From Moorella sp. Hama-1 (GTDB lineage: Bacteria; Bacillota; DSM-521; Neomoorellales; Neomoorellaceae): a stretch of DNA of 64,000 nucleotides. The notes below the pieces were generated by a model. The model worked only from the letters and a program-made list of their open reading frames with translations. It was not told the DNA's origin and ran no database searches. Location of the stretch: NCBI RefSeq assembly GCF_023734095.1, contig NZ_AP024620.1:492501-556500 (forward strand), read 5' to 3'. Positions 1-64,000 of the stretch are shown here, piece by piece. Numbering within the stretch: the first letter of the stretch is position 1; each line of letters opens with the position of its first letter. A program made the position numbers and the translations under genes.

Positions 1-1
1 G

Positions 2-658
2 CGGCGCGACTGTAAAGAATGGCTGGAAGGAATAAAGAATTTCACCATGGAGGTGGTCCAAATGGCCAGGGAACAGGAAGCAGCCCCGGCGGCCGAGCCC
101 GGCCGGGAAGCCCTGGGGCAGTGCCCCTTATGCGGCCGGGAGGTGATGGAATACCCTAAAAGCTACGGCTGCAGCGGCTACAAAGAAGGCTGCAAATTCG
201 CCATCTGGAAAGAGATAGCCGGCAAAAAAATAACGGCCGGCCAGGCGAAGGAACTGCTGCAAAAAGGGAAAACCGGTGTAATTAAAGGCTTCAAGTCTAA
301 GGCCGGCAAAAAGTTTGACGCCGCCCTGGCTCTGGGAGAAGAAGGCAGAGTAGGATTTGAATTTGCCGGGAGGGACAGCGAAGCCCTGGGGAAATGCCCT
401 CTGTGCGGCAAAGACGTTATTGAGTCCCAGAAAGGGTACGGTTGCTCCGGGTGGAAGGAGGGTTGTAAATTCGTCATCTGGAAAGAAATCGCCGGCAAAA
501 AGATTACCGCCGGCCAGGCGAAGGAGTTGCTGCAAAAAAGGAAAACTGGAGTGATAAAAGGATTTAAATCCAGGTCAGGCAAAGAATTCGATGCGGCACT
601 AACGCTTAGCAATGATGGAATAGTAGAACTCGATTTCGGCAAAAAGCAGGAGGAATAA
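2..658 (+). CDS. DNA topoisomerase III-like protein, C-terminal part (cut by window edge)
   Basis: The frame is open to base 2, so the ATG at 47 is probably internal and this is the 3' end of a longer gene. The visible part holds two tandem topoisomerase C-terminal repeats, each with a CPLCG motif, a YGCSG(Y/W)KEGCKF segment with two further cysteines, and an ITAGQAKELLQK segment followed by IKGFKS. This is the repeat arrangement at the C terminus of TopB-type enzymes carried by conjugative elements. The residues before the first repeat (LEGIKNFT) resemble the end of the topoisomerase core. The catalytic tyrosine region is not in the window. A decayed copy of the same tail lies at 1685-1973. 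Confidence 0.75.
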   Translation, partial: RRDCKEWLEGIKNFTMEVVQMAREQEAAPAAEPGREALGQCPLCGREVMEYPKSYGCSGYKEGCKFAIWKEIAGKKITAGQAKELLQKGKTGVIKGFKSKAGKKFDAALALGEEGRVGFEFAGRDSEALGKCPLCGKDVIESQKGYGCSGWKEGCKFVIWKEIAGKKITAGQAKELLQKRKTGVIKGFKSRSGKEFDAALTLSNDGIVELDFGKKQEE

Positions 659-661
659 AGC

Positions 662-937
662 GTGGCTATTAATAAAATCAAGGCACTCAAACGAATATGG
701 GCTTTTCCGAAGCCACATACCTTTTTCAGAGATATTTACAAAGATACTGAATGCCGTTTGGGGATTAGATTGGCAATAACTTGTATAGGAGTAAGCTTAA
801 TCTCCTTATTTTTTTCCCTATTTGGTTTAGGCATTACACCTCCAGAGATATTTCAAATCTCGAAAATAGCCATTTTGAGGCTGATGATTCTTTTCGTGTG
901 GGTGTATTTTTATTTTATAAAGTGGCTTCATGGTTAA
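662..937 (+). CDS. Small membrane protein, function unknown
   Basis: A 91-residue protein starting at GTG 662, with the ribosome binding site AGGAGG at the end of the upstream gene. Two hydrophobic stretches, at about residues 38-58 and 68-86, suggest two membrane segments. The gene is much more AT-rich than the topoisomerase gene before it. Its stop is 8 bases from the convergent end of the membrane-protein gene at 946-1581. I do not recognise a family. The pair may be one inserted unit. Confidence 0.5.
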   Translation: MAINKIKALKRIWAFPKPHTFFRDIYKDTECRLGIRLAITCIGVSLISLFFSLFGLGITPPEIFQISKIAILRLMILFVWVYFYFIKWLHG

Positions 938-945
938 AAACCCTA

Positions 946-1581
946 TCAAGATTGATTTTGTTTTGTTTCCCTAATAGTGATGGGTTGCTTGATTATAAGA
1001 GGATCAACGACCGTAATTTTTATTGAATTAGGTTTCACCCCGCCGATAGAAACCAAATCATATAGAAACACCCATGAAAAAAGCAATAACGTAATCATAG
1101 CAAAGGGGAATGATATTATGAGGCCTAATATTACCAGCGGGTCAGTTGTGGAAAGAGGGGTTTTGATTAATGTGGGTATTGCTTCAGATCCCCCAAATAA
1201 GTAAAGAAAACCATAGAGAATCCACATCCAAAGAAACCCTACAGAAGAAATATTAAATGTGCCATTAACCCAATTTGGTACGGTGAGGTTATTACTGAAG
1301 TTGAGCTTGGTTTCCAAAAAATATTCGATCCCTTGGAGAATAAGGAAAGCAAAAAACAAGAAGCACCCCAAAAAGCCATATATAGCGCAACACACGCAAG
1401 CAATTTTTAAAGAAAGGAGAATTAAAGGCGCAGAAACGTATTTAAAAATTAGAGCTGCAAATTGGTCGAATAATCCTGGTTCTATACGCTTTAAGATACT
1501 CAGAACTATCAACGTTACCACGAGTTTATCCGGCTTTTTAGTTATAATGAAAAGGTTTTCAACGAATGATAGAATTTGCAT
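946..1581 (-). CDS. Multi-pass membrane protein, function unknown
   Basis: A 211-residue protein on the reverse strand with a good ribosome binding site (GGGAGG) before ATG 1581. It has four hydrophobic stretches, at about residues 45-65, 68-90, 115-135 and 150-175, and little else that can be recognised. It is AT-rich and opposite in direction to the element's main genes, which fits a later insertion between the topoisomerase and the S1-domain gene. No family is assigned. Confidence 0.6.
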   Translation of the reverse strand: MQILSFVENLFIITKKPDKLVVTLIVLSILKRIEPGLFDQFAALIFKYVSAPLILLSLKIACVCCAIYGFLGCFLFFAFLILQGIEYFLETKLNFSNNLTVPNWVNGTFNISSVGFLWMWILYGFLYLFGGSEAIPTLIKTPLSTTDPLVILGLIISFPFAMITLLLFSWVFLYDLVSIGGVKPNSIKITVVDPLIIKQPITIRETKQNQS

Positions 1582-1684
1582 GTTTTTCCTCCCACGATAC
1601 TAAAAGTGATTTAATATGCCGCTCCCATTAATTCAATAAGTGACTATTATTTTCCTGCAGATAAGCAAAAAGGAGGTTCATATC

Positions 1685-1973
1685 ATGCTTCCCGAAAATT
1701 TCAAACTAGGAAATGCCCGTTATACAGCAAAGAAGTTACCCCGGAAAGGATACGGCTGTTCCGGCTGGAAAGAAGGCTGCAGGTTTGTCATCTGGAAAGA
1801 AAATCGCCGGTAAAAAGATTATTGCCGGCCAGGCGAAGGAGTTGCTGCAAAAAGGCAGGACCGGGATACTCAAAGGCTTTAAGTCCCGGGCCGGGAAGGA
1901 ATTCGACGCCTCCCTGGTCCTGGGGGAATATGGTAAAGTAAATCTCAAATTTGAAAAACAGCAGGAGGGATAA
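1685..1973 (+). pseudogene. Decayed duplicate of the topoisomerase C-terminal repeat
   Basis: A strong AAAGGAGG site precedes ATG 1685. The frame then matches the second repeat of the gene at 2-658 (KGYGCSGWKEGC), runs into a stop at about 1811, and continues in another frame to 1973. Compared with the intact repeat, one A is inserted in the TGGAAAGAAATCGCC region. At least two more frame changes occur upstream, where the CPLC cysteines should be. The last bases before the next gene, AGCAGGAGG, match the end of the intact copy. It is therefore a broken partial duplication and not a separate gene. Confidence 0.75.
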
Positions 1974-1977
1974 TACT

Positions 1978-2832
1978 ATGCGTTTAGCGCCGGAAGGGCT
2001 CAACATCAGGGATATAGATCCATGGGATGCTCTGTACATTGCCAGGGATAAAGGGAAAATCGTAAATGTGACCATAGTTCGTACGAGGCAGGTCAATGGC
2101 CAGGGCCTTACCTGGGAGACCAGCTTTGGAGATCAGGAAAATCTATTCGAGATTGTCGGGTTAATCCCAGAATCGGAAAGCGGCCTCCCCGACGGTATAT
2201 CAATGAACTGGTTTAGAAACCAGTCTGTTGCGGCGAAAGTCAAAGGAATTGACAGGAGGAACAACATAGTCGCCCTTTCCAGAAGAGAGGTTGTAGAAGA
2301 GAATCTGAGTCGTCTACTTGATCAACTGGAAGAATCAGAACGACTTTACGCCCTTATAAGAGCCGCCAGGCCGGCGGGCATTGTTGTGGATATCGGAGGC
2401 GGCGTTCTAATCGACATACCCCGCAAAAAAATTAATCTATCCAGAGCAGTGCCTATTGAAGTGCAATATACCCCCGGCCAATTAGCAAAAGTGGAGGTTA
2501 CAGGGATTGATAAAACGTCAAAAAGAATTGATGTCGCAATAATAGATCCATGGCAGCCCAATGAATTCGCCAGGGGCGAAATGGTGACCGGGAAAATAGT
2601 TCAGACCGTCGATAACGTTGCCTTTGTCCAGGTAAGGCCCGGTTTGGTCGGCATTGCCCCTTATCCCAAGAGCGAGCATATGGGAATCGGTGATACAGCG
2701 AGCTATCAAGTGCGAAAATATGATGCGGATGGCAGGGTGCTCCACCTTGTCCGCTGGGATGACGAAAGGATCAGGGGAAGGAGGGGTCAACGTGCACGAA
2801 GGATCAGAAAAGAAGCAAGCAGTCCCGAATAA
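1978..2832 (+). CDS. S1-like RNA-binding domain protein
   Basis: A 284-residue protein; ATG 1978 is chosen because GCAGGAGGGA lies nine bases upstream. Three successive OB/S1-like units can be read at about residues 25-100, 120-190 and 195-255, the last two with the pattern GxIVxxVDNVAFVQV and later IGDTASYQVRKYD. Each ends in a strand such as NNIVALSRRE, SKRIDVAII or GRVLHLVRW. The C terminus is arginine-rich (RIRGRRGQRARRIRK), as expected for a nucleic-acid binder. In the element it follows the topoisomerase gene; the partner nucleic acid is unknown. It overlaps the next gene by 41 bases. Confidence 0.65.
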   Translation: MRLAPEGLNIRDIDPWDALYIARDKGKIVNVTIVRTRQVNGQGLTWETSFGDQENLFEIVGLIPESESGLPDGISMNWFRNQSVAAKVKGIDRRNNIVALSRREVVEENLSRLLDQLEESERLYALIRAARPAGIVVDIGGGVLIDIPRKKINLSRAVPIEVQYTPGQLAKVEVTGIDKTSKRIDVAIIDPWQPNEFARGEMVTGKIVQTVDNVAFVQVRPGLVGIAPYPKSEHMGIGDTASYQVRKYDADGRVLHLVRWDDERIRGRRGQRARRIRKEASSPE

Positions 2833-3463
2833 AAAGGACGTTAATTACGCCAGGGGGATAACCATGGGCGCAGCCCAATACAGGCAGGGGGACTGCGAGT
2901 CCCTCGATTTCACGGGCCGCGCCTCCGAACTTATTATGTGCCTCTCGGAAGCGCTGGCCCTTACTACCGGCGCGGCGGCAATCGCCTTATCATGCCACCG
3001 CAAAGTGGCCGGTTCGGCCATGAACAGCTTGTGGTGGTCGGGCATGGTCCGCTGGGTTAATGTCTTCGCCGAAATGGGGCAGTATCAAGGTCAATTCCGC
3101 TTATGGTATCGGGCCGACGCCAGGCCGCCCCGGGACGCCCAGGAAGCATGCCGTCTGGCGGCTTTGGGGCTTTTCTACGCCCTGGCGAAAAAGGAGGTGC
3201 CGGGATTCAAATGGCAGGTAATGAGAAACGGCAAGAATGGTATTTTGGCAGAGATGCAATTCGACAGCAACAGCGGGGCCAACAAATGGCTGATTGACGC
3301 TCCGCGCCGGGACGAAAATCCCCATCCCCAGGCCGACGTTTATATTTTTCCAACTTTGCTAGAAGGAGAAACCCTTACGCCGGCGGGGAAAATGTATACC
3401 GCCGACGAACTGCTCTTTGAACCCGGAGAACTGCGCCGGAAAATTTTTCGGAAAACCCCTTGA
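2792..3463 (+). CDS. Hypothetical protein of the element backbone
   Basis: A 223-residue protein. GTG 2792 is the likely start, because GGGAAGGAGGGG sits just upstream inside the preceding S1-domain gene. No signal peptide or membrane segment is visible. The middle holds LSEALALTTGAAAIALS and a tryptophan-rich stretch (NSLWWSGMVRWVN). The end has VYIFPTLLEGE. I do not recognise a family. Translational overlap with the S1-domain gene suggests coexpression. It is the last gene before the structured gene-free region at 3525-4320. Confidence 0.55.
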   Translation: MHEGSEKKQAVPNKKDVNYARGITMGAAQYRQGDCESLDFTGRASELIMCLSEALALTTGAAAIALSCHRKVAGSAMNSLWWSGMVRWVNVFAEMGQYQGQFRLWYRADARPPRDAQEACRLAALGLFYALAKKEVPGFKWQVMRNGKNGILAEMQFDSNSGANKWLIDAPRRDENPHPQADVYIFPTLLEGETLTPAGKMYTADELLFEPGELRRKIFRKTP

Positions 3464-3572
3464 CGGCTGCCAGACAAACTGCTAATCTTTAATTTAAGAT
3501 AAACTTCCTATACTTTCAACTCCTTGCCTGCCAGGGTACCCTCTCCTGGCACGGGTGGAAGTCCCGGAGCAA

Positions 3573-3779
3573 CTGCCGGCGATGAGCGGGCGGATATGTT
3601 GGCAAGCGAGGTCCTGGGAAAAATTCCTCGTGATGAGCAGGGTGTACTCTCAGGACAGGCGCGTTAGCGATGAGCAGGCGCGCCACATCTCGCGCCATGG
3701 CGATGAGCAGGCGCGGGCGGTGGGACCCAACCGAAATAGCGGGCAAAATGGCACGACCGCCACGGCGATGAGCAGGCGG
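3573..3779 (+). repeat. Five hairpins with a conserved GCGATGAGCA loop
   Basis: The motif (G/C)G(C/T)GATGAGC(A/G)GG occurs at about 3579, 3630, 3667, 3700 and 3765. Four copies sit in the loop of a clear stem: CTGCC/GGCGG (3573-3593), GGCGCG/CGCGCC (3658-3684), CGCGCC/GGCGCG (3691-3715) and CCGCC/GGCGG (3757-3779). The second copy has only a weak stem. The stems differ in sequence but keep pairing while the loop is constant, which points to a repeated protein- or RNA-binding loop. Confidence 0.6.
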
Positions 3780-3899
3780 CGTGAACCGGAAGATGGCCGG
3801 CGCTACAGGTCCGGCCCGTGGGGTAAGCGGTGCAAACCGCAACGGCAGGAAGGTGGACTCTTCCGAGGGCAACCGTAATAACCCCTTGTAAAAAATGTC

Positions 3900-4098
3900 C
3901 TAACCGCCGCAGGCGGGAGCTGACCAACTCCAGTGGCGCTAAAAGTGGGGGGTGGCCTCCCCGACATGAACTGGCTAGCTGCCGATCAAAGGAGAGCCCC
4001 AACCTTCGGCAGTGACAAGAAAGCTGACGGGCTAACCGCCGCAGGCCGGAGAGTGCCCAACTCCAGCGGCGCTAAAAGGGTAGGAGTGGCTGTCCTCA
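3900..4098 (+). repeat. Two diverged 66-base tandem units in element RNA 1
   Basis: Units at 3900-3965 and 4032-4098 share CTAACCGCCGCAGGC, CCAACTCCAG and GGCGCTAAAAG in the same order, with a spacing of 132 bases. Each can form CCGCC(GCA)GG-type, GGAG/CTCC-type and a third G-rich hairpin. The first hairpin also occurs in element RNA 2, at 8615-8627. Confidence 0.6.
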
Positions 4099-4164
4099 AA
4101 TAGACGGGGCAGGGTTGCGCGATCGGGAGCGGTTCACCGGCGCGGCCCGCGAAGAAGGAACCGC

Positions 4165-4232
4165 AATGATATGTACGCCTAATGGCGTACAGGAGAGATA
4201 ATGATATGCACGCCTTATGGCGTGCAGGAGAA
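4165..4232 (+). repeat. Tandem 35-base hairpin units with a compensatory base pair
   Basis: Two units, at 4165 and 4200, each read AATGATATG, a 7-bp stem, a four-base loop and CAGGAGA. The stems are GTACGCC/GGCGTAC and GCACGCC/GGCGTGC. The one difference in the stem is a T-A pair replaced by C-G, with both bases changed. That is direct evidence that pairing is selected. Confidence 0.7.
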
Positions 4233-4254
4233 AATGAAATATTAGCTAAGAAAT

Positions 4255-4318
4255 AAAACACTTTGGCCGACGAAAGCAAGTTAAGCATTACTTGCCAGGT
4301 TAGAGTGTTTTTTGCTTT
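4255..4318 (+). terminator. Rho-independent terminator of element RNA 1
   Basis: AAAACACT (4255-4262) pairs with AGTGTTTT (4304-4311), with an inner stem GCAAGT/ACTTGC, followed by TTTGCTTTT. It closes the structured region on its 3' side. Confidence 0.7.
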
Positions 4319-4327
4319 TGCAAGGCC

Positions 4328-4384
4328 CTCCCACGGGCGCAAGTTTTCAAGCGCCCGCGGGAGAAAACCCCCGGGCGCTTTAAT
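4328..4384 (+). promoter_or_regulatory. Two mutually exclusive hairpins, attenuator-like
   Basis: CTCCC-CGGGCGC (4328-4340) can pair with GCGCCCG-GGGAG (4351-4363). The same GCGCCCGCGGG (4351-4361) can instead pair with CCCCCGGGCGC (4368-4378), which is followed by TTTAATTT. The second form looks like a terminator and the first would prevent it. The region lies 40 bases before the MazF-like operon and right behind the terminator of element RNA 1. Confidence 0.5.
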
Positions 4385-4422
4385 TTAACGAAAGGAGCGT
4401 TCCGGGATGAAAGGGGATTATT

Positions 4423-4629
4423 ATGAACCGGGAAGAAGTGGCAAAGATTGTCGAGGAGTTGCCCAAAGAGGACCAGATCTGGCTGTTAAACCAGATCATC
4501 TGGCGGTTCTGGCCGCAGTTCCAGGGCAAGGCGGTGGCCTTCTATGACCCAACCGAGGCCTGGGATGACTGGGACGACGAAGAACTGGACGAGTATTACC
4601 AAAAAAAGTGGGAGGAAGCAAAGGAGTAA
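4423..4629 (+). CDS. Small acidic protein, probable antitoxin partner of the MazF-like protein
   Basis: A 68-residue acidic protein, ATG 4423, beginning MNREEVAKIVEELPKEDQ and ending in an Asp/Glu/Trp-rich tail. The first half looks like a helical pair that could bind a partner; no DNA-binding fold is obvious. Its 3' end overlaps the MazF-like reading frame, the usual order for antitoxin before toxin. The antitoxin role is inferred from position only. Confidence 0.55.
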   Translation: MNREEVAKIVEELPKEDQIWLLNQIIWRFWPQFQGKAVAFYDPTEAWDDWDDEELDEYYQKKWEEAKE

Positions 4630-4960
4630 CGGCTTCAAACCGGGAGACGTAGTGATAGCTGAAATCCCCTACGCCGATAAAGAAGGCGGCAAGGCCAGGC
4701 CCGCCCTGGTGTTGAGCTCGTATGAGCACAACCAGACGCGGCGGGACCTGGTGGTCGCCAAAATTACCGGTACCGGGGTGTTCAGCCCCTGGGACATAAG
4801 GATAAACAAATGGCTGGAAGCGGGCCTGGTGAAACCATCCAAGGCTGTTTGCGACCATATTTCGGTGGTTTCCGGGGCTTCGGCAATAGTAGTCGGGCAT
4901 ATTGATGCCGGGACTTTGGCCGAAGTCAAAAAGAAAGTTGGCCTGCTTTTAAGTCTATAG
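4565..4960 (+). CDS. MazF/PemK-like toxin (start uncertain)
   Basis: Family features begin at FKPGDVVIAEIPYAD and continue with GKARPALVLSS, a DLVVAKIT strand and the late VVSGASAIVVGHIDAGTL. This matches the SH3-barrel MazF/PemK endoribonucleases, which cut mRNA at short sequences. The fold starts only at about 4632, yet the nearest ATG codons in frame are 4544 and 4565, inside the upstream gene. No ATG, GTG or TTG lies close to the fold, although AAAGGAG sits right before it. The start is therefore unsettled, and initiation at an unusual codon or by translational coupling is possible. Confidence 0.65.
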   Translation: MTGTTKNWTSITKKSGRKQRSNGFKPGDVVIAEIPYADKEGGKARPALVLSSYEHNQTRRDLVVAKITGTGVFSPWDIRINKWLEAGLVKPSKAVCDHISVVSGASAIVVGHIDAGTLAEVKKKVGLLLSL

Positions 4961-5043
4961 GGTTTCACGGGCTACCGGCCCTAAAATACCAATCCAACGA
5001 AAGGGGGATTGGGTGCGGGCTGAGAAGGCCCGTACCCGCAAAA

Positions 5044-5433
5044 ATGAGCATGAAAGAACGCATCAAGAACGCCAACCGGGAGAGTAGCGGACTGGGCTTC
5101 CTGCGTGGCCGCGAGAAAGGCGACTTCGAGAAGCTAATCGGGCAGGAAGTAGCGTTGGAAAACGCCGCTATTGTCCAGAGTAATTACAATGACGGCGCCG
5201 AAAACGTGATTTTCACCGTCCAGGGCGACAGCCGGCACTATTACCGCTCATGTAGCAGTATAGTCGTCAACGGCTTCAAAGAGATCGCCGAAGGGATCGA
5301 AGAAGAAGGCTTAAGCTGGGATGTAATTGGAGTGACCTTCAGCCGGGGAAAATCAAAGAACGGGCGGGCTTATTACACCGCCAGGTTCCGCGATTTGCGT
5401 TCCAGGGCCGAAGGGGAAGAAGAGGCAATTTAA
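5044..5433 (+). CDS. Hypothetical protein of the element
   Basis: A 129-residue protein from ATG 5044. It starts with a charged helix (MKERIKNANRESSG) and then has strands such as NVIFTVQGD, HYYRSCSSIVVNG and YYTARFRDLRS. There are no membrane segments. The pattern would fit a small beta-barrel, but I cannot name a family. Its last codons (EEAI and stop) are duplicated downstream at 5749, showing that the duplication of the next gene began inside this one. Confidence 0.55.
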   Translation: MSMKERIKNANRESSGLGFLRGREKGDFEKLIGQEVALENAAIVQSNYNDGAENVIFTVQGDSRHYYRSCSSIVVNGFKEIAEGIEEEGLSWDVIGVTFSRGKSKNGRAYYTARFRDLRSRAEGEEEAI

Positions 5434-5478
5434 CCTTGCCAGAATGCCACCGGCGTAATAAGATGGAGGTGAAGGCAG

Positions 5479-5745
5479 GTGATTGCCGTGGAAGAAACCA
5501 AAAAGGAAACGGCATCGGCAGGGGAACCTCCGCACCGTCTGGTGTCGGAAGAGTTTTTCTTCCTGCTAAACCGAATTGACCGGCTGGACGAGAAGATGAG
5601 TGCTGGCTTTAGTGAGGTACGGAAGGAACTTACTGATGTCCGCAAGGAGATCGTGGGTGTCCACCGCTGGTCTTTCGGCCTGCTGGTAACCATGCTGGTA
5701 GGCTTCGCCAGCGTAATCGTCACCCTCGCCTTGGGACTTCGATAG
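5479..5745 (+). CDS. Small C-tail-anchored membrane protein, copy 1
   Basis: An 88-residue protein from GTG 5479 with GGAGGTGA upstream. Residues 25-60 form a charged amphipathic helix (LLNRIDRLDEKMSAGFSEV). The last 22 residues are one membrane segment (GLLVTMLVGFASVIVTLALG) ending in LR. The layout resembles small coiled-coil, tail-anchored phage proteins of the XhlA kind, but the sequence is not diagnostic. It is followed by a near-identical second copy. Confidence 0.6.
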   Translation: MIAVEETKKETASAGEPPHRLVSEEFFFLLNRIDRLDEKMSAGFSEVRKELTDVRKEIVGVHRWSFGLLVTMLVGFASVIVTLALGLR

Positions 5746-5805
5746 AAAGAGGCAATTTAACCTTGCCAGAACGCCACCGGCGTAATATGATGGAGGTGAA
5801 GGCGG

Positions 5806-6051
5806 GTGATTGCTATGGAAGAGACTAAAAAGGAAACGGCATCGGCAGGGGAACCTCCGCACCGCCTGGTGTCGGAAGAGTTTTTCTTCCTGCTGAACCG
5901 GATCGACCGCCTGGACGAAAAGATAAGCGCCAAGCTGGATAGTATGCACAAGGAGATGGGGGGCATCAACCGCTGGGCTTTCGGCCTGCTGGTAACCATG
6001 CTGGTAGGTTTCGCCGGCGTAATCGTCACCCTCGCCTTGGGGCTGCGGTAA
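5806..6051 (+). CDS. Small C-tail-anchored membrane protein, copy 2
   Basis: An 81-residue near-duplicate of the preceding protein; GTG 5806 or ATG 5815 could start it. The first 40 residues and the C-terminal membrane segment are almost unchanged. The middle helix is shorter (KISAKLDSMHKEMGG). Two versions of different helix length could form mixed oligomers, or the copy may be redundant. A terminator follows at 6083. Confidence 0.6.
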   Translation: MIAMEETKKETASAGEPPHRLVSEEFFFLLNRIDRLDEKISAKLDSMHKEMGGINRWAFGLLVTMLVGFAGVIVTLALGLR

Positions 6052-6082
6052 AAGATTAACACGGCATAAGCCGCTAACTATG

Positions 6083-6130
6083 AAAGAGGACGTTAAGGTT
6101 TAAACAACCTTTGCGTCCTCTTTTGCGTTT
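6083..6130 (+). terminator. Rho-independent terminator
   Basis: AAAGAGGACG (6083-6092) pairs with CGTCCTCTTT (6114-6123), with AAGG/CCTT inside, followed by TGCGTTTT. It ends the small-membrane-protein operon. Confidence 0.75.
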
Positions 6131-6207
6131 TAACGGCGGCCCAAAGGCCCGTCCTAATCCTACCCACGGAAGGAGGACAGGGGCGGGCCGGCAGCCCGCC
6201 CAAGAAC

Positions 6208-6726
6208 ATGGAGCAGATGACATTTTTCGCGACAGAGGATTATGAAAGGAAAAAAACAGTAGCGCCCAAACTCCCGGAAACGATAAAGATTGTGCGCGTA
6301 TCAATGGTAAAAGAAAACGCCCTGCTCTATGAGACGCAAGGGCTCTCAGGGCCATTAGAGGCAGTCCCTTTGCTCAGAAAGCTTTTGGGCGGAAGGGACA
6401 GGGAGTGCATGACAGCCATCCACCTGAATTGCAAGAACAGGATCAACAGCGTCGAGATCGTCAGTATCGGCACCCTGAATTCATCACCGGCTCATCCCCG
6501 GGAAGTGTTCAAGGGGGCTGTCCTGGCCAACGCGGCAGCGATAATCCTGGGGCACAATCACCCCAGCGGTGACCCCACCCCCAGCAAAGAAGATATCGAG
6601 GTTACCCGGCGGCTGGTGGAAGCCGGCCATATACTGGGGATACAAGTCCTGGACCACATCATTATAGCGGATGACGGTTGGGTGTCATTAAAAGAAAGGC
6701 TACTGATGCCAATAATGCCAACGTAA
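6208..6726 (+). CDS. RadC-like JAB-domain protein of the element
   Basis: A 172-residue protein from ATG 6208 with the JAMM metal motif GHNHPSGDPTPSKED (His-x-His followed by Asp) and the RadC-family segments SIGTLNSSPAHPREVFK and VLDHIII. It lacks the helix-hairpin-helix N terminus of the chromosomal RadC at 50149-50838. Short RadC proteins of this kind are common on plasmids and integrative elements; their enzymatic activity is not settled. A strong terminator separates it from the operon before. Confidence 0.85.
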   Translation: MEQMTFFATEDYERKKTVAPKLPETIKIVRVSMVKENALLYETQGLSGPLEAVPLLRKLLGGRDRECMTAIHLNCKNRINSVEIVSIGTLNSSPAHPREVFKGAVLANAAAIILGHNHPSGDPTPSKEDIEVTRRLVEAGHILGIQVLDHIIIADDGWVSLKERLLMPIMPT

Positions 6727-6791
6727 GAAGCTCCATAGTAGCCAAGAAGGCCAACGAGCCTGAACCTTATCTGACGAAAGGAGGAAAAGGG

Positions 6792-7016
6792 GTGGGCCTG
6801 TGGCCCTCCCCAAGCATAATGAAACCAGTATACAGGGTATACGAAGCGCAAAACCCCGGTGAAAGCGAGGTTTACCGGGTGGCCATGTCCGGCCTCCGGG
6901 AACTTTCCTTCCGGGAAGAGATTGCCCGGGGCGAAAGGCTGGTACAGTTAATCCGCCTGGTGGCGGAGACTGATGACCGGAATGAAGCGCGGGCGCAAGC
7001 CGACTGTGAGGTTTAA
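6792..7016 (+). CDS. Small hypothetical protein
   Basis: A protein of about 74 residues. GTG 6792 is preferred because AAAGGAGGAAAAG precedes it; ATG 6819 is an alternative. The sequence includes KPVYRVYEAQNPGESEVYRVAMSG and a charged C terminus. No family is recognised. It sits between the RadC-like and primase-like genes and 20 bases before the latter, so it is probably cotranscribed. Confidence 0.5.
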   Translation: MGLWPSPSIMKPVYRVYEAQNPGESEVYRVAMSGLRELSFREEIARGERLVQLIRLVAETDDRNEARAQADCEV

Positions 7017-7036
7017 ATAAGGAAGGAGGGCCGGCT

Positions 7037-8023
7037 ATGCAGGCGTTAAGGGATACCAGCGAGCCTTTCCGGCGGGTTTCCCGCCGGGAGCCCTGCCCCA
7101 TCTGCGGCAGAACCGACTGGTGCGGGATTAACTCCCGTCTGGCGGTATGTATGCGGGTCGAGAGCGATTACCCGGTAAGTAACGGCGGCTGGCTGCATAA
7201 GCTGGCCCCCGGCATGGTAAAAGAAGAGGACATCGCGCCGGCGGAAACCAATCCCGCGGCGCCTGTAGCGATAAAGGATCGCGCCTACCGGGCCTTTTTA
7301 AACTCCCTGCACCTACTGCCGGAGCATAAAAAAGACCTGTTGCGGCGCGGTTTATCCGAGGAAAAGATCACAGGAAACGGGTATAAGAGCGTACCGGCGC
7401 TCATGGAGCGCTGGCGAATTTGCAGGGAGTTAAAGGAACAGGGATACGCCCTATCCGGCATTCCGGGCTTCTACCAGGCCCGGGGCCGTTACGGCGGCTT
7501 TTACTGGACCTTTAAGGCGCTGCCGGGATATTTCATCCCGGTACGCGATAGCGAGGGCCGCATCCAGGCATTGCAAATAAGGCTAGATAAGCCGGACAGT
7601 TATGGCAAGTACCGTTTTTTCAGCACCCCCAATCAAACCGGCGGCTCCTCCTCCGGCGCCCCGTGCCATGTGGCCCGGCCGGAAGAACTGAAAGACCGCC
7701 GGGTATGGGTGACTGAAGGGCCGCTCAAAGCCGACATCGCTTCCCGTTATCTGGGTTCCGTCTTTATCGGCGTACCGGGCGCCAGTAACTGGCGCCCGGC
7801 GGTAGAGGCAATCCAGGAACTGGGAGCAAGAGAAGTGGTAATAGCCTATGACCGTGATAAGATCCTTAAAGATGCTGTGAAACGTGCGGAAAGGGAATTA
7901 AAGGCGAATTTGAGAAGAAAAGGCATAAGAGTATTTATAGCCTCCTGGAATCAGGAAAAGGGAATCGACGACGCCCTGGTTTCGGGATGCGAAATAACGG
8001 TAAAAGAAGAGAGGGGAGCATAA
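7037..8023 (+). CDS. Primase-like protein with zinc finger and Toprim (DUF3854-type) domain
   Basis: A 328-residue protein from ATG 7037. Residues 20-38 carry CPICGRTDWC and a later Cys, a zinc-finger arrangement seen in primases. The middle has GYFIPVRDSEGRIQALQIR and KYRFFS, typical of the DUF3854 region. It is followed by a Toprim-like core with VWVTEGPLKADIA (acidic residue) and VVIAYDRD. Such proteins accompany replication modules of plasmids, phages and conjugative elements and are thought to prime or assist replication. The next gene starts two bases after its stop. Confidence 0.75.
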   Translation: MQALRDTSEPFRRVSRREPCPICGRTDWCGINSRLAVCMRVESDYPVSNGGWLHKLAPGMVKEEDIAPAETNPAAPVAIKDRAYRAFLNSLHLLPEHKKDLLRRGLSEEKITGNGYKSVPALMERWRICRELKEQGYALSGIPGFYQARGRYGGFYWTFKALPGYFIPVRDSEGRIQALQIRLDKPDSYGKYRFFSTPNQTGGSSSGAPCHVARPEELKDRRVWVTEGPLKADIASRYLGSVFIGVPGASNWRPAVEAIQELGAREVVIAYDRDKILKDAVKRAERELKANLRRKGIRVFIASWNQEKGIDDALVSGCEITVKEERGA

Positions 8024-8024
8024 C

Positions 8025-8393
8025 ATGGAGAAACAGATCTACTTTGTTGATGACGAACATGAAAGCAACTTTAAAGAGCTATGCGCCAGTGTGAAGAGCA
8101 TGAAAGGTGACAAAGAATACAGGGCTGCGGGTTATATCCTGGCCCTGCCGGAATTGTACCCGAAGGCCAGGCGGTACTTCAGCGACGCCGGCTTCAGGTG
8201 GATCGACCTCTTAAAGAAAGCAGACCTCAGTTCAGGTTACCGCATAATGGTAAACCTGGCGGTGGACCTGTTCGGGGGAGCGACGGACCGGCCGATGTTT
8301 AACGCCGGCGAAGCCATTGCGGTACTGGACACCAAGCTGTACCAGGCCGCCCTGGCGGCAATCCAGGTGAGGAGGCCGGTGAGAACACCTTAA
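8025..8393 (+). CDS. Small element protein, DUF6075-like
   Basis: A 122-residue protein from ATG 8025, probably cotranscribed with the primase-like gene. It begins YFVDDEHESNFKELC and continues with GDKEYRAAGYILALPELYPKA, a pattern I associate with the small phage/plasmid family DUF6075. The assignment is from memory of the pattern and not tested. It has no membrane segments. Its stop is directly followed by the structured region at 8396-9010. Confidence 0.55.
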   Translation: MEKQIYFVDDEHESNFKELCASVKSMKGDKEYRAAGYILALPELYPKARRYFSDAGFRWIDLLKKADLSSGYRIMVNLAVDLFGGATDRPMFNAGEAIAVLDTKLYQAALAAIQVRRPVRTP

Positions 8394-8395
8394 AG

Positions 8396-9010
8396 AGAAA
8401 GGAAGGAGTATTACTCTTTCCCAGGAATAATGAGACGGACGTGTAACGAAGTATTTCCGCAGGCATGGCCGGCCTGCGGGGGCTGCATAAGCCTGAAGGC
8501 CTGATACAGCCGCGGCGCTGTCAAATCGCCGCCAGCCCTGACCCGGCCCTAGAAGGCCGGGTCGCCCCCACGGGGGTAAGGGCTGCTATCTGCCCCGCAA
8601 GCCCAGGGCTTGCACCGCCGCAGGCGGCATGGGCAGTATGAATACTCAACTTAGAAATCGGCGTGCGAGGCCGATGCGAGCTTCGGGGGAAACCGGAGGC
8701 CGCAGCGGCCGGGTGGAACACGCAGACAATCGCATAAAGCGGTAAAACGGGAAACGGCCTTAACGTTGACCGACGGCAGGAGGTAAACGTTAAGGCGGAT
8801 CACCCGGATCGCCGCCGGCCGGTAGGCCGGCGGGGATGCGGGGGCCGGAAACGGGCGCAGCCCGTCTCAGGCCCCCCGGAGGGGGGCACTGAGACGGGCT
8901 AGGCGCCGAAACCGCGAAGCCTCGTAAAATAAGGCAATACGGGAATCGGGAAAAGGTTTTTACCGCAAAAAAACGACGAAACGCATCCCGCTAGGGTGGG
9001 ATGCCTTACA
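8396..9010 (+). ncRNA. Large structured RNA candidate (element RNA 2)
   Basis: About 615 gene-free bases with closely spaced stems. They include CCGCAGGC/GCCTGCGG (8457-8479), GGCTG/CAGCC (8481-8511), and a three-way junction closed by AGCCCT/AGGGCT with CCCGGCC/GGCCGGG and CCCCC/GGGGG arms (8534-8584). A second junction is closed by CTGCCC/GGGCAG with GCAAGCC/GGCTTGC and CCGCC/GGCGG arms (8590-8636). Further stems are ATCGGC/GCCGAT, GCCTTAACGTT/AACGTTAAGGC (8757-8796), CGCCGGCC/GGCCGGCG, a 19-bp hairpin at 8859-8900, and GCATCCC/GGGATGC (8983-9004). It lies between replication and recombinase genes. An RNA is the favoured reading; a DNA origin is the alternative. Confidence 0.55.
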
Positions 9011-9038
9011 TAACTATTACTTTTTTTAGATCGGGGGA

Positions 9039-9524
9039 ATGGCCAGAATGTTGCGCATCCAGTGGAAGCCGACCGGCAATGAAGCTTACGACAGGCTCCT
9101 CGGGCAATTTGTGGAACGGGTGGCCAGGTATGCGCGGGGCGGTTCTATCCAGACGAGAGTGAGGAAGTATGAACGCTACCGCGCCTTTTTACGCTTTTTA
9201 GCGGCGAGGTTCGCACCCCAGGACATCCGCAATATCCAGCCGCGTCATGTAGCGGCCTATATCGCCCACCGCCGCCAGGCGGGGGTGCAGGAAAAGACGA
9301 TCCTGGCCGAACTGTCAATCATCAGGTGGTGGCACAACCAGATCCCCTGGCGCAAATACGAAATGCCGGATAATAAGACCCTGTTTGAACTGGAGGAGAA
9401 ACTGGATGACAAAACGTTCAGCGAAGAAGTCAGGTACCAGTATAAAATCACCCACTCCCGGAGGCGACGGCTTATTTCACAATCTAGAGATCCAGTTCGA
9501 GAAGGTCTACCGGCAGGCCGTTAA
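9039..9524 (+). CDS. Integrase N-terminal (core-binding) domain protein
   Basis: A 161-residue protein; ATG 9039, or ATG 9048 with GGGGG upstream. Residues 10-105 resemble the SAM-like core-binding domain of tyrosine recombinases and are similar to the N terminus of the next gene (TRVRKYERYRAFLRFLAARF against KTHFRYRDSMKKFLSFCATRF). No catalytic domain follows. It overlaps the next gene by 119 bases in another frame, and the last 45 residues are encoded in that overlap. It may be a stand-alone DNA-binding factor, or the front of a longer protein lost by frameshift. Confidence 0.6.
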   Translation: MARMLRIQWKPTGNEAYDRLLGQFVERVARYARGGSIQTRVRKYERYRAFLRFLAARFAPQDIRNIQPRHVAAYIAHRRQAGVQEKTILAELSIIRWWHNQIPWRKYEMPDNKTLFELEEKLDDKTFSEEVRYQYKITHSRRRRLISQSRDPVREGLPAGR

Positions 9525-10368
9525 AGATACCCAGGGCAAGGTCAGCCTGAAGACCCATTTCCGCTACCGGGACAGCATGAAAAAATTCCTCTCATTTTGC
9601 GCCACCAGGTTCCGGCTGCAAAACCTGCGGAATATCAGCGACAAGCACCTGGAGGCTTACATCGACTACCGCCGCGGCAATGAAACCAGCGAGAAAACGA
9701 TCAAAGGCGACCTGGCGGCAGTTAGGTTTTTCCATCGCTATATTGATAGCGCCAGGAACCAGCTTTCCGGCAACGAAAAATTCGGCCTGGCTTCGACACC
9801 GGACGGCCGGGCGGACCGGGCCTGGAGCGACGGCGAATATGAGGGGATGGTAGCACTGGCGGAAAGGTTGGGCCGGCCGGAGGTGGCCCTGGCCCTGCGC
9901 CTGGCCAGGCACGCCGGGCTGCGGGTGCATGAAATCACCCGCCTTTCCCGGAAGGACGCCGAGCAAGCCCTGGCTGACGGCCTGCTGCATGTGAAAGGCA
10001 AAGGCGGGAAAGAACGCGATATCCCCCTGGCGGCGGAAGCGGTTGCGGCCTTAAAGGAAGCCTGTGAAATGGCGGCGGGTGAAAATGACAAACTCCTCGT
10101 CCCCCCGGGGGAAAAGACCCATTTAGTAATTAAGCGGATCCAAAATTTTATCCGCCGGCACCGGGATAAGGTAATGGAATCAGGGAAGGGGGTCAACATT
10201 ACTTTTCACGGCCTGCGGCACGCTTACGCCCGGGAGCAGTTCCGGGTAAAGGTAGGGGAGTTGAAGAAGATAAGGCGCGCCCTGGCGGAGGTTTCGTCAA
10301 GGCTGGGCCACAACCGGCCGGAGGTGACCAGGATTTATTTGGGATCGGAGTGGAAGAAGAGAGGTTAA
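9406..10368 (+). CDS. Tyrosine recombinase / integrase
   Basis: A 320-residue protein from ATG 9406, chosen because GGAGGAG lies six bases upstream. The N-terminal part (to about residue 115) is a core-binding domain. The catalytic domain has all the expected residues: Arg near 173 (HAGLRVHE), Lys near 196 (VKGKGGKERDIPL), the HGLRH box near 268, His near 302 (LGHNRPE) and Tyr near 311 (TRIYLG). It should catalyse site-specific strand exchange. It lies in the middle of the block, far from the spoVR border, so it may serve resolution or a nested element and not the outer integration. Confidence 0.85.
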   Translation: MTKRSAKKSGTSIKSPTPGGDGLFHNLEIQFEKVYRQAVKDTQGKVSLKTHFRYRDSMKKFLSFCATRFRLQNLRNISDKHLEAYIDYRRGNETSEKTIKGDLAAVRFFHRYIDSARNQLSGNEKFGLASTPDGRADRAWSDGEYEGMVALAERLGRPEVALALRLARHAGLRVHEITRLSRKDAEQALADGLLHVKGKGGKERDIPLAAEAVAALKEACEMAAGENDKLLVPPGEKTHLVIKRIQNFIRRHRDKVMESGKGVNITFHGLRHAYAREQFRVKVGELKKIRRALAEVSSRLGHNRPEVTRIYLGSEWKKRG

Positions 10369-10419
10369 ATATATTGACAATGTAAATACAAAGAAATATA
10401 TTAAAGGTAGGTGGGGAAG

Positions 10420-10698
10420 ATGAAAATACGTAGTTTTGACTGGGATGCCGGAAACATAAATCATATTGCCAGGCATCATTTAACACCCGGCGAAGTAGAA
10501 GAGGCTTTTTTAGGCGCCTTATTTCGTAAGGGGCGGGAAAATCGTTTGTTGGTATATGGGGTAACAGATTAGGGTAGATATATTTTGGTGGTGGCGGCTT
10601 TAAAGCCAAGTGGCATAGTGAGGGTGATAACTGCCAGGGATATGACCCAATCGGAAAGGCGGTATTATTTGCGTGAAAGGGGGGGCTGGCAAAAATGA
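10420..10698 (+). pseudogene. BrnT-like toxin gene with an in-frame TAG
   Basis: From ATG 10420 (GGGGAAG upstream) the protein begins MKIRSFDWDAGNINHI and stays in frame to the TGA at 10696, which overlaps the next start. Codon 51 is TAG, right after VYGVTD; the sequence then continues GRYILVVAALKPSG, VRVITARDM and ERRYYLRERG, as in BrnT/COG2929 ribonuclease toxins. One base change (for example from GAG) explains the stop. A broken toxin next to an intact antitoxin is plausible. A sequencing error or recoding is the alternative. Confidence 0.75.
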
Positions 10699-10988
10699 AA
10701 AAAAAGATACCTGTGTTTAAGTCTGAAGAAGAAGAAGCACGTTTCTGGGATAAAGAAGATACAACTGAATACCTGGGGGAATTTGAACCTGTAGAATGTC
10801 AGGTAACTCCCGAACTTGAGCAGGAGATTATACAAAAAAAGGAATTAAAAAAGCCAATAACATTACGGTTGGAGCCAAGCCAAATCGAAGCTGTTAAAAG
10901 AATTGCGGTAAGGAAAGGTTTGCCATACCAATCCTTAATTCGGATGTGGATTGTCGAAGGTATACAGAGAAGCAAGGCGCGAAGCTAG
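10695..10988 (+). CDS. CopG-type antitoxin of the BrnT-like module
   Basis: A 97-residue protein whose ATG overlaps the toxin-frame TGA (ATGA). The N-terminal part (FKSEEEEARFWDKEDTTEYL) is the usual toxin-binding signature of CopG-family antitoxins paired with BrnT-type toxins. The C-terminal part (ITLRLEPSQIEAVKRIAVRKGLPYQSLIRMWI) is a ribbon-helix-helix DNA-binding domain. It would normally bind the toxin and repress the operon. Confidence 0.8.
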   Translation: MKKKIPVFKSEEEEARFWDKEDTTEYLGEFEPVECQVTPELEQEIIQKKELKKPITLRLEPSQIEAVKRIAVRKGLPYQSLIRMWIVEGIQRSKARS

Positions 10989-11047
10989 ATTTCATACCAG
11001 CGCAAGTACAACCACATGTAAAACCTCCAACGGGATAGTGAACAATA

Positions 11048-11320
11048 ATGTTGCGGGAAATTAAAAGCGCTTATCCAGTTAAAGACTACCACCTTATCCT
11101 GGAGTTTGACACCGGCGAATACAAAGTTGTTGACCTGCGACAATTTCTGAAAGGGCCAGTGTTTGAACCTCTTAAAGATCCGAGTTATTTTAAGCAGGTA
11201 AAGGTAGACCATGAGGCAGGGACGGTTACCTGGCCCAATGGCGTAGATTTTGACCCGGACGTGTTATATATTCGGAGCTTCCCTTTAAGGTTGCCGGGGG
11301 AAGACATAGCCGAGGGGTAA
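11048..11320 (+). CDS. DUF2442-domain protein
   Basis: A 90-residue protein from ATG 11048. It matches the DUF2442 pattern: YHLILEFDTGEYKVVDLRQFL, then FEPLKDPSYFKQVKVDHEAGTVTWPNGVDFDPDVLY. Family members usually sit behind a DUF4160 gene as a putative toxin-antitoxin pair. No DUF4160 gene is found here, so the protein is an orphan or remnant. Confidence 0.75.
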   Translation: MLREIKSAYPVKDYHLILEFDTGEYKVVDLRQFLKGPVFEPLKDPSYFKQVKVDHEAGTVTWPNGVDFDPDVLYIRSFPLRLPGEDIAEG

Positions 11321-11398
11321 AGAAGATTGATCATAGGAGCCGTAAGGGCACCGGGAAGTTTTTTCCGGGCCTTTTCTTTTTGGGAGGTGTTTTTAATT

Positions 11399-13396
11399 AT
11401 GTTAAACAAGATAGCTGAAAGTTTCACGGAGAAAGTGGGTAACAAGGGCATAGGGTTGTTTTTGCTGGCAGCAGGTGCTATAACGAGCCTAGCGGTATTA
11501 TACGTTATCGACGTGTGGCTCTTAAGCCCCGTTGCGGCTATTTTCGTTACCGCCTACAAATGGCTGGCCGGGGGCCTGCACGGGCACCCCAATTATACTT
11601 CAGCCTTGTGGTACTTCCAGCACCCGGTGGCAACCGCCAGGGCCTGGCTGGGCGGCCACCTCTCCCAGCCGGAAGTACGTTCCTGGTGGATCGGCCTCAA
11701 TGTTTTCATCTCGGTAATATGGACCCTGCGCCGGATAGCCTGGCATTTTGACTGGGCGATAATCAACGCCACCGGGTTCGGGATAAAGATCAAAAAGGAC
11801 GACGCCACTTACGGCAGCGCCAGGTGGGCCGTGAAAAGCGACCTGGCGCGGGTTTGCGATTTCGGCTTCGGCCCGGGAATAATACTGGGCGCTTTAGGAG
11901 CAGCACCGGTGCGTATCCCCCCTAAACCCAAGACCTGGATGAACCGCCATGTGCTCGTGGTCGGCGCCCCCGGTTCCGGCAAAAGCCGTGGTTACGTCCG
12001 GCCCAATATCTTCGCGGCGGTCCGTTCAGGGGAGAGCGTCCTGGTGACGGATCCCAAAGGCGAGCTTTACCGCAGCATGTCCGGGTGGCTAAACTCAAAA
12101 GGGTACATCGTTAAGGGCTTCAACCTGGTCCAAATGGAACAATCGGATCACTGGAACCCCCTGGCGGAGATCCGGACCCCCTTGGATGCCGACGTTTTTG
12201 CCCAAGTGGTTATCAGCACTACAGAAACCGGGCCGAAGAAAGGTGGCGACGCTTTCTGGGATCGGGCTGAACAGAACTTGCTGAAGGCTCTGGCTCTCTA
12301 TGTCACTACCGAGCTACCTGCGGATAAGCGACACTTTGGTTCCCTGTATGATATACTGGCGGCAGGAGACTTCCAAAGCGTGGATGACTTGTTCACCAAG
12401 CTGCCCCCCGGCCATCCGGCCAAAGGCCCGTATAACGTATATGCCCAGGCCGGCGATAACGTCAAGGGCGGGGTGGTAATTGGTTTGGGCACAAGGCTAC
12501 AGGTGTTCCAACAGGAGATGGTGAGACGGATTACCTCTGACACCCATATAGACCTGACGTTACCCGGCAAAGAAAAATGCGCCTACTTCATCATTACGCC
12601 GGACACCCATGGCGCTTTTGACTTTTTGGCATCGCTTTTGTTTACCTTTTTGTTCGTCCGTTTGGTGGAGCTTGCCGATACATCCCCTGGCGGCCGGTTA
12701 CCGGTGCAGGCCAGGTTCCTCCTGGACGAGTTCGCCAATATCGTTAGCATCCCGGAGTTTGAGAAGAAGATCGCCACTGTCCGTAGCCGCGGCATCGACT
12801 GCCATGTTATCGTCCAGAGCCTGCCCCAACTGGAAAGGAAATACGGGCGGACCTGGGAGGAATTAATGGCGTGCTGCGATACCAAGTTAATTATAGGGGT
12901 CAAGGACGATACCACCGCCCGTTACGTAAGCCGCATGCTGGGGGAAAGTACCGTTGAAACCAGGAGCGCTTCCAGGGAGGTTAACCCCTTGTGGGGGCAG
13001 GACTTGTTTGATAATCGTCGCAGCATTGGTGTTACCGGCCGGCCGCTGATGACTCCCGACGAGGTTCTGAAGATGCGTTCCAAGTTTTGCGTAGCATTTC
13101 TCCCCGACGGCACACCGCCGGCCAGGTTGAGGGTACTGGATTATGAGCAGTTCCCGGAAGCGAAGGAGTTGAGGAGAATTTTGGTTGTGGTAAAAAAAGA
13201 AGAAGAAAAGGAGTCAGGTACCAGTATAGATGAGTTTAACGAAGGCGGGGTTGAGGGTTACCATGATCCCAAGGATCAGAAACTTATAGAAGATGGGGCA
13301 GAAAAGGTGACGGAAGAAAATATACTCGAAGTAGGGGATGAGGTTATAGAGATTGAAAATAGCACGAGTAGCGGGAAAACCGTTGTCCCGTGGTAA
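11399..13396 (+). CDS. VirD4/TraG-type conjugative coupling protein
   Basis: A 665-residue protein; ATG 11399 is preferred because GGGAGGTG lies upstream. Three N-terminal hydrophobic segments (about residues 18-40, 45-62 and 95-115) anchor it in the membrane. The ATPase has Walker A GAPGSGKS near residue 188 and Walker B FLLDEF near 442, followed by RSRGIDCHVIVQSLPQLERKYG, typical of type IV coupling proteins. The family brings the relaxase-DNA complex to the mating channel. The C-terminal tail is acidic and more AT-rich. It is the clearest sign that the region is conjugative in origin. Confidence 0.92.
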   Translation: MLNKIAESFTEKVGNKGIGLFLLAAGAITSLAVLYVIDVWLLSPVAAIFVTAYKWLAGGLHGHPNYTSALWYFQHPVATARAWLGGHLSQPEVRSWWIGLNVFISVIWTLRRIAWHFDWAIINATGFGIKIKKDDATYGSARWAVKSDLARVCDFGFGPGIILGALGAAPVRIPPKPKTWMNRHVLVVGAPGSGKSRGYVRPNIFAAVRSGESVLVTDPKGELYRSMSGWLNSKGYIVKGFNLVQMEQSDHWNPLAEIRTPLDADVFAQVVISTTETGPKKGGDAFWDRAEQNLLKALALYVTTELPADKRHFGSLYDILAAGDFQSVDDLFTKLPPGHPAKGPYNVYAQAGDNVKGGVVIGLGTRLQVFQQEMVRRITSDTHIDLTLPGKEKCAYFIITPDTHGAFDFLASLLFTFLFVRLVELADTSPGGRLPVQARFLLDEFANIVSIPEFEKKIATVRSRGIDCHVIVQSLPQLERKYGRTWEELMACCDTKLIIGVKDDTTARYVSRMLGESTVETRSASREVNPLWGQDLFDNRRSIGVTGRPLMTPDEVLKMRSKFCVAFLPDGTPPARLRVLDYEQFPEAKELRRILVVVKKEEEKESGTSIDEFNEGGVEGYHDPKDQKLIEDGAEKVTEENILEVGDEVIEIENSTSSGKTVVPW

Positions 13397-13653
13397 ACGT
13401 CGAAAATGGTTGACTATCAATAGATCGGAGATTTAGCTCGGTATGTAAGCTTTAAATCCCGGCTCTATCTGAGGTTTTACTACTCTAGCAAGTTGGAATC
13501 CCTTCCCGATTTTCGTGCACGGGACTGGTTCGCTCGGAGTGCGAGGTACAGATTAAGCATTAAGCTAATATTGTCAGAAACTGTCGAAACTATAGCAGGC
13601 TTTAAAAGCAAGTGATAAAATGGTGGTGCTAAGTTTTAGGGCGGGTGAAGTAA

Positions 13654-14055
13654 TTGAAAATTGAAGCAGAAACTAACTGGCCTTCCTATTTTCCCCAAAA
13701 TTGCCCACCATTTTATGCAAGGGCAGAAAGTCGAGAAGTATATAGATTAGTAAAGCAAAATCCTCCTTCGAATGGGGATTTTAAATGCCACAAACTAATT
13801 TATAAAAATACTTTTTTTGGGGCTAAAGAATGCCAGGCATGTGGTTTGTCTGTATATGGTACACTAGATGGGGCACGCGAAGCTCAAGCAGCTCTTCCTG
13901 CCTTAAAAAAGAAATACCCACTTATTGCTCGTGGGCGTGTAACATCTGAAAGCGGGAAAATTTTGGAAACCCCTAGCGATCAAAGTAAAACTCATATAAC
14001 ATGGTGGGTATACGCAAACATAAAAGCCCATACTATGTTTACAGTAATTGGTTAA
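13654..14055 (+). CDS. Unknown protein, first gene of an AT-rich cassette
   Basis: A 133-residue protein; TTG 13654 is the apparent start with GGGCGGGTGAAG before it. It contains a Cys/His stretch (FKCHKLIYKNT, then ECQACGLSVYG) that may bind zinc, and a C terminus TWWVYANIKAHTMFTVIG. I do not recognise a family. Composition is much more AT-rich than the coupling-protein gene. The next gene follows after 15 bases, so they form a pair. The 257 bases upstream (13397-13653) show no gene or clear structure. Confidence 0.55.
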   Translation: MKIEAETNWPSYFPQNCPPFYARAESREVYRLVKQNPPSNGDFKCHKLIYKNTFFGAKECQACGLSVYGTLDGAREAQAALPALKKKYPLIARGRVTSESGKILETPSDQSKTHITWWVYANIKAHTMFTVIG

Positions 14056-14070
14056 TGGTTTTCGAGGTGG

Positions 14071-15303
14071 TTGAAAGTGGAAAATAAAACTATAATCTCA
14101 ACTCCATTAGGCTCTTTAATAGTATTGGACGTCTATTATTATTATGATATTCCAAGGCTTTTTTCCTGCGAGAGCCTTTCAGGACAAAAATATATATCGG
14201 TATGGGTTGATGAGGAAGATAATTTTGATCGTTGGTTCCTTATCCCTGTAAGCAATAAACGTTTGGAAATGGTTCATATAGGCATGTTATCTCTTTATGA
14301 AGCAATCAAGTCGCCGGAAGACGGTTGGATATGGGAACTAAAGACTTATTTTGATAATACAAACCCCACCATTAAAATGTTAAAAGCTGATGAAATTAAC
14401 CCCGAAGACCTACCTGATAAAAATGTTAGGTTTAGTAAAAGCGGAGGCCAACTTCAGAAATTAGATAAAGAACCTATAGTAACTGCCCAGCGTACAAAGC
14501 GTGATGTAATAGATGTTTCCATAAATACAAAGGGCACCCATATCCAAGAAATTGATGCTGATGATTTAGGAAGAATTTTACTTAGAGTGCAATCATTGGT
14601 TAGATCTTTAGCTTATAGGGATAGTAAAACAAAAGGGCGTATACCTAGACGTATAATTGAAGAAAATACCCTAAAGGTTGTCGAGACTTTTGCTGCCTCT
14701 TTTGGCGTTCGTTTGCAATCAAGTGAAACTGCGGGGCTATATGATGAAACGAAAACAACATCGACTTTAGAGTTATTAATGAAGCTATTAGAGGTAGCTG
14801 ATAAAAAAGATGAGATGCATAATTTATTGCAGCTCATTGGCCCGCGAGCAATTTCGCGCTATAGGCTTTTCTTAAACGTGTTAAAAGATATGGATGCAGA
14901 AGTAAAGGCTACATGGAGTTCTCCTTCAAAAAAACTTATATCAGTATATCTATCAAAGAACAAAATCCTCACTGCTATAGATTTACTTGGGGAAGAAGGG
15001 AAAGAGTTGGTTGAAACATTTATATTAGATGGGGAATTAGTAGGAATAAACGTCGATAAAAATAGGTTTGAATTTATTTCATTTGATGGCTTGCGCTATT
15101 CAGGTACAATTTCCGAAGACCTTCAGGGAAAAATTTTTAAAGTACAGAAAGGGGCTAGGGTCCGCGTTACTTTAGAGGAAACACTGCAAATTAACCCTGC
15201 TACTGGGGAGGAAAGTTTTGCTTATCAACTTCTCGAAATTATAGAAGATACTTTTCGGCCCAAAGACAAGAATAAATCATATACAGATCTTAAATTGTTT
15301 TAG
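14071..15303 (+). CDS. Unknown 410-residue protein, second gene of the AT-rich cassette
   Basis: Starts at TTG 14071 or GTG 14077 (GAGGTGG upstream). Residues 1-100 read as a compact domain (LGSLIVLDVYYYYDIPRLFSCESLSGQKYISVWVDEED in short pieces), reminiscent of the family DUF6575. The middle is helical, and the end (about 300-410) is rich in strands with a KGARVRVTLEETLQI segment. No catalytic motif is recognised. Paired small and large unknown genes with low GC inside a mobile element are often defence cargo; that is inference from context only. Its 3' end overlaps an ImmA-like remnant by 14 bases. Confidence 0.6.
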   Translation: MKVENKTIISTPLGSLIVLDVYYYYDIPRLFSCESLSGQKYISVWVDEEDNFDRWFLIPVSNKRLEMVHIGMLSLYEAIKSPEDGWIWELKTYFDNTNPTIKMLKADEINPEDLPDKNVRFSKSGGQLQKLDKEPIVTAQRTKRDVIDVSINTKGTHIQEIDADDLGRILLRVQSLVRSLAYRDSKTKGRIPRRIIEENTLKVVETFAASFGVRLQSSETAGLYDETKTTSTLELLMKLLEVADKKDEMHNLLQLIGPRAISRYRLFLNVLKDMDAEVKATWSSPSKKLISVYLSKNKILTAIDLLGEEGKELVETFILDGELVGINVDKNRFEFISFDGLRYSGTISEDLQGKIFKVQKGARVRVTLEETLQINPATGEESFAYQLLEIIEDTFRPKDKNKSYTDLKLF

Positions 15304-15481
15304 GAAGGGAAGAGTTTATCCCGATGATTTTGCGGCCCATAAACTCTAAGACCATGCCTTTTATCTTGCGGAATGGATAAAAAAAGATTTTGATGCCCAG
15401 GCAATCAGCCAGCTTTAAGGGATCCCTGGTGTTATATTTTTTTACCAGGTCATTTACAGCTTTGATGATGTATTCTTGCAT
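15290..15481 (-). pseudogene. ImmA/IrrE-like metalloprotease, N-terminal remnant
   Basis: Only 63 residues are left: a helix VNDLVKKYNTRDPLKLADCLGIKIFFY, then KGMVLEFMGRKIIGINSSLP. These are the opening segments of ImmA/IrrE proteases, which cleave XRE-type repressors of integrative elements. The HExxH zinc motif that should follow is missing, because the gene ends against the AT-rich cassette. The remnant and the two XRE regulators nearby suggest a former ImmR/ImmA control pair. Confidence 0.65.
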
Positions 15482-15538
15482 AAGCCGTCGCTCCCGGAAG
15501 TTTGGGATCGATTTTTGTCGAAATATGGCTATATCAAT

Positions 15539-15582
15539 AAAGCTACTACTTTTTAACAGGTAGTAGCTTTAATAGCTTTTTT
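15539..15582. terminator. Hairpin, possible terminator
   Basis: AAAGCTACTAC (15539-15549) pairs perfectly with GTAGTAGCTTT (15560-15570). A T-run follows on the plus strand after a short gap. It lies between the ImmA remnant and hicA; direction is uncertain. Confidence 0.5.
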
Positions 15583-15689
15583 GGATTCTGGCTTTAAGAT
15601 TATTAAGGTTGTCGGCTTGGGTGTGGCAACCGGGTAGAGCGGGTACTGAAGCTATGTATATCGTCCTCATTCTCATCTATTACACTTCT

Positions 15690-15923
15690 TTAAAGCAAGT
15701 CCAGGAATTCTTCTATCGTCAGTCCTGCTTTTTCCAATATGCTTTTTAAGGTTTTCGGTTTTAGAATTTTACCGGCATGTACCGGGATAATAGTCTGGTG
15801 TGCCGGAATGGACCGGTGGACCATGTGATAATGGCTGCCCTTAATATACTCAACAGTAAAACCTCCACGCCTCAAGGCAGCCACGGCATCAATGCCGGTT
15901 ATTCTTGGTAGGCGGGGGCTCAT
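15690..15923 (-). CDS. hicA: HicA-family mRNA interferase toxin
   Basis: A 77-residue protein with the HicA layout: IDAVAALRRGGFTVEYIKGSHYHMVH, containing the family histidine in GSHYHM, then the basic PVHAGKILKPKTLKSILEKAGLTIEEF end. HicA folds like a double-stranded RNA-binding domain and cleaves mRNA. The order here is antitoxin first, hicB then hicA, on the reverse strand with a 4-base overlap. Confidence 0.9.
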   Translation of the reverse strand: MSPRLPRITGIDAVAALRRGGFTVEYIKGSHYHMVHRSIPAHQTIIPVHAGKILKPKTLKSILEKAGLTIEEFLDLL

Positions 15924-16261
15924 ATGGTAACCTCCACCATATTTTCGCCTTCAGTATCACTTTCAGGTACGGGTTGGCCGGTAATGATGAGATATTCAAG
16001 GTAGCAGGCAATTGCCTCACGGGCGTTTTCCAGGGCTTCTTCCCGGGTATCTCCTTCAGTGACCACGGGGGGTAGGGATGGAACGGTTACTGTATATCCG
16101 CCAATATCATTATCTTCGATGGGATCATTCCAGTCTAATTTTATGTTATACCTGCGGGTTATTTTTTGATTGATTAAATTGGCCCTGGCAAAATTAAGCA
16201 CTATGCGTAGCCGTTCCGGCGGCAGCTTCGAAAGTGTTTCCAAATCTTTTTGAGGCAGCAT
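15920..16261 (-). CDS. hicB: HicB-family antitoxin
   Basis: A 113-residue protein. The centre has the HicB fold signature GGYTVTVPSLPPVVTEGDTREEALENAREAIACYLEYL. The extra N-terminal helical part (LSKLPPERLRIVLNFARAN) is longer than in minimal HicB. It should neutralise HicA and repress the operon. No classical C-terminal DNA-binding domain is obvious, so repression might use the N-terminal extension. Confidence 0.85.
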   Translation of the reverse strand: MLPQKDLETLSKLPPERLRIVLNFARANLINQKITRRYNIKLDWNDPIEDNDIGGYTVTVPSLPPVVTEGDTREEALENAREAIACYLEYLIITGQPVPESDTEGENMVEVTI

Positions 16262-16322
16262 CTGCCCTCGCCCCTTTTTTGTTTGGATTTATTTTTTATG
16301 GAATCAAGAGGCCAACCTTTAT

Positions 16323-16778
16323 TTACCCTTTTTCTTTTTCTTTCTTCAGGGTTTTCCAGGCGAACTTGAGAAATTCTATTATGTCCTCTTTATCCTCTTC
16401 GTCCAGGGGCGCCCCGTTAAACTGGACGTTGCTTTGTCTAAGAAATTCTTCCAATTCTATATTGCTGGGTGGGTCATCACGGTTATACCATTCTCTTGTG
16501 TCTATGGGTTTGGTTCTCCAATCTTCTTCAGATTCGTGAATATCTAATCCCTTACCAGTAATGTCACTAGTAATGTCGTACACATCGCCGGTAAGATCAA
16601 TGAGAGAAACGCCTAAAGCCTTTGCTAGCGCCTTGGAGGTATCAAGCGAAGGTTTACTGCGTCCCGACTCGATATCTGCAATGAAGGAATGAGAAATATG
16701 AGCGGCTTTGGCAAGGGCACGCAGTGTTAGCCCTTTTTTGATCCGTAAGTGTTTAAGCCGGATGCCAATGTCGTCCAT
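16323..16778 (-). CDS. XRE-family repressor
   Basis: A 151-residue protein. The start at 16778 (MDDIGIRLK) is chosen for its GGAGGT site; an upstream ATG would add 13 residues. Residues 5-60 form a Cro/C1-type helix-turn-helix with SHSFIADIESGRSKPS as the recognition part. The C-terminal half is acidic and unrecognised. Placed divergently from a second XRE gene across the operators at 16855-16985, it probably controls the element, in the manner of ImmR. Confidence 0.82.
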   Translation of the reverse strand: MDDIGIRLKHLRIKKGLTLRALAKAAHISHSFIADIESGRSKPSLDTSKALAKALGVSLIDLTGDVYDITSDITGKGLDIHESEEDWRTKPIDTREWYNRDDPPSNIELEEFLRQSNVQFNGAPLDEEDKEDIIEFLKFAWKTLKKEKEKG

Positions 16779-16854
16779 GATTGCCTTACCTCCAATGTTC
16801 GGCAAAACCGTACACAATTATTATAACTCCATGCTTTGAATATGCATAGGCCTA

Positions 16855-16985
16855 CAAGGTTCGTAATTAACGACCACAAAATTATAAGCAATAAAGAAAA
16901 AAACCTAATAAAATGAAGGACAATAACGTATATGGTCGTTTATCACGACATATCCTTGTTTACAAATGGTCGTGATTACCATACA
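16855..16985. promoter_or_regulatory. Divergent operator region between two XRE genes
   Basis: Three related dyads: TTCGTAATTAACGACC near 16859-16874, GTCGT/ACGAC around five bases at 16935-16949, and ATGGTCGTGATTACCAT near 16966-16982. The common element is (G/T)TCGT-n5-ACGA(C/A). They flank the starts of both XRE genes and are good candidates for shared repressor sites. Confidence 0.6.
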
Positions 16986-17012
16986 ATGATAGCGGGAAGG
17001 AGGTACAACGTA

Positions 17013-17264
17013 ATGATTGGCGCCATGTTATGGCAATTACGGAAACAGCAAAATTATTCCTTGCGGGCACTTGCCCAGGCGACTGGGCTTTCGCATAGCT
17101 TTATTTGTGACGTTGAACATGGCCGTAGCAATCCATCCATCGAAACTTTACAGGTGCTAGCCCAGGCATTAGGCGTAACGCCAGATATTTTTTTCAAAGA
17201 CGATCTCTTAGAAGAAACGCAGCCGGACCAAAGGCCCTTAAAAAGAACTCAGTCAGTTAATTAA
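17013..17264 (+). CDS. Small XRE-family regulator
   Basis: An 83-residue protein from ATG 17013, chosen for AAGGAGGT upstream. Nearly all of it is a Cro/C1 helix-turn-helix (LRALAQATGLSHSFICDVEHGRSNPSIETLQVLAQALG). Its recognition helix SHSFIxDxExGRSxPS is almost the same as in the divergent repressor at 16323-16778, so both may read the same operators and compete, like Cro and CI. The acidic tail has no recognised function. Confidence 0.8.
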   Translation: MIGAMLWQLRKQQNYSLRALAQATGLSHSFICDVEHGRSNPSIETLQVLAQALGVTPDIFFKDDLLEETQPDQRPLKRTQSVN

Positions 17265-17344
17265 AAGGTATTGCGTTTATATTCGCCGTTTCGTGTTCCA
17301 TATCCTTCCAAGGTAAAAACAAAAGCTCCAGGGAGAGGATCAAA

Positions 17345-17881
17345 ATGCTGGAGCAGCGCTATATAGGCGTAGTATGCCCATCGGGAAATGTCAAAAACCT
17401 CGGGGGCCGGCCGCTCCTGATAGACCTTGAGAAGCTTAAAGAGCTCCATGCCGCGGGGATGACCGATGCTGAAATAGCCAGCGAGTTGGGGGTTAAACGC
17501 AATACAATAGCCATGGCCCGCAAACGCCTGGGGCTAACTGCTAACCGGAAGGTTGGCGAACATGGTGGTACCACTCAAAGGTCTAGCAATGAAGAAGAAG
17601 CCGCGCTCGTGGCCTGGATGCAATACCAGCAGGCCGTCAACGCCGCCGAAATGTCTGCCAGGAAGGTGCAGGTAGGCGGCGGGGACTGGCTGAGGTGGGC
17701 CGGCAGCGCCTATGAACTGGACGGTAACCGCAATAAGTACATATGTACCTTAGACCCCACCAGCCGGCCGGCGGACCTGCCATTAAGAATATCAGCAATG
17801 GGTAATTTTCCTGCCGCCAGCGGGTTTAAGAAAGGTAAGGGCGGCGGGAAAAATCCTCTCCCAATAAATATGCCGGGTTAA
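17345..17881 (+). CDS. DNA-binding-like protein with a helix-turn-helix
   Basis: A 178-residue protein from ATG 17345. Residues 22-62 (LIDLEKLKELHAAGMTDAEIASELGVKRNTIAMARKRLGL in short segments) form a resolvase/GcrA-type helix-turn-helix preceded by GGRP. The rest is low in recognisable features and ends in a glycine/lysine-rich tail. It lies between the XRE genes and the serine recombinase, to which it converges. A regulatory or recombination-accessory role is possible but not shown. Confidence 0.55.
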   Translation: MLEQRYIGVVCPSGNVKNLGGRPLLIDLEKLKELHAAGMTDAEIASELGVKRNTIAMARKRLGLTANRKVGEHGGTTQRSSNEEEAALVAWMQYQQAVNAAEMSARKVQVGGGDWLRWAGSAYELDGNRNKYICTLDPTSRPADLPLRISAMGNFPAASGFKKGKGGGKNPLPINMPG

Positions 17882-17897
17882 CCCCGGCATTTCTGTT

Positions 17898-19415
17898 CTA
17901 CAACATGTAGTAGACCTCTACATTTACATTACCATCTTCATCCTTTTTTACTTCTATTTTATCCACTATTTGCTGTAAGACCATCTTTAGCTGTTTTTTA
18001 GCCTCTTCGCCCAGGTCCTCAATATTCTTAACTTCTTCCAAGACTTTAAGGATGCCGTGATGGCTCTCCAGCAGTTTTTGTACCCGTGCGGCTATATCCC
18101 GTTCAGATAGGCCAGAGTACAGGTCATGTTCCAACTGGGCTATTTCCTCGGCCACGGCATTCTTCTGCTCTATTATAGCCTCCTTTCTCTTCCTGAAGAA
18201 ATCCAGGTCGTATTCCCCCGCCTCAAAAGCTTCGGCAGCTCTTAACAGCATATTTTCCAGCCGGGTCAATTCTCTTTTTTTGATGGTGAGTTGGTTTTCC
18301 AGTATTTCTTTTTCGGAAGGTTGGATAAACCTGGTGATACCCTGCTGGTAAGCAACGCTCTTAACCGAGGAAATCATTTCTAAGAGATCGGTTACGACCA
18401 GTTGCTCCAAATCTTTGCCGGCAAATTCACCAGCAGGGCAGATGCTACGCCCGCGGCTGGCGTAGTTTTGGCACCGGTAAAAGTTATTAGTGTAAACATG
18501 TACGTCGCCATTGACGGCACGGTATTTATTATTTCTCATGGTTCCTACAAGTGGCCCTCCACAGATGCCGCAACGCAGGAGCCCGGATAAAAGGTGGGTG
18601 GCGTTCTGGCTGCGCCCCCCGAGTTCCCTTTTCCGCTTCCTGCGGTTGTGGGCCTGCTCGAAGAGTTCCGGGTCAATAATTTTAGGTATAGCGTCAATAA
18701 GGCAGATATCCTTCCATTTAAATACACCCGTATATATTTCATGGTCCAGTATTTGCCTGACTGATACATGGGACCAAGCCATGCCCGCCGGCGTCCGCAA
18801 GCCCTGCTTGTTTAACGCTTCGGCAATAGCCCTTAGACCCATGTTTTCTTTTACGTAAGCATTGAATATCCACTTAACTACAGTAGCTTCTTCCTCATCA
18901 ACGATATAGTTATCTTTGCCAAACCTGTACCCGAACGGGCGGCGGCCCATGGGTTTGCCCTGGCTGGCCCGTTCCGTCATGCCGCCGAGGACCTTTGCGG
19001 CCAGCTGGGCGCGGAAGTATTCCGCGAAGGCGGCAAGGATCTGCATCTGCAGTTGACCCTGGGCAGTAGAGGTATCAAAGCCGTCATGCACGGACATGAA
19101 GACGATTTTCCTTTTATTCAGCTCATCCACAAAAAGCAGGGTATCGAGCATGGACCTGGCCAGGCGGTCTAACTCGTGGACGATTACCGCTTCTATATCA
19201 TTCTGGGATATGAAGTTCAGGATTATTTCCCTTTCTTTGCCGGTGCTCCTTAATACCTTGGCTCCTGACTGCACGAATTCTAAAACATGCACCAGGTCCA
19301 TACCCTTGCGGTGACACTCCTCAGCAATATGGGCCTTTTGGTGCGGGATAGAAAACCTTTCGTCTTTGGCTTGTTCCTGGCTGCTGACACGGACTATTCC
19401 CAGAGCGCGTTTCAT
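17898..19415 (-). CDS. Large serine recombinase
   Basis: A 505-residue protein starting at 19415. The resolvase domain has the nucleophile region GIVRVSSQEQAKDERFSIP (Ser near residue 11) and HELDRLARSMLDTL. A recombinase domain follows (GMTERASQGKPMGRRPFGY, then LRAIAEALNKQGLRTP). A zinc ribbon with LLRCGICGGPLVG and FYRCQN comes next, and a long coiled coil lies at about 370-440. Such enzymes insert and excise phages and integrative elements at short att sites. Its position 400 bases from the spoVR junction makes it the probable integrase of the outer element. Confidence 0.93.
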   Translation of the reverse strand: MKRALGIVRVSSQEQAKDERFSIPHQKAHIAEECHRKGMDLVHVLEFVQSGAKVLRSTGKEREIILNFISQNDIEAVIVHELDRLARSMLDTLLFVDELNKRKIVFMSVHDGFDTSTAQGQLQMQILAAFAEYFRAQLAAKVLGGMTERASQGKPMGRRPFGYRFGKDNYIVDEEEATVVKWIFNAYVKENMGLRAIAEALNKQGLRTPAGMAWSHVSVRQILDHEIYTGVFKWKDICLIDAIPKIIDPELFEQAHNRRKRKRELGGRSQNATHLLSGLLRCGICGGPLVGTMRNNKYRAVNGDVHVYTNNFYRCQNYASRGRSICPAGEFAGKDLEQLVVTDLLEMISSVKSVAYQQGITRFIQPSEKEILENQLTIKKRELTRLENMLLRAAEAFEAGEYDLDFFRKRKEAIIEQKNAVAEEIAQLEHDLYSGLSERDIAARVQKLLESHHGILKVLEEVKNIEDLGEEAKKQLKMVLQQIVDKIEVKKDEDGNVNVEVYYML

Positions 19416-19603
19416 AATTCTGCCCCCATGCTATCTATATGCCTATTAGTTTCTCCGGTGACCAAAAAATCCCTGCTATAGGACAAACATCAAGCTGAAT
19501 AGTTTTTAATACAGGGTATATTTCAGGACTCTCCCGGCAGGGCAGTGAAGAAGTTATCTTGCCTACCGGTTAATGGAAGATAAAGAGGGGAGGAGGTACT
19601 GCC

Positions 19604-19813
19604 ATGGGGAAGGTAACGGGGAAGGTAACCCGGAAGTTTATAACCCGTGAAGGGGAGGTGGTTGAACACCCGACAGCGGAGCAAATGGAAGCTTTCCATG
19701 AGAAGCTGGCATACCTGGTTTGCGGGTTCCTGGTGTGGCAGGAAAAAGAGAAAATCAAGCGAAATCAACAGGTGGAAGAGCGACAGGACTTTATGTCTGT
19801 TATGGTAAGTTAG
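19604..19813 (+). CDS. Small unknown protein at the element border
   Basis: A 69-residue protein from ATG 19604 with GGGGAGGAGG upstream. It has a basic N terminus ([12 protein letters not shown]) and a helical, charged centre with [19 protein letters not shown]. Its stop falls exactly where spoVR homology begins, so its last codons may lie in the att core. A recombination directionality factor would fit the size and place, but the sequence gives no family match. Confidence 0.5.
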
Positions 19814-19835
19814 GCAAACACTTCTATAAAATGAA
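19790..19835. other. Probable right attachment junction (attR/attL)
   Basis: SpoVR proteins read HW-S-F-G-K-x-F-F-R-M-K-L-Q-Y-D here. The window reads [14 protein letters not shown] from 19810 on, and nothing upstream resembles the about 60 missing N-terminal residues. The cross-over point should lie within a few bases of 19810-19816. The partner site and its core must be left of the window. Confidence 0.6.
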
Positions 19836-21048
19836 GCTCCAGTACGACTTCAACCTCAGCCGTATCTACGAACTGGTGATCAACTCCAACCCCTGCTATG
19901 CCTTTCTCCTGGATGGCAATGACCTTATCCAGAACAAACTGGTCATCGCCCATGTCTTCGCCCATAGCGACTTCTTTAAAAACAACATCTACTTTGCTCC
20001 CACCTCCCGCCAGATGGTGGAAACCATGGCCGTCCATGCCGCCAAGATCCGGGAATACGAGTTTAAGTACGGCCACAGGGAGGTCGAGATCCTCCTGGAT
20101 GCCACCCTGGCCATCCAGGAGCATATTGAGCCTCCAGGACCCTTCGGCCTCCCCGCAGAGGACGAAGAAAAAGAAAAGGAGGAGACTTGGCACCACCGGC
20201 AAGAAACACCCTACGACGATCTCTGGGCCCTGGACAGTAAAACGAAGGCCCCCCCGCCGGAGCGCAGCCGTAAAATTCCGCCCCGGCCCACCAAAGACCT
20301 GCTGGGTTTCATCATGGCCAACAGCCCCGAACTGGAAGACTGGCAGCGGGAAGTCCTGGCCATGATCCGTGAGGAGATGCTGTACTTCTGGCCCCAGATG
20401 GAGACCAAAATTATCAACGAGGGCTGGGCTGCCTACTGGCACGCCCGGATTATCCGGGAGCTCGATTTAACCCCGGAGGAAACAGTCGAGTTCGCCCGCT
20501 TGCATGCCGGCGTCATCCAGCCGGGCCACCGGCAGATTAACCCCTACTTTGTCGGCAGCAAGATCTTTGAAGATATTGAGAAACGCTGGGATAACCCCAG
20601 CCAGGAGGAACGGGAGCGTTACGGCCGGCCCGGGGGTGAGGGAAGGGGCAAGATCTTTGAGGTCCGTTCCTGCGAGAACGACATCTCCTTCCTGCGCAAC
20701 TACCTGACCAGGGAACTGGTGGAGGAATTGGATCTGTACCTCTACCAGAAGGTCGGTTCCGAATGGGTGGTGGTGGAAAAAGACTGGGAAAAGGTCCGGG
20801 ACGGCCTGGTCAGCCGCCTGACCAACTGCGGTTACCCGTACATTGTCGTTGAGGACGCCGATTACCAGCGCCGGGGGGAACTCTACCTCAAACACCGCTA
20901 TGAAGGCCTGGAGCTGGATATCCCCTACCTGGAAAAGGCCCTGCCCCATGTCTACCTCCTGTGGGGCCGGCCCGTACACCTGGAGACGGTTATTGATGGC
21001 AAAACGGCTGTATTTAGCTATGATGGGAAGAAAAATAGCCGGCGCTAA
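19813..21048 (+). pseudogene. spoVR: spoVR, 3' part, interrupted by the element
   Basis: SpoVR is a cytoplasmic sporulation protein involved in spore cortex formation, about 465 residues long. From 19813 the frame matches it well: [53 protein letters not shown] and [10 protein letters not shown], through to [25 protein letters not shown]. About 411 residues are present and about 60 at the N terminus are missing. The ATG at 19720 would only add unrelated residues. If the element excises precisely, the gene could be restored. A terminator follows the stop. Confidence 0.85.
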
Positions 21049-21067
21049 AAATTAGCGCCGGTTTTTT
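21039..21067 (+). terminator. Rho-independent terminator of spoVR
   Basis: CCGGCGCTAA (21039-21048) pairs with TTAGCGCCGG (21052-21061), followed by six T. The stem overlaps the spoVR stop codon. Confidence 0.9.
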
Positions 21068-21107
21068 AGCAGGAATTCCCCAGCTTGCGTGGAATAATCT
21101 ATGCTAT

Positions 21108-22430
21108 ATGGAGATAATGGGGGGTACAGGTTTGTACTGGAACGAACGTTATGAGTGTATGCCGGAGGAAGAACTGCGGGAACTGCAGCTGGAACGCCTT
21201 CAAGCGACGGTTAAAAGAACCTTTTTCAGCGTCCCCTTTTATCGCCGGGCCTTTCAGGAGATAGGCCTGGATCCCGGGGATATCAAGAGCCTCGATGACC
21301 TGCAGAAACTGCCTTTTACCACCAAACAGGATTTGCGGGATAACTACCCCTACGGCATGTTCGCCGTGCCCATGAGCGAGATCGTCCGCATTCATTCCTC
21401 TTCGGGCACCACCGGCAAACCGACAGTAGTTGGCTACACCCGCCACGACATCGACGTCTGGTCGGAACTCATGGCCCGGGCCCTGGTTTGCGGCGGCGCT
21501 ACCCGCCATGATATTATTCAAAATGCCTACGGTTATGGCCTCTTTACCGGCGGCCTGGGGATCCACTACGGCTCCGAGCGCCTGGGGGCCTCGGTAATCC
21601 CCATTTCCGGCGGCAATACCAAGCGCCAGGTTATGATTATGAAGGACTACGGCAGTACCGTCCTGACCTGTACCCCTTCCTACGCCCTGCATATCGCGGA
21701 AGTAATGGCGGAGATGGGGATCAAACCGGAGGAGATCAAGCTCCGCTGCGGCATCTTCGGCGCGGAACCCTGGTCGGAGAGTATGCGCCAGGAGATTGAG
21801 AAGCGCCTGGGGATCAGCGCCGTCGACATTTACGGCCTGAGTGAAGTCATCGGCCCCGGCGTGGGGATCGAGTGCCAGGAGAAAAACGGTCTGCATATCT
21901 TCGGCGACCACTTCCTGGTAGAGGTTATCGATCCGGTAACCGGCCAGCAACTGCCCCCGGGCCAGAAGGGTGAACTGGTGATAACCTCCCTCACCAAGGA
22001 AGCCCTGCCGGTGATTCGTTACCGTACCCGGGACATCACCACCCTGCTGCCTGGCGCCTGCCCCTGCGGCCGCACCCACCTGCGGGTGGCCCGCTTTACC
22101 GGGCGCACTGACGACATGCTCATTATTCGGGGGGTCAACGTCTTCCCCTCCCAGGTGGAGAGCGTCCTCCTGGAGATGGGCGGCACCGAACCCCATTACC
22201 TCCTTATCGTCGACCGCATCGGTTCCCTGGACACCCTGGAGGTCAAAGTAGAAGTTTCCGAAACCCTCTTCTCCGATAAAGTCCGGCGCCTGGAAGACCT
22301 GGAAAAGCGCCTGCGCCACGAACTGGAAAGCACCCTGGGCATCAGCGTTAAGGTTACCCTGGTAGAACCGAAATCCATCCAGCGCAGCGAAGGCAAAGCT
22401 GTCCGGGTGATAGATAAGCGGAACATTTAA
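21108..22430 (+). CDS. paaK: Phenylacetate-CoA ligase
   Basis: A 440-residue AMP-forming ligase that activates aryl acids such as phenylacetate to CoA thioesters. The ATP-binding motif is [15 protein letters not shown] near residue 96. Later come [25 protein letters not shown] and the C-terminal [23 protein letters not shown] 21108 and ATG 21117 are both possible starts. The directly following ACT-domain gene is a common partner of PaaK in anaerobes, often with indolepyruvate oxidoreductase genes, which are not seen here. Confidence 0.93.
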
Positions 22431-22445
22431 GAGGAGGCGATTTTG

Positions 22446-22877
22446 ATGAAGATCAAGCAGATCTCGGTTTTCCTGGAGAACAAATCGGGCCGGCTGGCGG
22501 CTGTCACCCGGCTCCTGGCCGGTCAGGGCATCAACATTCGTGCCCTCTCCATCGCCGACACCTCGGACTTTGGCATCCTGCGCCTCATCGTCGACAACCC
22601 GGACCGGGCCTATGCCGAATTAAAGGCCGCCGGTTTTACCGTCAGCCTGACGGAGGTCCTGGGGGTCGAGATGCCCGACCGTCCAGGGGGCCTCAGTAGC
22701 ATCCTGGCTATCCTGGAAGAAAAGGGCATCAACATCGAGTACCTCTACGCCTTTATTGGCAAAGGGGATAACGGCGCCCTGGTTATCTTCCGGGTGGAAG
22801 AACTCGACGCTGCCATCGAGGTATTACGCGCCAGGGGGATTAACGTCCTGGATGGGGAAAAAATTTACCGCCTCTAG
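22446..22877 (+). CDS. Tandem ACT-domain protein
   Basis: A 143-residue protein from ATG 22446 with GAGGAGG upstream. It consists of two ACT domains (residues 2-68 and 70-143), visible in KSGRLAAVTRLLAGQGINIRAL and RPGGLSSILAILEEKGINIEYL. ACT domains bind amino acids. The gene is 15 bases behind paaK and probably cotranscribed. A role in sensing aromatic amino acids for the ligase pathway is the usual guess from this gene pair. Confidence 0.88.
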   Translation: MKIKQISVFLENKSGRLAAVTRLLAGQGINIRALSIADTSDFGILRLIVDNPDRAYAELKAAGFTVSLTEVLGVEMPDRPGGLSSILAILEEKGINIEYLYAFIGKGDNGALVIFRVEELDAAIEVLRARGINVLDGEKIYRL

Positions 22878-22910
22878 GCGGAGGTATAATTAAAAGGAGA
22901 TGACCTACCT

Positions 22911-24008
22911 GTGGCTGCTGCTCCCAAGTGCCGGGAATCTATTCTTGCCATCAAACCCTACGTACCCGGGAAGCCTATTGAAGAAGTCCAGCGTGAACTG
23001 GGGGTAAAGGATGTAATCAAACTCGCTTCCAATGAAAACCCTTTAGGCCCTTCGCCAGATGCTGTCCAGGCCCTGCGGGAAGCCAGTGAACGGGTTTACC
23101 TCTACCCTGACGGCAACTGCTATTATTTAAAAGAAGCCCTGGCAGCCAGGTTGAACGTAGAACAGGAGAACCTGATCATCGGTAACGGTACAGATGAGAT
23201 TTTGAAAATGCTGGCTGAGGCCTATATTAACCCGGGCGATGAGATTGTCGTCGCCGAACCGACCTTCTCCGAGTACGAGTTTGCGGCCCAGGTCATGGGT
23301 GGACGGGCCATCAAAGTACCCAGCCGTAACTTCCGCCACGACCTGAAGGCTATGGCGGCGGCCATTACACCCCGGACGCGGCTGGTTTTCATCTGCAATC
23401 CTAACAATCCCACGGGGACCATTGTCGGCCAGGCCGCCCTGGACGCCTTCTCAAAGCAGGTCCCGCCGGAAGTCCTGGTCGTCCTGGATGAAGCCTACGC
23501 CGATTATGTTACGGCGGAACACTATCCCGACAGCCTGGCCTATGTCCGGGCTGGCCGGGCCAACGTCATTGTCCTGCGTACCTTCTCCAAGATCTACGGC
23601 CTGGCCGGGCTGCGGGTGGGTTACGGCATCGCCGTCCCCGAGATTATCCGCGACCTGAACCGGGTTCGGGAGCCCTTTAATGTCAACCTCCTGGCCCAGG
23701 CGGCGGCCGTGGCCGCCCTGAAGGACACGGCCCACGTCGGCAAAAGCCGGGAGGTAAATAGCGAAGGCAAGGACTACCTCTACAGCCAGTTTGCGGCCCT
23801 GGATTTAAAGTATATCCCCACCGAAGCTAACTTTATCTTTGTTGACATCCAGCGGGATAGCCGGGAGGTCTTTCAGCAACTGTTGCAAAAGGGGGTTATC
23901 GTCAGAACGGGGGATATCTTCGGCTACGATACCTTCCTGCGGGTAACCATCGGTACCCGGCGCCAGAATGAGCTCTTTATCAGGGCCCTGAGGGAAGTTT
24001 TGGCTTAG
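22911..24008 (+). CDS. hisC: Histidinol-phosphate aminotransferase
   Basis: A 365-residue class I/II aminotransferase starting at GTG 22911 with AAAAGGAG upstream. It converts imidazole acetol phosphate to histidinol phosphate using pyridoxal phosphate. Seen are KLASNENPLGPSP at the N terminus, CNPNNPTGT, LDEAYADY, and the PLP lysine in RTFSKIYGLAGLRVGY (about Lys227). It stands apart from other his genes and may also act on aromatic amino acids, which would suit the neighbouring paaK/ACT genes. Confidence 0.9.
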   Translation: MAAAPKCRESILAIKPYVPGKPIEEVQRELGVKDVIKLASNENPLGPSPDAVQALREASERVYLYPDGNCYYLKEALAARLNVEQENLIIGNGTDEILKMLAEAYINPGDEIVVAEPTFSEYEFAAQVMGGRAIKVPSRNFRHDLKAMAAAITPRTRLVFICNPNNPTGTIVGQAALDAFSKQVPPEVLVVLDEAYADYVTAEHYPDSLAYVRAGRANVIVLRTFSKIYGLAGLRVGYGIAVPEIIRDLNRVREPFNVNLLAQAAAVAALKDTAHVGKSREVNSEGKDYLYSQFAALDLKYIPTEANFIFVDIQRDSREVFQQLLQKGVIVRTGDIFGYDTFLRVTIGTRRQNELFIRALREVLA

Positions 24009-24026
24009 ACCCAAAAAATTAGTAAT

Positions 24027-24092
24027 ATATCCCTCCTAGAGAGGATATCTATGATATTAGCAAGTGGAATCTAAAAAGGAGGGATATCTTTG
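24027..24092 (+). promoter_or_regulatory. Inverted repeat that can mask the gerM ribosome binding site
   Basis: ATATCCCTCCT (24027-24037) is the exact complement of AGGAGGGATAT (24077-24087), which holds the Shine-Dalgarno sequence of the TTG start at 24090. If both are on one transcript, an 11-bp stem would cover the ribosome binding site. Confidence 0.6.
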
Positions 24093-24692
24093 CGGTGGCG
24101 TAAGTTTTTAGCGGTTGCTACAGGTGCGCTGATTATGGTCGCGCTGGTCAGTGGCTGTGGCCTGACGGACAGGCTACGGGGGAAGGCCCAGCCCCAGGTC
24201 CAGGTCCAGGTTCCTCCCCCGGAAGCCAGCACCCCGGCTCCGGAAGGGCAGCCCCAGGCCGGGGCGCCGGTCAAAACCGCCCAAGTGGTCCTTTACTTCA
24301 GTGACCCCAGCGGTAACTACCTGGTACCTGAAAAGCGGAGCATAGCAGCAGTCGAGGGTATTGCCCGGGCGACCATCGACGAGCTAATCAAGGGTCCCGA
24401 GCCCGGTTCCCAGCTGTTGCCGACCATCCCCAAAGGGACGGTGTTAAAGGATATCAATATCCGTCCCGACGGTCTGGCCAGGGTGGATTTCAGCAAGGAA
24501 TTGGTAGCCAACCACAGCGGCGGTTCCCTGGGGGAGAGCCTGACGGTCTATTCCATTGTCAATACCCTGACCCAGTTTCCTACCGTTAACCAGGTCCAGT
24601 TCCTGGTAGACGGGAAGTACGTCCAGACCATTGCCGGCCATGTCGACGTTTCGGCAGCCATGAGCCGGAACGAGAGCCTGATTAAAAAATAA
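24090..24692 (+). CDS. GerMN-domain lipoprotein
   Basis: A 200-residue protein starting at TTG 24090 behind AAGGAGGG. The N terminus is a lipoprotein signal (membrane stretch, then VSGC as lipobox, cleavage near residue 23). It is followed by a Pro/Gln/Gly-rich linker (residues 30-60). The GerMN domain covers about 65-190 (VVLYFSDPSGNYLVPEKR and later VNQVQFLVDGKYVQTIAGHVDVS). GerM-type proteins assist assembly of the forespore engulfment channel; other GerMN lipoproteins have general envelope roles. Confidence 0.85.
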   Translation: MRWRKFLAVATGALIMVALVSGCGLTDRLRGKAQPQVQVQVPPPEASTPAPEGQPQAGAPVKTAQVVLYFSDPSGNYLVPEKRSIAAVEGIARATIDELIKGPEPGSQLLPTIPKGTVLKDINIRPDGLARVDFSKELVANHSGGSLGESLTVYSIVNTLTQFPTVNQVQFLVDGKYVQTIAGHVDVSAAMSRNESLIKK

Positions 24693-24771
24693 GATACTAT
24701 CACCCTGCCGGCGGGACGGGCGTGAATATGGCCTGGCAGCAGGCAATTATTAGCATATTCAGCAGAAGCAG

Positions 24772-24801
24772 GGTCGCCTGGAGGCGGCCTTTTTGTTTTT
24801 T
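24772..24801 (+). terminator. Rho-independent terminator
   Basis: GGTCGCC (24772-24778) pairs with GGCGGCC (24783-24789) around TGGA, followed by TTTTTGTTTTTT. Confidence 0.75.
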
Positions 24802-24889
24802 CGACAAAAGTTATCCTGTGGGAAGGAAAGGCTCCACCGGCAGCGAATAGTATAGATGGCATTTAAAAGGTTGAAAGGAGAAAGGAAGG

Positions 24890-26854
24890 GTGATGGTTAG
24901 ACGCGTAACCAATGGCCGGTGGGGCCTGGCCCTGTTTTTCATGGCGCTGGTGTACATAATCGCCATGGGGCTGATGCCCCGGCCGGCCGCAGCTGGCCCC
25001 GGGATTACTTTGATTCTCAATGGTAGCAGGGTGAACCCAACGGTCCCCGCCTATACCGACACTAACGGTCGTACCATGGTACCGGTACGCTTTATTATGG
25101 AGCACATGGGTGCCCAGGTGGAGTGGCGGGAAGCCGAGCAGGGGGTGGTAATCACCCGGGGAGCGACAACTTTAAAGTTATGGATCGGCAGCCGCCAGGC
25201 CTCGGTTAATGGCCGGACCATTAACCTGGACACGATACCGGTGCTTCAGGGTAATACGACCATGGTGCCGGTACGCTTTATTGTCCAGGCCTTTGGCGGC
25301 CAGGCGAACTGGGATGAGTCCTCTCAGACAGTCAGCATCTGGCTCGGAGCTGCACCCTCCGGCGGCCAGGTGCGGATCACCGGCAGCTATGTTAACGTCC
25401 GCAGTGGTCCGGGGACGGGGTATGACGTAATCACCGTTGTGCCCCAGGGTACAGTGGCAAGACTACTGGCTACCGGTGACGGTTGGTACCAGGTGCAACT
25501 GGCCGGTGGCACTCAGGGCTGGGTTTCAGCCATCTATGCTGAACTGGTCCAGGGTAACAACCCGCCTCCGGATACCAATCCCCCCGGTAACAACCCGCCG
25601 CCCGGCAATAATCCGCCGGGTAATAATCCGCCCCCGGATAACAACCCTCCGGGGAACGGGCAGCAGCCGCCGGGAGAACCCCTGGGTACGGCCATTGTCG
25701 GCAGTAAGCCGGTGGCCCTTCTAGCCGGTCCGACCCCGGTGGAGCGGCAAGTAGGCACGGCGCCGGCCGGCAGCCGGTTGCCCATCTGGCAGCAGCAGGG
25801 CAGCTGGTGGCTGGTAGAGCTGGACAATGGCCAGCGGGGCTGGCTCGCCGACTCCCTGGCGACTTATTCACCGGAAAAGCCGGGCCAGGGTGACGGCGGC
25901 AACGGCCAGCCAGGGCCTGGAGACGGCAATCAGGGACCTGGCAACGGGGATAGCAATAGCCTGAAGATAACCGGTGTCACAGTTACCCCGGGACCCGACT
26001 GGATTGATATCACCGTCCAGGGCAACCGGCCTTTTACCTTTAAAAGCTCCCGCTGGCAAAACCGCTTGATTTTTGATATAGGGGGGGCCACCCTGGCGGT
26101 AGCGCCGGGGCAGGAAACGGTGGAAGTAAACCGGCCACCCCTGGCGCGGGTGCGCCTGGGCCAGTATGACGCCAGTACGGCGCGGGTGGTATTTGATCTC
26201 AACGGGGCCGCCAGTTTCACTACCCGGACCCTGGGGGCGACGGTAGTTTTCCGCCTGCAAAAGCCTTCGGTGCGGGGGAGTAAAATTGTCATCGACCCGG
26301 GCCACGGCACTGACCCGGACGGCCCCGATCCGGGTGCCGTTGGGCCTAGCGGCATCCAGGAGAAGGACGTCAACCTGGCCATGTCCCGGAAGCTGGCCGA
26401 TCTCCTGCGGAGCGCCGGCGCCACGGTCTATATGACCCGCGACGGTGAAGTCACTCCCTATTCCCTGGCCGGGCGGGCTTATTTCGCCAACGACGTAGGA
26501 GCCGACCTCTTTATCTGCATCCACTCCAACGCCTCCCTGAGCGCCAGCGCCGCCGGCACGTCGACTTATTTCTACGCGCCGCCGGGTACGGCCCTGGGGG
26601 CCCAGCGGGAGGAACGCCAGCGCCTGGCCACCCTGATCCAGAAGGACCTGGTGGCAGCCATCGGCCGCCGGGACCTGGGGGTCAAAGAGGCCAACTTCTC
26701 GGTTCTGCGGAATACCGATATGCCTTCGGTGCTGGTGGAGACGGCTTTTATCTCCAATCCCACCGAGGAACAGCTCCTGAACACCTCGAGTTTCCAGGCC
26801 CTGGTAGCCCAGGGAATCTTCAAGGGCATCAGTGAGTATTTTTCCAGCCAGTAG
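24890..26854 (+). CDS. N-acetylmuramoyl-L-alanine amidase, multidomain, secreted
   Basis: A 654-residue cell-wall hydrolase; starts GTG 24890 or ATG 24893. In order: signal peptide (1-30); copper-amine-oxidase-like N-terminal domain (about 35-150, with two TMVPVRFI repeats); an SH3 domain (about 160-220); an Asn/Pro/Gly repeat linker; a second SH3-like domain (about 265-325); another linker; an AMIN domain (about 355-455); and the zinc amidase_3 domain (about 465-650) with DPGHG, HSNAS and the glutamate in VETAFISNPTEEQ. It cuts the amide between muramic acid and the stem peptide. Confidence 0.92.
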   Translation: MMVRRVTNGRWGLALFFMALVYIIAMGLMPRPAAAGPGITLILNGSRVNPTVPAYTDTNGRTMVPVRFIMEHMGAQVEWREAEQGVVITRGATTLKLWIGSRQASVNGRTINLDTIPVLQGNTTMVPVRFIVQAFGGQANWDESSQTVSIWLGAAPSGGQVRITGSYVNVRSGPGTGYDVITVVPQGTVARLLATGDGWYQVQLAGGTQGWVSAIYAELVQGNNPPPDTNPPGNNPPPGNNPPGNNPPPDNNPPGNGQQPPGEPLGTAIVGSKPVALLAGPTPVERQVGTAPAGSRLPIWQQQGSWWLVELDNGQRGWLADSLATYSPEKPGQGDGGNGQPGPGDGNQGPGNGDSNSLKITGVTVTPGPDWIDITVQGNRPFTFKSSRWQNRLIFDIGGATLAVAPGQETVEVNRPPLARVRLGQYDASTARVVFDLNGAASFTTRTLGATVVFRLQKPSVRGSKIVIDPGHGTDPDGPDPGAVGPSGIQEKDVNLAMSRKLADLLRSAGATVYMTRDGEVTPYSLAGRAYFANDVGADLFICIHSNASLSASAAGTSTYFYAPPGTALGAQREERQRLATLIQKDLVAAIGRRDLGVKEANFSVLRNTDMPSVLVETAFISNPTEEQLLNTSSFQALVAQGIFKGISEYFSSQ

Positions 26855-26872
26855 GCTGGCAAATAAGCCGGG

Positions 26873-26912
26873 GCGAAGGCCTGCAAACTGCTTGCAGGCC
26901 TTCGCCTTCTCT
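26873..26912 (+). terminator. Rho-independent terminator
   Basis: GCGAAGGCCTGCAA (26873-26886) pairs with TTGCAGGCCTTCGC (26892-26905) with a five-base loop. The T-tract is weak (CTTCTCT). Confidence 0.75.
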
Positions 26913-26956
26913 GTTACAATGGGGAGGCAACGGCGACTAAGGGGGAGGGGGAGCCG

Positions 26957-27484
26957 GTGTTGGTCCTGCTTGGTGGTTACTTATTGATCTTTCTGTCCCG
27001 GGTTACCGATGTCAGCCTGGCCACCCTGCGTATGCTCTTGTTAGTCCGGGGCAAACGGTTTTATGCCGCCGGCATCGGCCTCTTTGAAGTGACCATCTAT
27101 GTGGTCGCCCTAAAGTATGTTGTTGATCGCTTGAGCGACCCGGTGAGCCTGGCCTTTTATGCCCTGGGATTTGCCACGGGCAATGTTGTCGGCAGCCTGA
27201 TTGAAGAAAAGGTGGCCCTGGGGCAGTTGACTATGCAGATTATTTCCCTGGCCGCCCCCCTGCAACTGGCCGAGGCTTTACGAGCCGCAGGCTTTGGGGT
27301 TACCATAACTGAGGGCACGGGCCGGGATGGTCCCCACCCGATCCTGAACCTTACTTTACCCCGTCGCCAGTTAAATGAAATCCAGCAGCTAATTCGTGAA
27401 TGGGACCCGGCGGCCTTTGTCGCCATCCACGAATTACGGACTGCCTATGGGGGTTTTTGCCGTTACTGGCGCAAGGGAAAATAG
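26957..27484 (+). CDS. UPF0316/DUF2179 membrane protein
   Basis: A 175-residue protein from GTG 26957. Three membrane segments fill the first 85 residues, with SRVTDVSLATLRMLLLVRG between the first two, the family signature. The cytoplasmic C-terminal half is a DUF2179 domain (GFGVTITEGTGRDGPHPILNLTLPRRQL and later VAIHEL). Function of the family is unknown. It is separated from the amidase by a terminator and lies 80 bases before murI. Confidence 0.85.
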   Translation: MLVLLGGYLLIFLSRVTDVSLATLRMLLLVRGKRFYAAGIGLFEVTIYVVALKYVVDRLSDPVSLAFYALGFATGNVVGSLIEEKVALGQLTMQIISLAAPLQLAEALRAAGFGVTITEGTGRDGPHPILNLTLPRRQLNEIQQLIREWDPAAFVAIHELRTAYGGFCRYWRKGK

Positions 27485-27564
27485 GCATTAAGGGCATAGT
27501 TTTGCGCATATAATATTCAGTACTGGTGTTTGTTAAGAAGCACCTCGATAAGGAGTTGAGGGCG

Positions 27565-28404
27565 GTGCTTCCCGTCCAACCAGTGGGGGTTTTTGATTCC
27601 GGCGTCGGCGGTTTGACGGTAGCCCGGGAGATTACCCGCCAGTTACCGGCTGAGACCATAGTTTACTACGGCGATACGGCCCATGTACCCTACGGGTCAC
27701 GATCAGTAGACGAGTTAATCCATTTTGCCGATACTATTGTCGGCTTTTTAATTGCCCGGGGCACTAAGGCCATTGTTGACGCCTGCAATACTACCTCGGC
27801 CGTGGCCCTGCCTTACCTGCAAAAGAAGTATGCGGTTCCTATTGTCGGCGTCATTAACCCGGGGGTTGCCGCGGCCCTGCAGGCGACCCGAAACGGCCGT
27901 ATCGGCGTCATCGCCACCGAAGCTACCATCGCCAGCGACGCCCACCGGCAGGCCCTTTTGGCCCGGGAGCCCGGTGTCCAGGTCTTCCCCCGGGCCTGTC
28001 CCAGTTTTGTCCCCCTGGTAGAGGAGGGTAAGGTCAGCGGGCCCAGGGTGGAGGCGGCGGTTGCCGAGGCTCTGGCACCTATCCTCCAGGCCGGGATCGA
28101 TACTTTGATCCTGGGCTGTACCCATTACCCCTTCCTGGCACCGGTCATCCAGGAAGTAGCAGGCCCCGGTGTTACCCTCATTGACCCGGCGGCAGCCACA
28201 GTGGGGGAGTTAAAGAATGTACTGGCAAGGGGCTGCGGCCTGCGGGGACCCCATGGTTCCCGGGCCCACGATTTTTACGTTAGCGGCGACCCCCGCTCCT
28301 TTAGCGAGGTGGGAGCCAAACTGGTAGGTTGGCCGGAACTGGCCGGTACCAGGAAATTGGAGCTGGATTTTAAAGATTATCTTGATGAAGCAGGCCTGGG
28401 GTAG
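27565..28404 (+). CDS. murI: Glutamate racemase
   Basis: A 279-residue enzyme making D-glutamate for peptidoglycan. GTG 27565 with AAGGAG nine bases upstream is preferred to GTG 27526. The two catalytic cysteines are in VDACNTTSA and LGCTHYPF. The N terminus has [15 protein letters not shown] and [14 protein letters not shown]. RNase PH follows after about 60 bases. Confidence 0.95.
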
Positions 28405-28466
28405 GGGTAGCGGGAGGCCCCACTGTTTGGCAAAACGATAAATATGGTCGGGAGGCCTGGATAATA

Positions 28467-29219
28467 TTGACACGAGCCAATGGGCGCGCTCCCCGGGAGA
28501 TGCGTCCGGTAACCATTGAGCGCCGTTATCTTAAGTATGCCGAGGGCTCGGCTTTCATTACTGTCGGCGATACCCGGGTGCTCTGCAGCGCCACGATGGA
28601 AGACCGGGTACCACCCTTTTTAAAAAATACCGGTCGGGGCTGGGTGACGGCGGAATACTCCCTCCTGCCCCGCTCGACCCGGGAACGAACCGTCAGGGAG
28701 GCCACCAAGGGGCGGGTCAGTGGCCGGACCCAGGAGATCCAGCGGCTCATCGGCCGTGCCCTGCGCAGTGTTGTTGATACCCACCGCCTGGGGGAACGGA
28801 CTATCTGGCTGGATTGTGACGTCCTCCAGGCCGATGGGGGCACCCGCACGGCCGCCATTACCGGCAGTTACATAGCCCTGGCTGAGGCCCTGGCCGGCCT
28901 GGTTACGAGTGGAGCTATTCCCCGGTTGCCCCTGAAGGATTTCCTAGCGGCGATCAGTGTCGGCCTGGTGGATGGGGAACTGCTCCTGGACCTGGACTTT
29001 CAGGAGGATTCCCATGCCGAAGTGGATATGAACGTCGTTATGACCGGTTCCGGCCAGCTGGTGGAGGTCCAGGGGACAGCGGAAGGCCGGCCCTTCAGCC
29101 GGGAGCAACTGGCGGCCATGCTGGACCTGGCAGGGGAGGGTATCAACAACTTGATGGCTATCCAGAAGCAGGTCCTGGGTGACCTGGCTAACCAAGTGGG
29201 GGCAGGCCATGATCAATAG
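28467..29219 (+). CDS. rph: Ribonuclease PH
   Basis: A 250-residue phosphorolytic 3'-exoribonuclease that trims tRNA and other RNA ends. TTG 28467 has GGGAGG upstream. Typical segments are [55 protein letters not shown] and [20 protein letters not shown]. The end of the gene overlaps the next start by 11 bases, as is usual for rph-rdgB operons. Confidence 0.95.
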
Positions 29220-29814
29220 ACTGGTGGTAGCTACGAAAAACATCGGCAAAGGGGAGGAGTTCCGGGAGCTTTTACAGGGCCTGGCGGTAGAAATAGAAAC
29301 CCTGAGGGACTTCCCCGGCTTCAACCTGCCGCCGGAGACGGGCAGCACCTTTGCCGACAATGCCCTCTTTAAGGCCCGGATGACGGCCAGCCTCACCGGG
29401 CTCGCGGCCCTGGGCGACGACTCCGGCCTGGAGGTCGACTTTTTACAGGGTGCCCCCGGGATTTACTCAGCGCGCTTTGCCGGCGAGCCCACCGACGATG
29501 GGCGCAATAACGCCAAACTCCTTCACCTCCTGGAGGGGGTGCCGCGAGAGAAACGGACGGCCCGCTTCCGCTGCGTCCTGGCCCTGGTAACCGCCGATGG
29601 CGACACCTACCTGGCGGAAGGCACCCTGGAGGGTTTGATCACTACTGAGCCCCGGGGCTATCAGGGGTTCGGCTATGACCCCCTGTTTTATCTGCCAGAG
29701 TACGGCCAAACCCTGGCCGAGCTGGGTCCGGAGATTAAAAACAAGCTCAGTCACCGTGCCCGGGCGGTAAAGGACCTGTGGCCGATCTTAAGCCGTCTCT
29801 GGCCGGCGGAGTGA
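29209..29814 (+). CDS. rdgB: dITP/XTP pyrophosphatase
   Basis: A 201-residue HAM1-type enzyme that removes non-canonical purine nucleotides. ATG 29209 is chosen because the family starts with [13 protein letters not shown]; the upstream in-frame ATG would run into rph. Other family segments are [45 protein letters not shown] and [10 protein letters not shown]. It is translationally coupled to rph. Confidence 0.94.
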
Positions 29815-29843
29815 GAATTTGATTATTGCCACGCCAGTGCCGG

Positions 29844-30120
29844 TATAATTCTCGCCTTGCCGGCATTACAGGCTGCCAGCCTCCAAACCGGGCCCTGTCT
29901 CACACCGCGGCTGTATTTACGGCCTCTAAGATGGTCTTGCCAGGAATGGGACGTTGGACTATAATAAGTACTGCCCTGGATGCAGCAACTTGCGTGGCTT
30001 TTTGATTATTGCTGGTTTGCTGCCCAACCGGCGGCAGATGCCCACCGGACGATACCGTAGCGATGGGTAGTTGGTGAACCTTAAGACCTGAAGCCTGTTT
30101 GGTATGTGCCAGACTTGACC
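29844..30120 (+). ncRNA. Possible small RNA gene between rdgB and the tRNA cluster
   Basis: No protein gene fits in the 365 bases 29815-30179. A strong promoter is visible: TTGCCA (29937-29942), 17 bases, TATAAT (29960-29965), giving a start near 29972. A second TATAAT at 29844-29849 has a weaker partner. The predicted transcript can form GCAGCAA/TTGCTGC, CCAAC/GTTGG and other stems. Size and place would allow a 6S-like RNA, but I cannot match it to that or any other class. No terminator is seen before the tRNA promoter. Confidence 0.4.
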
Positions 30121-30139
30121 TGATTAGTAGAATCTGTTT

Positions 30140-30168
30140 TTGACTTTAAGTTGATTTTGTGATACAAT
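30140..30168 (+). promoter_or_regulatory. Promoter of the tRNA cluster
   Basis: TTGACT (30140-30145), 17 bases, TACAAT (30163-30168), ending 11 bases before the first tRNA. Confidence 0.8.
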
Positions 30169-30179
30169 AAAATTTGCCT

Positions 30180-30253
30180 GCGGGTGTAGCTCAATGGTAG
30201 AGTTCCAGCCTTCCAAGCTGGTTACGTGGGTTCGATTCCCATCACCCGCTCCA
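30180..30253 (+). tRNA. tRNA-Gly (TCC)
   Basis: Acceptor stem GCGGGTG/CACCCGC, anticodon loop CTTCCAA, encoded CCA. Reads GGA and related glycine codons. Confidence 0.95.
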
Positions 30254-30260
30254 AATTCAG

Positions 30261-30337
30261 GCGCCTGTAGCTCAGCTGGACAGAGCAGCGGCCTTCTAAG
30301 CCGCGGGCCGCAGGTTCGAATCCTGCCAGGCGCGCCA
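30261..30337 (+). tRNA. tRNA-Arg (TCT)
   Basis: Acceptor stem GCGCCTG/CAGGCGC, anticodon stem GCGGC/GCCGC with loop CTTCTAA, encoded CCA. Confidence 0.95.
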
Positions 30338-30348
30338 GGAAAAGACGT

Positions 30349-30426
30349 GGTGGGTGTAGCTCAGTTGGTTAGAGCACCAGGTTGTGGCCCTGGGGGTCGT
30401 GGGTTCGAGTCCCATCTCCCACCCCA
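30349..30426 (+). tRNA. tRNA-His (GTG)
   Basis: Anticodon stem CCAGG/CCTGG with loop TTGTGGC, encoded CCA. The extra G at the 5' end faces a C at the discriminator position, as expected for histidine tRNA. One acceptor-stem mismatch is visible. Confidence 0.93.
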
Positions 30427-30439
30427 CTTTTATTTATAT

Positions 30440-30515
30440 TGGGGCGTAGCCAAGCGGTAAGGCAACGGACTTTGGATCCGTCATTCCGCTGGTTCGAATC
30501 CAGCCGCCCCAGCCA
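30440..30515 (+). tRNA. tRNA-Gln (TTG)
   Basis: Acceptor stem TGGGGCG/CGCCCCA, anticodon stem ACGGA/TCCGT with loop CTTTGGA, encoded CCA. Confidence 0.94.
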
Positions 30516-30523
30516 GTATTTAT

Positions 30524-30599
30524 GAGCCATTAGCTCAGCAGGTAGAGCACCTGACTTTTAATCAGGGTGTCCGGGGTTCGACTCCCCGATGGCTCACCA
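30524..30599 (+). tRNA. tRNA-Lys (TTT)
   Basis: Acceptor stem GAGCCAT/ATGGCTC, anticodon stem CCTGA/TCAGG with loop CTTTTAA, encoded CCA. Confidence 0.95.
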
Positions 30600-30607
30600 T
30601 TTTTTTT

Positions 30608-30692
30608 GCGGGCGTGGCGGAAGGGCAGACGCGCCAGACTTAGGATCTGGTGGGGTTCACCCGTGGAGGTTCAAGTCCTCTCGCCCGCACCA
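30608..30692 (+). tRNA. tRNA-Leu (TAG)
   Basis: Acceptor stem GCGGGCG/CGCCCGC, anticodon stem CCAGA/TCTGG with loop CTTAGGA, a long variable arm as in class II tRNAs, and encoded CCA. Confidence 0.95.
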
Positions 30693-30711
30693 AACCTAAT
30701 AAAATCAAGGC

Positions 30712-30740
30712 ATTCCGGGTTTGAAGCCCGGAATTTTTCT
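30712..30740 (+). terminator. Terminator of the tRNA cluster
   Basis: ATTCCGGG (30712-30719) pairs with CCCGGAAT (30726-30733), followed by TTTTCTTT. Confidence 0.88.
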
Positions 30741-30864
30741 TTACCTATGCGCGTTAGATTTTCGATCCAGTCTAACGGAAAGTCTAACGCAGTGGTCTTA
30801 TGCGAAAACTCTTACGCAACTACTATTTTTCTTAGATGCAATGATTACTTTCTTATCAACTATA

Positions 30865-31515
30865 GTGCGCCGAGCCAAGCTCGGATTATGCTCGTGGGCT
30901 GAAAAATGCCCACCGCGGTAATTTCCCGTTCGCCGCGAAGTCTGAGGCAGGCGGGCAGGGGTAACCCGAAACGTCAAGCTGCCTGACAAAGGTCCGCAAG
31001 GATCGAGACGGGAGGGGCGGGCCGTAACGCAAGTAAACCCGAGGTGGCCTCGAAAACGCAGTTGCTGCTGGCGACCTTGCCCCACAATGGGGAAGCCTGA
31101 CATCCGCCGTGGAGCAACGGGCTGGCTCAAGGCACCGGTAGTTGAACCAGGCGGACCCCGGCAAGGCAAGAAGAACCAGCAGGGAACGCCCCAGGGAGGG
31201 CCTTTATCACCTTGCTGGCCAACGTATATCTGAACAAGCTGGACTGCTACTGGTATAGTGCCCAGGGGCCGTACGTTAAATATAACGCCCGCCTGGTACG
31301 TTACGCCGATGATTTTTGCTGGCCCGCTATATTGGGAAACCGGTACAGGAAGCCGTAGAGGAAACCATTGCTGCTCTAGGACTAACCTTAAACCGGGAGA
31401 AGACCCGCATCTTTAACCTTCGCGCCGGAGAAGAGTTGAACTTCCTGGGATACACCATTAACATGTGGAATACCCGCCACAGGTCCGTTCAACTTAAACC
31501 CAGCCACAAGGCCTA
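30865..31515 (+). mobile_element. Degenerate group II intron
   Basis: GTGCGCCGAGCCAAGCTCGG at 30865 has the GTGCG 5' end and first stem of bacterial group II introns. The next 300 bases are GC-rich and stem-forming (for example AATTTCCCG and CGAGACGGGAGGGGCGG segments typical of domain I). A broken reverse transcriptase frame follows from 31183. No convincing domain V or 3' splice site is found, so the 3' end is lost. It lies directly behind the tRNA cluster. Confidence 0.65.
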
Positions 31516-31516
31516 G
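31183..31516 (+). pseudogene. Group II intron reverse transcriptase, remnant
   Basis: Pieces of the polymerase domain appear in three frames: GTPQGGPLSP, then LLANVYLNKLDCYWY, then ARLVRYADDF with the catalytic YADD box, and finally ARYIGKPVQEAVEETIAALGL, REKTRIFN and ELNFLGYTI. At least two single-base frame changes separate them. The N-terminal part and the maturase (X) domain are absent. It cannot make an active enzyme. Confidence 0.85.
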
Positions 31517-31587
31517 GTTGTACATTTTGCAGGAAAAAGAGATTTTGTGTCGAATATCAAATAACGAACGGAAAACGTTACCCTTTC

Positions 31588-31690
31588 CCCAAGGGCAAAC
31601 CTTCCGAAAGGGAGGGACGCAAAGTCATGGGTCTAAGGCTGTAGCTATGATTGCCAGACTGCCGGGATTTCCTCTGGCAGCCTTTTTAGG
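31588..31690 (+). promoter_or_regulatory. Cyclic-di-GMP-I (GEMM) riboswitch with terminator
   Basis: The aptamer core is visible as GGCAAACC, CCGAAAGG, GGGACGCAAAG and GGGTCTAAGG, the GEMM-I consensus. It closes with GATTGCCAG near 31650-31658. The expression platform is CTGCC (31659-31663) pairing with GGCAG (31676-31680), then CCTTTTT. The chemoreceptor gene follows 125 bases later, so motility signalling appears to be set by cyclic-di-GMP. Whether ligand turns it on or off is not read from sequence. Confidence 0.88.
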
Positions 31691-31815
31691 AGGCTGTTTT
31701 TTATGCAAGAAGGACCGGACGAAGATGTGGGCTAAACCGTCCGGTATTACTGCAAAGGGGGAAAGCAGTAAAGTCATTTTAGCAGATTTGCAGAAAGGAA
31801 GGTAGAAAGGAAGAA

Positions 31816-33807
31816 ATGCACATTCGTACTATTAGACTTAGCAGTATTCGCAGCAGATTAATGATGGGTTTTTTAGTGGTTGCCCTGGTGCCGGTTATTA
31901 TCCTGGGATTATTTACATATCAGGCCAGCACCAATGAGTTAACCCGCGCCACCAATAACGAACTCCGCAATACGGCCTCTCTGACCTCGGCGATGGTTGA
32001 TTCCTGGATACAGGAGAAAATAAACCTCTTGCAGGCTGATAGTGATGATTTGCTTGCTGCGGCCACCAGCCCGGAGGGGGTACAGGACTTTTTAAAGAAA
32101 ACGGGTGCCAATACCCCGGAAGCCGATAAGTTGCTATGGATACCACCTGATGGCAAAGGCCAGACTTCCCTGGGGGAGAATATTGATGTTGCCAGCAGGA
32201 GTTACTTCCAGGAGGCCATGCGCGGGAACCCGAGTGTCTCCGAGTTAATCCAGAGTAAGATTAACCAGAAAAAGATTATTAACATTGCTATACCCGTTAA
32301 GGACCCCGATAATGGCTCTATTCGCGGTGTTCTGGCCGGGAGTTTTACGACCGATTCTTTGATGTCCCTGATTGGCAAGGTGAAGTATGGCCAGACCGGC
32401 TATACCTATATGATCGACAGGACGGGGGTCATAATCGCCCATCCGGATAAAACCAAAATACTTCAGGAAAACTTGACCCAAACGGAATCCCCTGGTCTCA
32501 ATGCCGTTGCCCGGGCCATGCTGGCCGGGAGGGGGGGCCTGGGCAGCTATGTTCGTAATAATGAAAGTCACCTGGCCGCTTATGAACCCGTTAAAGCGAG
32601 CGGTTGGACAGTGGTGGTGACCGCGCCGGCCCGGGAGGTCTATGCCGGGGTTACCAGGTTGCTACGGATCATTCTTTTGATCATTTTGCTGGTTATCCTG
32701 CTGGCAACCCTGGTGGCTGCCAGGCTCAGCCGCCAAATCTCCCGGCCGGTAATCGGCCTGGCCAGGGCTGCCGATACTATGGCTACCGGCAATCTGAAGG
32801 TAGCCATAGAAACGGGCTTTTATGGCGAACTGGGACAACTGGGGGAATCTCTTAAACGCATGGTGGCCAATACCCGTTCAATTCTTAGTTCAGTCCATGA
32901 TGGTATAAACCGGCTGGAAATGGCCATTAAGGAGATCTCCCAGGGGGCCGGTGATATGGCCGGGTCTTCCGAGCAGATGGCCAGGGCCGTTAATCAGATT
33001 TCGGCTGGTGCGGAGGAGGCTGCGAATAGTACCAGTAATATTTCCAGTTCAATTGAAAAGGTGAATGACCAGCTGGTTGCCCTGGCTGAAGCCATGGAAC
33101 AGATAGTAGCTCAGACGGCAAATGCCAGGGAGAAGACCAGTAGCGGCCAAAACAGCATGGAGCAACTGGTGGAAAAGCTTCAGACCAATGCCGAGCAGGC
33201 AACATCGGTAAAAACGGTAATGAGCAATTTGGCGGACCAGACCCGGCAAATCAGTGGCATTACCAGCGTTATCACTGGTATAGCCGAGCAGACCAATCTT
33301 CTGGCCCTTAATGCGGCCATTGAAGCCGCCCGGGCCGGAGAAGCAGGGCGCGGTTTTGCTGTGGTAGCCGATGAGATCAGAAAACTAGCTGAGGAGGTTA
33401 ATCAAAGGGCCCACGAAATAACCCTGCTGGTTGAGGGGGTTAATAATAATATTGGGTCGGCTGTTGCCGTTACCGATTCTACGGCGACCTTAATCGCCGA
33501 ACAAGCCGCCATCGGTCAGGCAGCGCGGGAACACTTCACTGCCATAGCCGCGGCAGTAAATGGTATAGCCTCTCTGATCCGCAGGGCTAACGAAAAGGTT
33601 ACCAGTCTTAAAAACCAGGGTGAGAGCATTACTGAGGCCGTCGGCGAGATCGCCGCCACCTCGGAGGAGCAAGCGGCAGCTGCTGAAGAGATTGCCGCCT
33701 CTACAGAGGAATTGAGTTCCTCAGCCCAGTCTATCAGTTCCGGGGCTAATAACCTGGAAAAGCTCATGAATAACCTTAAAGAAGAAAGCCAGAAATTTAC
33801 TATTTAA
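31816..33807 (+). CDS. Methyl-accepting chemotaxis protein with Cache sensor
   Basis: A 663-residue receptor from ATG 31816. A first membrane segment (about 15-37) is followed by an extracellular double-Cache-like domain (about 40-275, with [20 protein letters not shown]). The second membrane segment is at about 280-302, then HAMP (about 303-357). The cytoplasmic signalling domain has the highly conserved tip [39 protein letters not shown] in short pieces. It passes ligand signals to CheA. The upstream riboswitch places it under cyclic-di-GMP control. Confidence 0.95.
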
Positions 33808-33949
33808 CCCTGCCTCGAGTTCTCTTCCCACTTTACTGGCAAACTTAATTTAAATTTAAAGGTGGCTTAATACGTTTATAATGACCGCGTGTTATCATAT
33901 AACTCGAGCAAAGCCCTCTGACCTCCTTTAAAATATATACCCTACCACA

Positions 33950-33973
33950 CCCGGAGCATCCGGGATTTTTTTT
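33950..33973 (+). terminator. Terminator behind the chemoreceptor gene
   Basis: CCCGGA (33950-33955) pairs with TCCGGG (33959-33964), followed by ATTTTTTTT. The surrounding 33808-34085 holds no gene. Confidence 0.82.
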
Positions 33974-34087
33974 ACCACTACGTTGTTGGCACCCTGGTGG
34001 TCACCCCGACAAAGAATAAGGGGGCCGGCAGGAAAATGGCCGCCGGTGTAGAATAATTAACCCCTGTGTTCGGGAAAGTTTAATTCC

Positions 34088-34180
34088 TGAGGGATGGGGT
34101 TCCCTCTCAATCTGCAGTGTAGCAGTGATGACCCCTACGCCCGGGGCGCAGTCTACTCCGGGGTAGGGGCCTTTATTTTG
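34088..34180 (+). promoter_or_regulatory. Fluoride (crcB) riboswitch with terminator
   Basis: GAGGGATGGGGTTCCCTC, then CTGCAGTGTAGCAG and TGATGACCCCTACG, match the fluoride aptamer (GATGG-CCC pseudoknot parts and the invariant GATGA-CCTACG end). CCCCTAC (34132-34138) can pair with GTAGGGG (34163-34169), followed by CCTTTATTTT, giving a terminator that the folded aptamer would prevent. Two crcB genes lie downstream. The 34181-34439 stretch before them holds no gene or further clear signal. Confidence 0.92.
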
Positions 34181-34439
34181 CCGGGAAATAGGTGGAAGCA
34201 CATTTTGGCCTAACACGCCGTTAAGCCCTAAAGTTTATATTCATTACGGCTTCAGGCACTAGCTTCTAAGTATATCCTTAAGTGGAAACTAATGGAAAGT
34301 AGATAACACGGCAGAGTTCGGTTCTAACTATACCAGGTAACAGGTGCCGCAAGCAGCGCCAGAGTTTGGTTCCACCTATGCCGGATTAAGGTAATGAATG
34401 CGGAAAGAGGTTCATCATTGCGATGGGGGCTGATTTGCT

Positions 34440-34859
34440 ATGCTTTACCTTTATCTAGCCCTGGGGGGATTCAGTGGCGCCGTCGGCCGTTATTTTCTCT
34501 CTGGCTGGCTCAACCGTCTCTGGCCTGGAACCTTTCCCCTGGCCACCTGGATCATCAACCTGGGGGGTTGCCTGGCCATGGGATTTATCCTGACTTATAC
34601 CCTGGAACGGCTGGTGATGGGGCCGGAGCTGCGCCTGGGGTTGACCACCGGTATGATTGGCGCCTTTACTACTTTTTCCACCTTTAGCGTGGAAACTATC
34701 CACCTGCTGCAGGCCGGGGAGACTCTTCTCGCCCTCCTTTACCTGTTTACTTCCCTGGCCGGGGGGTTGACAACTATGCAAATAGGTATTTTTTTAGCGC
34801 GGGTGCCATTATCTTCCGGGGCATGGAGTAGTATAATAAAAAGGAAGGATGAAAGGTAA
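34440..34859 (+). CDS. crcB: Fluoride channel subunit CrcB/Fluc, first copy
   Basis: A 139-residue four-helix membrane protein from ATG 34440. Family signatures are GGFSGAVGRYFLS, LATWIINLGGCLAMGF and GLTTGMIGAFTTFSTFS. Fluc channels are dual-topology dimers that export fluoride. Two neighbouring genes, as here, often form a heterodimer of opposite orientation. The fluoride riboswitch upstream supports the role. Its TAA overlaps the next ATG by one base. Confidence 0.94.
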   Translation: MLYLYLALGGFSGAVGRYFLSGWLNRLWPGTFPLATWIINLGGCLAMGFILTYTLERLVMGPELRLGLTTGMIGAFTTFSTFSVETIHLLQAGETLLALLYLFTSLAGGLTTMQIGIFLARVPLSSGAWSSIIKRKDER

Positions 34860-35227
34860 TGACCTGGCTCTATGTCGGTTGCGGCGGGATGGCCGGGACC
34901 CTGGCCCGTTTTCTTATCAGCCGCTGGCTGGGAAAACGCATCGGGGCTACCTGGCCCCTGGGCACCCTGGTGGTAAACTTGAGCGGGGCCTTCCTGCTGA
35001 GGCTGCTCCTGGCCCGACCGGCCGGCAGGTTGCCGGCCGGCGTCACCCTGGCCCTGGGGACGGGGTTTATAGGGGCCTATACCACCTTTTCCACCTTCAC
35101 TTATGAAACTATTACCATGATTAGCGCTGGTGAAGGCCACCGAGCCCTGGCCTACAGCCTGGGTAGCGTTGCGGCGGGTTTGTTCCTGGCCTGGCTGGGC
35201 TGGCTGGTGGCCGGGAGGTTATGGTAA
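34859..35227 (+). CDS. crcB: Fluoride channel subunit CrcB/Fluc, second copy
   Basis: A 122-residue protein overlapping the first copy by one base. It shows the same signatures in diverged form: GGMAGTLARFLISRWLG, PLGTLVVNLSGAFLLR and GTGFIGAYTTFSTFTYET. With the first copy it probably forms the two-sided Fluc channel in the inner membrane. It is followed by a repeat element and then a DUF190 gene. Confidence 0.94.
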   Translation: MTWLYVGCGGMAGTLARFLISRWLGKRIGATWPLGTLVVNLSGAFLLRLLLARPAGRLPAGVTLALGTGFIGAYTTFSTFTYETITMISAGEGHRALAYSLGSVAAGLFLAWLGWLVAGRLW

Positions 35228-35264
35228 AGGCAGTCCTCTTGCGGGGCTGAGCCCTCGTTTCGGA

Positions 35265-35690
35265 GGAGCCCCTCATGGGGGCTGACGCCCCCGTCAGCGA
35301 ACAATGAAAATGTAGGTTGAGGCAAGGGCTGGCGGGTACAGGTGGAAGGCGACTTGGTTCGAGGTGCAGAGCAAACTCAGCGAAGCCGATAGTCTCGGCG
35401 GCGGTGAACGGGATGGGGAATGGAACGTAAGCGCTATGGAGGGGGTGAGGCAGGTTCCCGGAGGGCGCCTTGGCGCGTGAGTATCAGAAGAACGAGGCCG
35501 GCTGAGGAACAGTGCGGCCGCCTGTTTGAGGCCGCAGGCCGAGTTAAGGCCGCGCCCGAAGCCGGCCGAGTTCGACACAAGTATAAGGGCGCAACCAGCG
35601 CCCGAAGGGAACCTGCCTCACCCCAGCAGCATGATGACATTGACATCCATTTTTGCCAGAACCCCATTTTCGGAGGAGCCACCCATGGTG
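35265..35690. repeat. Palindromic intergenic element, copy A
   Basis: No gene is seen in 35228-35811. The stretch shares GGCGGGTACAGG, GGAAGGCGACTTGGTT, AGCAAACTCAGCGAAGCCG and GTGAACGGGATGGGGA with copies B and C (41769 and 47190). Its centre is a perfect 18-bp inverted repeat, at 35442-35459 and 35607-35624. The end CATTTTTGCCAGA is shared with copy B. It looks like a family of non-coding mobile or recombined elements. Confidence 0.7.
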
Positions 35691-35811
35691 GCGGGCCGCC
35701 ACCAACGAAGGGAAGAAATGAGAGGCGAGCAAACTTTAATCTGAAACTGGCGCAGCTGGAGCTCGAGCTGGGAATCGGGTTACCTAATTACAGGATTGGA
35801 GGGGCAGAGAA

Positions 35812-36159
35812 TTGGATAGTTCAAAGGCTAAGCGGTTGACGGTTTACCTTGGTGAGGGCCTGAAGTGGCAGGGCAAGAGCCTTTACCATGCCTTAGTGCT
35901 GGAATTAAAGGTGGCCGGCCTGGCCGGGGTCACGGTGAGCCGGGGCATCGAAGGCTACGGTAAGCGCCGGCAGCTGTATGCCTCACGTCTCCTGGAACTT
36001 TCCGCCGACCTGCCAGTTGTGGTCGAAGCGGTGGACAGCCCGGAAAAAATAAACGCCGTGCTGCCCCGGGTCCGGGCCATGGTCCGGCAGGGTTTGATCA
36101 CCCTGGCCGACGTGGAGATTATTCCCCCGGCTGAATCGCCAACCGGGGAAGGAAAATAA
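35812..36159 (+). CDS. DUF190-domain protein
   Basis: A 115-residue protein starting at TTG 35812 with GGAGGGG upstream. The DUF190 pattern is clear: KRLTVYLGEGLKWQGKSLYHALVLELKVAGLAGVTVSRGIEGYG, then LSADLPVVVEAVDSPEKI. It has a PII-like ferredoxin fold. DUF190 genes commonly follow crcB genes, and this one probably belonged to the same transcript before the repeat element was inserted between them. Its molecular role in fluoride export is not known. Confidence 0.88.
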   Translation: MDSSKAKRLTVYLGEGLKWQGKSLYHALVLELKVAGLAGVTVSRGIEGYGKRRQLYASRLLELSADLPVVVEAVDSPEKINAVLPRVRAMVRQGLITLADVEIIPPAESPTGEGK

Positions 36160-36183
36160 CCTGCGCCCTAAACGTCAGAAAAC

Positions 36184-36212
36184 TTGACAGGCACGGGGCT
36201 TTCTGCTAAGAT
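36184..36212 (+). promoter_or_regulatory. Promoter of tRNA-Gly (GCC)
   Basis: TTGACA (36184-36189), 17 bases, TAAGAT (36207-36212). A TATAAT also lies just before the tRNA at 36242-36247. Confidence 0.7.
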
Positions 36213-36249
36213 ATCGCTACGTAAAGCTGTACTGGTACGAGTATAATGG

Positions 36250-36324
36250 GCGGAAGTAGCTCAGCGGTAGAGCATCGCCTTGCCAAGGCGGGGGCCGCGG
36301 GTTCAAATCCCGTCTTCCGCTCCA
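36250..36324 (+). tRNA. tRNA-Gly (GCC)
   Basis: Acceptor stem GCGGAAG/CTTCCGC, anticodon loop TTGCCAA in a TCGCC/GGCGG stem, encoded CCA. Confidence 0.95.
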
Positions 36325-36339
36325 TATTTTTGGGAAAGT

Positions 36340-36372
36340 ACCTCGGACTGACAGGTCCGAGGTGTTCTTTGT
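36340..36372 (+). terminator. Terminator behind tRNA-Gly
   Basis: ACCTCGGAC (36340-36348) pairs with GTCCGAGGT (36355-36363), followed by GTTCTTTG. Confidence 0.75.
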
Positions 36373-36505
36373 AAGGCTTTTTTTATCTTTTTAGCAGGAA
36401 AAGCCGCCGGTACGGCGAAATAAAACCTGAAGGTATTTTTAGGCAAACGGATGGTCATAATGAATGGCGTCCAGTAGTCGGGAGTAGGGAGGAGCAAGCA
36501 AGTAA

Positions 36506-37912
36506 ATGAAGGCTGCCGTAGAAAAGTTAGGAAACCACCAGGTGGTTCTGGAAGTAGAAGTTGAGGCTTCCAGGGTCGAAAAAGCCCTTAACCAGGCCTA
36601 TCGCCGTCTTGTTAAAGAGGTAAATATTCCAGGCTTCAGGAAGGGCAAAGCCCCCCGCTTTATCCTGGAGCAATTTATCGGCAAGGAGCCCATCTTAAAC
36701 GAGGCGGCAGAGATCGTCATTCCCCCGGCCTATGAAGAAGCTGTGGCCGAGCACCAGCTCGAGCCCATCGACCGGCCGGAGGTGGAAATAGTCAAGGTAG
36801 AAGAGGGCGAACCCCTGGTCTTTAAGGCCCGGGTCGAAGTTAAACCCGAGGTCCAGCTTGGCCCTTACACCGGCCTGAAGGTTGAACGACCGGAAGTAAA
36901 GGTCACCGAGGCAGATATCGACGCCTACCTGAAGCGGTTACAAGAGCGTTACGCTGAATTGGAGGTCGTCGAGGACGGTCCGGCGGCAGCCGGAGATATA
37001 GTGGCCATCGATTTCCAGGGAACAGTCGACGGCCAGCCCTATCCGGGCCTGGAGGGCAACAACTACCCCCTGGAACTGGGTTCGGGCACCTTTATTCCCG
37101 GGTTTGAGGAGCAACTGGTCGGCGGCCGGTTAGATGAAGAACGCACCGTGACCGTCACCTTTCCTTCCGATTATCATGAGGAGAACCTGGCCGGCAAAGA
37201 GGCTGTCTTTCAGGTAACTATCCGGGGCATTAAAAGGAAGAAGCTGGCCCCAATTGATGATGAGTTTGCCAAAGACGTGAGCGAGTGTGAGACCCTGGCA
37301 GACCTGCGCCAGGATATCAGCCGACGCCTGGAGGACAACCAGAAACAACAGATTGAAAATGCCGTCAGGCAGGCGGTTATAACTAAAGCCGTTGATGCGG
37401 CCACTGTCGACCTGCCGGAAGTCATGGTCCAGCGGCAGATCGATTCCCGGATTCGTGAACTGGAGCGCAACCTCCAAGCCCGGAAGGTGACCCTGGAGGA
37501 GTTCTTAAAAAACACCGATAGGACTATGGATGATTTAAGGAAAGAATTCCGGCCCGGAGCAGAGCGGGACGTTAAGACTGAACTGGTCCTAGAAGCTATT
37601 GCTAAAGCCGAAAATATTCAGCCGAGCCAGGAAGAGATTGACGCCGAAATCGTAAGGATGGCTAAGATATTCCGGCAAGATGCCGATGTTGTTCGGAAGA
37701 ATTTGGGCGACTTGTCCGTCCTGAAATACGATATAATGGTTAAAAAGGCTATTGATTTTTTGGTGGAGCACAGTAAGCCCGTACCGCCCGCGGAAAAGGG
37801 TGGGGCAGAGGAAACAACAGAAGCAGCAAAAGCTGCCGAGACATCGGCGGCAGCTGAGCCACCAGAGGTAGCTGAGCCATCAGAGGCAGCAGGAGCTACG
37901 ACGGCTGAATAG
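36506..37912 (+). CDS. tig: Trigger factor
   Basis: A 468-residue ribosome-bound chaperone and prolyl isomerase, ATG 36506. The N-terminal ribosome-binding domain has the signature GFRKGKAPR. The FKBP-type domain (about 155-240) shows [19 protein letters not shown] and [11 protein letters not shown]. The C-terminal chaperone domain follows. The last 45 residues are an Ala/Glu-rich tail longer than in most homologs. It heads the tig-clpP-clpX-lonB-lon cluster. Confidence 0.96.
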
Positions 37913-37952
37913 CACTTCCGGATTGAATTTTAACGTGGAGGTGGGGTTAACA

Positions 37953-38552
37953 GTGTCAATCCTGGTACCAATGGTAGTAGAGCAGACCAGCAGGGGTGAG
38001 CGGGCTTACGATATCTATTCCCGCCTGCTCAAAGACAGGATTATTTTCCTGGGCAGCGCCATCGATGACCATGTAGCCAACCTGGTAATCGCCCAGATGC
38101 TCTTCCTGGAGGCTGAGGACCCCGATAAAGATATTCACCTTTATATTAACAGCCCCGGGGGTTCAATCTCGGCGGGGATGGCCATCTTTGACACCATGCA
38201 GTATATCCGTCCCGACGTCTCGACCATCTGCGTGGGGTTGGCGGCCAGCATGGGCGCTTTCCTCCTGGCGGCAGGGGCTAAGGGTAAACGTTTTGCCTTG
38301 CCCAACAGCGAGATTATGATTCACCAGCCCATGGGCGGCGCCCAGGGCCAGGCGGTAGATATCGAGATCCATGCCCGGCGGATCCTGGCCACCAGGGATA
38401 ACCTCAATCGCATCCTGAGCGAGATAACCGGTAAACCCCTGGAGGCGATCGCCCGGGATACCGATCGCGATCACTTTATGACCGCCAAAGAGGCCCGGGA
38501 ATACGGGCTCATTGATGAGGTGATCACCAAGCGCGAGTTGCCCGCTAAATAA
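37953..38552 (+). CDS. clpP: ATP-dependent Clp protease proteolytic subunit
   Basis: A 199-residue serine peptidase. GTG 37953 with GGAGGTGG upstream gives the usual start [20 protein letters not shown]; the ATG at 37923 would add ten residues. The catalytic Ser is in [11 protein letters not shown], His in [12 protein letters not shown], and Asp in the [16 protein letters not shown] region. It forms the degradation chamber for ClpX, encoded next. Confidence 0.96.
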
Positions 38553-38572
38553 GGGACAGCGAGGTGAAGAAA

Positions 38573-39832
38573 ATGTATAAATACACCGATGACAAAGGCC
38601 AGCTGAAGTGTTCCTTCTGCGGGAAACTCCAGGACCAGGTTAAAAAACTGGTCGCTGGCCCGGGTGTATATATCTGCGACGAGTGTATTGAGCTGTGCAA
38701 TGAGATCATTGAGGAAGAACTGAGCGAGGACCTCAACCTGGAGATGGGCGAGTTGCCCAAGCCCAGGGAGATCCGGGAGATCCTCGACCAGTACGTCATT
38801 AGCCAGGATAAGGCTAAAAAGGCCCTGGCCGTGGCTGTTTATAACCACTACAAGCGCATCAACCTAGGCATGAAAATGGATGATGTCGAGCTCCAGAAGA
38901 GTAACATCATCATGATGGGGCCCACCGGCAGCGGTAAGACCCTGCTGGCCCAGACCCTGGCCCGCATCCTTAACGTACCCTTTGCCATTGCCGACGCCAC
39001 CTCCCTGACAGAAGCCGGTTACGTGGGCGAGGATGTAGAGAACATCCTGTTAAAGCTAATCCAGGCGGCCGACTATGATGTGGAGAAGGCGGAAAAGGGC
39101 ATCGTCTATATCGACGAGATCGATAAGATTGCCCGGAAGTCGGAGAACCCGTCCATTACCCGGGACGTCTCCGGCGAAGGGGTGCAGCAGGCCTTATTAA
39201 AAATCCTGGAAGGCACCATTGCCAGTGTGCCACCCCAGGGTGGTCGCAAGCATCCCCATCAGGAGTTTATCCAGCTGGATACCACCAATATTCTCTTTAT
39301 CTGCGGCGGCGCCTTTGATGGCCTGGATAAGATCATCAAAAACCGTGTCTCCCAAAAAACCATGGGCTTTGGCGCCGAGATCCGGGGTAAGAACGACGCT
39401 CAGGTGGGGGATATCCTGAAGCAGGTCCTGCCGGTGGACCTGTTGAAGTACGGCCTCATCCCCGAGTTTGTCGGCCGGATGCCGGTGATTGTCACCCTGG
39501 ATGCCCTGGATGAAGCGGCCTTAATCCGGGTCCTGACGGAGCCCCGTAACGCCCTGGTGAAGCAGTACCAGAAGCTCTTTGAGATGGACGGGGTGACCCT
39601 GGAGTTTAAAGAGGACGCCCTGGTTACCATCGCCAGGGAAGCCATCAAACGGGAAACCGGCGCCCGGGGCCTGCGGGCCATCCTGGAGGAGATCATGCTC
39701 GACGTCATGTACGAGATACCCTCCCGGAACAACATCTCCAAGTGTGTCATTACTAAGGAAGTTGTCCTGCGTAAGGAAGAACCCCTCCTGTTGACGGTAG
39801 AGCGGAAAAAGAAAAAGGAAGAAACGGCCTGA
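38573..39832 (+). CDS. clpX: Clp protease ATP-binding subunit ClpX
   Basis: A 419-residue unfoldase; ATG 38573 is preferred for the spacing from GCGAGG, with GTG 38564 possible. The N-terminal zinc domain has CSFCG and CDECIELC. Walker A is GPTGSGKT and Walker B VYIDEIDK. Also seen are [16 protein letters not shown] and the sensor-2 region GARGLRAI. It feeds proteins to ClpP. A terminator follows. Confidence 0.96.
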
Positions 39833-39838
39833 ATGTAG

Positions 39839-39873
39839 AGGGCGGTGGCTGGAAGCCATCGCCCTTTGCATTT
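39839..39873 (+). terminator. Terminator behind clpX
   Basis: AGGGCGGTGGCT (39839-39850) pairs with AGCCATCGCCCT (39854-39865), followed by TTGCATTTT. The rest of 39874-40050 shows no clear signal. Confidence 0.82.
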
Positions 39874-40050
39874 TGGTACTTCTGGTAGGACATATCCCCA
39901 CCCGGTATAGCCTGCTCGCATTTATTTTCATTCTTCATGGGGCAGGCATAAGCCTCATGGGTGGCTCTTCAGGATTGGAGGCCCTTTGGATAAAATTTTC
40001 CTTTCCGGATAAACTTTAGGTGACGGTTTGATACGGAAAGGAGTAGTGCT

Positions 40051-41769
40051 ATGCCGGAATGGGGTCAGGGCCTGGGCGGCGTCCTGGGCTTTATCCAGAT
40101 ATTCTTTGCTGTAGTGATTGGCCTGTATTTCTGGAACCTCCTACGTAACCAGCAGGGCAGCCGGGTGGCGGTGGAGAAGGAGTCTCGTAAGGAACTGGAG
40201 AAACTCCAGCGCCTGCGGGAGATATCCCTCTCCGAACCCCTGGCGGAAAAGACCCGGCCCAGCACCTTTGCCGAGATCATCGGTCAGGAGGAAGGGCTGA
40301 AGGCCCTGCGGGCGGCCCTCTGCGGGCCCAACCCCCAGCATGTTATTATCTACGGCCCGCCAGGGGTAGGTAAGACAGCCGCCGCCCGGCTGGTCCTGGA
40401 GGAAGCCAAGAAGAATCCCCTGTCGCCATTTAAAGAGACGGCCCAGTTCGTTGAAGTCGACGGGGCCACCTCCCGTTTCGATGAGCGGGGTATCGCCGAT
40501 CCCCTCATCGGCTCGGTTCACGATCCCATCTACCAGGGAGCCGGCCCCCTGGGTATGGCTGGTATTCCCCAGCCCAAACCTGGGGCCGTCACCCGCGCCC
40601 ACGGGGGTGTCCTGTTCATCGACGAGATCGGTGAACTGCACCCCATCCAGATCAACAAACTGCTGAAGGTCCTGGAAGACCGCAAGGTCATCCTGGAGAG
40701 TGCCTACTACAGCAGCGAGGATACCAATATCCCCAGCCACATCCACGATATCTTCCGCAACGGGTTACCGGCCGATTTCCGCCTGGTGGGGGCGACCACC
40801 CGCCTGCCCCAGGAGATTCCGGCAGCCATTCGCTCCCGCTGCCAGGAGATCTACTTCCGGCCCCTGCTGCCCGATGAAATCGCCCTCATCGTCCGGAACG
40901 CCGCCCGGAAGATCAATTTGGGCATTGCCGGGGATGCCGTCGAGGTAATCAAGCAGTATGCCACCAACGGCCGTGAAGCAGTTAATATGGTCCAGCTGGC
41001 AGCCGGGGTGGCCTTGACGGACAAGCGCCAGGAGATAGACCGCCGGGACATTGAGTGGGTGGTAACCTGTGGCCAGTACACGCCCCGGATGGATAGCAAG
41101 GTGCCCCCGGAGCCCCAGGTGGGCGTGGTCAATGCCCTGGCCGTCTACGGTCCCAATATGGGCCTGGTCGTTGAACTGGAGGCCGGGGTGAATTTCGTCG
41201 GCCACCGGCGCGGTCAGGTCATCGTCACCGGTGTGGTGGAGGAGGAGGAATCCGGGAGCAGCGACGGGCGGCGCATCAGGCGTAAGAGTATGGCCCGCAA
41301 CGCCGTGGATAACGTCCAGACGGTCCTGCGGCGGCTTCTGCAGGTCGACCTGCGGGATTACGACATCCACCTGAATTTCCCCGGTGGGGTGCCGGTGGAC
41401 GGCCCCTCAGCGGGGGTCAGCATGCTGACGGCCGTTTATTCCGCCCTTACGGAAACACCGGTCAATAACCTGGTGGCCATGACAGGGGAAGTCTCCATCC
41501 AGGGCCGGGTGCGGCCGGTGGGTGGCGTCGTGGCCAAGGTGGAGGCCGCCCGCCTGGCCGGGGCCAGGAAGGTTTTGATCCCCAAGGACAACTGGCAGGA
41601 GATTTTTCGTACCCTGACGGATATCCGGGTCATCCCGGTCCAGACGGTCAACGAAGTCCTGGCCGAAGCCTTGCTGCCGCCGGCCCAGGTTAGCACCCCG
41701 GAGAGGTATAAAGCCCGGCCCCAGGTTTTAAGCGCCGCCCCCAACATCGGCCGCCCGGTGAGCTGTTAG
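40051..41769 (+). CDS. lonB: ATP-dependent protease LonB
   Basis: A 572-residue membrane-anchored Lon variant typical of spore formers, made in the forespore in Bacillus. One membrane segment lies at residues 8-30. The AAA domain has Walker A GPPGVGKT and Walker B GVLFIDEI. The C-terminal protease has the catalytic serine in DGPSAGVSM and lysine in GGVVAKVEAAR. It lacks the large N-terminal domain of LonA, encoded just downstream. Confidence 0.94.
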   Translation: MPEWGQGLGGVLGFIQIFFAVVIGLYFWNLLRNQQGSRVAVEKESRKELEKLQRLREISLSEPLAEKTRPSTFAEIIGQEEGLKALRAALCGPNPQHVIIYGPPGVGKTAAARLVLEEAKKNPLSPFKETAQFVEVDGATSRFDERGIADPLIGSVHDPIYQGAGPLGMAGIPQPKPGAVTRAHGGVLFIDEIGELHPIQINKLLKVLEDRKVILESAYYSSEDTNIPSHIHDIFRNGLPADFRLVGATTRLPQEIPAAIRSRCQEIYFRPLLPDEIALIVRNAARKINLGIAGDAVEVIKQYATNGREAVNMVQLAAGVALTDKRQEIDRRDIEWVVTCGQYTPRMDSKVPPEPQVGVVNALAVYGPNMGLVVELEAGVNFVGHRRGQVIVTGVVEEEESGSSDGRRIRRKSMARNAVDNVQTVLRRLLQVDLRDYDIHLNFPGGVPVDGPSAGVSMLTAVYSALTETPVNNLVAMTGEVSIQGRVRPVGGVVAKVEAARLAGARKVLIPKDNWQEIFRTLTDIRVIPVQTVNEVLAEALLPPAQVSTPERYKARPQVLSAAPNIGRPVSC

Positions 41770-41955
41770 GGGGGCCCCTTATGAGGGGTGGCGCCCCCAC
41801 CGCGAAGCAGGAAAATGGGGCTGGAGGGTACAGGCGGAAGGCGACTTGGTTCGAGGTGTCAGATACTTGCACTAAGCCGCAGCTAGGCGGCAGCTAAGGT
41901 GGGGTTATGTCCCGGAGCCGCGAATAGCATCATTTTTGCCAGATCCTATTTTCAT
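41769..41955. repeat. Palindromic intergenic element, copy B
   Basis: It begins at the lonB stop with a GGGGCCCCTTATGAGGGG palindrome, followed by GGAGGGTACAGGCGGAAGGC and GACTTGGTTCGAGGTG, shared with copy A. It ends with CATTTTTGCCAGATCC-type sequence near 41930. The copy is shorter than A and C. Confidence 0.65.
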
Positions 41956-41979
41956 GGGGCTAAGCCAGAAGTTGGCCTC

Positions 41980-42008
41980 TTGCAATATGCATCTTCCTGG
42001 CGTAGAAT
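41980..42008 (+). promoter_or_regulatory. Promoter of lon
   Basis: TTGCAA (41980-41985), 17 bases, TAGAAT (42003-42008), about 60 bases before the lon start. Confidence 0.65.
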
Positions 42009-42071
42009 ATAAAAGAATAATTACCTTTGGAGAGAATGATATATACGGGGAGCACCCTGGAGGTGTAAAAT

Positions 42072-44402
42072 TTGCGTCGAGCCCTGCCCCTCTTGCCCCT
42101 ACGCGGGGTTATTGTTTTTCCCTACACGGTTATTCACCTGGATGTAGGGCGGGAACGCTCGGTAAGTGCCATTGAGGCGGCCATGCTTGGGGACCGGTTG
42201 ATCTTCCTGGCCATGCAAAAGGAAGCCCAGGACGACGATCCCGGCGAAAATGATATCTATACCACTGGCACCATAGCTGAGATTAAACAATTATTAAAAT
42301 TACCTGGAGGAACCATCAGGATCCTGGTAGAAGGCATCCGCCGGGGTGCGATCCAGGAATATGTCAGCCATGATCCCTTCCTCAAGGTAGAGGTCGAAGA
42401 GGCCCCGGAGCCCACAGCAACCTCCCCTGAGGTCGAGGCTCTGATGCGCTGCCTGGTGGACGAGTTTGAAACCTATGTTAAGATGGCCAAAAAGATCCCC
42501 CCGGAAACGGTAGTGGCCGTGGTCAGCCTGGAAGAGCCCGGGCGCCTGGCTGATGTGGTGGCCTCCCATCTGAACCTCAAGCTTACAGATAAGCAGGCCG
42601 TCCTGGAGGCTGTGGATATCAAAAGGAGGCTGAATATCCTCTGTGATATCCTGGCCAAGGAAAAGGAAATCCTGGAGTTGGAGCGGAAGATCGGCCTGCG
42701 GGTGCGCAAGCAGATGGAGAAGGCCCAGAAGGAATACTACCTGCGCGAGCAGATCAAGGCCATCCAGAAGGAACTGGGCGATAAGGATGATCGGGTGGCC
42801 GAGGCCGAAGAACTGCGGCAGCGCATCGCCAAAGCCAGGCTGCCTAAAGAAGTCCAGGAACGCGCCCTGAAAGAGGTTGAGCGGCTGGAAAAAATGCCGC
42901 CCATGGTGGCCGAGATAACCGTCGTCCGCACCTACCTGGATTGGCTTTTATCCCTGCCCTGGCAGAAGCAGACCCGGGATCGCCTGGATATCAAGGCGGC
43001 CGAGGCTATCCTGGATGAAGATCACTACGGTTTAAACGAGGTCAAGGATCGCATCCTGGAGTACCTGGCCATCCGCCAGCTGGCTAAAAAAATGAAGGGC
43101 CCTATCCTTTGTTTTGTCGGGCCCCCCGGTGTCGGCAAGACCTCCCTGGCCAAATCCATTGCCCGGGCCCTGCAGCGCAAGTTTGTGCGCATCTCCCTGG
43201 GCGGTACCCGGGATGAAGCGGAAATCCGCGGTCACCGGCGCACCTATGTCGGCGCCCTGCCGGGCCGCATTATCCAGGGCATGAAACAGGTGGGTACGAA
43301 GAATCCGGTCTTTTTATTAGATGAGATTGACAAATTGAGCAGCGACTTCCGGGGCGATCCCGCCTCGGCCCTGCTGGAGGTCCTGGACCCGGAACAAAAC
43401 TATATGTTCAGCGATCACTATATTGAGGCTCCCTTTGATCTCTCCAGGGTAATGTTTATCACTACCGCCAACGTTGAATACTCCATTCCCCGTCCCCTTC
43501 TGGACCGGATGGAGGTTATCCGCATCCCCGGCTATACCGAGGAAGAAAAGGTCAAGATTGCCGAGCTGCACCTGCTGCCCAAGCAGCTCCAGGAACACGG
43601 CCTCAAGAAGCAGCAGCTGGAGGTATCGGAAAACGCCCTGCGGCGGGTGGTCCGGGAGTATACCCGGGAGGCCGGCGTCCGCAACCTGGAACGGGAAATC
43701 GCCACCATCTGCCGCAAGACGGCCCGGGATATCGTCAGCGGTAAGGCAAAGGCCGTAAAAGTGACGGCCAACAATGTCGAGCAATACCTGGGCATCCCCC
43801 GCTACCGCCACACCGGGGCCGTAGGCAACGAGATGGTAGGCGTGGCCAACGGCCTGGCCTGGACGGAGGTCGGCGGTGAGGTCCTGAACATCGAGGTCTC
43901 CATCCTGAAGGGGAAGGGCAACCTTACCCTGACGGGCAAATTGGGGGACGTCATGAAGGAATCCGCCTACGCCGGTTTCAGCTACCTCCGCTCCCGGGCC
44001 AGTGAGCTGGGCCTGGAGGATGACTTTCACGAGAAGCATGACCTGCACATCCATGTTCCCGAGGGGGCTATTCCCAAGGACGGTCCCTCGGCGGGGATTA
44101 CCATGGCCACGGCCATGGCCTCGGCCCTGAAAGGGATACCGGTGCGCAGTGACCTGGCCATGACCGGGGAGATTACCCTGCGCGGCCGGGTGCTGCCGGT
44201 GGGAGGCATCAAGGAAAAGATCCTGGCGGCCCACCGGGAAGGGATTAAGACCATCATCCTGCCCCGGGAGAACGAAAAGAACCTGGAGGACATCCCGGCC
44301 AATATCAAACGCAAGATGAAGCTCATCCTAGTCGACCATATGGACGAAGTCTTGAAAGAGGCCCTGGTTAGTGGCGCCTCCGGCCGCCAGGAATCTGCTT
44401 GA
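42072..44402 (+). CDS. lon: ATP-dependent protease La (LonA)
   Basis: A 776-residue cytoplasmic protease starting at TTG 42072 behind GGAGGTG. The N-terminal substrate domain starts [17 protein letters not shown] coiled-coil region lies at about 190-270. The AAA domain has GPPGVGKTS and the Lon segment [20 protein letters not shown]. The protease domain has the catalytic serine in [11 protein letters not shown] and lysine in [14 protein letters not shown]. It degrades damaged and regulatory proteins. Confidence 0.96.
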
Positions 44403-44422
44403 AGCTTATTTTTAGACAGCCC

Positions 44423-44519
44423 TTGACAGCAAGACCTGGAAATCGGTAAGATAATACCGTGCAGCAAGGTCAAGACGGCGCACAACCCCTCGTCCGTCCG
44501 GGCGGACGGGGGGTTTTTT
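44423..44519 (+). promoter_or_regulatory. valS promoter with leader terminator
   Basis: TTGACA (44423-44428), 18 bases, TAAGAT (44447-44452). The expected transcript start near 44459 is followed by GTGC/GCAC pairing and then a strong terminator, CCCCTCGTCCG (44486-44496) with CGGACGGGGGG and TTTTTT (to 44519), 24 bases before valS. It is either a short attenuated leader or the end of lon plus a small RNA. A T-box is not recognisable; the leader is too short. Confidence 0.6.
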
Positions 44520-44543
44520 GTAGTAAGGATGAGGAGGCAGTTT

Positions 44544-47189
44544 GTGTTGGCTACGCTGGATAAGGTCTATGATCCCAAGGATGTCGAAGGAAAGTGGTAC
44601 CACTACTGGACGGAAAAAGGTTACTTCCGGGGTCCCCTGCCGGCAAAGGGCCAGCAGACCTTTAGCATAGTCATGCCGCCCCCCAACGTCACCGGCAGCC
44701 TGCACCTGGGCCATGCCCTGGATAATACCCTCCAGGACATCCTTACCCGCTGGCACCGGATGCGCGGCGACGCCACCCTGTGGGTGCCGGGCACCGACCA
44801 CGCCGGCATAGCTACCCAGGCAAGGGTAGAAGAAGAACTGGCTAAAGAGGGCTTAAGTAAGTATGACCTGGGCCGGGAGCGGTTCCTGGAGCGAGTCTGG
44901 GATTGGAAGCACCAGTACGGTAACCGCATTACCAGCCAGCTGCGGCTCCTAGGCTCCTCTTGCGACTGGAGCCGGGAGCGCTTTACCATGGACGAGGGTT
45001 GCTCCCGGGCGGTGCGCGAGGTCTTTGTCCGCCTTTATGAAAAAGGCCTTATTTACCGTGGCAGTTATATAATCAACTGGTGTCCCCGCTGCCGGACCAC
45101 CATCTCCGATATCGAAGTCGAACATGAGGAGGAGAACGGCCACCTCTGGTACATCCGTTATCCCTTTAAAGACGGCAGCGGTGGCATAACCATCGCCACC
45201 ACCAGACCCGAGACCATGCTGGGGGATACGGCCGTAGCCGTCAACCCTGCCGACGAGCGCTACCGGGAGGTCGTTGGTAAAACTCTGGTCCTGCCCCTGG
45301 TCAACCGGGAGATCCCCGTCATTGCCGACGAGTATGTTGATCCCGCCTTTGGCACCGGGGCGGTAAAGATCACCCCGGCCCACGACCCCAATGACTTTGA
45401 GGTTGCTACCCGCCATAACTTGCCGTCGATTACCGTTATTGGTAAAGATGCGGTGATGACAGAAGAAGCCGGGCCCTATGCCGGGATGGAGCGTTATACC
45501 TGCCGCGGCCAGCTGGTGGACGACCTCCAGGCTGCTGGTTTCCTGGTCAAGGTGGAAGAACATACCCACGCCGTTGGCCACTGCTACCGCTGCGGGACGA
45601 CCATTGAGCCCCTGGTTTCACCCCAGTGGTTCGTCCGCATGGCTCCCCTGGCAGCGCCGGCTATCCAAGCAGCTAAAGAAGGCCGGGTACGCTTTGTGCC
45701 CGAACGTTTCACCAGGATCTATCTTAACTGGCTGGAGAATATCCGTGACTGGTGTATCTCCCGCCAGCTGTGGTGGGGCCACCGCATTCCCGTCTGGTAC
45801 TGCCAGCAGTGCGGCGAGGAGATCTGTACCCGGGAGGATCCTGGAGAATGCCCGGCCTGCGGCAGTACGGCCCTGGAGCAGGATCCCGACGTCCTGGATA
45901 CCTGGTTCAGCTCTGCCCTCTGGCCCTTCTCCACCCTGGGCTGGCCGGAAAAGACGCCGGAATTGGCGGCCTTTTACCCGACTACGGTCCTGGTAACCGG
46001 CCGGGATATCATCTTCTTCTGGGTGGCCCGCATGCTTTTCATGGGCCTGGAGTTCATGGGGGACGTGCCCTTCCGGGAGGTCCTCATCCACGGTCTCATC
46101 CTGGACGCCCAGGGGCGCAAAATGAGCAAATCCCTGGGTAACGGCGTCGATCCCATGGAGGTCATCAAGGAGTACGGCGCTGACACCCTGCGCCTGATGC
46201 TGGTCACCGGCAATACGCCGGGGAACGACTTGCGCTTCCATCCCGAGCGCCTGGAAGGCACCCGGAACTTTGCCAATAAGATCTGGAATGCCGCTCGCTT
46301 TGCCCTGATGAACCTGGAGGACTATCAACCGGCGCCCCTCCGGCCGGCGGACTTTACCCTGGCCGATGGCTGGATCCTTACCCGTTTAAACCAGCTGATC
46401 CGGGAGGTCAATGCCGGCCTGGAAGCCTACGAAATCGGCGAAGTGGCCCGGCTCCTCTACGAGTTTTTCTGGGGCGAGTTGTGCGACTGGTATATTGAAC
46501 TTATCAAGCCACGCCTCTATGGCCAGGACCGGCGGGAACGGCAGGTGGCCCAGGGGGTGCTGGTGACGGTCCTGGGCTGCAGCCTCCAGCTCCTCCATCC
46601 CTTTATGCCCTTTATCACCGAAGAGATCTGGCAGCACCTGCCGGGGGAACGGGAGAGCATCATGATCAGTTCCTGGCCCCGGCCTGTGCCGGGGTACGAT
46701 GATGCCGGGGCCAGGGAGAAAATGGAGCTGATCATGGCCGTGATCCGGGCTGTACGTACCCTGCGCAGCGAGATGAACGTCCCCCCCGGCCGCAAGGCCG
46801 AGGTCATCCTGGTGGCGGCCGACCCGGCAGCCAGGGAGATTCTGCGGCAGGGCACCGGTTACCTGGCCAACCTGGCCGCCGCCGGTCAGGTGCAGGTAGT
46901 AGCCGCCCTGGCCCAGCCCCCCTCCCGGGCGGCGACGGCCATTACCGCCGGGGTGCAGGTCTTCTTGCCCCTGGCTGGCCTGATTGATCTGGAAAAGGAA
47001 CAGGCCCGCCTGGAAAAGGAGCTCCAGCACGTGCGGGCCGACCTGGAGAAGGTGGAGACAAAGCTGGCCCGGGCCGACTTCCGGATCAAGGCGCCGGCAG
47101 CCATCGTCGCCAAAGAAGAGGCCAAAGCGGCAGAATTAAAGGCCACCCTGGCGGCTCTAAGCCAGCGCCTGAGCTACCTCAGGGGTTAG
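44544..47189 (+). CDS. valS: Valyl-tRNA synthetase
   Basis: An 881-residue class I enzyme. GTG 44544 is preferred because GAGGAGG lies six bases upstream; ATG 44529 would precede that site. The HIGH-type box is HLGHALDN, the KMSKS box KMSKSLGNG. The editing domain has [18 protein letters not shown] zinc-like [11 protein letters not shown] and CQQCG segment is present. The C terminus is the tRNA-binding coiled coil (about 805-881). Confidence 0.97.
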
Positions 47190-47495
47190 CCCTGCAGCCG
47201 CTCATGGCGACGAGCCGCCACTATCGAGGCATGAAAATAGTGGGCGAGGCAGGGGCTGGCGGAAGGCGACTTGGTTGGAGGCGTATAGCAAACTCAGCGA
47301 AGCCGCAGCGAGGCGGCGGTGAACGGGATGGGGATCGGTAACGTTGATAAAGGAACGAAGAGTTCCGCTCCCTGCTGCGTTTATTCAGAAAGATAAAGCC
47401 GAGCCACCCCCGCCGCCGAGCAAGGCTGAGCGCCAAGTTTGCTCGCCGAGAACCACCGGAGCCTGGAGCCTGTACCCGCCAGCCCCGCAGCCGTT
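47190..47495. repeat. Palindromic intergenic element, copy C
   Basis: It contains GGAAGGCGACTTGGTT, AGCAAACTCAGCGAAGCCG and GGTGAACGGGATGGGGA as in copy A. GGGGCTGGCGG near 47252 is matched by its complement CCGCCAGCCCC near 47482, so the ends of the element form an inverted repeat. The 47190-47548 interval contains no gene. Confidence 0.7.
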
Positions 47496-47548
47496 ACTAT
47501 AAGTTGCCACCAGTATCGGTAGAATGCTATCATCGGAGGAAAAAACGG

Positions 47549-48871
47549 GTGAACTACCAGGAATCCCTTGAGTTTTTAAGGCAACTGACCAAATTTGGTT
47601 TTAACCTGGGCCTGGGGCGGATCCAGGAACTCATGCGCCGCTCCGGTTCGCCCCAGGAACGCCTGCGCTTTATCCATATCGGTGGCACCAACGGCAAGGG
47701 TTCGGTAGCGGCCATGGTGGCCAGTATCCTGCAGGCGGCAGGTTACCGGGTGGGCCTCTTTACCTCGCCCCACCTCCATTCCTATACCGAGCGCATCCGT
47801 ATTAACGGCCGGAACATCCCGGAAGAGGGCCTGGCGGCCCTCCTCACCTGGTTCAAGCCCCTGCTTACGGCCATGGTGGCCGAGGGCTACGAGCACCCGA
47901 CGGAGTTTGAGGTGGGCACGGCCGTAGCCCTGAAGTATTTTGCCGACGAAGGGGTAGACCTGGTAGTCCTGGAAGTCGGCCTGGGGGGAGCCATCGATTC
48001 CACCAATGTCATCCCCACGTCCCTGGTGAGCGTTATCACCAACGTCGGTATGGATCACATGCAGTATTTAGGGAATACTATAGCCGAGATCGCCGCAGTC
48101 AAGGCCGGCATTATCAAAGAAAAGGGAGTTGTGGTTACGGCTTCCCGGCGACCGGAGGCCCTGGAGGTAATCGGCCGTACCTGCCGGGAAAAGGGGGCCA
48201 CCCTCTACCAGGTCGGCCGGGATGTCACCTGGCGGGAGCGCCGGGTATCCCTGGCCGGGGGCGAGTTTGACTGCCGGGGCCTACTGGCTGAGTATGTGGA
48301 CCTGAGGGTACCCCTCCTGGGGCGGCACCAGCTGGAGAATGCCGCGACGGCGGTGGCCACCATTGAGGCTGCCGTCCGCCACCATAGCCTGCAGGTGAGC
48401 CCCGACCACCTGCGTCAGGGTCTGGCTACCGCCTCTTGGCCGGCGCGCCTGGAGATTATGCACCGCGAACCTATGATCATTATTGACGGGGCCCATAACT
48501 ATGACGGGGCCGTCTGCCTGCGCCGGGCCCTGGAAGAGATCTTTCACTATCATCACCTGATCCTCGTCCTGGGGATGCTGGCAGATAAAGAGCGAGAGCG
48601 GGTGGTGGCCGAGCTGGCCCCCCTGGCGACGGCCGTCGTGGTTACCCGGCCCAATAACCCCCGGGCCGGGAACTGGCAGTCCCTGGCCGCCAGCGTGGGG
48701 AACTACGTGGGGGAAGTCGAGGTTATCGAGGCCATCCCCGCGGCCATTAAGAGGGCTCTGGCCCTTGCCGGGCCGTCTGACCTGATCTGCATTACCGGTT
48801 CTTTGTACATGGTAGCAGACGCCAGGGAGCGGCTTAAGAACTTTCAAAAAGAGGAATCTCCGGGGCGGTAG
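47549..48871 (+). CDS. folC: Folylpolyglutamate synthase / dihydrofolate synthase
   Basis: A 440-residue Mur-ligase-type enzyme adding glutamate to folates. GTG 47549 with GGAGG upstream is preferred to an upstream ATG. The P-loop is GGTNGKGS. Other family parts are GLFTSPHLHSYTERIRING, EVGLGGAIDSTN and the DGAHNYDGA segment of the C-terminal domain. Folate is central to acetogenic carbon flow, which would suit a Moorella-like host. Confidence 0.94.
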   Translation: MNYQESLEFLRQLTKFGFNLGLGRIQELMRRSGSPQERLRFIHIGGTNGKGSVAAMVASILQAAGYRVGLFTSPHLHSYTERIRINGRNIPEEGLAALLTWFKPLLTAMVAEGYEHPTEFEVGTAVALKYFADEGVDLVVLEVGLGGAIDSTNVIPTSLVSVITNVGMDHMQYLGNTIAEIAAVKAGIIKEKGVVVTASRRPEALEVIGRTCREKGATLYQVGRDVTWRERRVSLAGGEFDCRGLLAEYVDLRVPLLGRHQLENAATAVATIEAAVRHHSLQVSPDHLRQGLATASWPARLEIMHREPMIIIDGAHNYDGAVCLRRALEEIFHYHHLILVLGMLADKERERVVAELAPLATAVVVTRPNNPRAGNWQSLAASVGNYVGEVEVIEAIPAAIKRALALAGPSDLICITGSLYMVADARERLKNFQKEESPGR

Positions 48872-48919
48872 CGAATATGTCTTGTGAAAGAAGTATTGAA
48901 CCATAAGGGGGCAGACCAG

Positions 48920-49567
48920 GTGAAGACCTTAAAAATTCCCGAAGCGACTATTACCCGTTTATCGGTTTATTCCCGCTACTTGGCCCAGGTAGACCGCCAC
49001 GGCGTAGCCACTATCTCCTCGGGCGAAATCGCCGAGGGGGTCGGCGTCAGCCCGGCCCAGGTCCGTAAGGACCTAGCCTACTTTGGTGAATTCGGCACCC
49101 GGGGTGTAGGTTATAACGTCAAGGACCTCTACTGGCATATTATTAAGATCCTTGGTCTCAATACTACCTGGTCGGTGGTCATCATCGGCGCCGGTAACCT
49201 GGGTACAGCCCTTTCCATGTACGGCGGGTTTCGCGAGCGGGGCTTTAAAATAGTAGGCATCTTTGACAACGCCCCCCATAAGATCGGCTACCGCTTGAAT
49301 GGTGTCGAGGTTTATCCCTTGGAGCGCCTGAAGGAAATAATTGAGCGGGAAAAGGCGCAAATCGCCATTATTACCGTCCCGGCGGAATACGCCCAGGAGG
49401 TTGCCGACCTGCTGGTGGAGACCAGTATCCAGGGCATCCTGAACTTCGCCCCGCGGGTGTTGAACCTCCCGGAACAAATTGAACTCCGGAATGTCGATCT
49501 CTCGGTAAATCTGGAGATACTAACCTTTAATCTAGCCTTTCGCCGGGCCATGAAGGCCGGCAAATGA
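48920..49567 (+). CDS. rex: Redox-sensing transcriptional repressor Rex
   Basis: A 215-residue repressor that senses NADH/NAD. GTG 48920 with AAGGGGG upstream matches the family start [21 protein letters not shown]. The winged helix covers residues 1-80 ([34 protein letters not shown]). The Rossmann domain has [11 protein letters not shown]. The end carries the swapped helix [10 protein letters not shown]. Rex usually controls fermentation and respiration genes. Its stop overlaps the maf start by four bases. Confidence 0.95.
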
Positions 49568-50148
49568 GCAACTTGATTCTGGCCTCAGCCTCGCCGCGGC
49601 GGCGGGAACTCCTGGGCCGGATTGGCTTACAGTTTGACGTCCGGCCCAGCCGGATTGATGAGGAGCGTTACCGGGATTTGCCACCAGGGCCCAGGGTGGA
49701 AGCCCTGGCCCTGGCCAAAGCCCGGGCTGTGGCCGCCAGGGTGGCTGATGCTCTGGTCCTGGGGGCTGATACCCTGGTGGTCTGCCAGGGCCAGGTCCTG
49801 GGGAAACCGGATTCGCCGGCAGATGCTGCGGCTATGTTGACCTTTTTAAGCGGTCGCATCCATAACGTCTATACCGGGGTGGCGGTTGTCCGGGCCCCTG
49901 GTGTAGAGGCGCGGGTGACCCACGCCCGGACGGCGGTTACCTTTCGCCGCCTGACCCCGGACCAGATTGCCGCCTATGTAGCCACCGGGGAACCCCTGGA
50001 TAAAGCCGGCGCCTATGGCATCCAGGGCCGCGGCGCCCTGCTGGTGGCAGGGATCCAGGGTGATTATTTCAATGTCGTCGGCCTGCCCCTGATCAAGGTG
50101 GAAGAGCTGCTGGCCGCATTCGGAGTGGATGTTTGGGGGAGATTATAG
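49564..50148 (+). CDS. maf: Maf-family nucleotide pyrophosphatase
   Basis: A 194-residue enzyme cleaving dTTP/UTP and modified nucleotides. It begins [19 protein letters not shown], the Maf signature. It also has [18 protein letters not shown] and [35 protein letters not shown]. It sits between rex and radC at the head of the mre-min region, the common place for maf in this phylum. Confidence 0.94.
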
Positions 50149-50838
50149 ATGTCTGGAGAACCGGGGGTCACGATTAAAGAATTACCCGTCGAACTGCGGC
50201 CCCGGGAGAGGCTTTTGACCGCCGGGGTTCAGGCTCTGTCCAATGCTGAACTCCTGGCCATCCTCCTGCGGACGGGAACCAGGACCGAATCCGCCCTGGA
50301 TGTTGCCCGCCGCCTCCTTTCCGGGCCCGAGGGCCTGCAATACCTGGCCGGGGCTACCCTGGAAGAGCTGCAGGAGCAAAGGGGGATCGGCCTGGCCAAG
50401 GCGGCAGAACTCAAGGCCGCCCTGGAACTGGGCCGGCGCCTGGCCGCCTTTAACCTGGCACGCACGGTGATCCGCAATCCCCGGGACGTCGCCGGGCTCC
50501 TCCTGGAGGAGATGCGCTACCTGGACCGGGAGAATTTCCGCACCGTTTCCCTGAATACGAAAAACCAGGTCCTGGGGATTGACAACGTGTCGGTAGGGAG
50601 CCTGAATTCTTCCCTGGCCCATCCCCGGGAGGTTTTTAAAGATCCCATCCGGCGCAGCGCGGCGGCCATTATCCTGGCCCATAACCATCCCAGCGGCGAC
50701 GCCACCCCCAGCCAGGAAGATATCAACGTCACCCGGCGCCTGGTGGAGGCCGGGCGGATCCTGGGGATTGAAGTCCTGGATCATTTAATTATCGGCGACG
50801 GTCGCTTTACCAGCCTCAAGGAACGAAATCTACTTTAA
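50149..50838 (+). CDS. radC: DNA repair protein RadC homolog
   Basis: A 229-residue protein starting directly after the maf stop. The N-terminal half holds a helix-hairpin-helix ([21 protein letters not shown]). The C-terminal JAB domain has LAHNHPSGDATPSQED and VLDHLIIGDGR. This is the full-length chromosomal form. The element protein at 6208-6726 has only the JAB half. Despite the name, a repair role is doubtful. Confidence 0.94.
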   Translation: MSGEPGVTIKELPVELRPRERLLTAGVQALSNAELLAILLRTGTRTESALDVARRLLSGPEGLQYLAGATLEELQEQRGIGLAKAAELKAALELGRRLAAFNLARTVIRNPRDVAGLLLEEMRYLDRENFRTVSLNTKNQVLGIDNVSVGSLNSSLAHPREVFKDPIRRSAAAIILAHNHPSGDATPSQEDINVTRRLVEAGRILGIEVLDHLIIGDGRFTSLKERNLL

Positions 50839-50895
50839 TGTATAGCTGCCTTACTTCGACATTTTTATTTTTAATGTACAGGCAAACTTAACCTC

Positions 50896-50924
50896 TTGCC
50901 CTGTACCTGACCCTATACTATAAT
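50896..50924 (+). promoter_or_regulatory. Promoter of the mreB operon
   Basis: TTGCCC (50896-50901), 17 bases, TATAAT (50919-50924), 33 bases before mreB. Confidence 0.75.
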
Positions 50925-50956
50925 GGGCACGAGTTAACCAGGAAGGAGCTAAGGTT

Positions 50957-51997
50957 ATGATCTTCGCCCAAGACCTGGGGATTGACCTGGGTACGGCCAA
51001 TACCCTGGTTCACGTTCGCAATAAGGGCATTATCCTGCGGGAACCTTCGGTGGTGGCCATCCAGCGGGGCACCGGCACAGTCATGGCCGTTGGTGAGGAA
51101 GCCAAGCGGATGATCGGTCGGACGCCGGGTAATATTGTGGCCATTCGCCCGTTAAAAGACGGCGTAATCGCCGATTTTGACGTTACCCAGAGCATGTTGC
51201 GCTATTTTATCGAGAAAGCCATACCCAAGGGTTTCCTGGTGCGGCCGCGGGTAGTCGTGGGGGTCCCTTCGGGGGTGACGGCGGTGGAGGAACGGGCTGT
51301 CCGCGAAGCAGCCCTCCAGGCCGGGGCCAAAGAGGCCTACCTTATTGAAGAGCCCATGGCAGCAGCCATTGGGGCCGGCCTGCCGGTTTATGAGCCCACC
51401 GGTAATATGATTGTCGACATCGGCGGCGGCACTACCGAGGTGGCCGTAATTTCCCTGGGCGGTATCGTCACCAGCCGTTCCATCCGCATTGGCGGTGACG
51501 AGATGGACGAGGCCATCACCCAGTATATCAAGCGTACCTATAACCTGATGATTGGCGAGCGGACGGCGGAGGAAATCAAGATTGAGCTGGGCGCGGCTTA
51601 TTTCGGCGACACCGATGAAGACCAGGAACGCCAGCAGCGAACCTATGCCGTCCGGGGCCGGGACCTGGTGACGGGCCTGCCCAAGACCATCGAGATTACA
51701 GCCATGGAGATTAAGGAGGCCCTGGCGGAACCGGTGGCCGCCATCCTGGAGGCTATTAAGGTCTGCCTGGAGCGGACGCCTCCGGAGCTGGCGGCCGACC
51801 TGATGGACCGGGGGATTGTCCTGGCCGGGGGTGGCTCTTTGTTATGGGGCCTGGATCGCCTGGTGAGCCAGGAAACCGGCATGCCCGTAAATATGGCCGA
51901 GGATCCCCTGACGGCGGTGGCTGTAGGCACAGGCAAGGTCCTGGAGAATATTGAAGTCCTGAAACGGGTGCTTTTGCCGGCACGGCGCTCGGGTTAG
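50957..51997 (+). CDS. mreB: Rod-shape determining protein MreB
   Basis: A 346-residue bacterial actin, ATG 50957 with AAGGAG upstream. It has the actin-fold ATP motifs [34 protein letters not shown] and [15 protein letters not shown]. It polymerises under the membrane and guides lateral wall synthesis together with MreC, MreD, PBP2 and RodA, all encoded downstream. Confidence 0.97.
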
Positions 51998-52012
51998 AGG
52001 GAGTGAGGAGCT

Positions 52013-52927
52013 TTGAGCCGTCGGTGGCGGAAGCTCGTTGCCCCGTTGATCCTGGTGCTGGCGGTAGCCGGTCTGATAGTTATGATGCGCTGGTCGGCCC
52101 TGGAGAGGAGTCGCCTGACCTTCCTCGAAGGCAGCCTGCGGGATGCCCTGGCCCCGGCGGAGCGGGGTATCACCCTGGTTGTCAACAAGGGGACGGGCTG
52201 GCTGGCGGCAGTCAAGGATTATGGTCGCCTGCAGGCCGAAAACCAGGCCCTGAAGCAGCAAGTTGCTGAACTGCAGGCGGCAACGGTGCAAATGGAGGAG
52301 TACCGCCAGGAGAATAACCGCCTGCGGGCCCTCCTGGATTATAAGACAGCCAACCAGCAGGCCTTTACTTTTACGGCCGCCCCGGTCATCGGCCGCAACC
52401 CTAATAACTGGTATCATACCATTACCCTGGGGTTGGGATCCAGTGCTGGCCTGAAAAAGGACCAGGTAGTAGTTACCTCCCAGGGGGTGGTGGGCCGGAT
52501 TATCGCCGTTTCCCCCCGGACGGCCGAGGTCCTGTTGATCCTGGACCGGGAAGGGGCCATCGGGGGCATGATCCAGGTCACCCGTACCCCGGGGATAGTG
52601 GAAGGCAGCCCGGATTACCGGGGTTACCTGCAGATGGTCCACGTGCCCCGGGACGCCCAGATACTGCCCAACCAGGTGGTCATTACCTCCGGATTGGGGG
52701 GTGTCTTCCCCCGGGGTTTGTTACTGGGAACAGTGATTAAGACCCTGCCGGAGCCGGACGGCTTAATGCAGCGGGCCATAATCGCTCCAGCGGTAGACTT
52801 TGATCGCCTGGAGGATGTCCTGGTCATCACCGGGGTCAAAGGGGGCGTTAACGATGCAGTTCCTGGGGTTACTGGTCCTGGGCCTGGTGGGGCTGGTCCT
52901 GGAGGCAACCCTGCTGCCGGCCATTAA
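52013..52927 (+). CDS. mreC: Rod-shape determining protein MreC
   Basis: A 304-residue protein from TTG 52013. It has a basic N-terminal cytoplasmic part, one membrane segment (residues 10-27), a coiled coil (about 60-105) and the beta-rich extracellular domain with VIGRNPNNWYHTITLG and VVTSQGVVGRI. The Gly/Pro-rich tail is translated from DNA that also encodes the start of mreD, with a 74-base overlap. Confidence 0.94.
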   Translation: MSRRWRKLVAPLILVLAVAGLIVMMRWSALERSRLTFLEGSLRDALAPAERGITLVVNKGTGWLAAVKDYGRLQAENQALKQQVAELQAATVQMEEYRQENNRLRALLDYKTANQQAFTFTAAPVIGRNPNNWYHTITLGLGSSAGLKKDQVVVTSQGVVGRIIAVSPRTAEVLLILDREGAIGGMIQVTRTPGIVEGSPDYRGYLQMVHVPRDAQILPNQVVITSGLGGVFPRGLLLGTVIKTLPEPDGLMQRAIIAPAVDFDRLEDVLVITGVKGGVNDAVPGVTGPGPGGAGPGGNPAAGH

Positions 52928-53363
52928 ACTGGCAGGGGTGAGGGCTGATCTATTAACAGTTATCCTGTCTATCTATGCCCTCCTCCAGGGTGCTCCCCGG
53001 GGTGCATCGCTGGGATTTGCCTACGGCCTCCTGGAGGATTTATACCTGGGCAAGTACCTGGGCCTCAATGCCCTGAGCAAGATGCTTACCGGTTATTTAG
53101 TAGGTTTAAGCAAGGATCGCCTCAACCAGGATAACTGGCTGGTTCCCGGTATCCTGGTCTTTTTCGCCACCATCGGCCAGGGTTTTCTTGTCCTTTTGCT
53201 GACCTACATCACCGGTCAAGGGTATCCCTTGCTGGCTGGCCTGGAGGCCATTGTCCTGCCCATGGCCTTTTATGATGGTGGCCTGGCCTTGCTAGGCTAT
53301 AACTTTTATCAGGGGGGGATAGGATGGGCAACCAGGAAAAGGAGAATTGGAAGCCATGGTTAA
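52854..53363 (+). CDS. mreD: Rod-shape determining protein MreD
   Basis: A 169-residue membrane protein with about five segments. ATG 52854 with AAAGGGGG upstream gives the usual start MQFLGLLVLGLVGLVLEATLLP. GASLGFAYGLLEDLYLGKYLGLNALSKMLTGYLVG is the family core. It bridges MreC and the wall enzymes. It overlaps both mreC and mrdA. Confidence 0.9.
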   Translation: MQFLGLLVLGLVGLVLEATLLPAIKLAGVRADLLTVILSIYALLQGAPRGASLGFAYGLLEDLYLGKYLGLNALSKMLTGYLVGLSKDRLNQDNWLVPGILVFFATIGQGFLVLLLTYITGQGYPLLAGLEAIVLPMAFYDGGLALLGYNFYQGGIGWATRKRRIGSHG

Positions 53364-55387
53364 ACCGCCGGCTCAAGGGTTATGTGGCAGCCCTCATCTT
53401 TATCTTCATCCTGCTGACCAGCCGTCTTTTCTTCCTCCAGATCGTCAGCGCCCAGGAGTTTACCAAACAATCGACGGAGAACCGGATTCGCATCAACCCC
53501 ATTGAGGCCCGGCGGGGCGACATCCTGGCCAGCGGCGGCGAGGTCCTGGCTACCAGCCAGCCGGTTTATGTTGTTACCATTCGTAGTATGCCCAAGCAAA
53601 ACCAGGATACAGTCATTAATAACCTGGCCAACCTCCTGGGTGACCCGGAGCTGACCCCGGCGGCAATCCACGATTTAATAGATAAAAATCCCTTTCGCTA
53701 CGAACCCACAGAGGTGAAAAGGATCCCGGCCAGCGACCCAGCGGCGGCCGCCCTCATCGCCCGGTTGGAGGAACATCGCGCCGAGATACCGGGGGTCAAT
53801 ATCATTGAAGAGCCCCAGCGTTACTACCCCAACGGCCCCCTGGCCGGTCATATCCTGGGGTATGTAGGCCGGATAACCCAGGAGGAACTGGACGCCCATA
53901 AGGAAGACAACTACCGGCCCAATGCCATAATCGGCAAGAGCGGTATCGAGGGTTTCCTGGAGTATAGCAATATTAGCGGTCAGGAGATGGGCCTGCGAGG
54001 TAAGGATGGGGCCGAACAGGTAGAAGTGGACGCCTTCAACCGTAAAGTCCGCGACCTGGTAACCCTGCCCCCTACCCCCGGGGACACAGTCCAGCTGACC
54101 ATTAATTTTAAGCTCCAGCAGACCCTGGAGAAGGCCCTGGACCAGGTAATCGCCAACACCAAAAAAACAGATCCCGCCGCCGGCGGCGGGGCGGCAGTAG
54201 TCCTGGATGTCAGGACCGGAGCTGTTCTGGCCCTGGCCAGCAAACCCGATATTGACCCCAATGATTTCGTTAACGGTAACTATGCCAAAAAGGCCGGCTA
54301 CTACAATGACCCCCAGTTGCGGCCCCTTTTCAACCGCGCCATCCAGGGGGTTTACCCGCCGGGCTCGATTTTTAAGCCCATTACCGCCATGGCTGCCCTG
54401 AGTGCCGGCGTTATCACCCCGTCAGATACTATCTTTGATGCCGGCCACTACTGGAAGCCGCCCTATATCACCTGCTGGGTACCTTCGGGCCACGGCTATG
54501 TCAACCTCAACCGGGCCATGGCCGTCTCCTGCAACACTTACTTCCAGTGGGCCGGGGACCTGGCCGGCATCGCCAGGATCGACCAGGTGGGGCAAGAGTT
54601 CGGCCTGGGGCAACCGACGGGGATCGTCGGCCTCCAGGGTGAGGCCCGGGGTATCCTCCCCTCGCCCCAGTGGAAAAAGGAGCTTAATGCCCCTATCTGG
54701 GACCGGTGGTTAAAGAATCAAGAGGCAGCCATCGAAAAGAAATACGCCGGTCTCCTGGCGGCAGCCGGACCCGGCGAAAAGGACCGGTTGCTGCAGCAAA
54801 AGCAGAGCGAACTCAACGCGGTCAAGGCCAAGTACCAGATTAACTATAACTTTGATACCAACTGGCAGCCCTTTAATACCTTTAACACCGCCATGGGTCA
54901 GGGCGACAACAGCTATACCGTCATCCAGCTGGCCAACTATATCGCCACCCTGGCCAACGGCGGCACCCGCTGGCGGCCCTACCTGGTAGCCAAAATTATT
55001 GGCGCCGACGGGTCCCTGAAGCAGGAGTACCAACCGGAAGTCCTGAACCGGGTGACGGTTTCCACCCAGACCATGGCCGAGGTGCGACGGGCCATGCTGG
55101 AGGCGACCCAATCCCGGGAAGGTACGGCCAGTTTCCTCTTTACCGATTTCCCGCCCAATATCCAGGTCGGCGCCAAGACGGGTACCGCCCAGACAGGAGC
55201 AACAACTAACGGCACCTTCGTGGCCTTTGCCCCCTATGATAATCCCCAGGTAGCCCTGGCGGTCGTCATCGAACACGCCAAACACGGTGGTGACTCCGCC
55301 GGGGTGGTGGCCCGGGAGGTCCTGGCCCAGTATTTTAACCTGCCGGATGTCCTGAATAAGCCGATTAACGGTGTTTCCGTGGAATAA
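53324..55387 (+). CDS. mrdA: Penicillin-binding protein 2
   Basis: A 687-residue transpeptidase for cell elongation, ATG 53324. One N-terminal membrane segment (residues 19-38) is followed by the dimerisation domain, with RRGDILASGGEVLATS. The transpeptidase domain has the active-site serine motif SIFK (in YPPGSIFKPITAM), SCNTYFQ (SxN) and KTGTAQTG (KTG). It works with the glycosyltransferase RodA at 57238. A terminator follows. Confidence 0.95.
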   Translation: MGNQEKENWKPWLNRRLKGYVAALIFIFILLTSRLFFLQIVSAQEFTKQSTENRIRINPIEARRGDILASGGEVLATSQPVYVVTIRSMPKQNQDTVINNLANLLGDPELTPAAIHDLIDKNPFRYEPTEVKRIPASDPAAAALIARLEEHRAEIPGVNIIEEPQRYYPNGPLAGHILGYVGRITQEELDAHKEDNYRPNAIIGKSGIEGFLEYSNISGQEMGLRGKDGAEQVEVDAFNRKVRDLVTLPPTPGDTVQLTINFKLQQTLEKALDQVIANTKKTDPAAGGGAAVVLDVRTGAVLALASKPDIDPNDFVNGNYAKKAGYYNDPQLRPLFNRAIQGVYPPGSIFKPITAMAALSAGVITPSDTIFDAGHYWKPPYITCWVPSGHGYVNLNRAMAVSCNTYFQWAGDLAGIARIDQVGQEFGLGQPTGIVGLQGEARGILPSPQWKKELNAPIWDRWLKNQEAAIEKKYAGLLAAAGPGEKDRLLQQKQSELNAVKAKYQINYNFDTNWQPFNTFNTAMGQGDNSYTVIQLANYIATLANGGTRWRPYLVAKIIGADGSLKQEYQPEVLNRVTVSTQTMAEVRRAMLEATQSREGTASFLFTDFPPNIQVGAKTGTAQTGATTNGTFVAFAPYDNPQVALAVVIEHAKHGGDSAGVVAREVLAQYFNLPDVLNKPINGVSVE

Positions 55388-55414
55388 TGTCCACCACTGT
55401 CTGTTTTTGGTGAG

Positions 55415-55445
55415 AAGACGGGGAAAAAAGGCCCCGTCTTTTTTC
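55415..55445 (+). terminator. Terminator of the mreBCD-mrdA operon
   Basis: AAGACGGGG (55415-55423) pairs with CCCCGTCTT (55432-55440), followed by TTTTCC. Confidence 0.9.
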
Positions 55446-55532
55446 CTGTGGCGGCAGGATTTGCCTGATTGATGTAGAAAAATAACTAAGCCGAAGCGGA
55501 TTTTGCCGCCTGGTATTAAGGAGGAAAAGGAC

Positions 55533-55982
55533 GTGTTTTCTGCCAATGAAGGCGAAACCGGGGTAGGCACTTCTCAAGGGGCAGCGCGACCAGTTACCAG
55601 GGCCCAGCCCGGGCCGGACAACCATACCTTTCTGGTTTGTCGCACGGTACGTTCGGGGCAGGTCATCAAGTGTCCCGGTAACGTGGTGGTCATGGGGGAT
55701 GTGCACCCGGGGGGTGAAATAATAGCTGCCGGCCATGTTATTATCATGGGTACCCTGAAGGGTGTAGTTCACGCCGGTGCCGAGGGGTTTGAGGGGGCTG
55801 TCGTCCTGGCCTTCCGCCTGCAGCCCACCCAGCTGCGGATCGCCGGCTACATCAGCAGGGCCCCCGACGACGGCGACAGCACCGGGGCCGGGGGGCCGGA
55901 AATGGCCCGGGTGCAGGAGGCCGCTGTGGTTATTGAAAAGTACCAGCCCGGTAACGAGAAACGCTGGTTAAACCAAGCCTGA
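55533..55982 (+). CDS. minC: Septum site-determining protein MinC, C-terminal domain form
   Basis: A 149-residue protein; GTG 55533 with AAGGAGGAAAAGG upstream. Only the C-terminal beta-helix domain of MinC is present (about 35-135: RSGQVIKCPGNVVVMGDVHPGGEIIAAGHVIIMGTLKGVVHAG in short pieces). The N-terminal FtsZ-inhibiting domain of normal MinC (about 220 residues) is replaced by a short disordered leader. The protein should still bind MinD. How it would block FtsZ is unclear. Confidence 0.88.
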   Translation: MFSANEGETGVGTSQGAARPVTRAQPGPDNHTFLVCRTVRSGQVIKCPGNVVVMGDVHPGGEIIAAGHVIIMGTLKGVVHAGAEGFEGAVVLAFRLQPTQLRIAGYISRAPDDGDSTGAGGPEMARVQEAAVVIEKYQPGNEKRWLNQA

Positions 55983-56003
55983 CGCAGGAAGAGGAGGAAC
56001 AAC

Positions 56004-56795
56004 ATGGGCGAAGTGATCGTCATCACTTCCGGTAAGGGAGGGGTTGGCAAAACAACCACTACCGCCAACCTCGGTACCGGCCTGGCCAATCTGGGTAAAA
56101 AAGTAGTCCTGGTGGATACCGATATCGGTTTAAGGAACCTGGACGTGGTCATGGGCCTGGAAAACCGGATTGTCTATGACCTTATTGATGTTGTAGAAGG
56201 GCGCTGCCGCTTAAAGCAGGCCCTGATCAAAGATAAAAGGCTGGAAAACCTCTACCTTTTGCCGGCCAACCAGACCCGGGATAAGACGGCCGTCAGCCGC
56301 CAGCAGATGATCGACCTGACCTCCCAACTGCGGGAGGAGTTTGAGTTCGTCCTCATTGACTGCCCGGCAGGTATTGAGATGGGTTTCAAAAACGCCATAG
56401 CCGGCGCCGAAAAAGCCCTGGTGGTTACGACCCCGGAGGTGGCCGCCGTCCGGGATGCCGACCGCATCGTCGGCCTGCTGGAGGCAGCGGAAATGGAGCC
56501 GCCCCGCCTGATTATCAACCGTCTGCGGCCGGATATGGTCCGCCGGGGTGATATGATGGATATCGAGGACATGCTGGAGATCCTGGCCATTGATCTCATC
56601 GGGGTGGTACCGGAAGACCAGTACATCGTCATTTCGACCAACCGGGGTGAACCGGCCGTCCTGGACAGACATTCCCGGGCCGGTCAGGCCTATCGTAATA
56701 TTTCCCGGCGCCTGATTGGGGAAGAGATACCCTTTGTTAACTGGGAAAGTGGCAGCTTAATGGCCCGGTTGAAAAAACTCATGGGCCTGGGCTAG
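56004..56795 (+). CDS. minD: Septum site-determining ATPase MinD
   Basis: A 263-residue ATPase from ATG 56004. The deviant Walker A motif is GKGGVGKTTTTANLG. Later come LVDTDIGLRNLDVVMGLENR and DCPAGIEMGFKNAI. The C-terminal amphipathic membrane-targeting helix is SLMARLKKLMGLG. It recruits MinC to the membrane, and MinE stimulates its ATPase. Confidence 0.97.
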   Translation: MGEVIVITSGKGGVGKTTTTANLGTGLANLGKKVVLVDTDIGLRNLDVVMGLENRIVYDLIDVVEGRCRLKQALIKDKRLENLYLLPANQTRDKTAVSRQQMIDLTSQLREEFEFVLIDCPAGIEMGFKNAIAGAEKALVVTTPEVAAVRDADRIVGLLEAAEMEPPRLIINRLRPDMVRRGDMMDIEDMLEILAIDLIGVVPEDQYIVISTNRGEPAVLDRHSRAGQAYRNISRRLIGEEIPFVNWESGSLMARLKKLMGLG

Positions 56796-56810
56796 AGAAG
56801 GGGGCGCGTC

Positions 56811-57110
56811 ATGGTGTTGGAGTTTTTGCTGCGCTTTTTTGGGCGGGAAACTGCAAGCAGTAAGAAGGTGGCCAAGGAACGGTTACGCCTGGTGCTGGTC
56901 CATGACCGGGCCGGTGTCTCCCCCCACCTCCTCGAATCCCTTAAAAACGACCTGATTAAAGTTATCTCCGATTATATGGATATCGACACCAATGGTCTGG
57001 AGGTCAGCCTGACCCAGGAGAATGACGCGGTGGCCCTGGTAGCCAATATCCCCATCCTGCGGGTCAAACGTACCTTTAAGACCATCCAGGAACCGGCCCT
57101 GAAGGCTTGA
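56811..57110 (+). CDS. minE: Cell division topological specificity factor MinE
   Basis: A 99-residue protein from ATG 56811 with AAGGGGG upstream. The N-terminal membrane helix (VLEFLLRFFGRE) leads into the MinD-interacting region (AKERLRLVLVHDRAGVSPH). The beta-strand dimer domain ends the protein. With MinD it sets the place of division. Confidence 0.94.
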   Translation: MVLEFLLRFFGRETASSKKVAKERLRLVLVHDRAGVSPHLLESLKNDLIKVISDYMDIDTNGLEVSLTQENDAVALVANIPILRVKRTFKTIQEPALKA

Positions 57111-57114
57111 GCTG

Positions 57115-57146
57115 ATCCCCCCTCCCTGGCAGGGGGATTTCTTTTT
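57115..57146 (+). terminator. Terminator of the min genes
   Basis: ATCCCCC (57115-57121) pairs with GGGGGAT (57132-57138), followed by TTCTTTTT. Confidence 0.85.
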
Positions 57147-57180
57147 ACCGGTTTCCTTTTACCGGCAGGGTTGTGGTATT

Positions 57181-57210
57181 TTGTTATGGTTCTGATGCCG
57201 GCGCTATAAT
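57181..57210 (+). promoter_or_regulatory. Promoter of rodA
   Basis: TTGTTA (57181-57186), 18 bases, TATAAT (57205-57210), 28 bases before the start. Confidence 0.6.
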
Positions 57211-57237
57211 ATAATGGTGGGGTGAAGGCGGGGGAAG

Positions 57238-58377
57238 TTGATGTTTGAACGCAGGATGTGGCGTAACCTCGATTACTATTTCATTGGCGGCATTATCGCC
57301 CTGCTGGCCGTTGGCCTGCTGGTTTTGAAGAGCGCTTCGGCCAACGTAATGGCCGATCCCAATTTCTTTGTCAAGAAGCAATTTATCTGGATTCTCCTGG
57401 GCCTGGGGGGCATGGCCTGCGTCCTGATGGTGGATTATGACCAGCTTAAGCGCTACCAGTTGCCCCTCTATGCCTTGAATATACTCATGCTGGCGGCGGT
57501 AGCTCTGGTCGGCCATGAAGCCAAGGGAGCCCAGCGCTGGATTGACCTGAAATTTTTCCTGCTCCAACCCTCGGAGTTTGCCAAGACCATTACCGTGATT
57601 ACCCTGGCCTGTCTCCTGGATAAACGCCAGGGTGGGCTCAACCGCTGGCAGGATCTGCTAGTCCCCTTTCTTTATGTCGCCGTACCCCTGGTCTTGATTC
57701 TCAAACAACCTGACCTGGGCACGGCTCTGGTGCTTCTGGCCATCCTCTTTGGCATGCTCTATGTGGGCGGCGCCAACCTGAAATTGTTGCTCTTGATCTT
57801 TGGCGGCGGCTTGCTGCTGGTGGGCCTGGCCCTTTTCGCCCACTTCCACTTTGGCCTGCCCCTGCCTTTGCAGGATTACCAGATGCGGCGCCTGGTGGTC
57901 TTCTTGAACCCCTATAACGACGGCAAGGGTGGTATGGGGGAAGGCTACCACGTCATCCAGTCCCAGATTGCCATTGGTTCCGGCGGCTGGTGGGGCGTCG
58001 GCCTGTACCAGGGCTCCCAGGTGCAGCTGAACTTCCTGCCCGAGCACCACACGGACTTTATCTTCTCAGTGGTAGGCGAGGAACTGGGGTTCGTGCGGAC
58101 GGTGGGGATTATCGCCCTGTACTTCCTGACCCTGTACCGCATGGTCCGCATCGCCGGCCAGGCCAAGGATATGTTTGGTTCCCTGCTGGTGAGCGGGGTG
58201 GCCTCCCTGTTTGCCTTTCACATCCTGGTCAACATTGGCATGACAACGGGCATCATGCCGGTGGCGGGCATACCTCTGCCCCTCTTCAGCTATGGCGGCA
58301 GCGCCATGCTGGCCAACATGCTCGCCCTGGGGCTGGTTCTCAATGTTAACCTCCGGCGGCAAAAAATACTTTTTTAG
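57238..58377 (+). CDS. rodA: Rod-shape determining glycosyltransferase RodA
   Basis: A 379-residue SEDS-family peptidoglycan polymerase with about ten membrane segments, ATG 57238. Signatures include HEAKGAQRWIDLKFFLLQPSEFAK, LKQPDLGTALVLL, PEHHTDFIFSVVGEELGF and MPVAGIPLPLFSYGGSAML. It is the partner of PBP2 for side-wall growth. It has its own promoter and follows the min terminator. Confidence 0.95.
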   Translation: MMFERRMWRNLDYYFIGGIIALLAVGLLVLKSASANVMADPNFFVKKQFIWILLGLGGMACVLMVDYDQLKRYQLPLYALNILMLAAVALVGHEAKGAQRWIDLKFFLLQPSEFAKTITVITLACLLDKRQGGLNRWQDLLVPFLYVAVPLVLILKQPDLGTALVLLAILFGMLYVGGANLKLLLLIFGGGLLLVGLALFAHFHFGLPLPLQDYQMRRLVVFLNPYNDGKGGMGEGYHVIQSQIAIGSGGWWGVGLYQGSQVQLNFLPEHHTDFIFSVVGEELGFVRTVGIIALYFLTLYRMVRIAGQAKDMFGSLLVSGVASLFAFHILVNIGMTTGIMPVAGIPLPLFSYGGSAMLANMLALGLVLNVNLRRQKILF

Positions 58378-58389
58378 GGGTTACTCCTA

Positions 58390-58457
58390 TTGACAAGGGG
58401 TAACCCCTTGTGTATATTAATAATTGGCTGTTAGCACTTGAGTCCGGTGAGTGCTAA
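58390..58457 (+). promoter_or_regulatory. groESL promoter with CIRCE operator
   Basis: TTGACA (58390-58395), 17 bases, TATATT (58413-58418). The CIRCE element follows at 58431-58457: TTAGCACTT, nine bases, GAGTGCTAA, one mismatch from consensus. HrcA binds it to repress chaperone genes until heat stress. The promoter spacer itself contains the palindrome ACAAGGGG-TAA-CCCCTTGT. Confidence 0.95.
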
Positions 58458-58490
58458 CAAACCTGCAGCTTATGAAAGGAGGAGTTTTAT

Positions 58491-58775
58491 ATGCTCAAAC
58501 CACTTGCCGACCGGGTAGTCATCAAGGTTCTATCCGGCGAGGAAAAAACCCAGGGAGGTATTGTCTTACCGGATACCGCCAAGGAAAAGCCCCAGGAAGG
58601 GGAAGTTATCGCCGTCGGTCCGGGCAAAATCCTGGATAATGGCAGCCGCGTAGCGCCGGAAGTTAAAAAGGGCGATGTGGTGGTATTTGCCAAGTACAGC
58701 GGCACAGAAGTTAAGTATGAAGGCCAGGAATACCTGATCATCCGCGACAGCGATATCCTGGCAGTTAAAGAATAA
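58491..58775 (+). CDS. groS: Co-chaperonin GroES
   Basis: A 94-residue lid protein, ATG 58491 with AAAGGAGGAG upstream. Typical parts are [38 protein letters not shown], including the mobile loop, and [15 protein letters not shown]. It forms a heptamer on GroEL. Confidence 0.97.
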
Positions 58776-58810
58776 GCTGGTTGCAAAATCTGTTAACGAG
58801 CTAAAGTTAA

Positions 58811-60445
<1,635 letters not shown>

Positions 60446-60461
60446 GCCTGAAGCAAGCAGG

Positions 60462-60492
60462 AAAGCCAGGATTCGTTCCTGGCTTTTCTTTT
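60462..60492 (+). terminator. Terminator of groESL
   Basis: AAAGCCAGG (60462-60470) pairs with CCTGGCTTT (60478-60486), followed by TCTTTTT. Confidence 0.9.
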
Positions 60493-60620
60493 TAGCCGAA
60501 ACAGCCGCTGATGGTGGGGTGGGGGGTAAGGGTTGACGATTGATTTACCAGGGGTTATGTGGTACCATATTTTGTAGGTGGAAAAAGCTGTATGTCCAGG
60601 GGAAAAAGAGGATGGTGACC

Positions 60621-60956
60621 ATGAAAAAGAATATATCCGGTAAGATTGATAAGGCGATCAAGGAGTTTTGTGAACTTTTGAAGCAACAGTTGGGTGGAAA
60701 ACTTCTTAGAACTCGCCTATTTGGTTCGGTAGCCAGGGGTACTGCTACACCGGAGTCGGATATTGATATTCTTGTTGTTGTAGAAAACGAGGATAAGCTT
60801 GCCAGGGAAATAGTAATCGAAGCAGCAGTAGATATTAATTTAAAGTATGACGTTGTAATCTCGCCAATAATCATGTCAGCAGCACGTTATTCAGGTCCAC
60901 TGTTCCAGGAGACTTTTTTCTATAAGTCCATCCAGGAAGAGGGGATACCTCTGTGA
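60621..60956 (+). CDS. MNT-type nucleotidyltransferase antitoxin
   Basis: A 111-residue minimal nucleotidyltransferase. ATG 60621 is preferred because AGAGGATGG precedes it, with ATG 60612 possible. The active-site motif is LFGSVARGTATPESDIDILVVV, the GS-x-DxD pattern. MNT proteins act as antitoxins of HEPN ribonucleases by adding AMP units to them. The gene overlaps the HEPN gene by four bases. It is more AT-rich than its neighbours. Confidence 0.88.
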   Translation: MKKNISGKIDKAIKEFCELLKQQLGGKLLRTRLFGSVARGTATPESDIDILVVVENEDKLAREIVIEAAVDINLKYDVVISPIIMSAARYSGPLFQETFFYKSIQEEGIPL

Positions 60957-61339
60957 GTATAGATTTATGCCGGTGGCGGCTGGAAAAGGCCGAAAGGACC
61001 TTCAAAGAAGGAGAACAGCTTCCAAAAGTTGGCTCTTACAATGGCGCCATTAACCGCTTTTATTACGCGGCCTTTCATGCTGTGAGGGCACTGCTGGCTC
61101 TGAAAAAGCTGGATTCAGCAAAACATAGCGGTGTTATATCATTGTTTAACCGTGAGTTTGTGAAAACGGGAGTAATAAGCAAAGAAGCGAGTAAAACCCT
61201 GTCTGCGATTTTTAACATGCGTTCTGAGGCTGATCATGATGACTTTAAGAGTTTCAGCCTTCAGGAAGCCACGGATGCAAGAAAAGCAGTACGATCTTTA
61301 ATCGACGAAGCGTCCGCATATTTGGCGACTATATCTTAA
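60953..61339 (+). CDS. HEPN-domain toxin
   Basis: A 128-residue helical protein from GTG 60953. It has the HEPN pattern NGAINRFYYAAFHAVRALLALK and the ribonuclease motif R-x4-H in MRSEADHDD, followed by YLATIS at the end. With the MNT gene it forms a HepT/MntA type toxin-antitoxin pair. It stands alone in a chromosomal region without other mobile signs. Confidence 0.88.
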   Translation: MSIDLCRWRLEKAERTFKEGEQLPKVGSYNGAINRFYYAAFHAVRALLALKKLDSAKHSGVISLFNREFVKTGVISKEASKTLSAIFNMRSEADHDDFKSFSLQEATDARKAVRSLIDEASAYLATIS

Positions 61340-61370
61340 TTGTTCACCCGGCTGGTAATTAAGCCTACTT

Positions 61371-61396
61371 AACCCGGCAACAACCCGCCGGGTATT
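61371..61396 (+). terminator. Hairpin behind the HEPN gene
   Basis: ACCCGGC and GCCGGGT form a 7-bp stem between the HEPN gene and thiE. The T-tract is poor (ATTATAT), so termination is uncertain. Confidence 0.4.
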
Positions 61397-61426
61397 ATAT
61401 TGCAAAGATTCGGAGGAGGCTATCTT

Positions 61427-62026
61427 ATGGCCTGGCTATACGTTATTAGTAATCGCCATCAGGTGGTAACAGGTTCCCTGGTCGACCTGGCCGCTAGGCT
61501 CGCAGGCGTTGATTATTTACAGCTACGGGAAAAGGACCTGCCGGCCGGCGAGCTCTATAATCTCGCCCGGCAGATCAAAGAAGTCTTACCCGCGGGGACG
61601 CGCCTGCTGGTGAATGACCGCCTGGACGTCGCCCTGGCTGCCGGGGCCGACGGGGTCCATCTGGGGGAAAACTCCTTACCCCCGGCGGCGGCGCGCCGGC
61701 TCCTGGGCCCGGATAAAATCCTGGGGGTCTCCGTCCATAGCGTCGAGGGCGCCAGGCGGGCGGCAGCCGCCGGGGCCGATTACCTGCTCTTTGGTCACAT
61801 TTTTACCACGGCCTCCAAGGCGGGTCTCCCGCCCCGGGGATTGACGACCCTGTCGGAAGTTGCCGCCAATGTTAACATACCAGTCATCGCCCTGGGCGGG
61901 ATTACTGTCGACCGGGTAACCGGGTGCCTGGCGGCCGGAGCCGGAGGAGTGGCCGTCATGTCGGCCGTGATGGCCGCCCGGGAGCCGGCGGCCGCTGTCA
62001 CCGCCCTGCGCCGGGCCCTGGAATAA
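61427..62026 (+). CDS. thiE: Thiamine-phosphate synthase family protein (ThiE/TenI)
   Basis: A 199-residue TIM-barrel protein, ATG 61427 with GGAGGAGG upstream. Family parts are LQLREKDLPAGEL, LLVNDRLDVALAAGADGVHLGENSLP, LLFGHIFTTASKAGLPPRG and IPVIALGGIT. ThiE joins the pyrimidine and thiazole parts of thiamine. TenI is a related aromatase, and the LPPRG loop is compatible with either. No other thi genes are next to it. Confidence 0.85.
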   Translation: MAWLYVISNRHQVVTGSLVDLAARLAGVDYLQLREKDLPAGELYNLARQIKEVLPAGTRLLVNDRLDVALAAGADGVHLGENSLPPAAARRLLGPDKILGVSVHSVEGARRAAAAGADYLLFGHIFTTASKAGLPPRGLTTLSEVAANVNIPVIALGGITVDRVTGCLAAGAGGVAVMSAVMAAREPAAAVTALRRALE

Positions 62027-62095
62027 AATGAGTCATATGTCCCCCACTAAAGCATATACATATACCAAGAAAATGCTTGTCCGGGGGGACGTCTG

Positions 62096-62833
62096 GTGCG
62101 TGATAACTGGGATTGGGAAGATATCAAGGGAGAACCCCTGGGCGGCTGGTCCGGGCCGGGCCGGAGCCTGCCACCGTCGCGGTTGCCCCGTCGCTGGCTC
62201 CGGCAGGCGGTCATCGCCGGCCTACTGTGGCTGGGTATCACCATGCTTTTCCGCCTGGATGCTCCCGGTGCCCGGCAGTTACAGGTGGGCTTGCGTCACT
62301 ACCTGGCCGACCCGGCGGCCGATTACACCGCCGTGGTGGCCGGGGTGGTACGCTCCGGCATGTGGATGGATGCCTATGACCGCTGGGTTTTTCACGCCCT
62401 GAAGCCGGGGGATAGCGCCCTGCCGGTTACAGCCAATCCCGCGCGGCCGGTCATGGCCCTGCCCCTATCCGGGAAGATTAGTCGTCCCTACGGTCAAGTC
62501 GGCACCGGAAGCGAGCAGCAATACTTCCATAATGGTATTGATATCCAGGCCCCCGGGGGGACGGCCGTCAGGGCCGCCCTGGACGGGCGCGTCGTCCGGG
62601 TAGGGCAGGACCCTCTCCTGGGGCAGGTCGTGGAGATTGACCACGGCCGGGGTTTGACGACGGTCTACGGCACCCTGGGTAAGGTTCAGGTTACCAGGGA
62701 CCAGGAGGTATCCCGGGGGTCGGTAATCGCCACCCTGGCCGGCGGTAAGACGGCGCAACTCCATTTCGAAGTGCGCCAGGATGGGCGGGCAGTAGATCCG
62801 GGCCCCTACCTGGAGAACCCGGCTCAAATTTAA
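62096..62833 (+). CDS. M23-type protein, SpoIVFA-like
   Basis: A 245-residue protein from GTG 62096. One membrane segment lies at about residues 38-55. The C-terminal LytM/M23 domain (about 125-240) keeps FHNGIDIQAPGGTAVRAALDGRVV. The second metal motif is QLHFEV where active enzymes have HLHFEV, so the catalytic histidine is replaced by Gln. The layout and the following intramembrane protease gene fit SpoIVFA, which holds SpoIVFB inactive until the spore cross-signal. Enzyme activity is unlikely. Confidence 0.82.
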   Translation: MRDNWDWEDIKGEPLGGWSGPGRSLPPSRLPRRWLRQAVIAGLLWLGITMLFRLDAPGARQLQVGLRHYLADPAADYTAVVAGVVRSGMWMDAYDRWVFHALKPGDSALPVTANPARPVMALPLSGKISRPYGQVGTGSEQQYFHNGIDIQAPGGTAVRAALDGRVVRVGQDPLLGQVVEIDHGRGLTTVYGTLGKVQVTRDQEVSRGSVIATLAGGKTAQLHFEVRQDGRAVDPGPYLENPAQI

Positions 62834-62836
62834 GCC

Positions 62837-63733
62837 ATGCGTGCCGGCCGCTGGGGCTCGACAACCTTTATCCTTAACGACTATTTTCTGCTCCTCCTGG
62901 GCCTTTATTTCCTCGTGGGGGTTCTCCCCCAGGCCTTGATGCTCTTTACGGCCGTGGCCTGTCATGAAGGCTGTCACGCCCTGGTGGCCGCCCGCCTGGG
63001 CTGGCAGGTCAAGAGTGTGGAGCTCTTTCCCTTTGGCGGTGTGGCCCGCCTGTACAGGCCCTCGGGGTGGCGCCAGCAGGAGGAAGCCCTCATTGCCCTG
63101 GCCGGGCCGGCGGCCAGCATCTTCCTGGCAGTTATAGCGAGCCTGGCCGTTAACCTTGCTGGAAACCCGCCAGCCTGGCTCCTTTTTTTCAGCCAGGTCA
63201 ACCTGATCCTGGCCCTCTTTAATCTCTGGCCGGGGTTGCCCCTGGACGGGGGGCGTATCTACCGGGCCTGGCGGGCCCGGCGGGCTGGCCTGGCCCGGGC
63301 TACGGTAGAGGGCGCTTACGGGGGGCAGGCGCTGGCCATTCTCCTGGGTGCAGGCAGCATCATCGGCTTTTACCTGCATCTGATGGATCTGCAGGGCCTG
63401 GTCCTGGCCCTCTTTATCTTTTATATCGCGCGGCAGGAAGGGGAGATGGCACCCTATATGTTCTGGCAGGATTTCTGGCGGCGGCGGGGTGTAAGGAGGC
63501 AAATTAGCCCCTTAAAGGCGAGCAAAGTCTTCTGGCTGGTTGCCGACCCGGGGCTACCTTTAAGCCGGGTGATGCGTTCCTTTGCCCCGGGTTCCTTTAA
63601 CCTGGTGGCCATAGTGGGCCGGCAGGGCGGGCTGGAGGGGATCGTTACCGAAACGGAAGTCCTGGAGGAACTCCTCTCCGGCGGGAGTGCCACCACCCTC
63701 ACCAGCCTGCTGAAAGGCCAAAAAAAGAATTGA
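62837..63733 (+). CDS. M50 intramembrane metalloprotease, SpoIVFB-like
   Basis: A 298-residue site-2-type protease from ATG 62837, three bases after the upstream gene. The zinc motif HEGCH lies in VACHEGCHALVAARLG. The second ligand region is NLWPGLPLDGGRI. Six hydrophobic segments lie in the first 200 residues. The C-terminal 80 residues resemble a CBS-type region (LSRVMRSFAPGSFNLVAIV). SpoIVFB cleaves pro-sigma K in the mother cell; the neighbouring SpoIVFA-like gene supports that role here. Confidence 0.88.
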   Translation: MRAGRWGSTTFILNDYFLLLLGLYFLVGVLPQALMLFTAVACHEGCHALVAARLGWQVKSVELFPFGGVARLYRPSGWRQQEEALIALAGPAASIFLAVIASLAVNLAGNPPAWLLFFSQVNLILALFNLWPGLPLDGGRIYRAWRARRAGLARATVEGAYGGQALAILLGAGSIIGFYLHLMDLQGLVLALFIFYIARQEGEMAPYMFWQDFWRRRGVRRQISPLKASKVFWLVADPGLPLSRVMRSFAPGSFNLVAIVGRQGGLEGIVTETEVLEELLSGGSATTLTSLLKGQKKN

Positions 63734-63758
63734 CATCCGGTGGCGGTGCCGCTATAAT
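63730..63758 (+). promoter_or_regulatory. Strong promoter at the end of the SpoIVFB-like gene
   Basis: TTGACA (63730-63735, overlapping the stop codon), 17 bases, TATAAT (63753-63758). It points into the untranslated region at the window edge. Confidence 0.8.
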
Positions 63759-63765
63759 AAAATTA

Positions 63766-64000
63766 AATTTAGATACAGGGTTGTATCTATTCCGGCGAAG
63801 ACGCCTTCAGCGGGTGGCAGACCGTTAAAGGCGTTTTATTTATGCCGGTACAGCTAAATATTCCATCCAAAGGCGGGGAACAGCGCAGGCGCTTTTCAGG
63901 AGCATTAGCCTTCTGAAAGAGCGCCTATTTTGTTTCAGGCTCCGTCTTAGCCGGCAAAGGTGCCGTATCCGTACGAGGATGCGGCATTTTTTATATCACA
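63766..64000 (+). ncRNA. Untranslated leader or small RNA with several terminator-like hairpins (cut by window edge)
   Basis: Behind the promoter there is no open gene. Hairpins are GATACA/TTGTATC, ACGCCTT/AAGGCGT with TTTATTT (63801-63842), AGGCGC-TTTTCAG with CTGAAA-GCGCCT and ATTTTGTTT (63887-63935), and TGCCGTATCC/GGATGCGGCA with TTTTTT (63961-63992). A regulated leader for a gene to the right is possible. No known riboswitch consensus was recognised. Confidence 0.45.

What the first reader, a model, noticed from the sequence alone, without database searches (positions are those of the whole stretch)
3525..4320. Large, highly structured gene-free region (element RNA 1)
About 800 bases between an element backbone gene and a MazF-like operon hold more than ten stems, a multi-branch unit closed by GGGGT/ACCCC with a GCAA tetraloop arm, repeated units and a closing terminator. 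Coding potential is poor in all frames. The size and ornate layout resemble large non-coding RNAs of mobile elements (GOLLD, ROOL and HEARO are known examples), but the visible motifs match none that I know. An origin of replication or transfer acting as folded single-strand DNA is the alternative.
Basis: partly seen in the sequence, partly recalled or inferred. Interest (0 to 1): 0.82.

Follow-up and report, generated by a model that had tools for sequence, protein, structure and literature searches.

The report
New five-armed mobile-element RNA family
A mobile element in a heat-loving Moorella bacterium makes a large, intricately folded RNA of a kind not found in the RNA-family library, with five arms capped by near-identical loops, found at 25 places in related bacteria next to the gene of one unnamed winged-helix protein that probably works with it.

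Summary
Window 3495-4314 (+ strand) reads as a non-coding RNA gene. It has its own sigma-70-type promoter (TTGACG-17-TAATCT, 3460-3488) and a conserved intrinsic terminator. I found 25 homologous loci (569-794 nt) in Moorella relatives, a Desulfotomaculia-like class and one further class. Structure is supported by covariation: in the 5' domain of 20 distinct sequences 96.4% of pair cells are kept, 39 of 46 pairs show two-sided changes, and G-U outnumber A-C cells 69 to 4. No Rfam family matches, including GOLLD, ROOL, OLE and HEARO. Caps change in concert within each RNA; in one species four are true GNRA tetraloops. All 7 loci found through the RNA alone lie just downstream of an uncharacterised winged-helix protein gene (2792-3463), preceded by an S1-domain gene. 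RNA and winged-helix protein diverge together (partial Mantel 0.82); S1 does not, and the toxin-antitoxin downstream is optional. Most likely a multivalent RNA scaffold whose caps dock copies of the winged-helix protein; RNA-RNA docking (ROOL/GOLLD-like) is the main rival. Transcription and function are untested.

The parts
3460..3488 (+). Promoter of the RNA: -35 TTGACG (3460-3465), 17-nt spacer, -10 TAATCT (3483-3488)
   Evidence: Sequence. The same arrangement, TTGACA with a 15-19 nt spacer and a TATAAT-like hexamer, precedes all 25 members; 24 of 25 have a perfect TTGACA. In the window row the script's best-scoring spacing was 15; the 17-nt reading given here is by eye and matches the relatives.
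3495..4314 (+). Large structured non-coding RNA (start inferred from the promoter; structured part begins at 3521; end at the terminator T-run)
   Evidence: DNA homologs, covariance-model homologs, covariation, no Rfam match
3521..3656 (+). 5' domain: long closing helix around three hairpins (one GNRA-capped, one ending in arm 1), followed by arm 2
   Evidence: 96.4% of cells paired, 39 of 46 pairs with changes on both sides in 20 distinct sequences; 132.7 bits to R1
3568..3600 (+). Arm 1, cap GC-GAUGA-GC at 3579-3587
   Evidence: Folds alone as stated; same cap at the same place in most members
3611..3656 (+). Arm 2, cap GU-GAUGA-GC at 3630-3638
3658..3684 (+). Arm 3, cap GC-GAUGA-GC at 3667-3675
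3690..3716 (+). Arm 4, cap GC-GAUGA-GC at 3700-3708
3752..3783 (+). Arm 5, cap GC-GAUGA-GC at 3765-3773
3717..3898 (+). Core domain: GGUGGGACCC...CGGGCAAAAUGGC and the multi-branch unit closed by GGGGU/ACCCC with a GCAA-capped arm
   Evidence: Most conserved stretch; helices conserved in subgroup alignments, fewer two-sided changes than in the 5' domain
3900..4078 (+). 3' domain with two copies of a hairpin unit (3900-3945, 4032-4078); the second copy is absent in the close Moorella relatives
4255..4314 (+). Intrinsic terminator AAAACACUUUGGCC...GGUUAGAGUGUUUUUUG
   Evidence: z -4.15; a matching terminator ends all 25 members
2792..3463 (+). hyp223: protein with a winged helix plus an alpha/beta domain, linked to the RNA; likely binding partner
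   Evidence: AlphaFold2 pLDDT 87, pTM 0.85; winged-helix matches; linkage; co-divergence with the RNA
1951..2832 (+). Three-domain S1 (OB-fold) RNA-binding protein resembling ribosomal protein bS1; accompanies the module but recombines separately
   Evidence: Pfam S1; AlphaFold2 pLDDT 87; bS1 best structural match, Z 11.6; co-divergence test negative; gene frame-broken in one locus

Best explanation
The element carries a gene for a large structured non-coding RNA of about 0.8 kb. It is transcribed from its own promoter and ends at its own terminator (inferred from sequence conserved in 25 loci). The RNA folds into a 5' multi-helix junction, five arms and a 3' core (5' domain shown by covariation; arms shown by complementary stems of unlike sequence at the same places; core less complete). 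Each arm presents the same small module: a two-base-pair G-C clamp and a GNNRA pentaloop, a GNRA-like cap with one extra base, usually on an asymmetric internal loop. Inferred mechanism: the RNA is a multivalent scaffold or titrator whose repeated caps are equivalent docking sites for one kind of partner, most likely copies of the winged-helix protein hyp223 encoded just upstream. The RNA-protein particle would then control the element's replication, transfer or gene expression; this last step is a guess from the neighbouring genes. That this is a new large structured RNA family: about 0.95. That the caps bind hyp223: about 0.45.
For: RNA identity: covariation, GU 69 vs AC 4, promoter and terminator in all 25 members. 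Arm module: five caps near 60, 111, 150, 180 and 245 nt in most members, from 43% to 62% G+C; 106 arms in 22 RNAs have self-complementary stems of unlike sequence under the same cap. Concerted caps: two loops of one RNA are identical in 54% of pairs, loops of different RNAs in 22%, permutation p 0.0002; in G462 four of five caps are GNRA tetraloops and lack the internal loop in three of the four. Partner: the 7 loci found through the RNA alone all have hyp223 upstream; of 22 assessable hyp223 loci in one class 19 carry the RNA; in 398 genomes of the phylum no RNA occurs without hyp223. RNA distance tracks hyp223 distance given S1 (partial r 0.82, p 0.0005) and not S1 given hyp223 (-0.01). hyp223 and RNA form one block of DNA similarity with G288 (2838-4042, 74%), while flanks match other Moorella at 83-90%. 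A shorter hyp223 paralog (G423, G352) is followed by a short promoter-to-terminator stretch with three hairpins that also share one cap (C-UUGCGG-G) on unlike stems.
Against: No binding or expression data. hyp223 is the gene next to the RNA, so co-divergence may be linkage alone. Its winged helix resembles DNA-binding regulators, and winged helices mostly bind DNA. That G462 loses the extra loop base in four arms suggests that the GNRA shape matters, and GNRA caps often dock on RNA rather than protein. One hyp223 locus (G443) has neither RNA.
Confidence: 0.55

Rival explanations
1. A self-assembling ornate RNA: the GNRA-class caps dock by A-minor contacts into helices of the same or other copies, giving a compact or homo-oligomeric particle as in GOLLD, ROOL or OLE; hyp223 and S1 are only neighbours or accessories.
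For: Size, ornate layout and mobile-element setting are like GOLLD/ROOL; A-minor contacts and kissing loops hold those assemblies together (PMC12286853). Caps are GNRA-like and in G462 true GNRA tetraloops; a further hairpin of the 5' domain is GRAA-capped in many members.
Against: Concerted change of five caps would ask for five receptors changing together; no set of five repeated receptors was seen. Does not by itself explain the strict link to, and co-divergence with, hyp223 or the three-hairpin stretch beside the hyp223 paralog.
Confidence: 0.3
2. A giant leader: the RNA is the 5' leader of the downstream operon and governs read-through of its terminator (processive antitermination or attenuation), with hyp223 or S1 as a trans factor.
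For: The downstream genes looked at are co-oriented with the RNA. In several loci a GC-rich three-segment element able to form two exclusive hairpins follows the terminator (window 4325-4385). S1 domains also occur in transcription factors such as NusA.
Against: The genes just downstream differ between loci (MazF pair in 7, SSB in 8, other genes elsewhere), and the RNA tracks the gene upstream instead. The terminator is strong and conserved in all 25.
Confidence: 0.15
3. An origin of replication or transfer acting as folded single-strand DNA.
For: The element encodes primase-like, topoisomerase, RadC, coupling-protein and recombinase genes.
Against: GU 69 vs AC 4; promoter and terminator bracket the structure in every member. 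No relaxase gene was looked for.
Confidence: 0.05
4. RNA antitoxin of a type III-like toxin-antitoxin pair with the downstream MazF-like endoribonuclease.
For: Repeats, terminator, then a MazF-fold toxin gene, in the window and 6 other loci.
Against: 15 of 22 compared loci lack the MazF gene; MazF already has a protein-type partner gene beside it (4423-4629).
Confidence: 0.02

Closest known systems
GOLLD and ROOL RNAs
   Same: Large, ornate, non-coding, carried by phages or other mobile elements, proven by covariation; GNRA-type and A-minor contacts important (PMC12286853).
   Different: No match to any Rfam model. The five concerted GNNRA arms and the linked winged-helix gene are not features known to me for them. 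Homo-oligomerisation untested.
OLE RNA
   Same: About 600 nt, found in extremophilic Firmicutes, linked to the gene of a protein that binds it (OapA; PMC12286853).
   Different: No Rfam match; partner here is a predicted winged-helix protein, not a membrane protein; carried by mobile elements; repeated-arm layout.
CsrB/RsmZ-type protein-titrating RNAs
   Same: Several hairpins with the same cap on stems of unlike sequence, which would titrate a small protein.
   Different: Much larger and more structured.
boxB hairpins of lambdoid phages
   Same: GNRA-like pentaloop caps (lambda GAAGA/GAAAA, P22 GACAA; from memory) bound by a phage protein.
   Different: A single hairpin within a nut leader bound by an arginine-rich peptide; no five-arm RNA, no N-like gene seen here.
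HEARO / omega RNA of IscB/IsrB elements
   Same: Structured RNA next to the gene of its protein partner in a mobile element.
   Different: No nuclease gene of that kind among the genes examined beside the RNA; no Rfam match.

Membership tests
GOLLD / ROOL / OLE / HEARO (Rfam models) | Match to the family's covariance model | tested here: not met
   No match at gathering score, none at E<=5 for window 3400-4420, none at E<=0.5 at the RNA in 13 homologous loci
GOLLD / ROOL nanocage RNAs | Homo-oligomeric cage | not testable with these tools
   Needs biophysics or cryo-EM
Large ornate non-coding RNA (as a kind) | Long intergenic transcript with extensive covarying structure | tested here: met
   39 of 46 pairs covary in the 5' domain; 41 of 186 over the full length in 5 sequences; transcript itself not tested
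Protein-titrating RNA (CsrB/RsmZ) | GGA in the hairpin loops | tested here: not met
   Caps are mostly GAUGA, GAAGA, GAAAA, GUCGA, GACGA, GCUGA; GAGGA only in a few
Type III toxin-antitoxin RNA | Invariable linkage to a toxin gene downstream | tested here: not met
   MazF gene in 7 of 22 compared loci
Origin of transfer or replication (folded ssDNA) | Structure without strand preference for G-U pairing; no transcript | tested here: not met
   GU 69 vs AC 4; promoter and terminator conserved; transcript not tested
boxB-like GNRA pentaloop | G..RA pentaloop with GNRA-type fold | tested here: inconclusive
   GNNRA pattern met in nearly all caps and GNRA tetraloops replace it in G462; geometry not determined
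Winged-helix protein (hyp223) | Winged-helix fold | tested here: met
   Residues 36-110 align to winged helices, Z up to 9.8; weak profile hits to IclR/MarR HTH and 2dbb, E 3.5e-4

The most novel reading that the evidence does not exclude
A new two-component RNA-protein system of mobile elements: a family of winged-helix proteins, each paired with its own RNA that displays several copies of one cap on unrelated stems. In the main branch the RNA is a giant five-armed ornate RNA with GNNRA caps; in a sister branch it is a short three-hairpin RNA with another cap. Protein and cap change together, so the pairs would be partly specific for their own element.
Probability: 0.35. Interest if true: 0.92.

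Novelty: new variant of a known kind. Interest (0 to 1): 0.85.

Why it matters
Large ornate RNAs are among the least understood RNAs of bacteria; a 2025 cryo-EM paper states that the functions of GOLLD, ROOL and OLE remain poorly understood and that it is open whether cage formation is common among large RNAs (PMC12286853). This family adds a case with what those mostly lack: an obvious candidate protein partner, a repeated arm module whose natural variants can be read as an experiment, a short sister form, and probable cultured hosts. It makes the question of what a giant mobile-element RNA binds directly testable.

Tried and rejected
Plasmid and phage collections: no DNA match to the RNA, no protein match to hyp223 in plasmids. 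Viral contigs: no match to two core patterns and no hyp223 relative. A core pattern in genome contigs found only M. mulderi and one MAG. G316 hit: a 32-nt chance match inside other sequence. S1-domain genes on Thermoanaerobacterium and Paenibacillus plasmids were looked at; no RNA found there with R2, not taken further. A supposed topoisomerase-S1 fusion in G459/G460 was wrong: a stop codon separates them. A weak Termite-leu match in L054 lies upstream of the RNA and under its gathering score. PADLOC: no defence family for S1, hyp223 or the extra gene between hyp223 and RNA. Whole-model fold searches of hyp223 are dominated by the winged helix; no good match for its C-terminal domain was seen, but that domain was not searched alone. 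A whole-length single alignment gave a poorer 3' half than subgroup alignments. Literature searches for a described RNA in Moorella or Desulfotomaculum found nothing.

Full report
1. The observation. The region between the gene ending at 3463 and the antitoxin gene starting at 4423 is non-coding and highly structured. It lies in a Moorella genome: the nearest named relative is M. mulderi DSM 14980. The genes around it (S1 protein, MazF pair, RadC, primase-like, tyrosine recombinase, VirD4-type coupling protein) are those of an integrated conjugative or plasmid-like element.

2. Homologs. DNA search found four relatives in the same family at about 76% identity and one in another family at 77%. 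A covariance model of the 5' domain (R1) found a seventh genome, G386, of a third family. Searching with the upstream protein in the class of G288 gave 25 loci; the RNA models found the RNA in 19 of these. In all, 25 loci carry the RNA. Two more have a short three-hairpin stretch instead (G423 contig 16, G352), one has neither (G443), and three could not be judged because of contig ends or an insertion.

3. Structure. Five sequences already gave 41 pairs with changes on both sides. In 20 distinct sequences of the 5' domain 96.4% of cells are paired, 39 of 46 pairs change on both sides, and the covariation score is 0.74 against 0.28 for shuffles and 0.09-0.17 for slid structures. The alignment was fitted to a model built from six of the members, so it leans towards that structure; the slide and shuffle controls are far lower. 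G-U cells are 69 and A-C cells 4, so the + strand RNA is what is selected. Every member starts just after a TTGACA-type promoter and ends in an intrinsic terminator. The core and 3' parts have conserved helices in subgroup alignments, with less covariation than the 5' domain.

4. The five arms. Near nucleotides 60, 111, 150, 180 and 245, most members have an arm ending in GC-GNNRA-GC. At one and the same arm the stems of different members are different sequences, yet self-complementary, while the cap persists. Within one RNA the caps agree: GAUGA five times in the window, GAAGA six times in G386, GAAAA five times in G418, GCUGA three times in G424, GUCGA/GACGA in G452. Two loops of one RNA are identical in 54% of pairs against 22% between RNAs (permutation p 0.0002; the filter let in a few loops that are not arm caps). 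In G462 four caps are GNRA tetraloops and three of these have lost the internal loop. I read this as selection for several equivalent docking sites with a GNRA-like shape; the geometry is inferred.

5. The partner gene. All seven loci found through the RNA alone have hyp223 and an S1-domain gene upstream. In 398 genomes of the phylum hyp223 occurs in nine; seven of these carry the RNA, one has the short form, one is interrupted, and no genome has the RNA without hyp223. Against its Moorella relatives the window's element is 83-90% identical in DNA on both sides, but S1, hyp223 and RNA have diverged (44%, 49% in protein and 76% in RNA). Against G288 the similarity is one block over hyp223 and RNA. 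Distances confirm this: RNA follows hyp223 given S1 (partial r 0.82, p 0.0005), not S1 given hyp223 (-0.01, p 0.5; 17 loci). Physical linkage could produce part of it, since hyp223 is the nearer gene; but in nine distant loci another gene lies between hyp223 and RNA. In G452 the S1 gene is frame-broken in this assembly while hyp223 and RNA stay. The genes after the RNA vary.

6. The proteins. hyp223 models well (pLDDT 87, pTM 0.85): a winged helix (residues 36-110) and an alpha/beta domain of unknown kind. S1 is three OB-folds like bS1 domains.

7. How it may work. Shown: RNA gene, fold, repeated concerted caps, genetic link to hyp223. Inferred: hyp223 binds the caps; the particle regulates the element. 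The short three-hairpin stretch beside a hyp223 paralog, again with one shared cap (C-UUGCGG-G) on unlike stems, fits a protein that reads repeated caps better than RNA-RNA docking does, but rests on two loci. Winged helices that bind RNA hairpins are known (SelB; established knowledge), so the idea is not far-fetched. Docking of caps on RNA, as in ROOL and GOLLD (PMC12286853), remains a serious rival, and both may be true together.

8. Novelty. No Rfam model matches, hyp223 has no Pfam, NCBIfam or PADLOC family, and I found no paper on it in the library (subscription journals are mostly missing). The kind, large ornate RNA of mobile elements, is known; the family and its repeated-cap plan appear new.

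9. Limits. No expression data; the 5' end is inferred. The class name Desulfotomaculia is likewise inferred.

Noticed in passing
L077:7351-7580 (+), L078 opposite strand near 7650-7880: Beside a shorter hyp223 paralog (196 aa): a promoter-to-terminator stretch with three hairpins sharing the cap C-UUGCGG-G on unlike stems; possible sister RNA.
   Followed up: partly
window 4325-4385: Three-segment GC-rich element after the terminator that can form two exclusive hairpins, conserved in loci with different downstream genes; possible attenuator.
   Followed up: no
window 9039-10368: Two overlapping tyrosine-recombinase-like ORFs (161 and 327 aa), similar to each other in part, both conserved in relatives.
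   Followed up: no
window 5479-6051: Tandem near-duplicate small genes (88 and 81 aa) with a predicted membrane end, also duplicated in relatives.
   Followed up: no
window 1713-1973: Extra copy of the topoisomerase C-terminal repeat between the topoisomerase end and the S1 gene.
   Followed up: no
window 30895-31032 and 31585-31667: A group II intron D1-D4 match near a tRNA cluster, and a c-di-GMP-I riboswitch upstream of a chemoreceptor-like gene at 31816.
   Followed up: no
L067:8000-8770 (-) and eight other loci: A further unnamed gene of about 244-257 aa between hyp223 and the RNA in the distant members; no Pfam or PADLOC match.
   Followed up: partly
L069:5500-6578: S1 gene broken by frameshifts in G452 while hyp223 and the RNA are intact; may be an assembly error.
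   Followed up: partly

Follow-up and report, generated by a model that had tools for sequence, protein, structure and literature searches.

The locus described here raises the question of why five closely spaced hairpins should present the same loop on stems of different sequence. A search of the window, that is the whole stretch of 64,000 nucleotides from Moorella sp. Hama-1, for the motif GCGATGAGCA with at most one mismatch revealed five copies on the plus strand between positions 3579 and 3774, three of them exact and two with a single mismatch (starts 3579, as GCGATGAGCG; 3630, as GTGATGAGCA; 3667; 3700; 3765). One further match occurs in the rest of the window, and the expectation for both strands averages 3.1. 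The total number of matches is ordinary; the remarkable part is the presence of five on the same strand within 196 nt. The earlier note had counted the motif five times in about 210 bases and had quoted four differing stems, all of which are present. Copy 2 is also borne on a stem (CCUC/AGGG within a longer helix), and the minimum-energy fold of the RNA contains all five hairpins. The span delimited in the earlier note holds the five hairpins correctly but covers about a quarter of the RNA to which they would belong.

The five hairpins make up the 5' half of a predicted noncoding transcript of about 0.8 kb, which sits in a noncoding gap between an orphan open reading frame, orf230 (ending at 3463), and a PemK toxin region (Table 1). 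In 14 of 15 close homologs, a TTGAC box precedes the hairpin-2 anchor by 172-178 nt; in the fifteenth, locus L060, it lies further upstream, beyond the stretch scanned. A strict promoter scan gave a match in 14 of 31 RNAs against 1.76 expected, and the window's own putative promoter fails this strict rule owing to its -10 box. The predicted terminator is kept across the alignments of close homologs, and the fold energy of the RNA is somewhat better than that of shuffled sequences (MFE z -2.5). The 3' half carries a second repeated module, B (CUAA(S)-stem-CUAARAG), present in 0-2 copies per RNA as detected by pattern and in three copies in the window if a degenerate one is counted; alignment of module B yields a single common helix and little else. 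Rfam covariance models attributed no family to the RNA of the window, of L060 or of other homolog loci. A limited search of the literature on Moorella, Desulfotomaculum and large RNAs found no description of it, which leaves its absence from the literature unproven.

Table 1. Features of the window around the predicted RNA
Feature	Position	Strand	Remarks
S1-domain protein	1978..2832	+	Pfam S1; bS1-like, several OB domains; model pLDDT 85
orf230, orphan ORF	2759..3463	+	predicted winged-helix domain and alpha/beta part
sigma-70-like promoter	3460..3488	+	TTGACG, 17 nt, TAATCT; overlaps the orf230 stop codon
noncoding RNA, ~0.8 kb	about 3495..4317	+	predicted ends, from promoter and terminator
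hairpin 1	3573..3593	+	CUGCC/GGCGG, neck GC-GC, loop GAUGA
hairpin 2	3611..3656	+	long outer helix, internal loop, inner stem, GU-GC neck, loop GAUGA
hairpin 3	3658..3684	+	GGCGCGUU/GGCGCGCC, loop GAUGA
hairpin 4	3690..3716	+	UCGCGCC/GGCGCGG, loop GAUGA
hairpin 5	3757..3779	+	CCGCC/GGCGG, loop GAUGA
module B, copy 1	3900..3945	+	CUAAC-CGCC...GGCG-CUAAAAG
module B, degenerate middle copy	3973..4022	+	boundaries approximate; read from the sequence
module B, copy 3	4032..4078	+	pattern match
intrinsic-type terminator	about 4254..4317	+	AAAACACT ... AGTGTTTTTTG, inner hairpin, T run; predicted

Homologs of the RNA were identified in 30 genomes, each with at least one copy and three of them with two. 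The carriers are mostly integrative or conjugative elements of Moorella, Desulfotomaculum, Desulfofundulus and other clostridia, and the host bacteria are heat-loving anaerobes. Blastn, which returned homologs with 76-77% DNA identity, found the RNA in five of 149 relatives, the window's own genome being counted among them, and in one more family (G288), among whose relatives 10 of 200 gave a match; one of these, in G487, amounts to 38 nt only, and R2 detected no RNA in that genome. A degenerate pattern run against about 85,000 species genomes returned eight contigs, belonging to Moorella mulderi, Desulfotomaculum copahuensis, Desulfofundulus thermobenzoicus, D. thermosubterraneus, a Desulfovirgula MAG and three other MAGs, one of which carries the label Deltaproteobacteria. 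The covariance model R1, applied to 398 genomes, gave 13 at E<=0.1, of which six matches (E 0.017-0.08) were taken as chance. R2 found the RNA in 24 of 200 relatives of G446 and in two of 149 relatives of G386. Short blastn matches in 15 further genomes (E 5e-4 to 0.01) were likewise read as chance; on a similar set, R1 added one new convincing match, G386. Among plasmids and phages, blastn of the RNA region and tblastn of orf230 were both empty, and four pattern scans and a profile scan of viral contigs gave no match.

The genes around the RNA are conserved as well. An S1 gene and orf230 lie directly 5' of it in all 15 close loci with upstream sequence (the set comprises 16 loci, one of them at a contig end), in agreement with the earlier statement that an S1-domain protein is encoded nearby, and element genes follow the RNA. 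The S1-domain protein is related to ribosomal protein bS1 (Pfam S1, bS1 chains). The orphan orf230 belongs to no Pfam family; its structural model is of low confidence (pLDDT 66), and a fold search returned weak wHTH matches alone.

A further 14 genomes hold distant relatives of orf230. The RNA was predicted to lie near them and was then detected downstream by R1 at nine of 16 loci, where it is invisible to blastn; with wider flanks it was found at 10 of 14 loci. TraG and S1 genes are located upstream in 13 of these 14 loci. The loops of the RNAs recovered in this way are GAAGA, GAAAA, GCUGA, GUCGA or GAUGA. Counted by genome, the RNA is present in 20 of 23 genomes bearing orf230, and in the G000 set the five of 149 genomes that carry orf230 are exactly those that carry the RNA. 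The three genomes with orf230 in which the RNA was not found are G194 (the contig ends soon after orf230, and R2 gives a weak match, 0.0056), G474 (contig end, genome 70% complete) and G352. In G442 (locus L142) the RNA lies about 14 kb from orf230 with a group II intron match between them, and in G411 the two are on different contigs, both near contig ends. An orphan ORF of about 230-260 aa stands right after orf230 in L101, L103-L108, L110 and L112-L114, and precedes the RNA in those orf230 loci where the RNA was found.

A second subfamily of the RNA comprises six copies in five genomes (loci L137-L141 and L143). No match to S1 or orf230 was obtained in the stretches fetched around these six copies. 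At five of the six loci (L137, L138, L140, L141 and L143) the RNA lies upstream of a tyrosine recombinase gene, located 0.6-2.1 kb downstream, and a possible coiled-coil ORF (120-238 aa) precedes the RNA in L137, L140, L141 and L143 but not in L138. RNAs of this subfamily have fewer hairpins or less uniform ones. Since this subfamily has no detectable S1 gene nearby, the S1 protein is not a general partner of the RNA; it may be one partner where it is present.

Conservation of the hairpins extends to their structure. All five occur at the same places and with the same spacing in 14 of 14 distinct close homologs (70/70). When the arms of the same hairpin were compared among nine lineages, 4.53 of five positions paired with the own arm, a value reached in none of 2000 permutations, against 3.95 with arms of other lineages. 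In an independent MAFFT alignment (A2), 93.8% of cells are paired and 19 of 41 pairs change on both sides, whereas the shuffled mean is 12.0, the best slid version gives 10 and none of 500 shuffles reaches the observed count. A second alignment of 25 RNAs (A5), which was fitted to the structure model and leans towards that structure, gives 96.2% paired cells and 35 of 40 pairs changing on both sides (0/500 shuffles). In the outer helix of hairpin 2, both sides change in six of nine pairs, and the internal loop of this hairpin (AAARU opposite UGUAC) is near-invariant in the close homologs. Among 956 paired cells, 78 are G.U and five are A.C, which indicates that the plus strand is the structured one, as RNA.

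The loops vary within narrow bounds. The 70 loops of the 14 close homologs are GAUGA (53), GAAGA (6), GAGGA (6), GAGA (3), GUGA (1) and GUUGA (1). In 20 lineages, 99 apical loops were placed, and every one is a GNNRA pentaloop or a GNRA tetraloop. These loops were located partly by motif patterns, so that misfits could be missed; the set includes five of the six loops of L060 (all six hairpins there carry GAAGA) and four of L108 and leaves out the extra hairpins of L105, L106 and L112 and the loops of the second subfamily. Two loops break the rule, GAAUA in L137 and UAAUA in L142. Hairpins end in a two-base-pair neck followed by GNNRA or, with one base fewer, GNRA. Four of the five hairpins of L028 (D. 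thermosubterraneus, contig L041) carry GNRA tetraloops, and the pentaloop can hence be regarded as a GNRA tetraloop with one additional middle base. In the complex of the phage P22 N peptide with boxB, the pentaloop (GACAA) is GNRA-like, and the base between N and R is looped out and contacts the protein (PMC12550061). By analogy, we infer that the GNNRA loops adopt a GNRA-like fold with the middle base looped out.

Loops are alike inside an RNA and differ from RNA to RNA. Identical pairs make up 0.724 of loop pairs within one RNA against 0.281 after permutation (0/5000), or 0.603 against 0.259 when the uniform GAUGA RNAs are set aside, shared descent of related RNAs remaining in this test. 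The stems around the loops differ, so this likeness did not arise by copying of entire hairpins. What sequence comparison shows is a conserved RNA family in which stems covary and loops stay within GNNRA or GNRA. The proposal of constant loops on changing stems was accordingly borne out by stem covariation and by the loop class: among the aligned homologs, none was found in which loops drift on stems that do not covary, and such drift as there is stays inside GNNRA/GNRA and tends to agree within one RNA. The platform proposed earlier, which would for example sequester a regulator or organise an oligomer, is supported in part.

The reading that we prefer, with a probability of about 0.6, is that of a conserved, free-standing structured noncoding RNA with the five hairpins as its 5' domain, the GNRA-like loops of which would serve as a multivalent docking platform, likely for protein. 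Such an RNA, carried by integrative or conjugative elements and by some recombinase-bearing elements, would act in the life cycle of the element, its five loops (range three to six) presumably offering identical surfaces to a single type of partner. Each loop would most likely bind one copy of a protein; in elements that encode an S1-domain protein, that protein is the first candidate. By a small margin, a protein is preferred to RNA-RNA docking, since the loops of one RNA agree with each other and the known looped-out pentaloop bases face proteins. Against a platform stand the loops of the second subfamily, fewer and less uniform, and the two loops outside GNNRA/GNRA. Few families of large structured bacterial RNA are known, mostly of unsettled purpose; the present RNA would extend them by one and would link such molecules to conjugative and integrative elements, most of which also encode a bS1-like protein beside the RNA. 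Its internal repeat of five alike, jointly changing loops points to a single kind of partner and makes its function directly testable.

The main alternative, serious although we consider it unlikely, is an assembly of RNA alone, in which the loops would make A-minor contacts with helices, either of their own RNA or of adjacent copies, to give a homo-oligomer of the ROOL or GOLLD kind. GOLLD, ROOL and OLE resemble the present RNA in length (about 0.6-0.8 kb) and in complex structure, and size, structural richness and location on mobile elements all match ROOL and GOLLD. GNRA-like loops are classical docking elements, module B provides a second repeated module in the 3' half, and the RNA persists without an S1 gene in the second subfamily. 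ROOL and GOLLD cages are held together by A-minor contacts and kissing loops, and the cage RNAs described use several differing contacts, not one loop fivefold (PMC12286853). Copies of module B number 0-2 by pattern, or three in the window with the degenerate one, not five. GOLLD and ROOL are borne by prophages and phages, whereas the present RNA resides on conjugative and integrative elements, and the repeated five-loop domain sets it apart from GOLLD, ROOL and OLE alike. The models of these three families gave no match at E<=5 in the window region or L060, none at E<=1 in ten homolog loci and none at the gathering score in 17 more.

A system comparable to phage N/boxB is doubtful. The S1 protein would bind the five pentaloops through its arginine-rich C-terminal helix (residues 262-281 in the predicted structure) and act on transcription, translation or transfer of the element. 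The constant position of the S1 gene and orf230 upstream of the RNA in close loci favours it, as does the arginine-rich tail present in 12 of 15 S1 proteins of the close loci and in several further copies, and the loops GAAGA and GAAAA, which are those of lambda boxB, do occur. The tail is absent from the S1 proteins of L060, L067 and L068, whose RNAs keep their hairpins, and also from that of L111; it was unscored in L110, L113 and L114, where the shown ends miss the tail region, and in the frame-broken L112. Together with the lack of an S1 match near the six copies of the second subfamily, this weakens the tail as an obligate reader, and basic tails are common among RNA-binding proteins. The GNRA-like pentaloop with a looped-out base is common to boxB of P22 and lambda and to the present RNA, where it is recognised at the level of sequence and the fold is putative, and most elements encode an arginine-rich helix close by. 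The present RNA differs in presenting at least five copies within one large molecule with its own promoter and terminator, and no phage N protein is involved. It is filed under neither GOLLD/ROOL/OLE nor boxB. About as doubtful is a broader version, in which an element-encoded, bS1-derived protein with an arginine-rich helix, replaced by another protein in the second subfamily, would read the five or more GNNRA loops, loop and reader co-evolving. If true, it would provide the element with a multivalent ribonucleoprotein for transcription, translation or handling of the transferred DNA, and represent a new class of mobile-element ribonucleoprotein.

It is also improbable that the hairpins are merely stable caps that owe their shared loop to folding and descent and serve no common partner. 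Folding alone could explain why the loops are conserved, stable GNRA-like caps being common and favoured, and loops do differ in the second subfamily. This reading fits poorly with loops that are alike within an RNA on hairpins with differing stems, with the fixed number and spacing of hairpins in close homologs, and with the conservation of internal-loop and neck architecture beyond the loop itself. Finally, a processive antitermination element of a conjugation operon (conAn2, put or EAR type) is very unlikely: element genes follow the RNA, and bipartite RNA-protein antitermination systems such as conAn of pLS20-type elements exist in Gram-positive conjugative elements (PMC8955417), but the present RNA is closed by its own conserved, predicted terminator, is not positioned at the start of an operon and has no Rfam match to such elements.

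Three other candidates were rejected. The sRNAs bound by CsrA/RsmA (RsmY/RsmZ) share the multivalent layout of many hairpins with one loop motif. They are defined by a GGA loop, which occurs here only as GAGGA in two of 99 loops, and the present RNA is several times longer. Type III toxin-antitoxin systems (ToxI/ToxN), in which an antitoxin of short tandem repeats precedes a ToxN-type toxin, are not consistent with the unequal spacing and different stems of the hairpins, and the downstream PemK gene is preceded by a small ORF of its own, the arrangement of type II pairs. As for a group II intron, the sole match of the covariance model in the window is at 30895-31032.

Several features of the surroundings deserve mention. 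A small antitoxin-like ORF and the PemK toxin gene come right after the RNA (window positions about 4423-4957); at L025 a differing, YgiT-like pair takes the place of the PemK pair, as read from the ORFs. Two pieces of a topoisomerase C-terminal repeat (47-658 and 1713-1973) are separated in the window by about 1 kb of unrelated sequence, and homologs have a single topoisomerase gene directly 5' of the S1 gene. Two short ORFs of 88 and 81 aa, at 5479-5745 and 5806-6051, are tandem near-duplicates. GOLLD and ROOL have been described near tRNA islands; in the window, a tRNA gene cluster is found at 30180-31667, together with the group II intron match (D1-D4) and a c-di-GMP-I riboswitch, 26 kb from the RNA.

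Follow-up and report, generated by a model that had tools for sequence, protein, structure and literature searches.

Why does a stretch of DNA that holds no genes fold so strongly directly ahead of a tyrosine recombinase gene in Moorella sp. Hama-1, and is it RNA or DNA that takes up the fold? The stretch lies within a window of 64,000 nt (the whole of the DNA analyzed here). The original prediction placed it at positions 8396 to 9010 and proposed that it was a functional structured RNA or a structured DNA site. Covariation, synteny, the structure-based detection of remote copies, and the lack of a match to any known RNA or intron strongly support this proposal.

Position, edges, and fold of the structured element

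In full, the structured element, be it RNA or folded single-stranded DNA (ssDNA), spans ~630 nt of the + strand (8396 to 9028). It is flanked upstream by a DUF6075 gene (8025 to 8393) and downstream by a recombinase-like gene (9039 to 9524). Its description as gene-free was borne out, as positions 8396 to 9010 contain no open reading frame (ORF) of at least 80 amino acids on either strand. These coordinates also proved to be good. Similarity to the copy in genome G004 runs from ~8392-8396 to a T tract at 9021 to 9027, and because homology there begins just past an upstream gene unlike the one in Moorella sp. Hama-1 and ends with the T tract, the edges of the element can be placed at ~8396 and 9027. 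The element is as conserved between these two genomes (90.5%) as the neighboring coding DNA (87 to 90%).

The minimum free energy (MFE) of the 615-nt stretch on the + strand was −324.1 kcal/mol, versus −251.6 ± 5.8 kcal/mol in shuffled sequences (z = −12.5; fold z scores were computed against dinucleotide shuffles), and the minus strand also folded strongly (z = −12.2). All of the stems named in the original prediction were located. At the 5′ end, the MFE structure has a hairpin (8401 to 8421) at the upstream edge of conservation, where G004 homology starts. Two three-way junctions follow, each with two hairpins and linkers of 1/1/3 nt: junction 1 (8534 to 8584; stem AGCCC/GGGCU), which recurs in 13 homologs with differing arm sequences, and junction 2 (8590 to 8636; stem CUGCCC/GGGCAG), which was used in covariance model R1 and in the pair counts described below. 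Both had been predicted with perfect arms, and both are present; among the named structures in general, the arms fall slightly short of perfect in places. A conserved single-stranded motif, AAUACUCAAC (8641 to 8650; approximately RNURCUNAAC), stands 2 to 6 nt past junction 2 and is found, with variants, in 13 of 13 homologs.

Downstream of this motif, a core stem (8661 to 8723; GCGUG/CACGC) carries a conserved GAGG and GGA internal loop and then RGACA, and it supplies helices 4 and 5 of the covariation analysis. The predicted stem-loop at 8757 to 8796 (GCCUUAACGUU/AACGUUAAGGC) is present with 15-nt arms (8757-8771/8782-8796) and is restricted to Moorella-type copies. The stem listing gives a GC-rich hairpin at 8803 to 8842. 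Next comes a long hairpin (8859 to 8900) that had been described as 19 bp long; its 19-nt arms (8859-8877/8882-8900) were confirmed, but they are 89% complementary and thus short of perfect. Its lower part, CCGUCUCAG (8862 to 8870) with CUGAGACGG (8889 to 8897), is invariant across the main group, its upper part covaries, and in remote copies different paired sequences take its place. The 3′ portion contains a GGUUUUU...CAAAAAAAC element (8955 to 8974), found by alignment and inspection to recur in homologs, and a 3′ hairpin with a U tract (8983 to 9027) that is terminator-like but not textbook. A U-rich tract is similarly placed in the homologs inspected. Two further candidates were discarded. 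AAUACUC could pair over a long range with GAGUAUU or AGUAUU close to the window's 5′ end, but this pairing is broken in homologs, and a reading of the CCGTCTCAG inverted repeat as a recombinase core site was rejected because its spacer varies.

Searches with Rfam covariance models at gathering and permissive thresholds gave no credible match at the element or in its homologs. Known RNAs and introns (OLE, GOLLD, ROOL, group I and II introns, and STAXI) were ruled out on the basis of the Rfam gathering thresholds. Nucleotide searches of plasmids and phages with the element returned no matches. A promoter scan of the element and a terminator scan at the 3′ hairpin and U tract found none, and both scans were uninformative.

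Homologs, covariation, and the tandem three-way junction

Close homologs, 86 to 91% identical, were found in four genomes from this organism's small class, with carriers that include Moorella mulderi (L049/L052) and a Clostridia metagenome-assembled genome (MAG) (L051). Distant relatives were located by using the downstream core-binding-domain-only (SAM-only) protein as a query, and they include Desulfofundulus thermosubterraneus, a Desulfovirgula MAG, and a Peptococcaceae MAG, among others. Homologs in Moorella, Desulfofundulus, Desulfovirgula, and other Clostridia lie directly upstream of the same tyrosine recombinase genes. The hairpin pattern CCGTCTCAG-N-CTGAGACGG occurs in exactly 9 of 113 genomes of the class, which are also the nine that encode close SAM-only proteins; a backward-pattern control gave 0 matches. 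In viral contigs, the pattern matched for the most part a single unrelated phage hairpin and sites attributed to chance, and these matches were set aside.

MAFFT placed the hairpins of distant copies wrongly, and a covariance model (R1; junction 2 and the core stem) was therefore built from three Moorella-type copies alone. R1 recovered remote copies at the syntenic spot with E values of 8e-11 to 0.07, with background starting at E values of ~7. A sequence-only model built from the same alignment scored far below the structure model (14.9 versus 34.0 bits for L057 and 24.0 versus 48.6 bits for L064) and missed L063 and L067. The resulting alignment was fitted to the structure by the covariance model itself, a caveat on its pair counts; in it, 19 of 27 pairs showed compensatory (double) changes, and 96.2% of cells were paired, a level reached by 0 of 500 shuffles, versus 32 to 48% in slid controls. 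The comparative searches and folding that the original prediction had called for thus yielded remote syntenic copies, no known RNA or intron, and a secondary structure conserved with covariation, as expected of a large structured bacterial noncoding RNA. A second model, R3, detected copies outside its training set (in G457, G015, and G435). Across 398 genomes of the phylum, all R3 matches with E values of <1e-3 were elements with this recombinase; another match in G015 (C25; E = 0.013) lies away from the recombinase and was taken as chance.

The tandem three-way junctions (8534 to 8584 and 8590 to 8636) are the hallmark of the element. Both recur in 13 copies, with linkers of mostly 1/1/3 nt and a separation of 0 to 8 nt. 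When the 125 nt upstream of the RNURCUNAAC motif was folded without constraint, the tandem junction appeared in 10 of 13 homologs versus 2 of 2,600 shuffles; in the window copy (Moorella sp. Hama-1), both junctions appear when the full region is folded. Over 13 lineages, six helices comprised 430 Watson-Crick, 16 G-U, 2 A-C, and 9 other cells, a pairing percentage that is partly by construction because the helices were picked by eye; the positional constancy and the shuffle result are unaffected by this choice.

Several copies have been rearranged. The element in G457 (L129) is decayed; a VirD4-like fragment comes after the 5′ half of its structured region, and the SAM-only and recombinase genes are gone. 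G004 carries an ISL3-family insertion (L047:15306-16741) that separates the structured element from the recombinase genes and sits exactly in the U tract, with target duplication ACTTTTTT; the recombinase gene of G004 has an internal stop (TGA). At L049:14021-14605 in M. mulderi, the element's 3′ end and the beginning of the SAM-only gene resemble another lineage, which suggests recombination at their junction.

Recombinases of the same family (31 to 45% identity) are also encoded on Bacillota plasmids typed as nonmobilizable. An unannotated gap of 0.5 to 1.6 kb lies upstream of the recombinase gene in 11 of 11 plasmid records, which alone proves little because the plasmid gene table is incomplete. 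Sliding-window fold z scores went down to −10.7 in the Brevibacillus plasmid and −9.4 in the Natranaerobius plasmid, and R3, run without filters, ranked the expected spot in Brevibacillus (E = 0.009), Vallitalea (E = 0.05), Sutcliffiella (E = 0.12), and Natranaerobius (E = 0.3). Local folds contained the tandem junction in the Brevibacillus, Sutcliffiella, and Natranaerobius plasmids (3 of 11), versus 2 of 70 shuffled regions. In most plasmids, the longest inverted repeat lies ~110 to 320 nt upstream of the recombinase gene and has a related GTCTC-like core. Plasmids other than the three with tandem junctions show a long hairpin in the corresponding place and junction-like folds by eye and are candidate members. 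In the Vallitalea plasmid pVpro, typed as nonmobilizable, approximately five repeats resembling GGGTGTCTAAAGATTAGACGATACCC stand in tandem ahead of the junction (L144:5060-5560), and a VirD4 gene of the CD1115 family comes after the recombinase gene.

The host element and its closest precedents

The first 19.4 kb of the window is part of an integrative and conjugative element (ICE) of ~60 kb. Its genes encode a VirB4-like ATPase, an M23/SLT hydrolase, Tad/type II secretion system-type pilus proteins, an actin-like protein, a DnaD-like protein, a topoisomerase, RadC, a DUF3854 protein, the SAM-only protein, the tyrosine recombinase, VirD4, and a large serine recombinase. No Pfam relaxase family was matched among the scanned proteins of the element. 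The SAM-only protein (9039 to 9524, + strand; PF12834/PF02899) is recombinase-like. The tyrosine recombinase (9385 to 10368, + strand; PF00589) is XerA/integron-integrase-like and combines PF02899/PF12834 with PF00589 in one protein, so that it has a core-binding domain of its own; its true start is probably downstream of 9385, and integron integrase and IntI4 are among the proteins that it matches weakly. A VirD4-like coupling protein of the CD1115 family is encoded at 11327 to 13396 on the + strand (NF045973; E = 2.6e-125). A VirD4 gene lies after that for the recombinase in Moorella, Desulfofundulus, G460, G461, and Vallitalea and is absent from the next ~5 kb in G434, G435, G422, G427, G194, and G015.

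The window has other features of note. A second noncoding region, element RNA 1 (3460 to 4420; fold z = −2.8), contains approximately five GCGAUGAGCAGG-type repeats in hairpins and is conserved, with 75 to 87% identity in Moorella and 69% over 934 nt in G453; it and the structured element both recur in related elements. A small ORF occurs in two tandem copies at 5420 to 6053 (p5479/p5806), with a copy number that varies among related elements. Near both ends of the element, ~60 kb apart, are near-identical segments of ~540 bp with a GcrA-like ORF (17218 to 17759 and L118:16412-16950). Downstream of a tRNA cluster, the region at 30895 to 31667 has a match to group II intron domains D1 to D4 (30895 to 31032) and a c-di-GMP-I-GGC riboswitch (31585 to 31667).

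The structured nucleic acid, core-binding protein, tyrosine recombinase, and VirD4 form a module that resembles the mobilization module of SGI1, since the host is an ICE with VirD4, a VirB4-like ATPase, and no Pfam relaxase. SGI1 has the tyrosine-recombinase-like, presumed relaxase MpsA, the core-binding-like MpsB, an oriT, and the essential sgm-sRNA (PMC9299015, PMC6414798), and with the same kinds of parts, it is the closest working precedent. In SGI1, a noncoding RNA and an oriT lie upstream of a tyrosine-recombinase-type gene in an integrative element; the corresponding place here holds a structured, conserved region that is a candidate RNA or oriT. In both, a tyrosine-recombinase-family gene adjoins one for a core-binding domain alone. 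SGI1 differs in bacterial group and in the order of the two genes, whereas the Moorella-type recombinase retains its own core-binding domain, its fold is ~600 nt long with tandem junctions, and VirD4 is encoded alongside. For TcpM of pCW3 and MobK of pIGRK, a structured noncoding stretch likewise closely precedes the tyrosine-recombinase-type gene, and for MobK this stretch is a 456-bp region with oriT (PMC8152469), but both proteins lack a core-binding domain, and no conserved RNA is reported in the cited work on them. Because it keeps this domain, the Moorella-type recombinase lacks one defining feature of the MpsA/TcpM/MobK relaxases; it may work like them without belonging to the group. 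OLE (~600 nt), GOLLD, and ROOL are likewise large, ornate noncoding RNAs of bacteria and mobile DNA, but the present element has no Rfam match and its partner gene encodes a tyrosine recombinase. In the STAXI motif, structured repeats stand in tandem close to genes for integrase, topoisomerase, and antirestriction proteins (PMC2864571), but those repeats are tandem pseudoknots.

RNA partner, folded ssDNA, or leader

The structured element is real and, it appears, undescribed. Because its shape is kept beside the same recombinase gene and has no Rfam match, it is probably an unrecognized working part of the movement or maintenance of its mobile elements. As to the folded strand, G-U outnumbered A-C mismatches (11:4 in one count and 16:2 over 13 lineages), and 19 of 26 regions folded better on the + strand than expected, which is weak evidence for that strand. 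This bias fits RNA and ssDNA alike. The low share of G-U pairs (3.6%) speaks for DNA or for a thermophilic RNA and keeps DNA plausible.

We tentatively favor a reading in which the + strand fold is an RNA partner of the downstream tyrosine recombinase, in a module that probably starts ICE DNA transfer. The element would most likely be transcribed as a noncoding RNA of ~600 nt, with a constant core of tandem three-way junctions, RNURCUNAAC, core stem, and long hairpin. The role of an unorthodox relaxase would fall to the tyrosine recombinase, whose binding the core-binding-only protein would aid, and the RNA, together with an oriT lying within this stretch or close to it, would assemble or license the complex, so that transfer could begin in an ICE without a Pfam-recognized relaxase. 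Against RNA and transfer, we count the lack of a detected promoter, the nontextbook 3′ end, and the low G-U share; against a relaxase-like role, we count the core-binding domain that MpsA, TcpM, and MobK do not have. A role in transfer may not be general because six lineages lack VirD4 within ~5 kb after the recombinase.

The main rival, possible but on balance unlikely, is that the fold forms in ssDNA, as an oriT or T-strand structure, a single-strand origin, or an attC-like site bound by the neighboring recombinase. The very stable hairpins with short loops, the few G-U pairs, the invariant lower arms of the long hairpin, the strong folding of both strands, and the weak matches to integron integrase and IntI4 would all suit such a site, and the oriTs of tyrosine-recombinase-like relaxases closely precede the relaxase genes (PMC8152469, PMC6414798). 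However, an ornate 600-nt fold far exceeds the cited oriTs (125 bp in SGI1; a 456-bp region in pIGRK), the spacers between conserved arms are too variable for a recombinase core site, and the 3′ edge bears a U tract. That tract, a short way ahead of a ribosome-binding site, and the unvarying strand and location directly upstream of the recombinase genes would also suit a long cis-acting leader RNA governing transcription or translation of the recombinase operon. We consider such a leader doubtful: the element is larger and more complex than known leaders, and the ISL3 insertion in G004 parts it from the genes, yet the fold is retained at 91% identity in that copy, which may itself be decaying because its recombinase carries a stop. 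Still more improbable is a tyrosine recombinase that requires RNA, in which the tandem-junction RNA would bind, direct, or assemble the recombinase on DNA in ICEs and small plasmids of Bacillota, a functional parallel to IS110 bridge RNAs or IS605 omega RNAs. Thermophile GC-rich DNA folds readily, but a functionless GC-rich region or degenerate repeat is scarcely credible given the z score against dinucleotide shuffles and the remote homologs detected by structure, low-GC plasmids included; covariation and the frequency of tandem junctions in homologs relative to shuffles refute a chance fold.

The precise double-junction shape persists through turnover of its arm sequences and is found next to a single recombinase lineage, both in ICEs and in cryptic plasmids that have been typed as nonmobilizable. 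This points to an undescribed nucleic acid component in the DNA processing of mobile elements and offers a hypothesis for how transfer may start in conjugative elements without a recognizable relaxase. It would possibly be a second case, after SGI1, of an element whose transfer needs an RNA.
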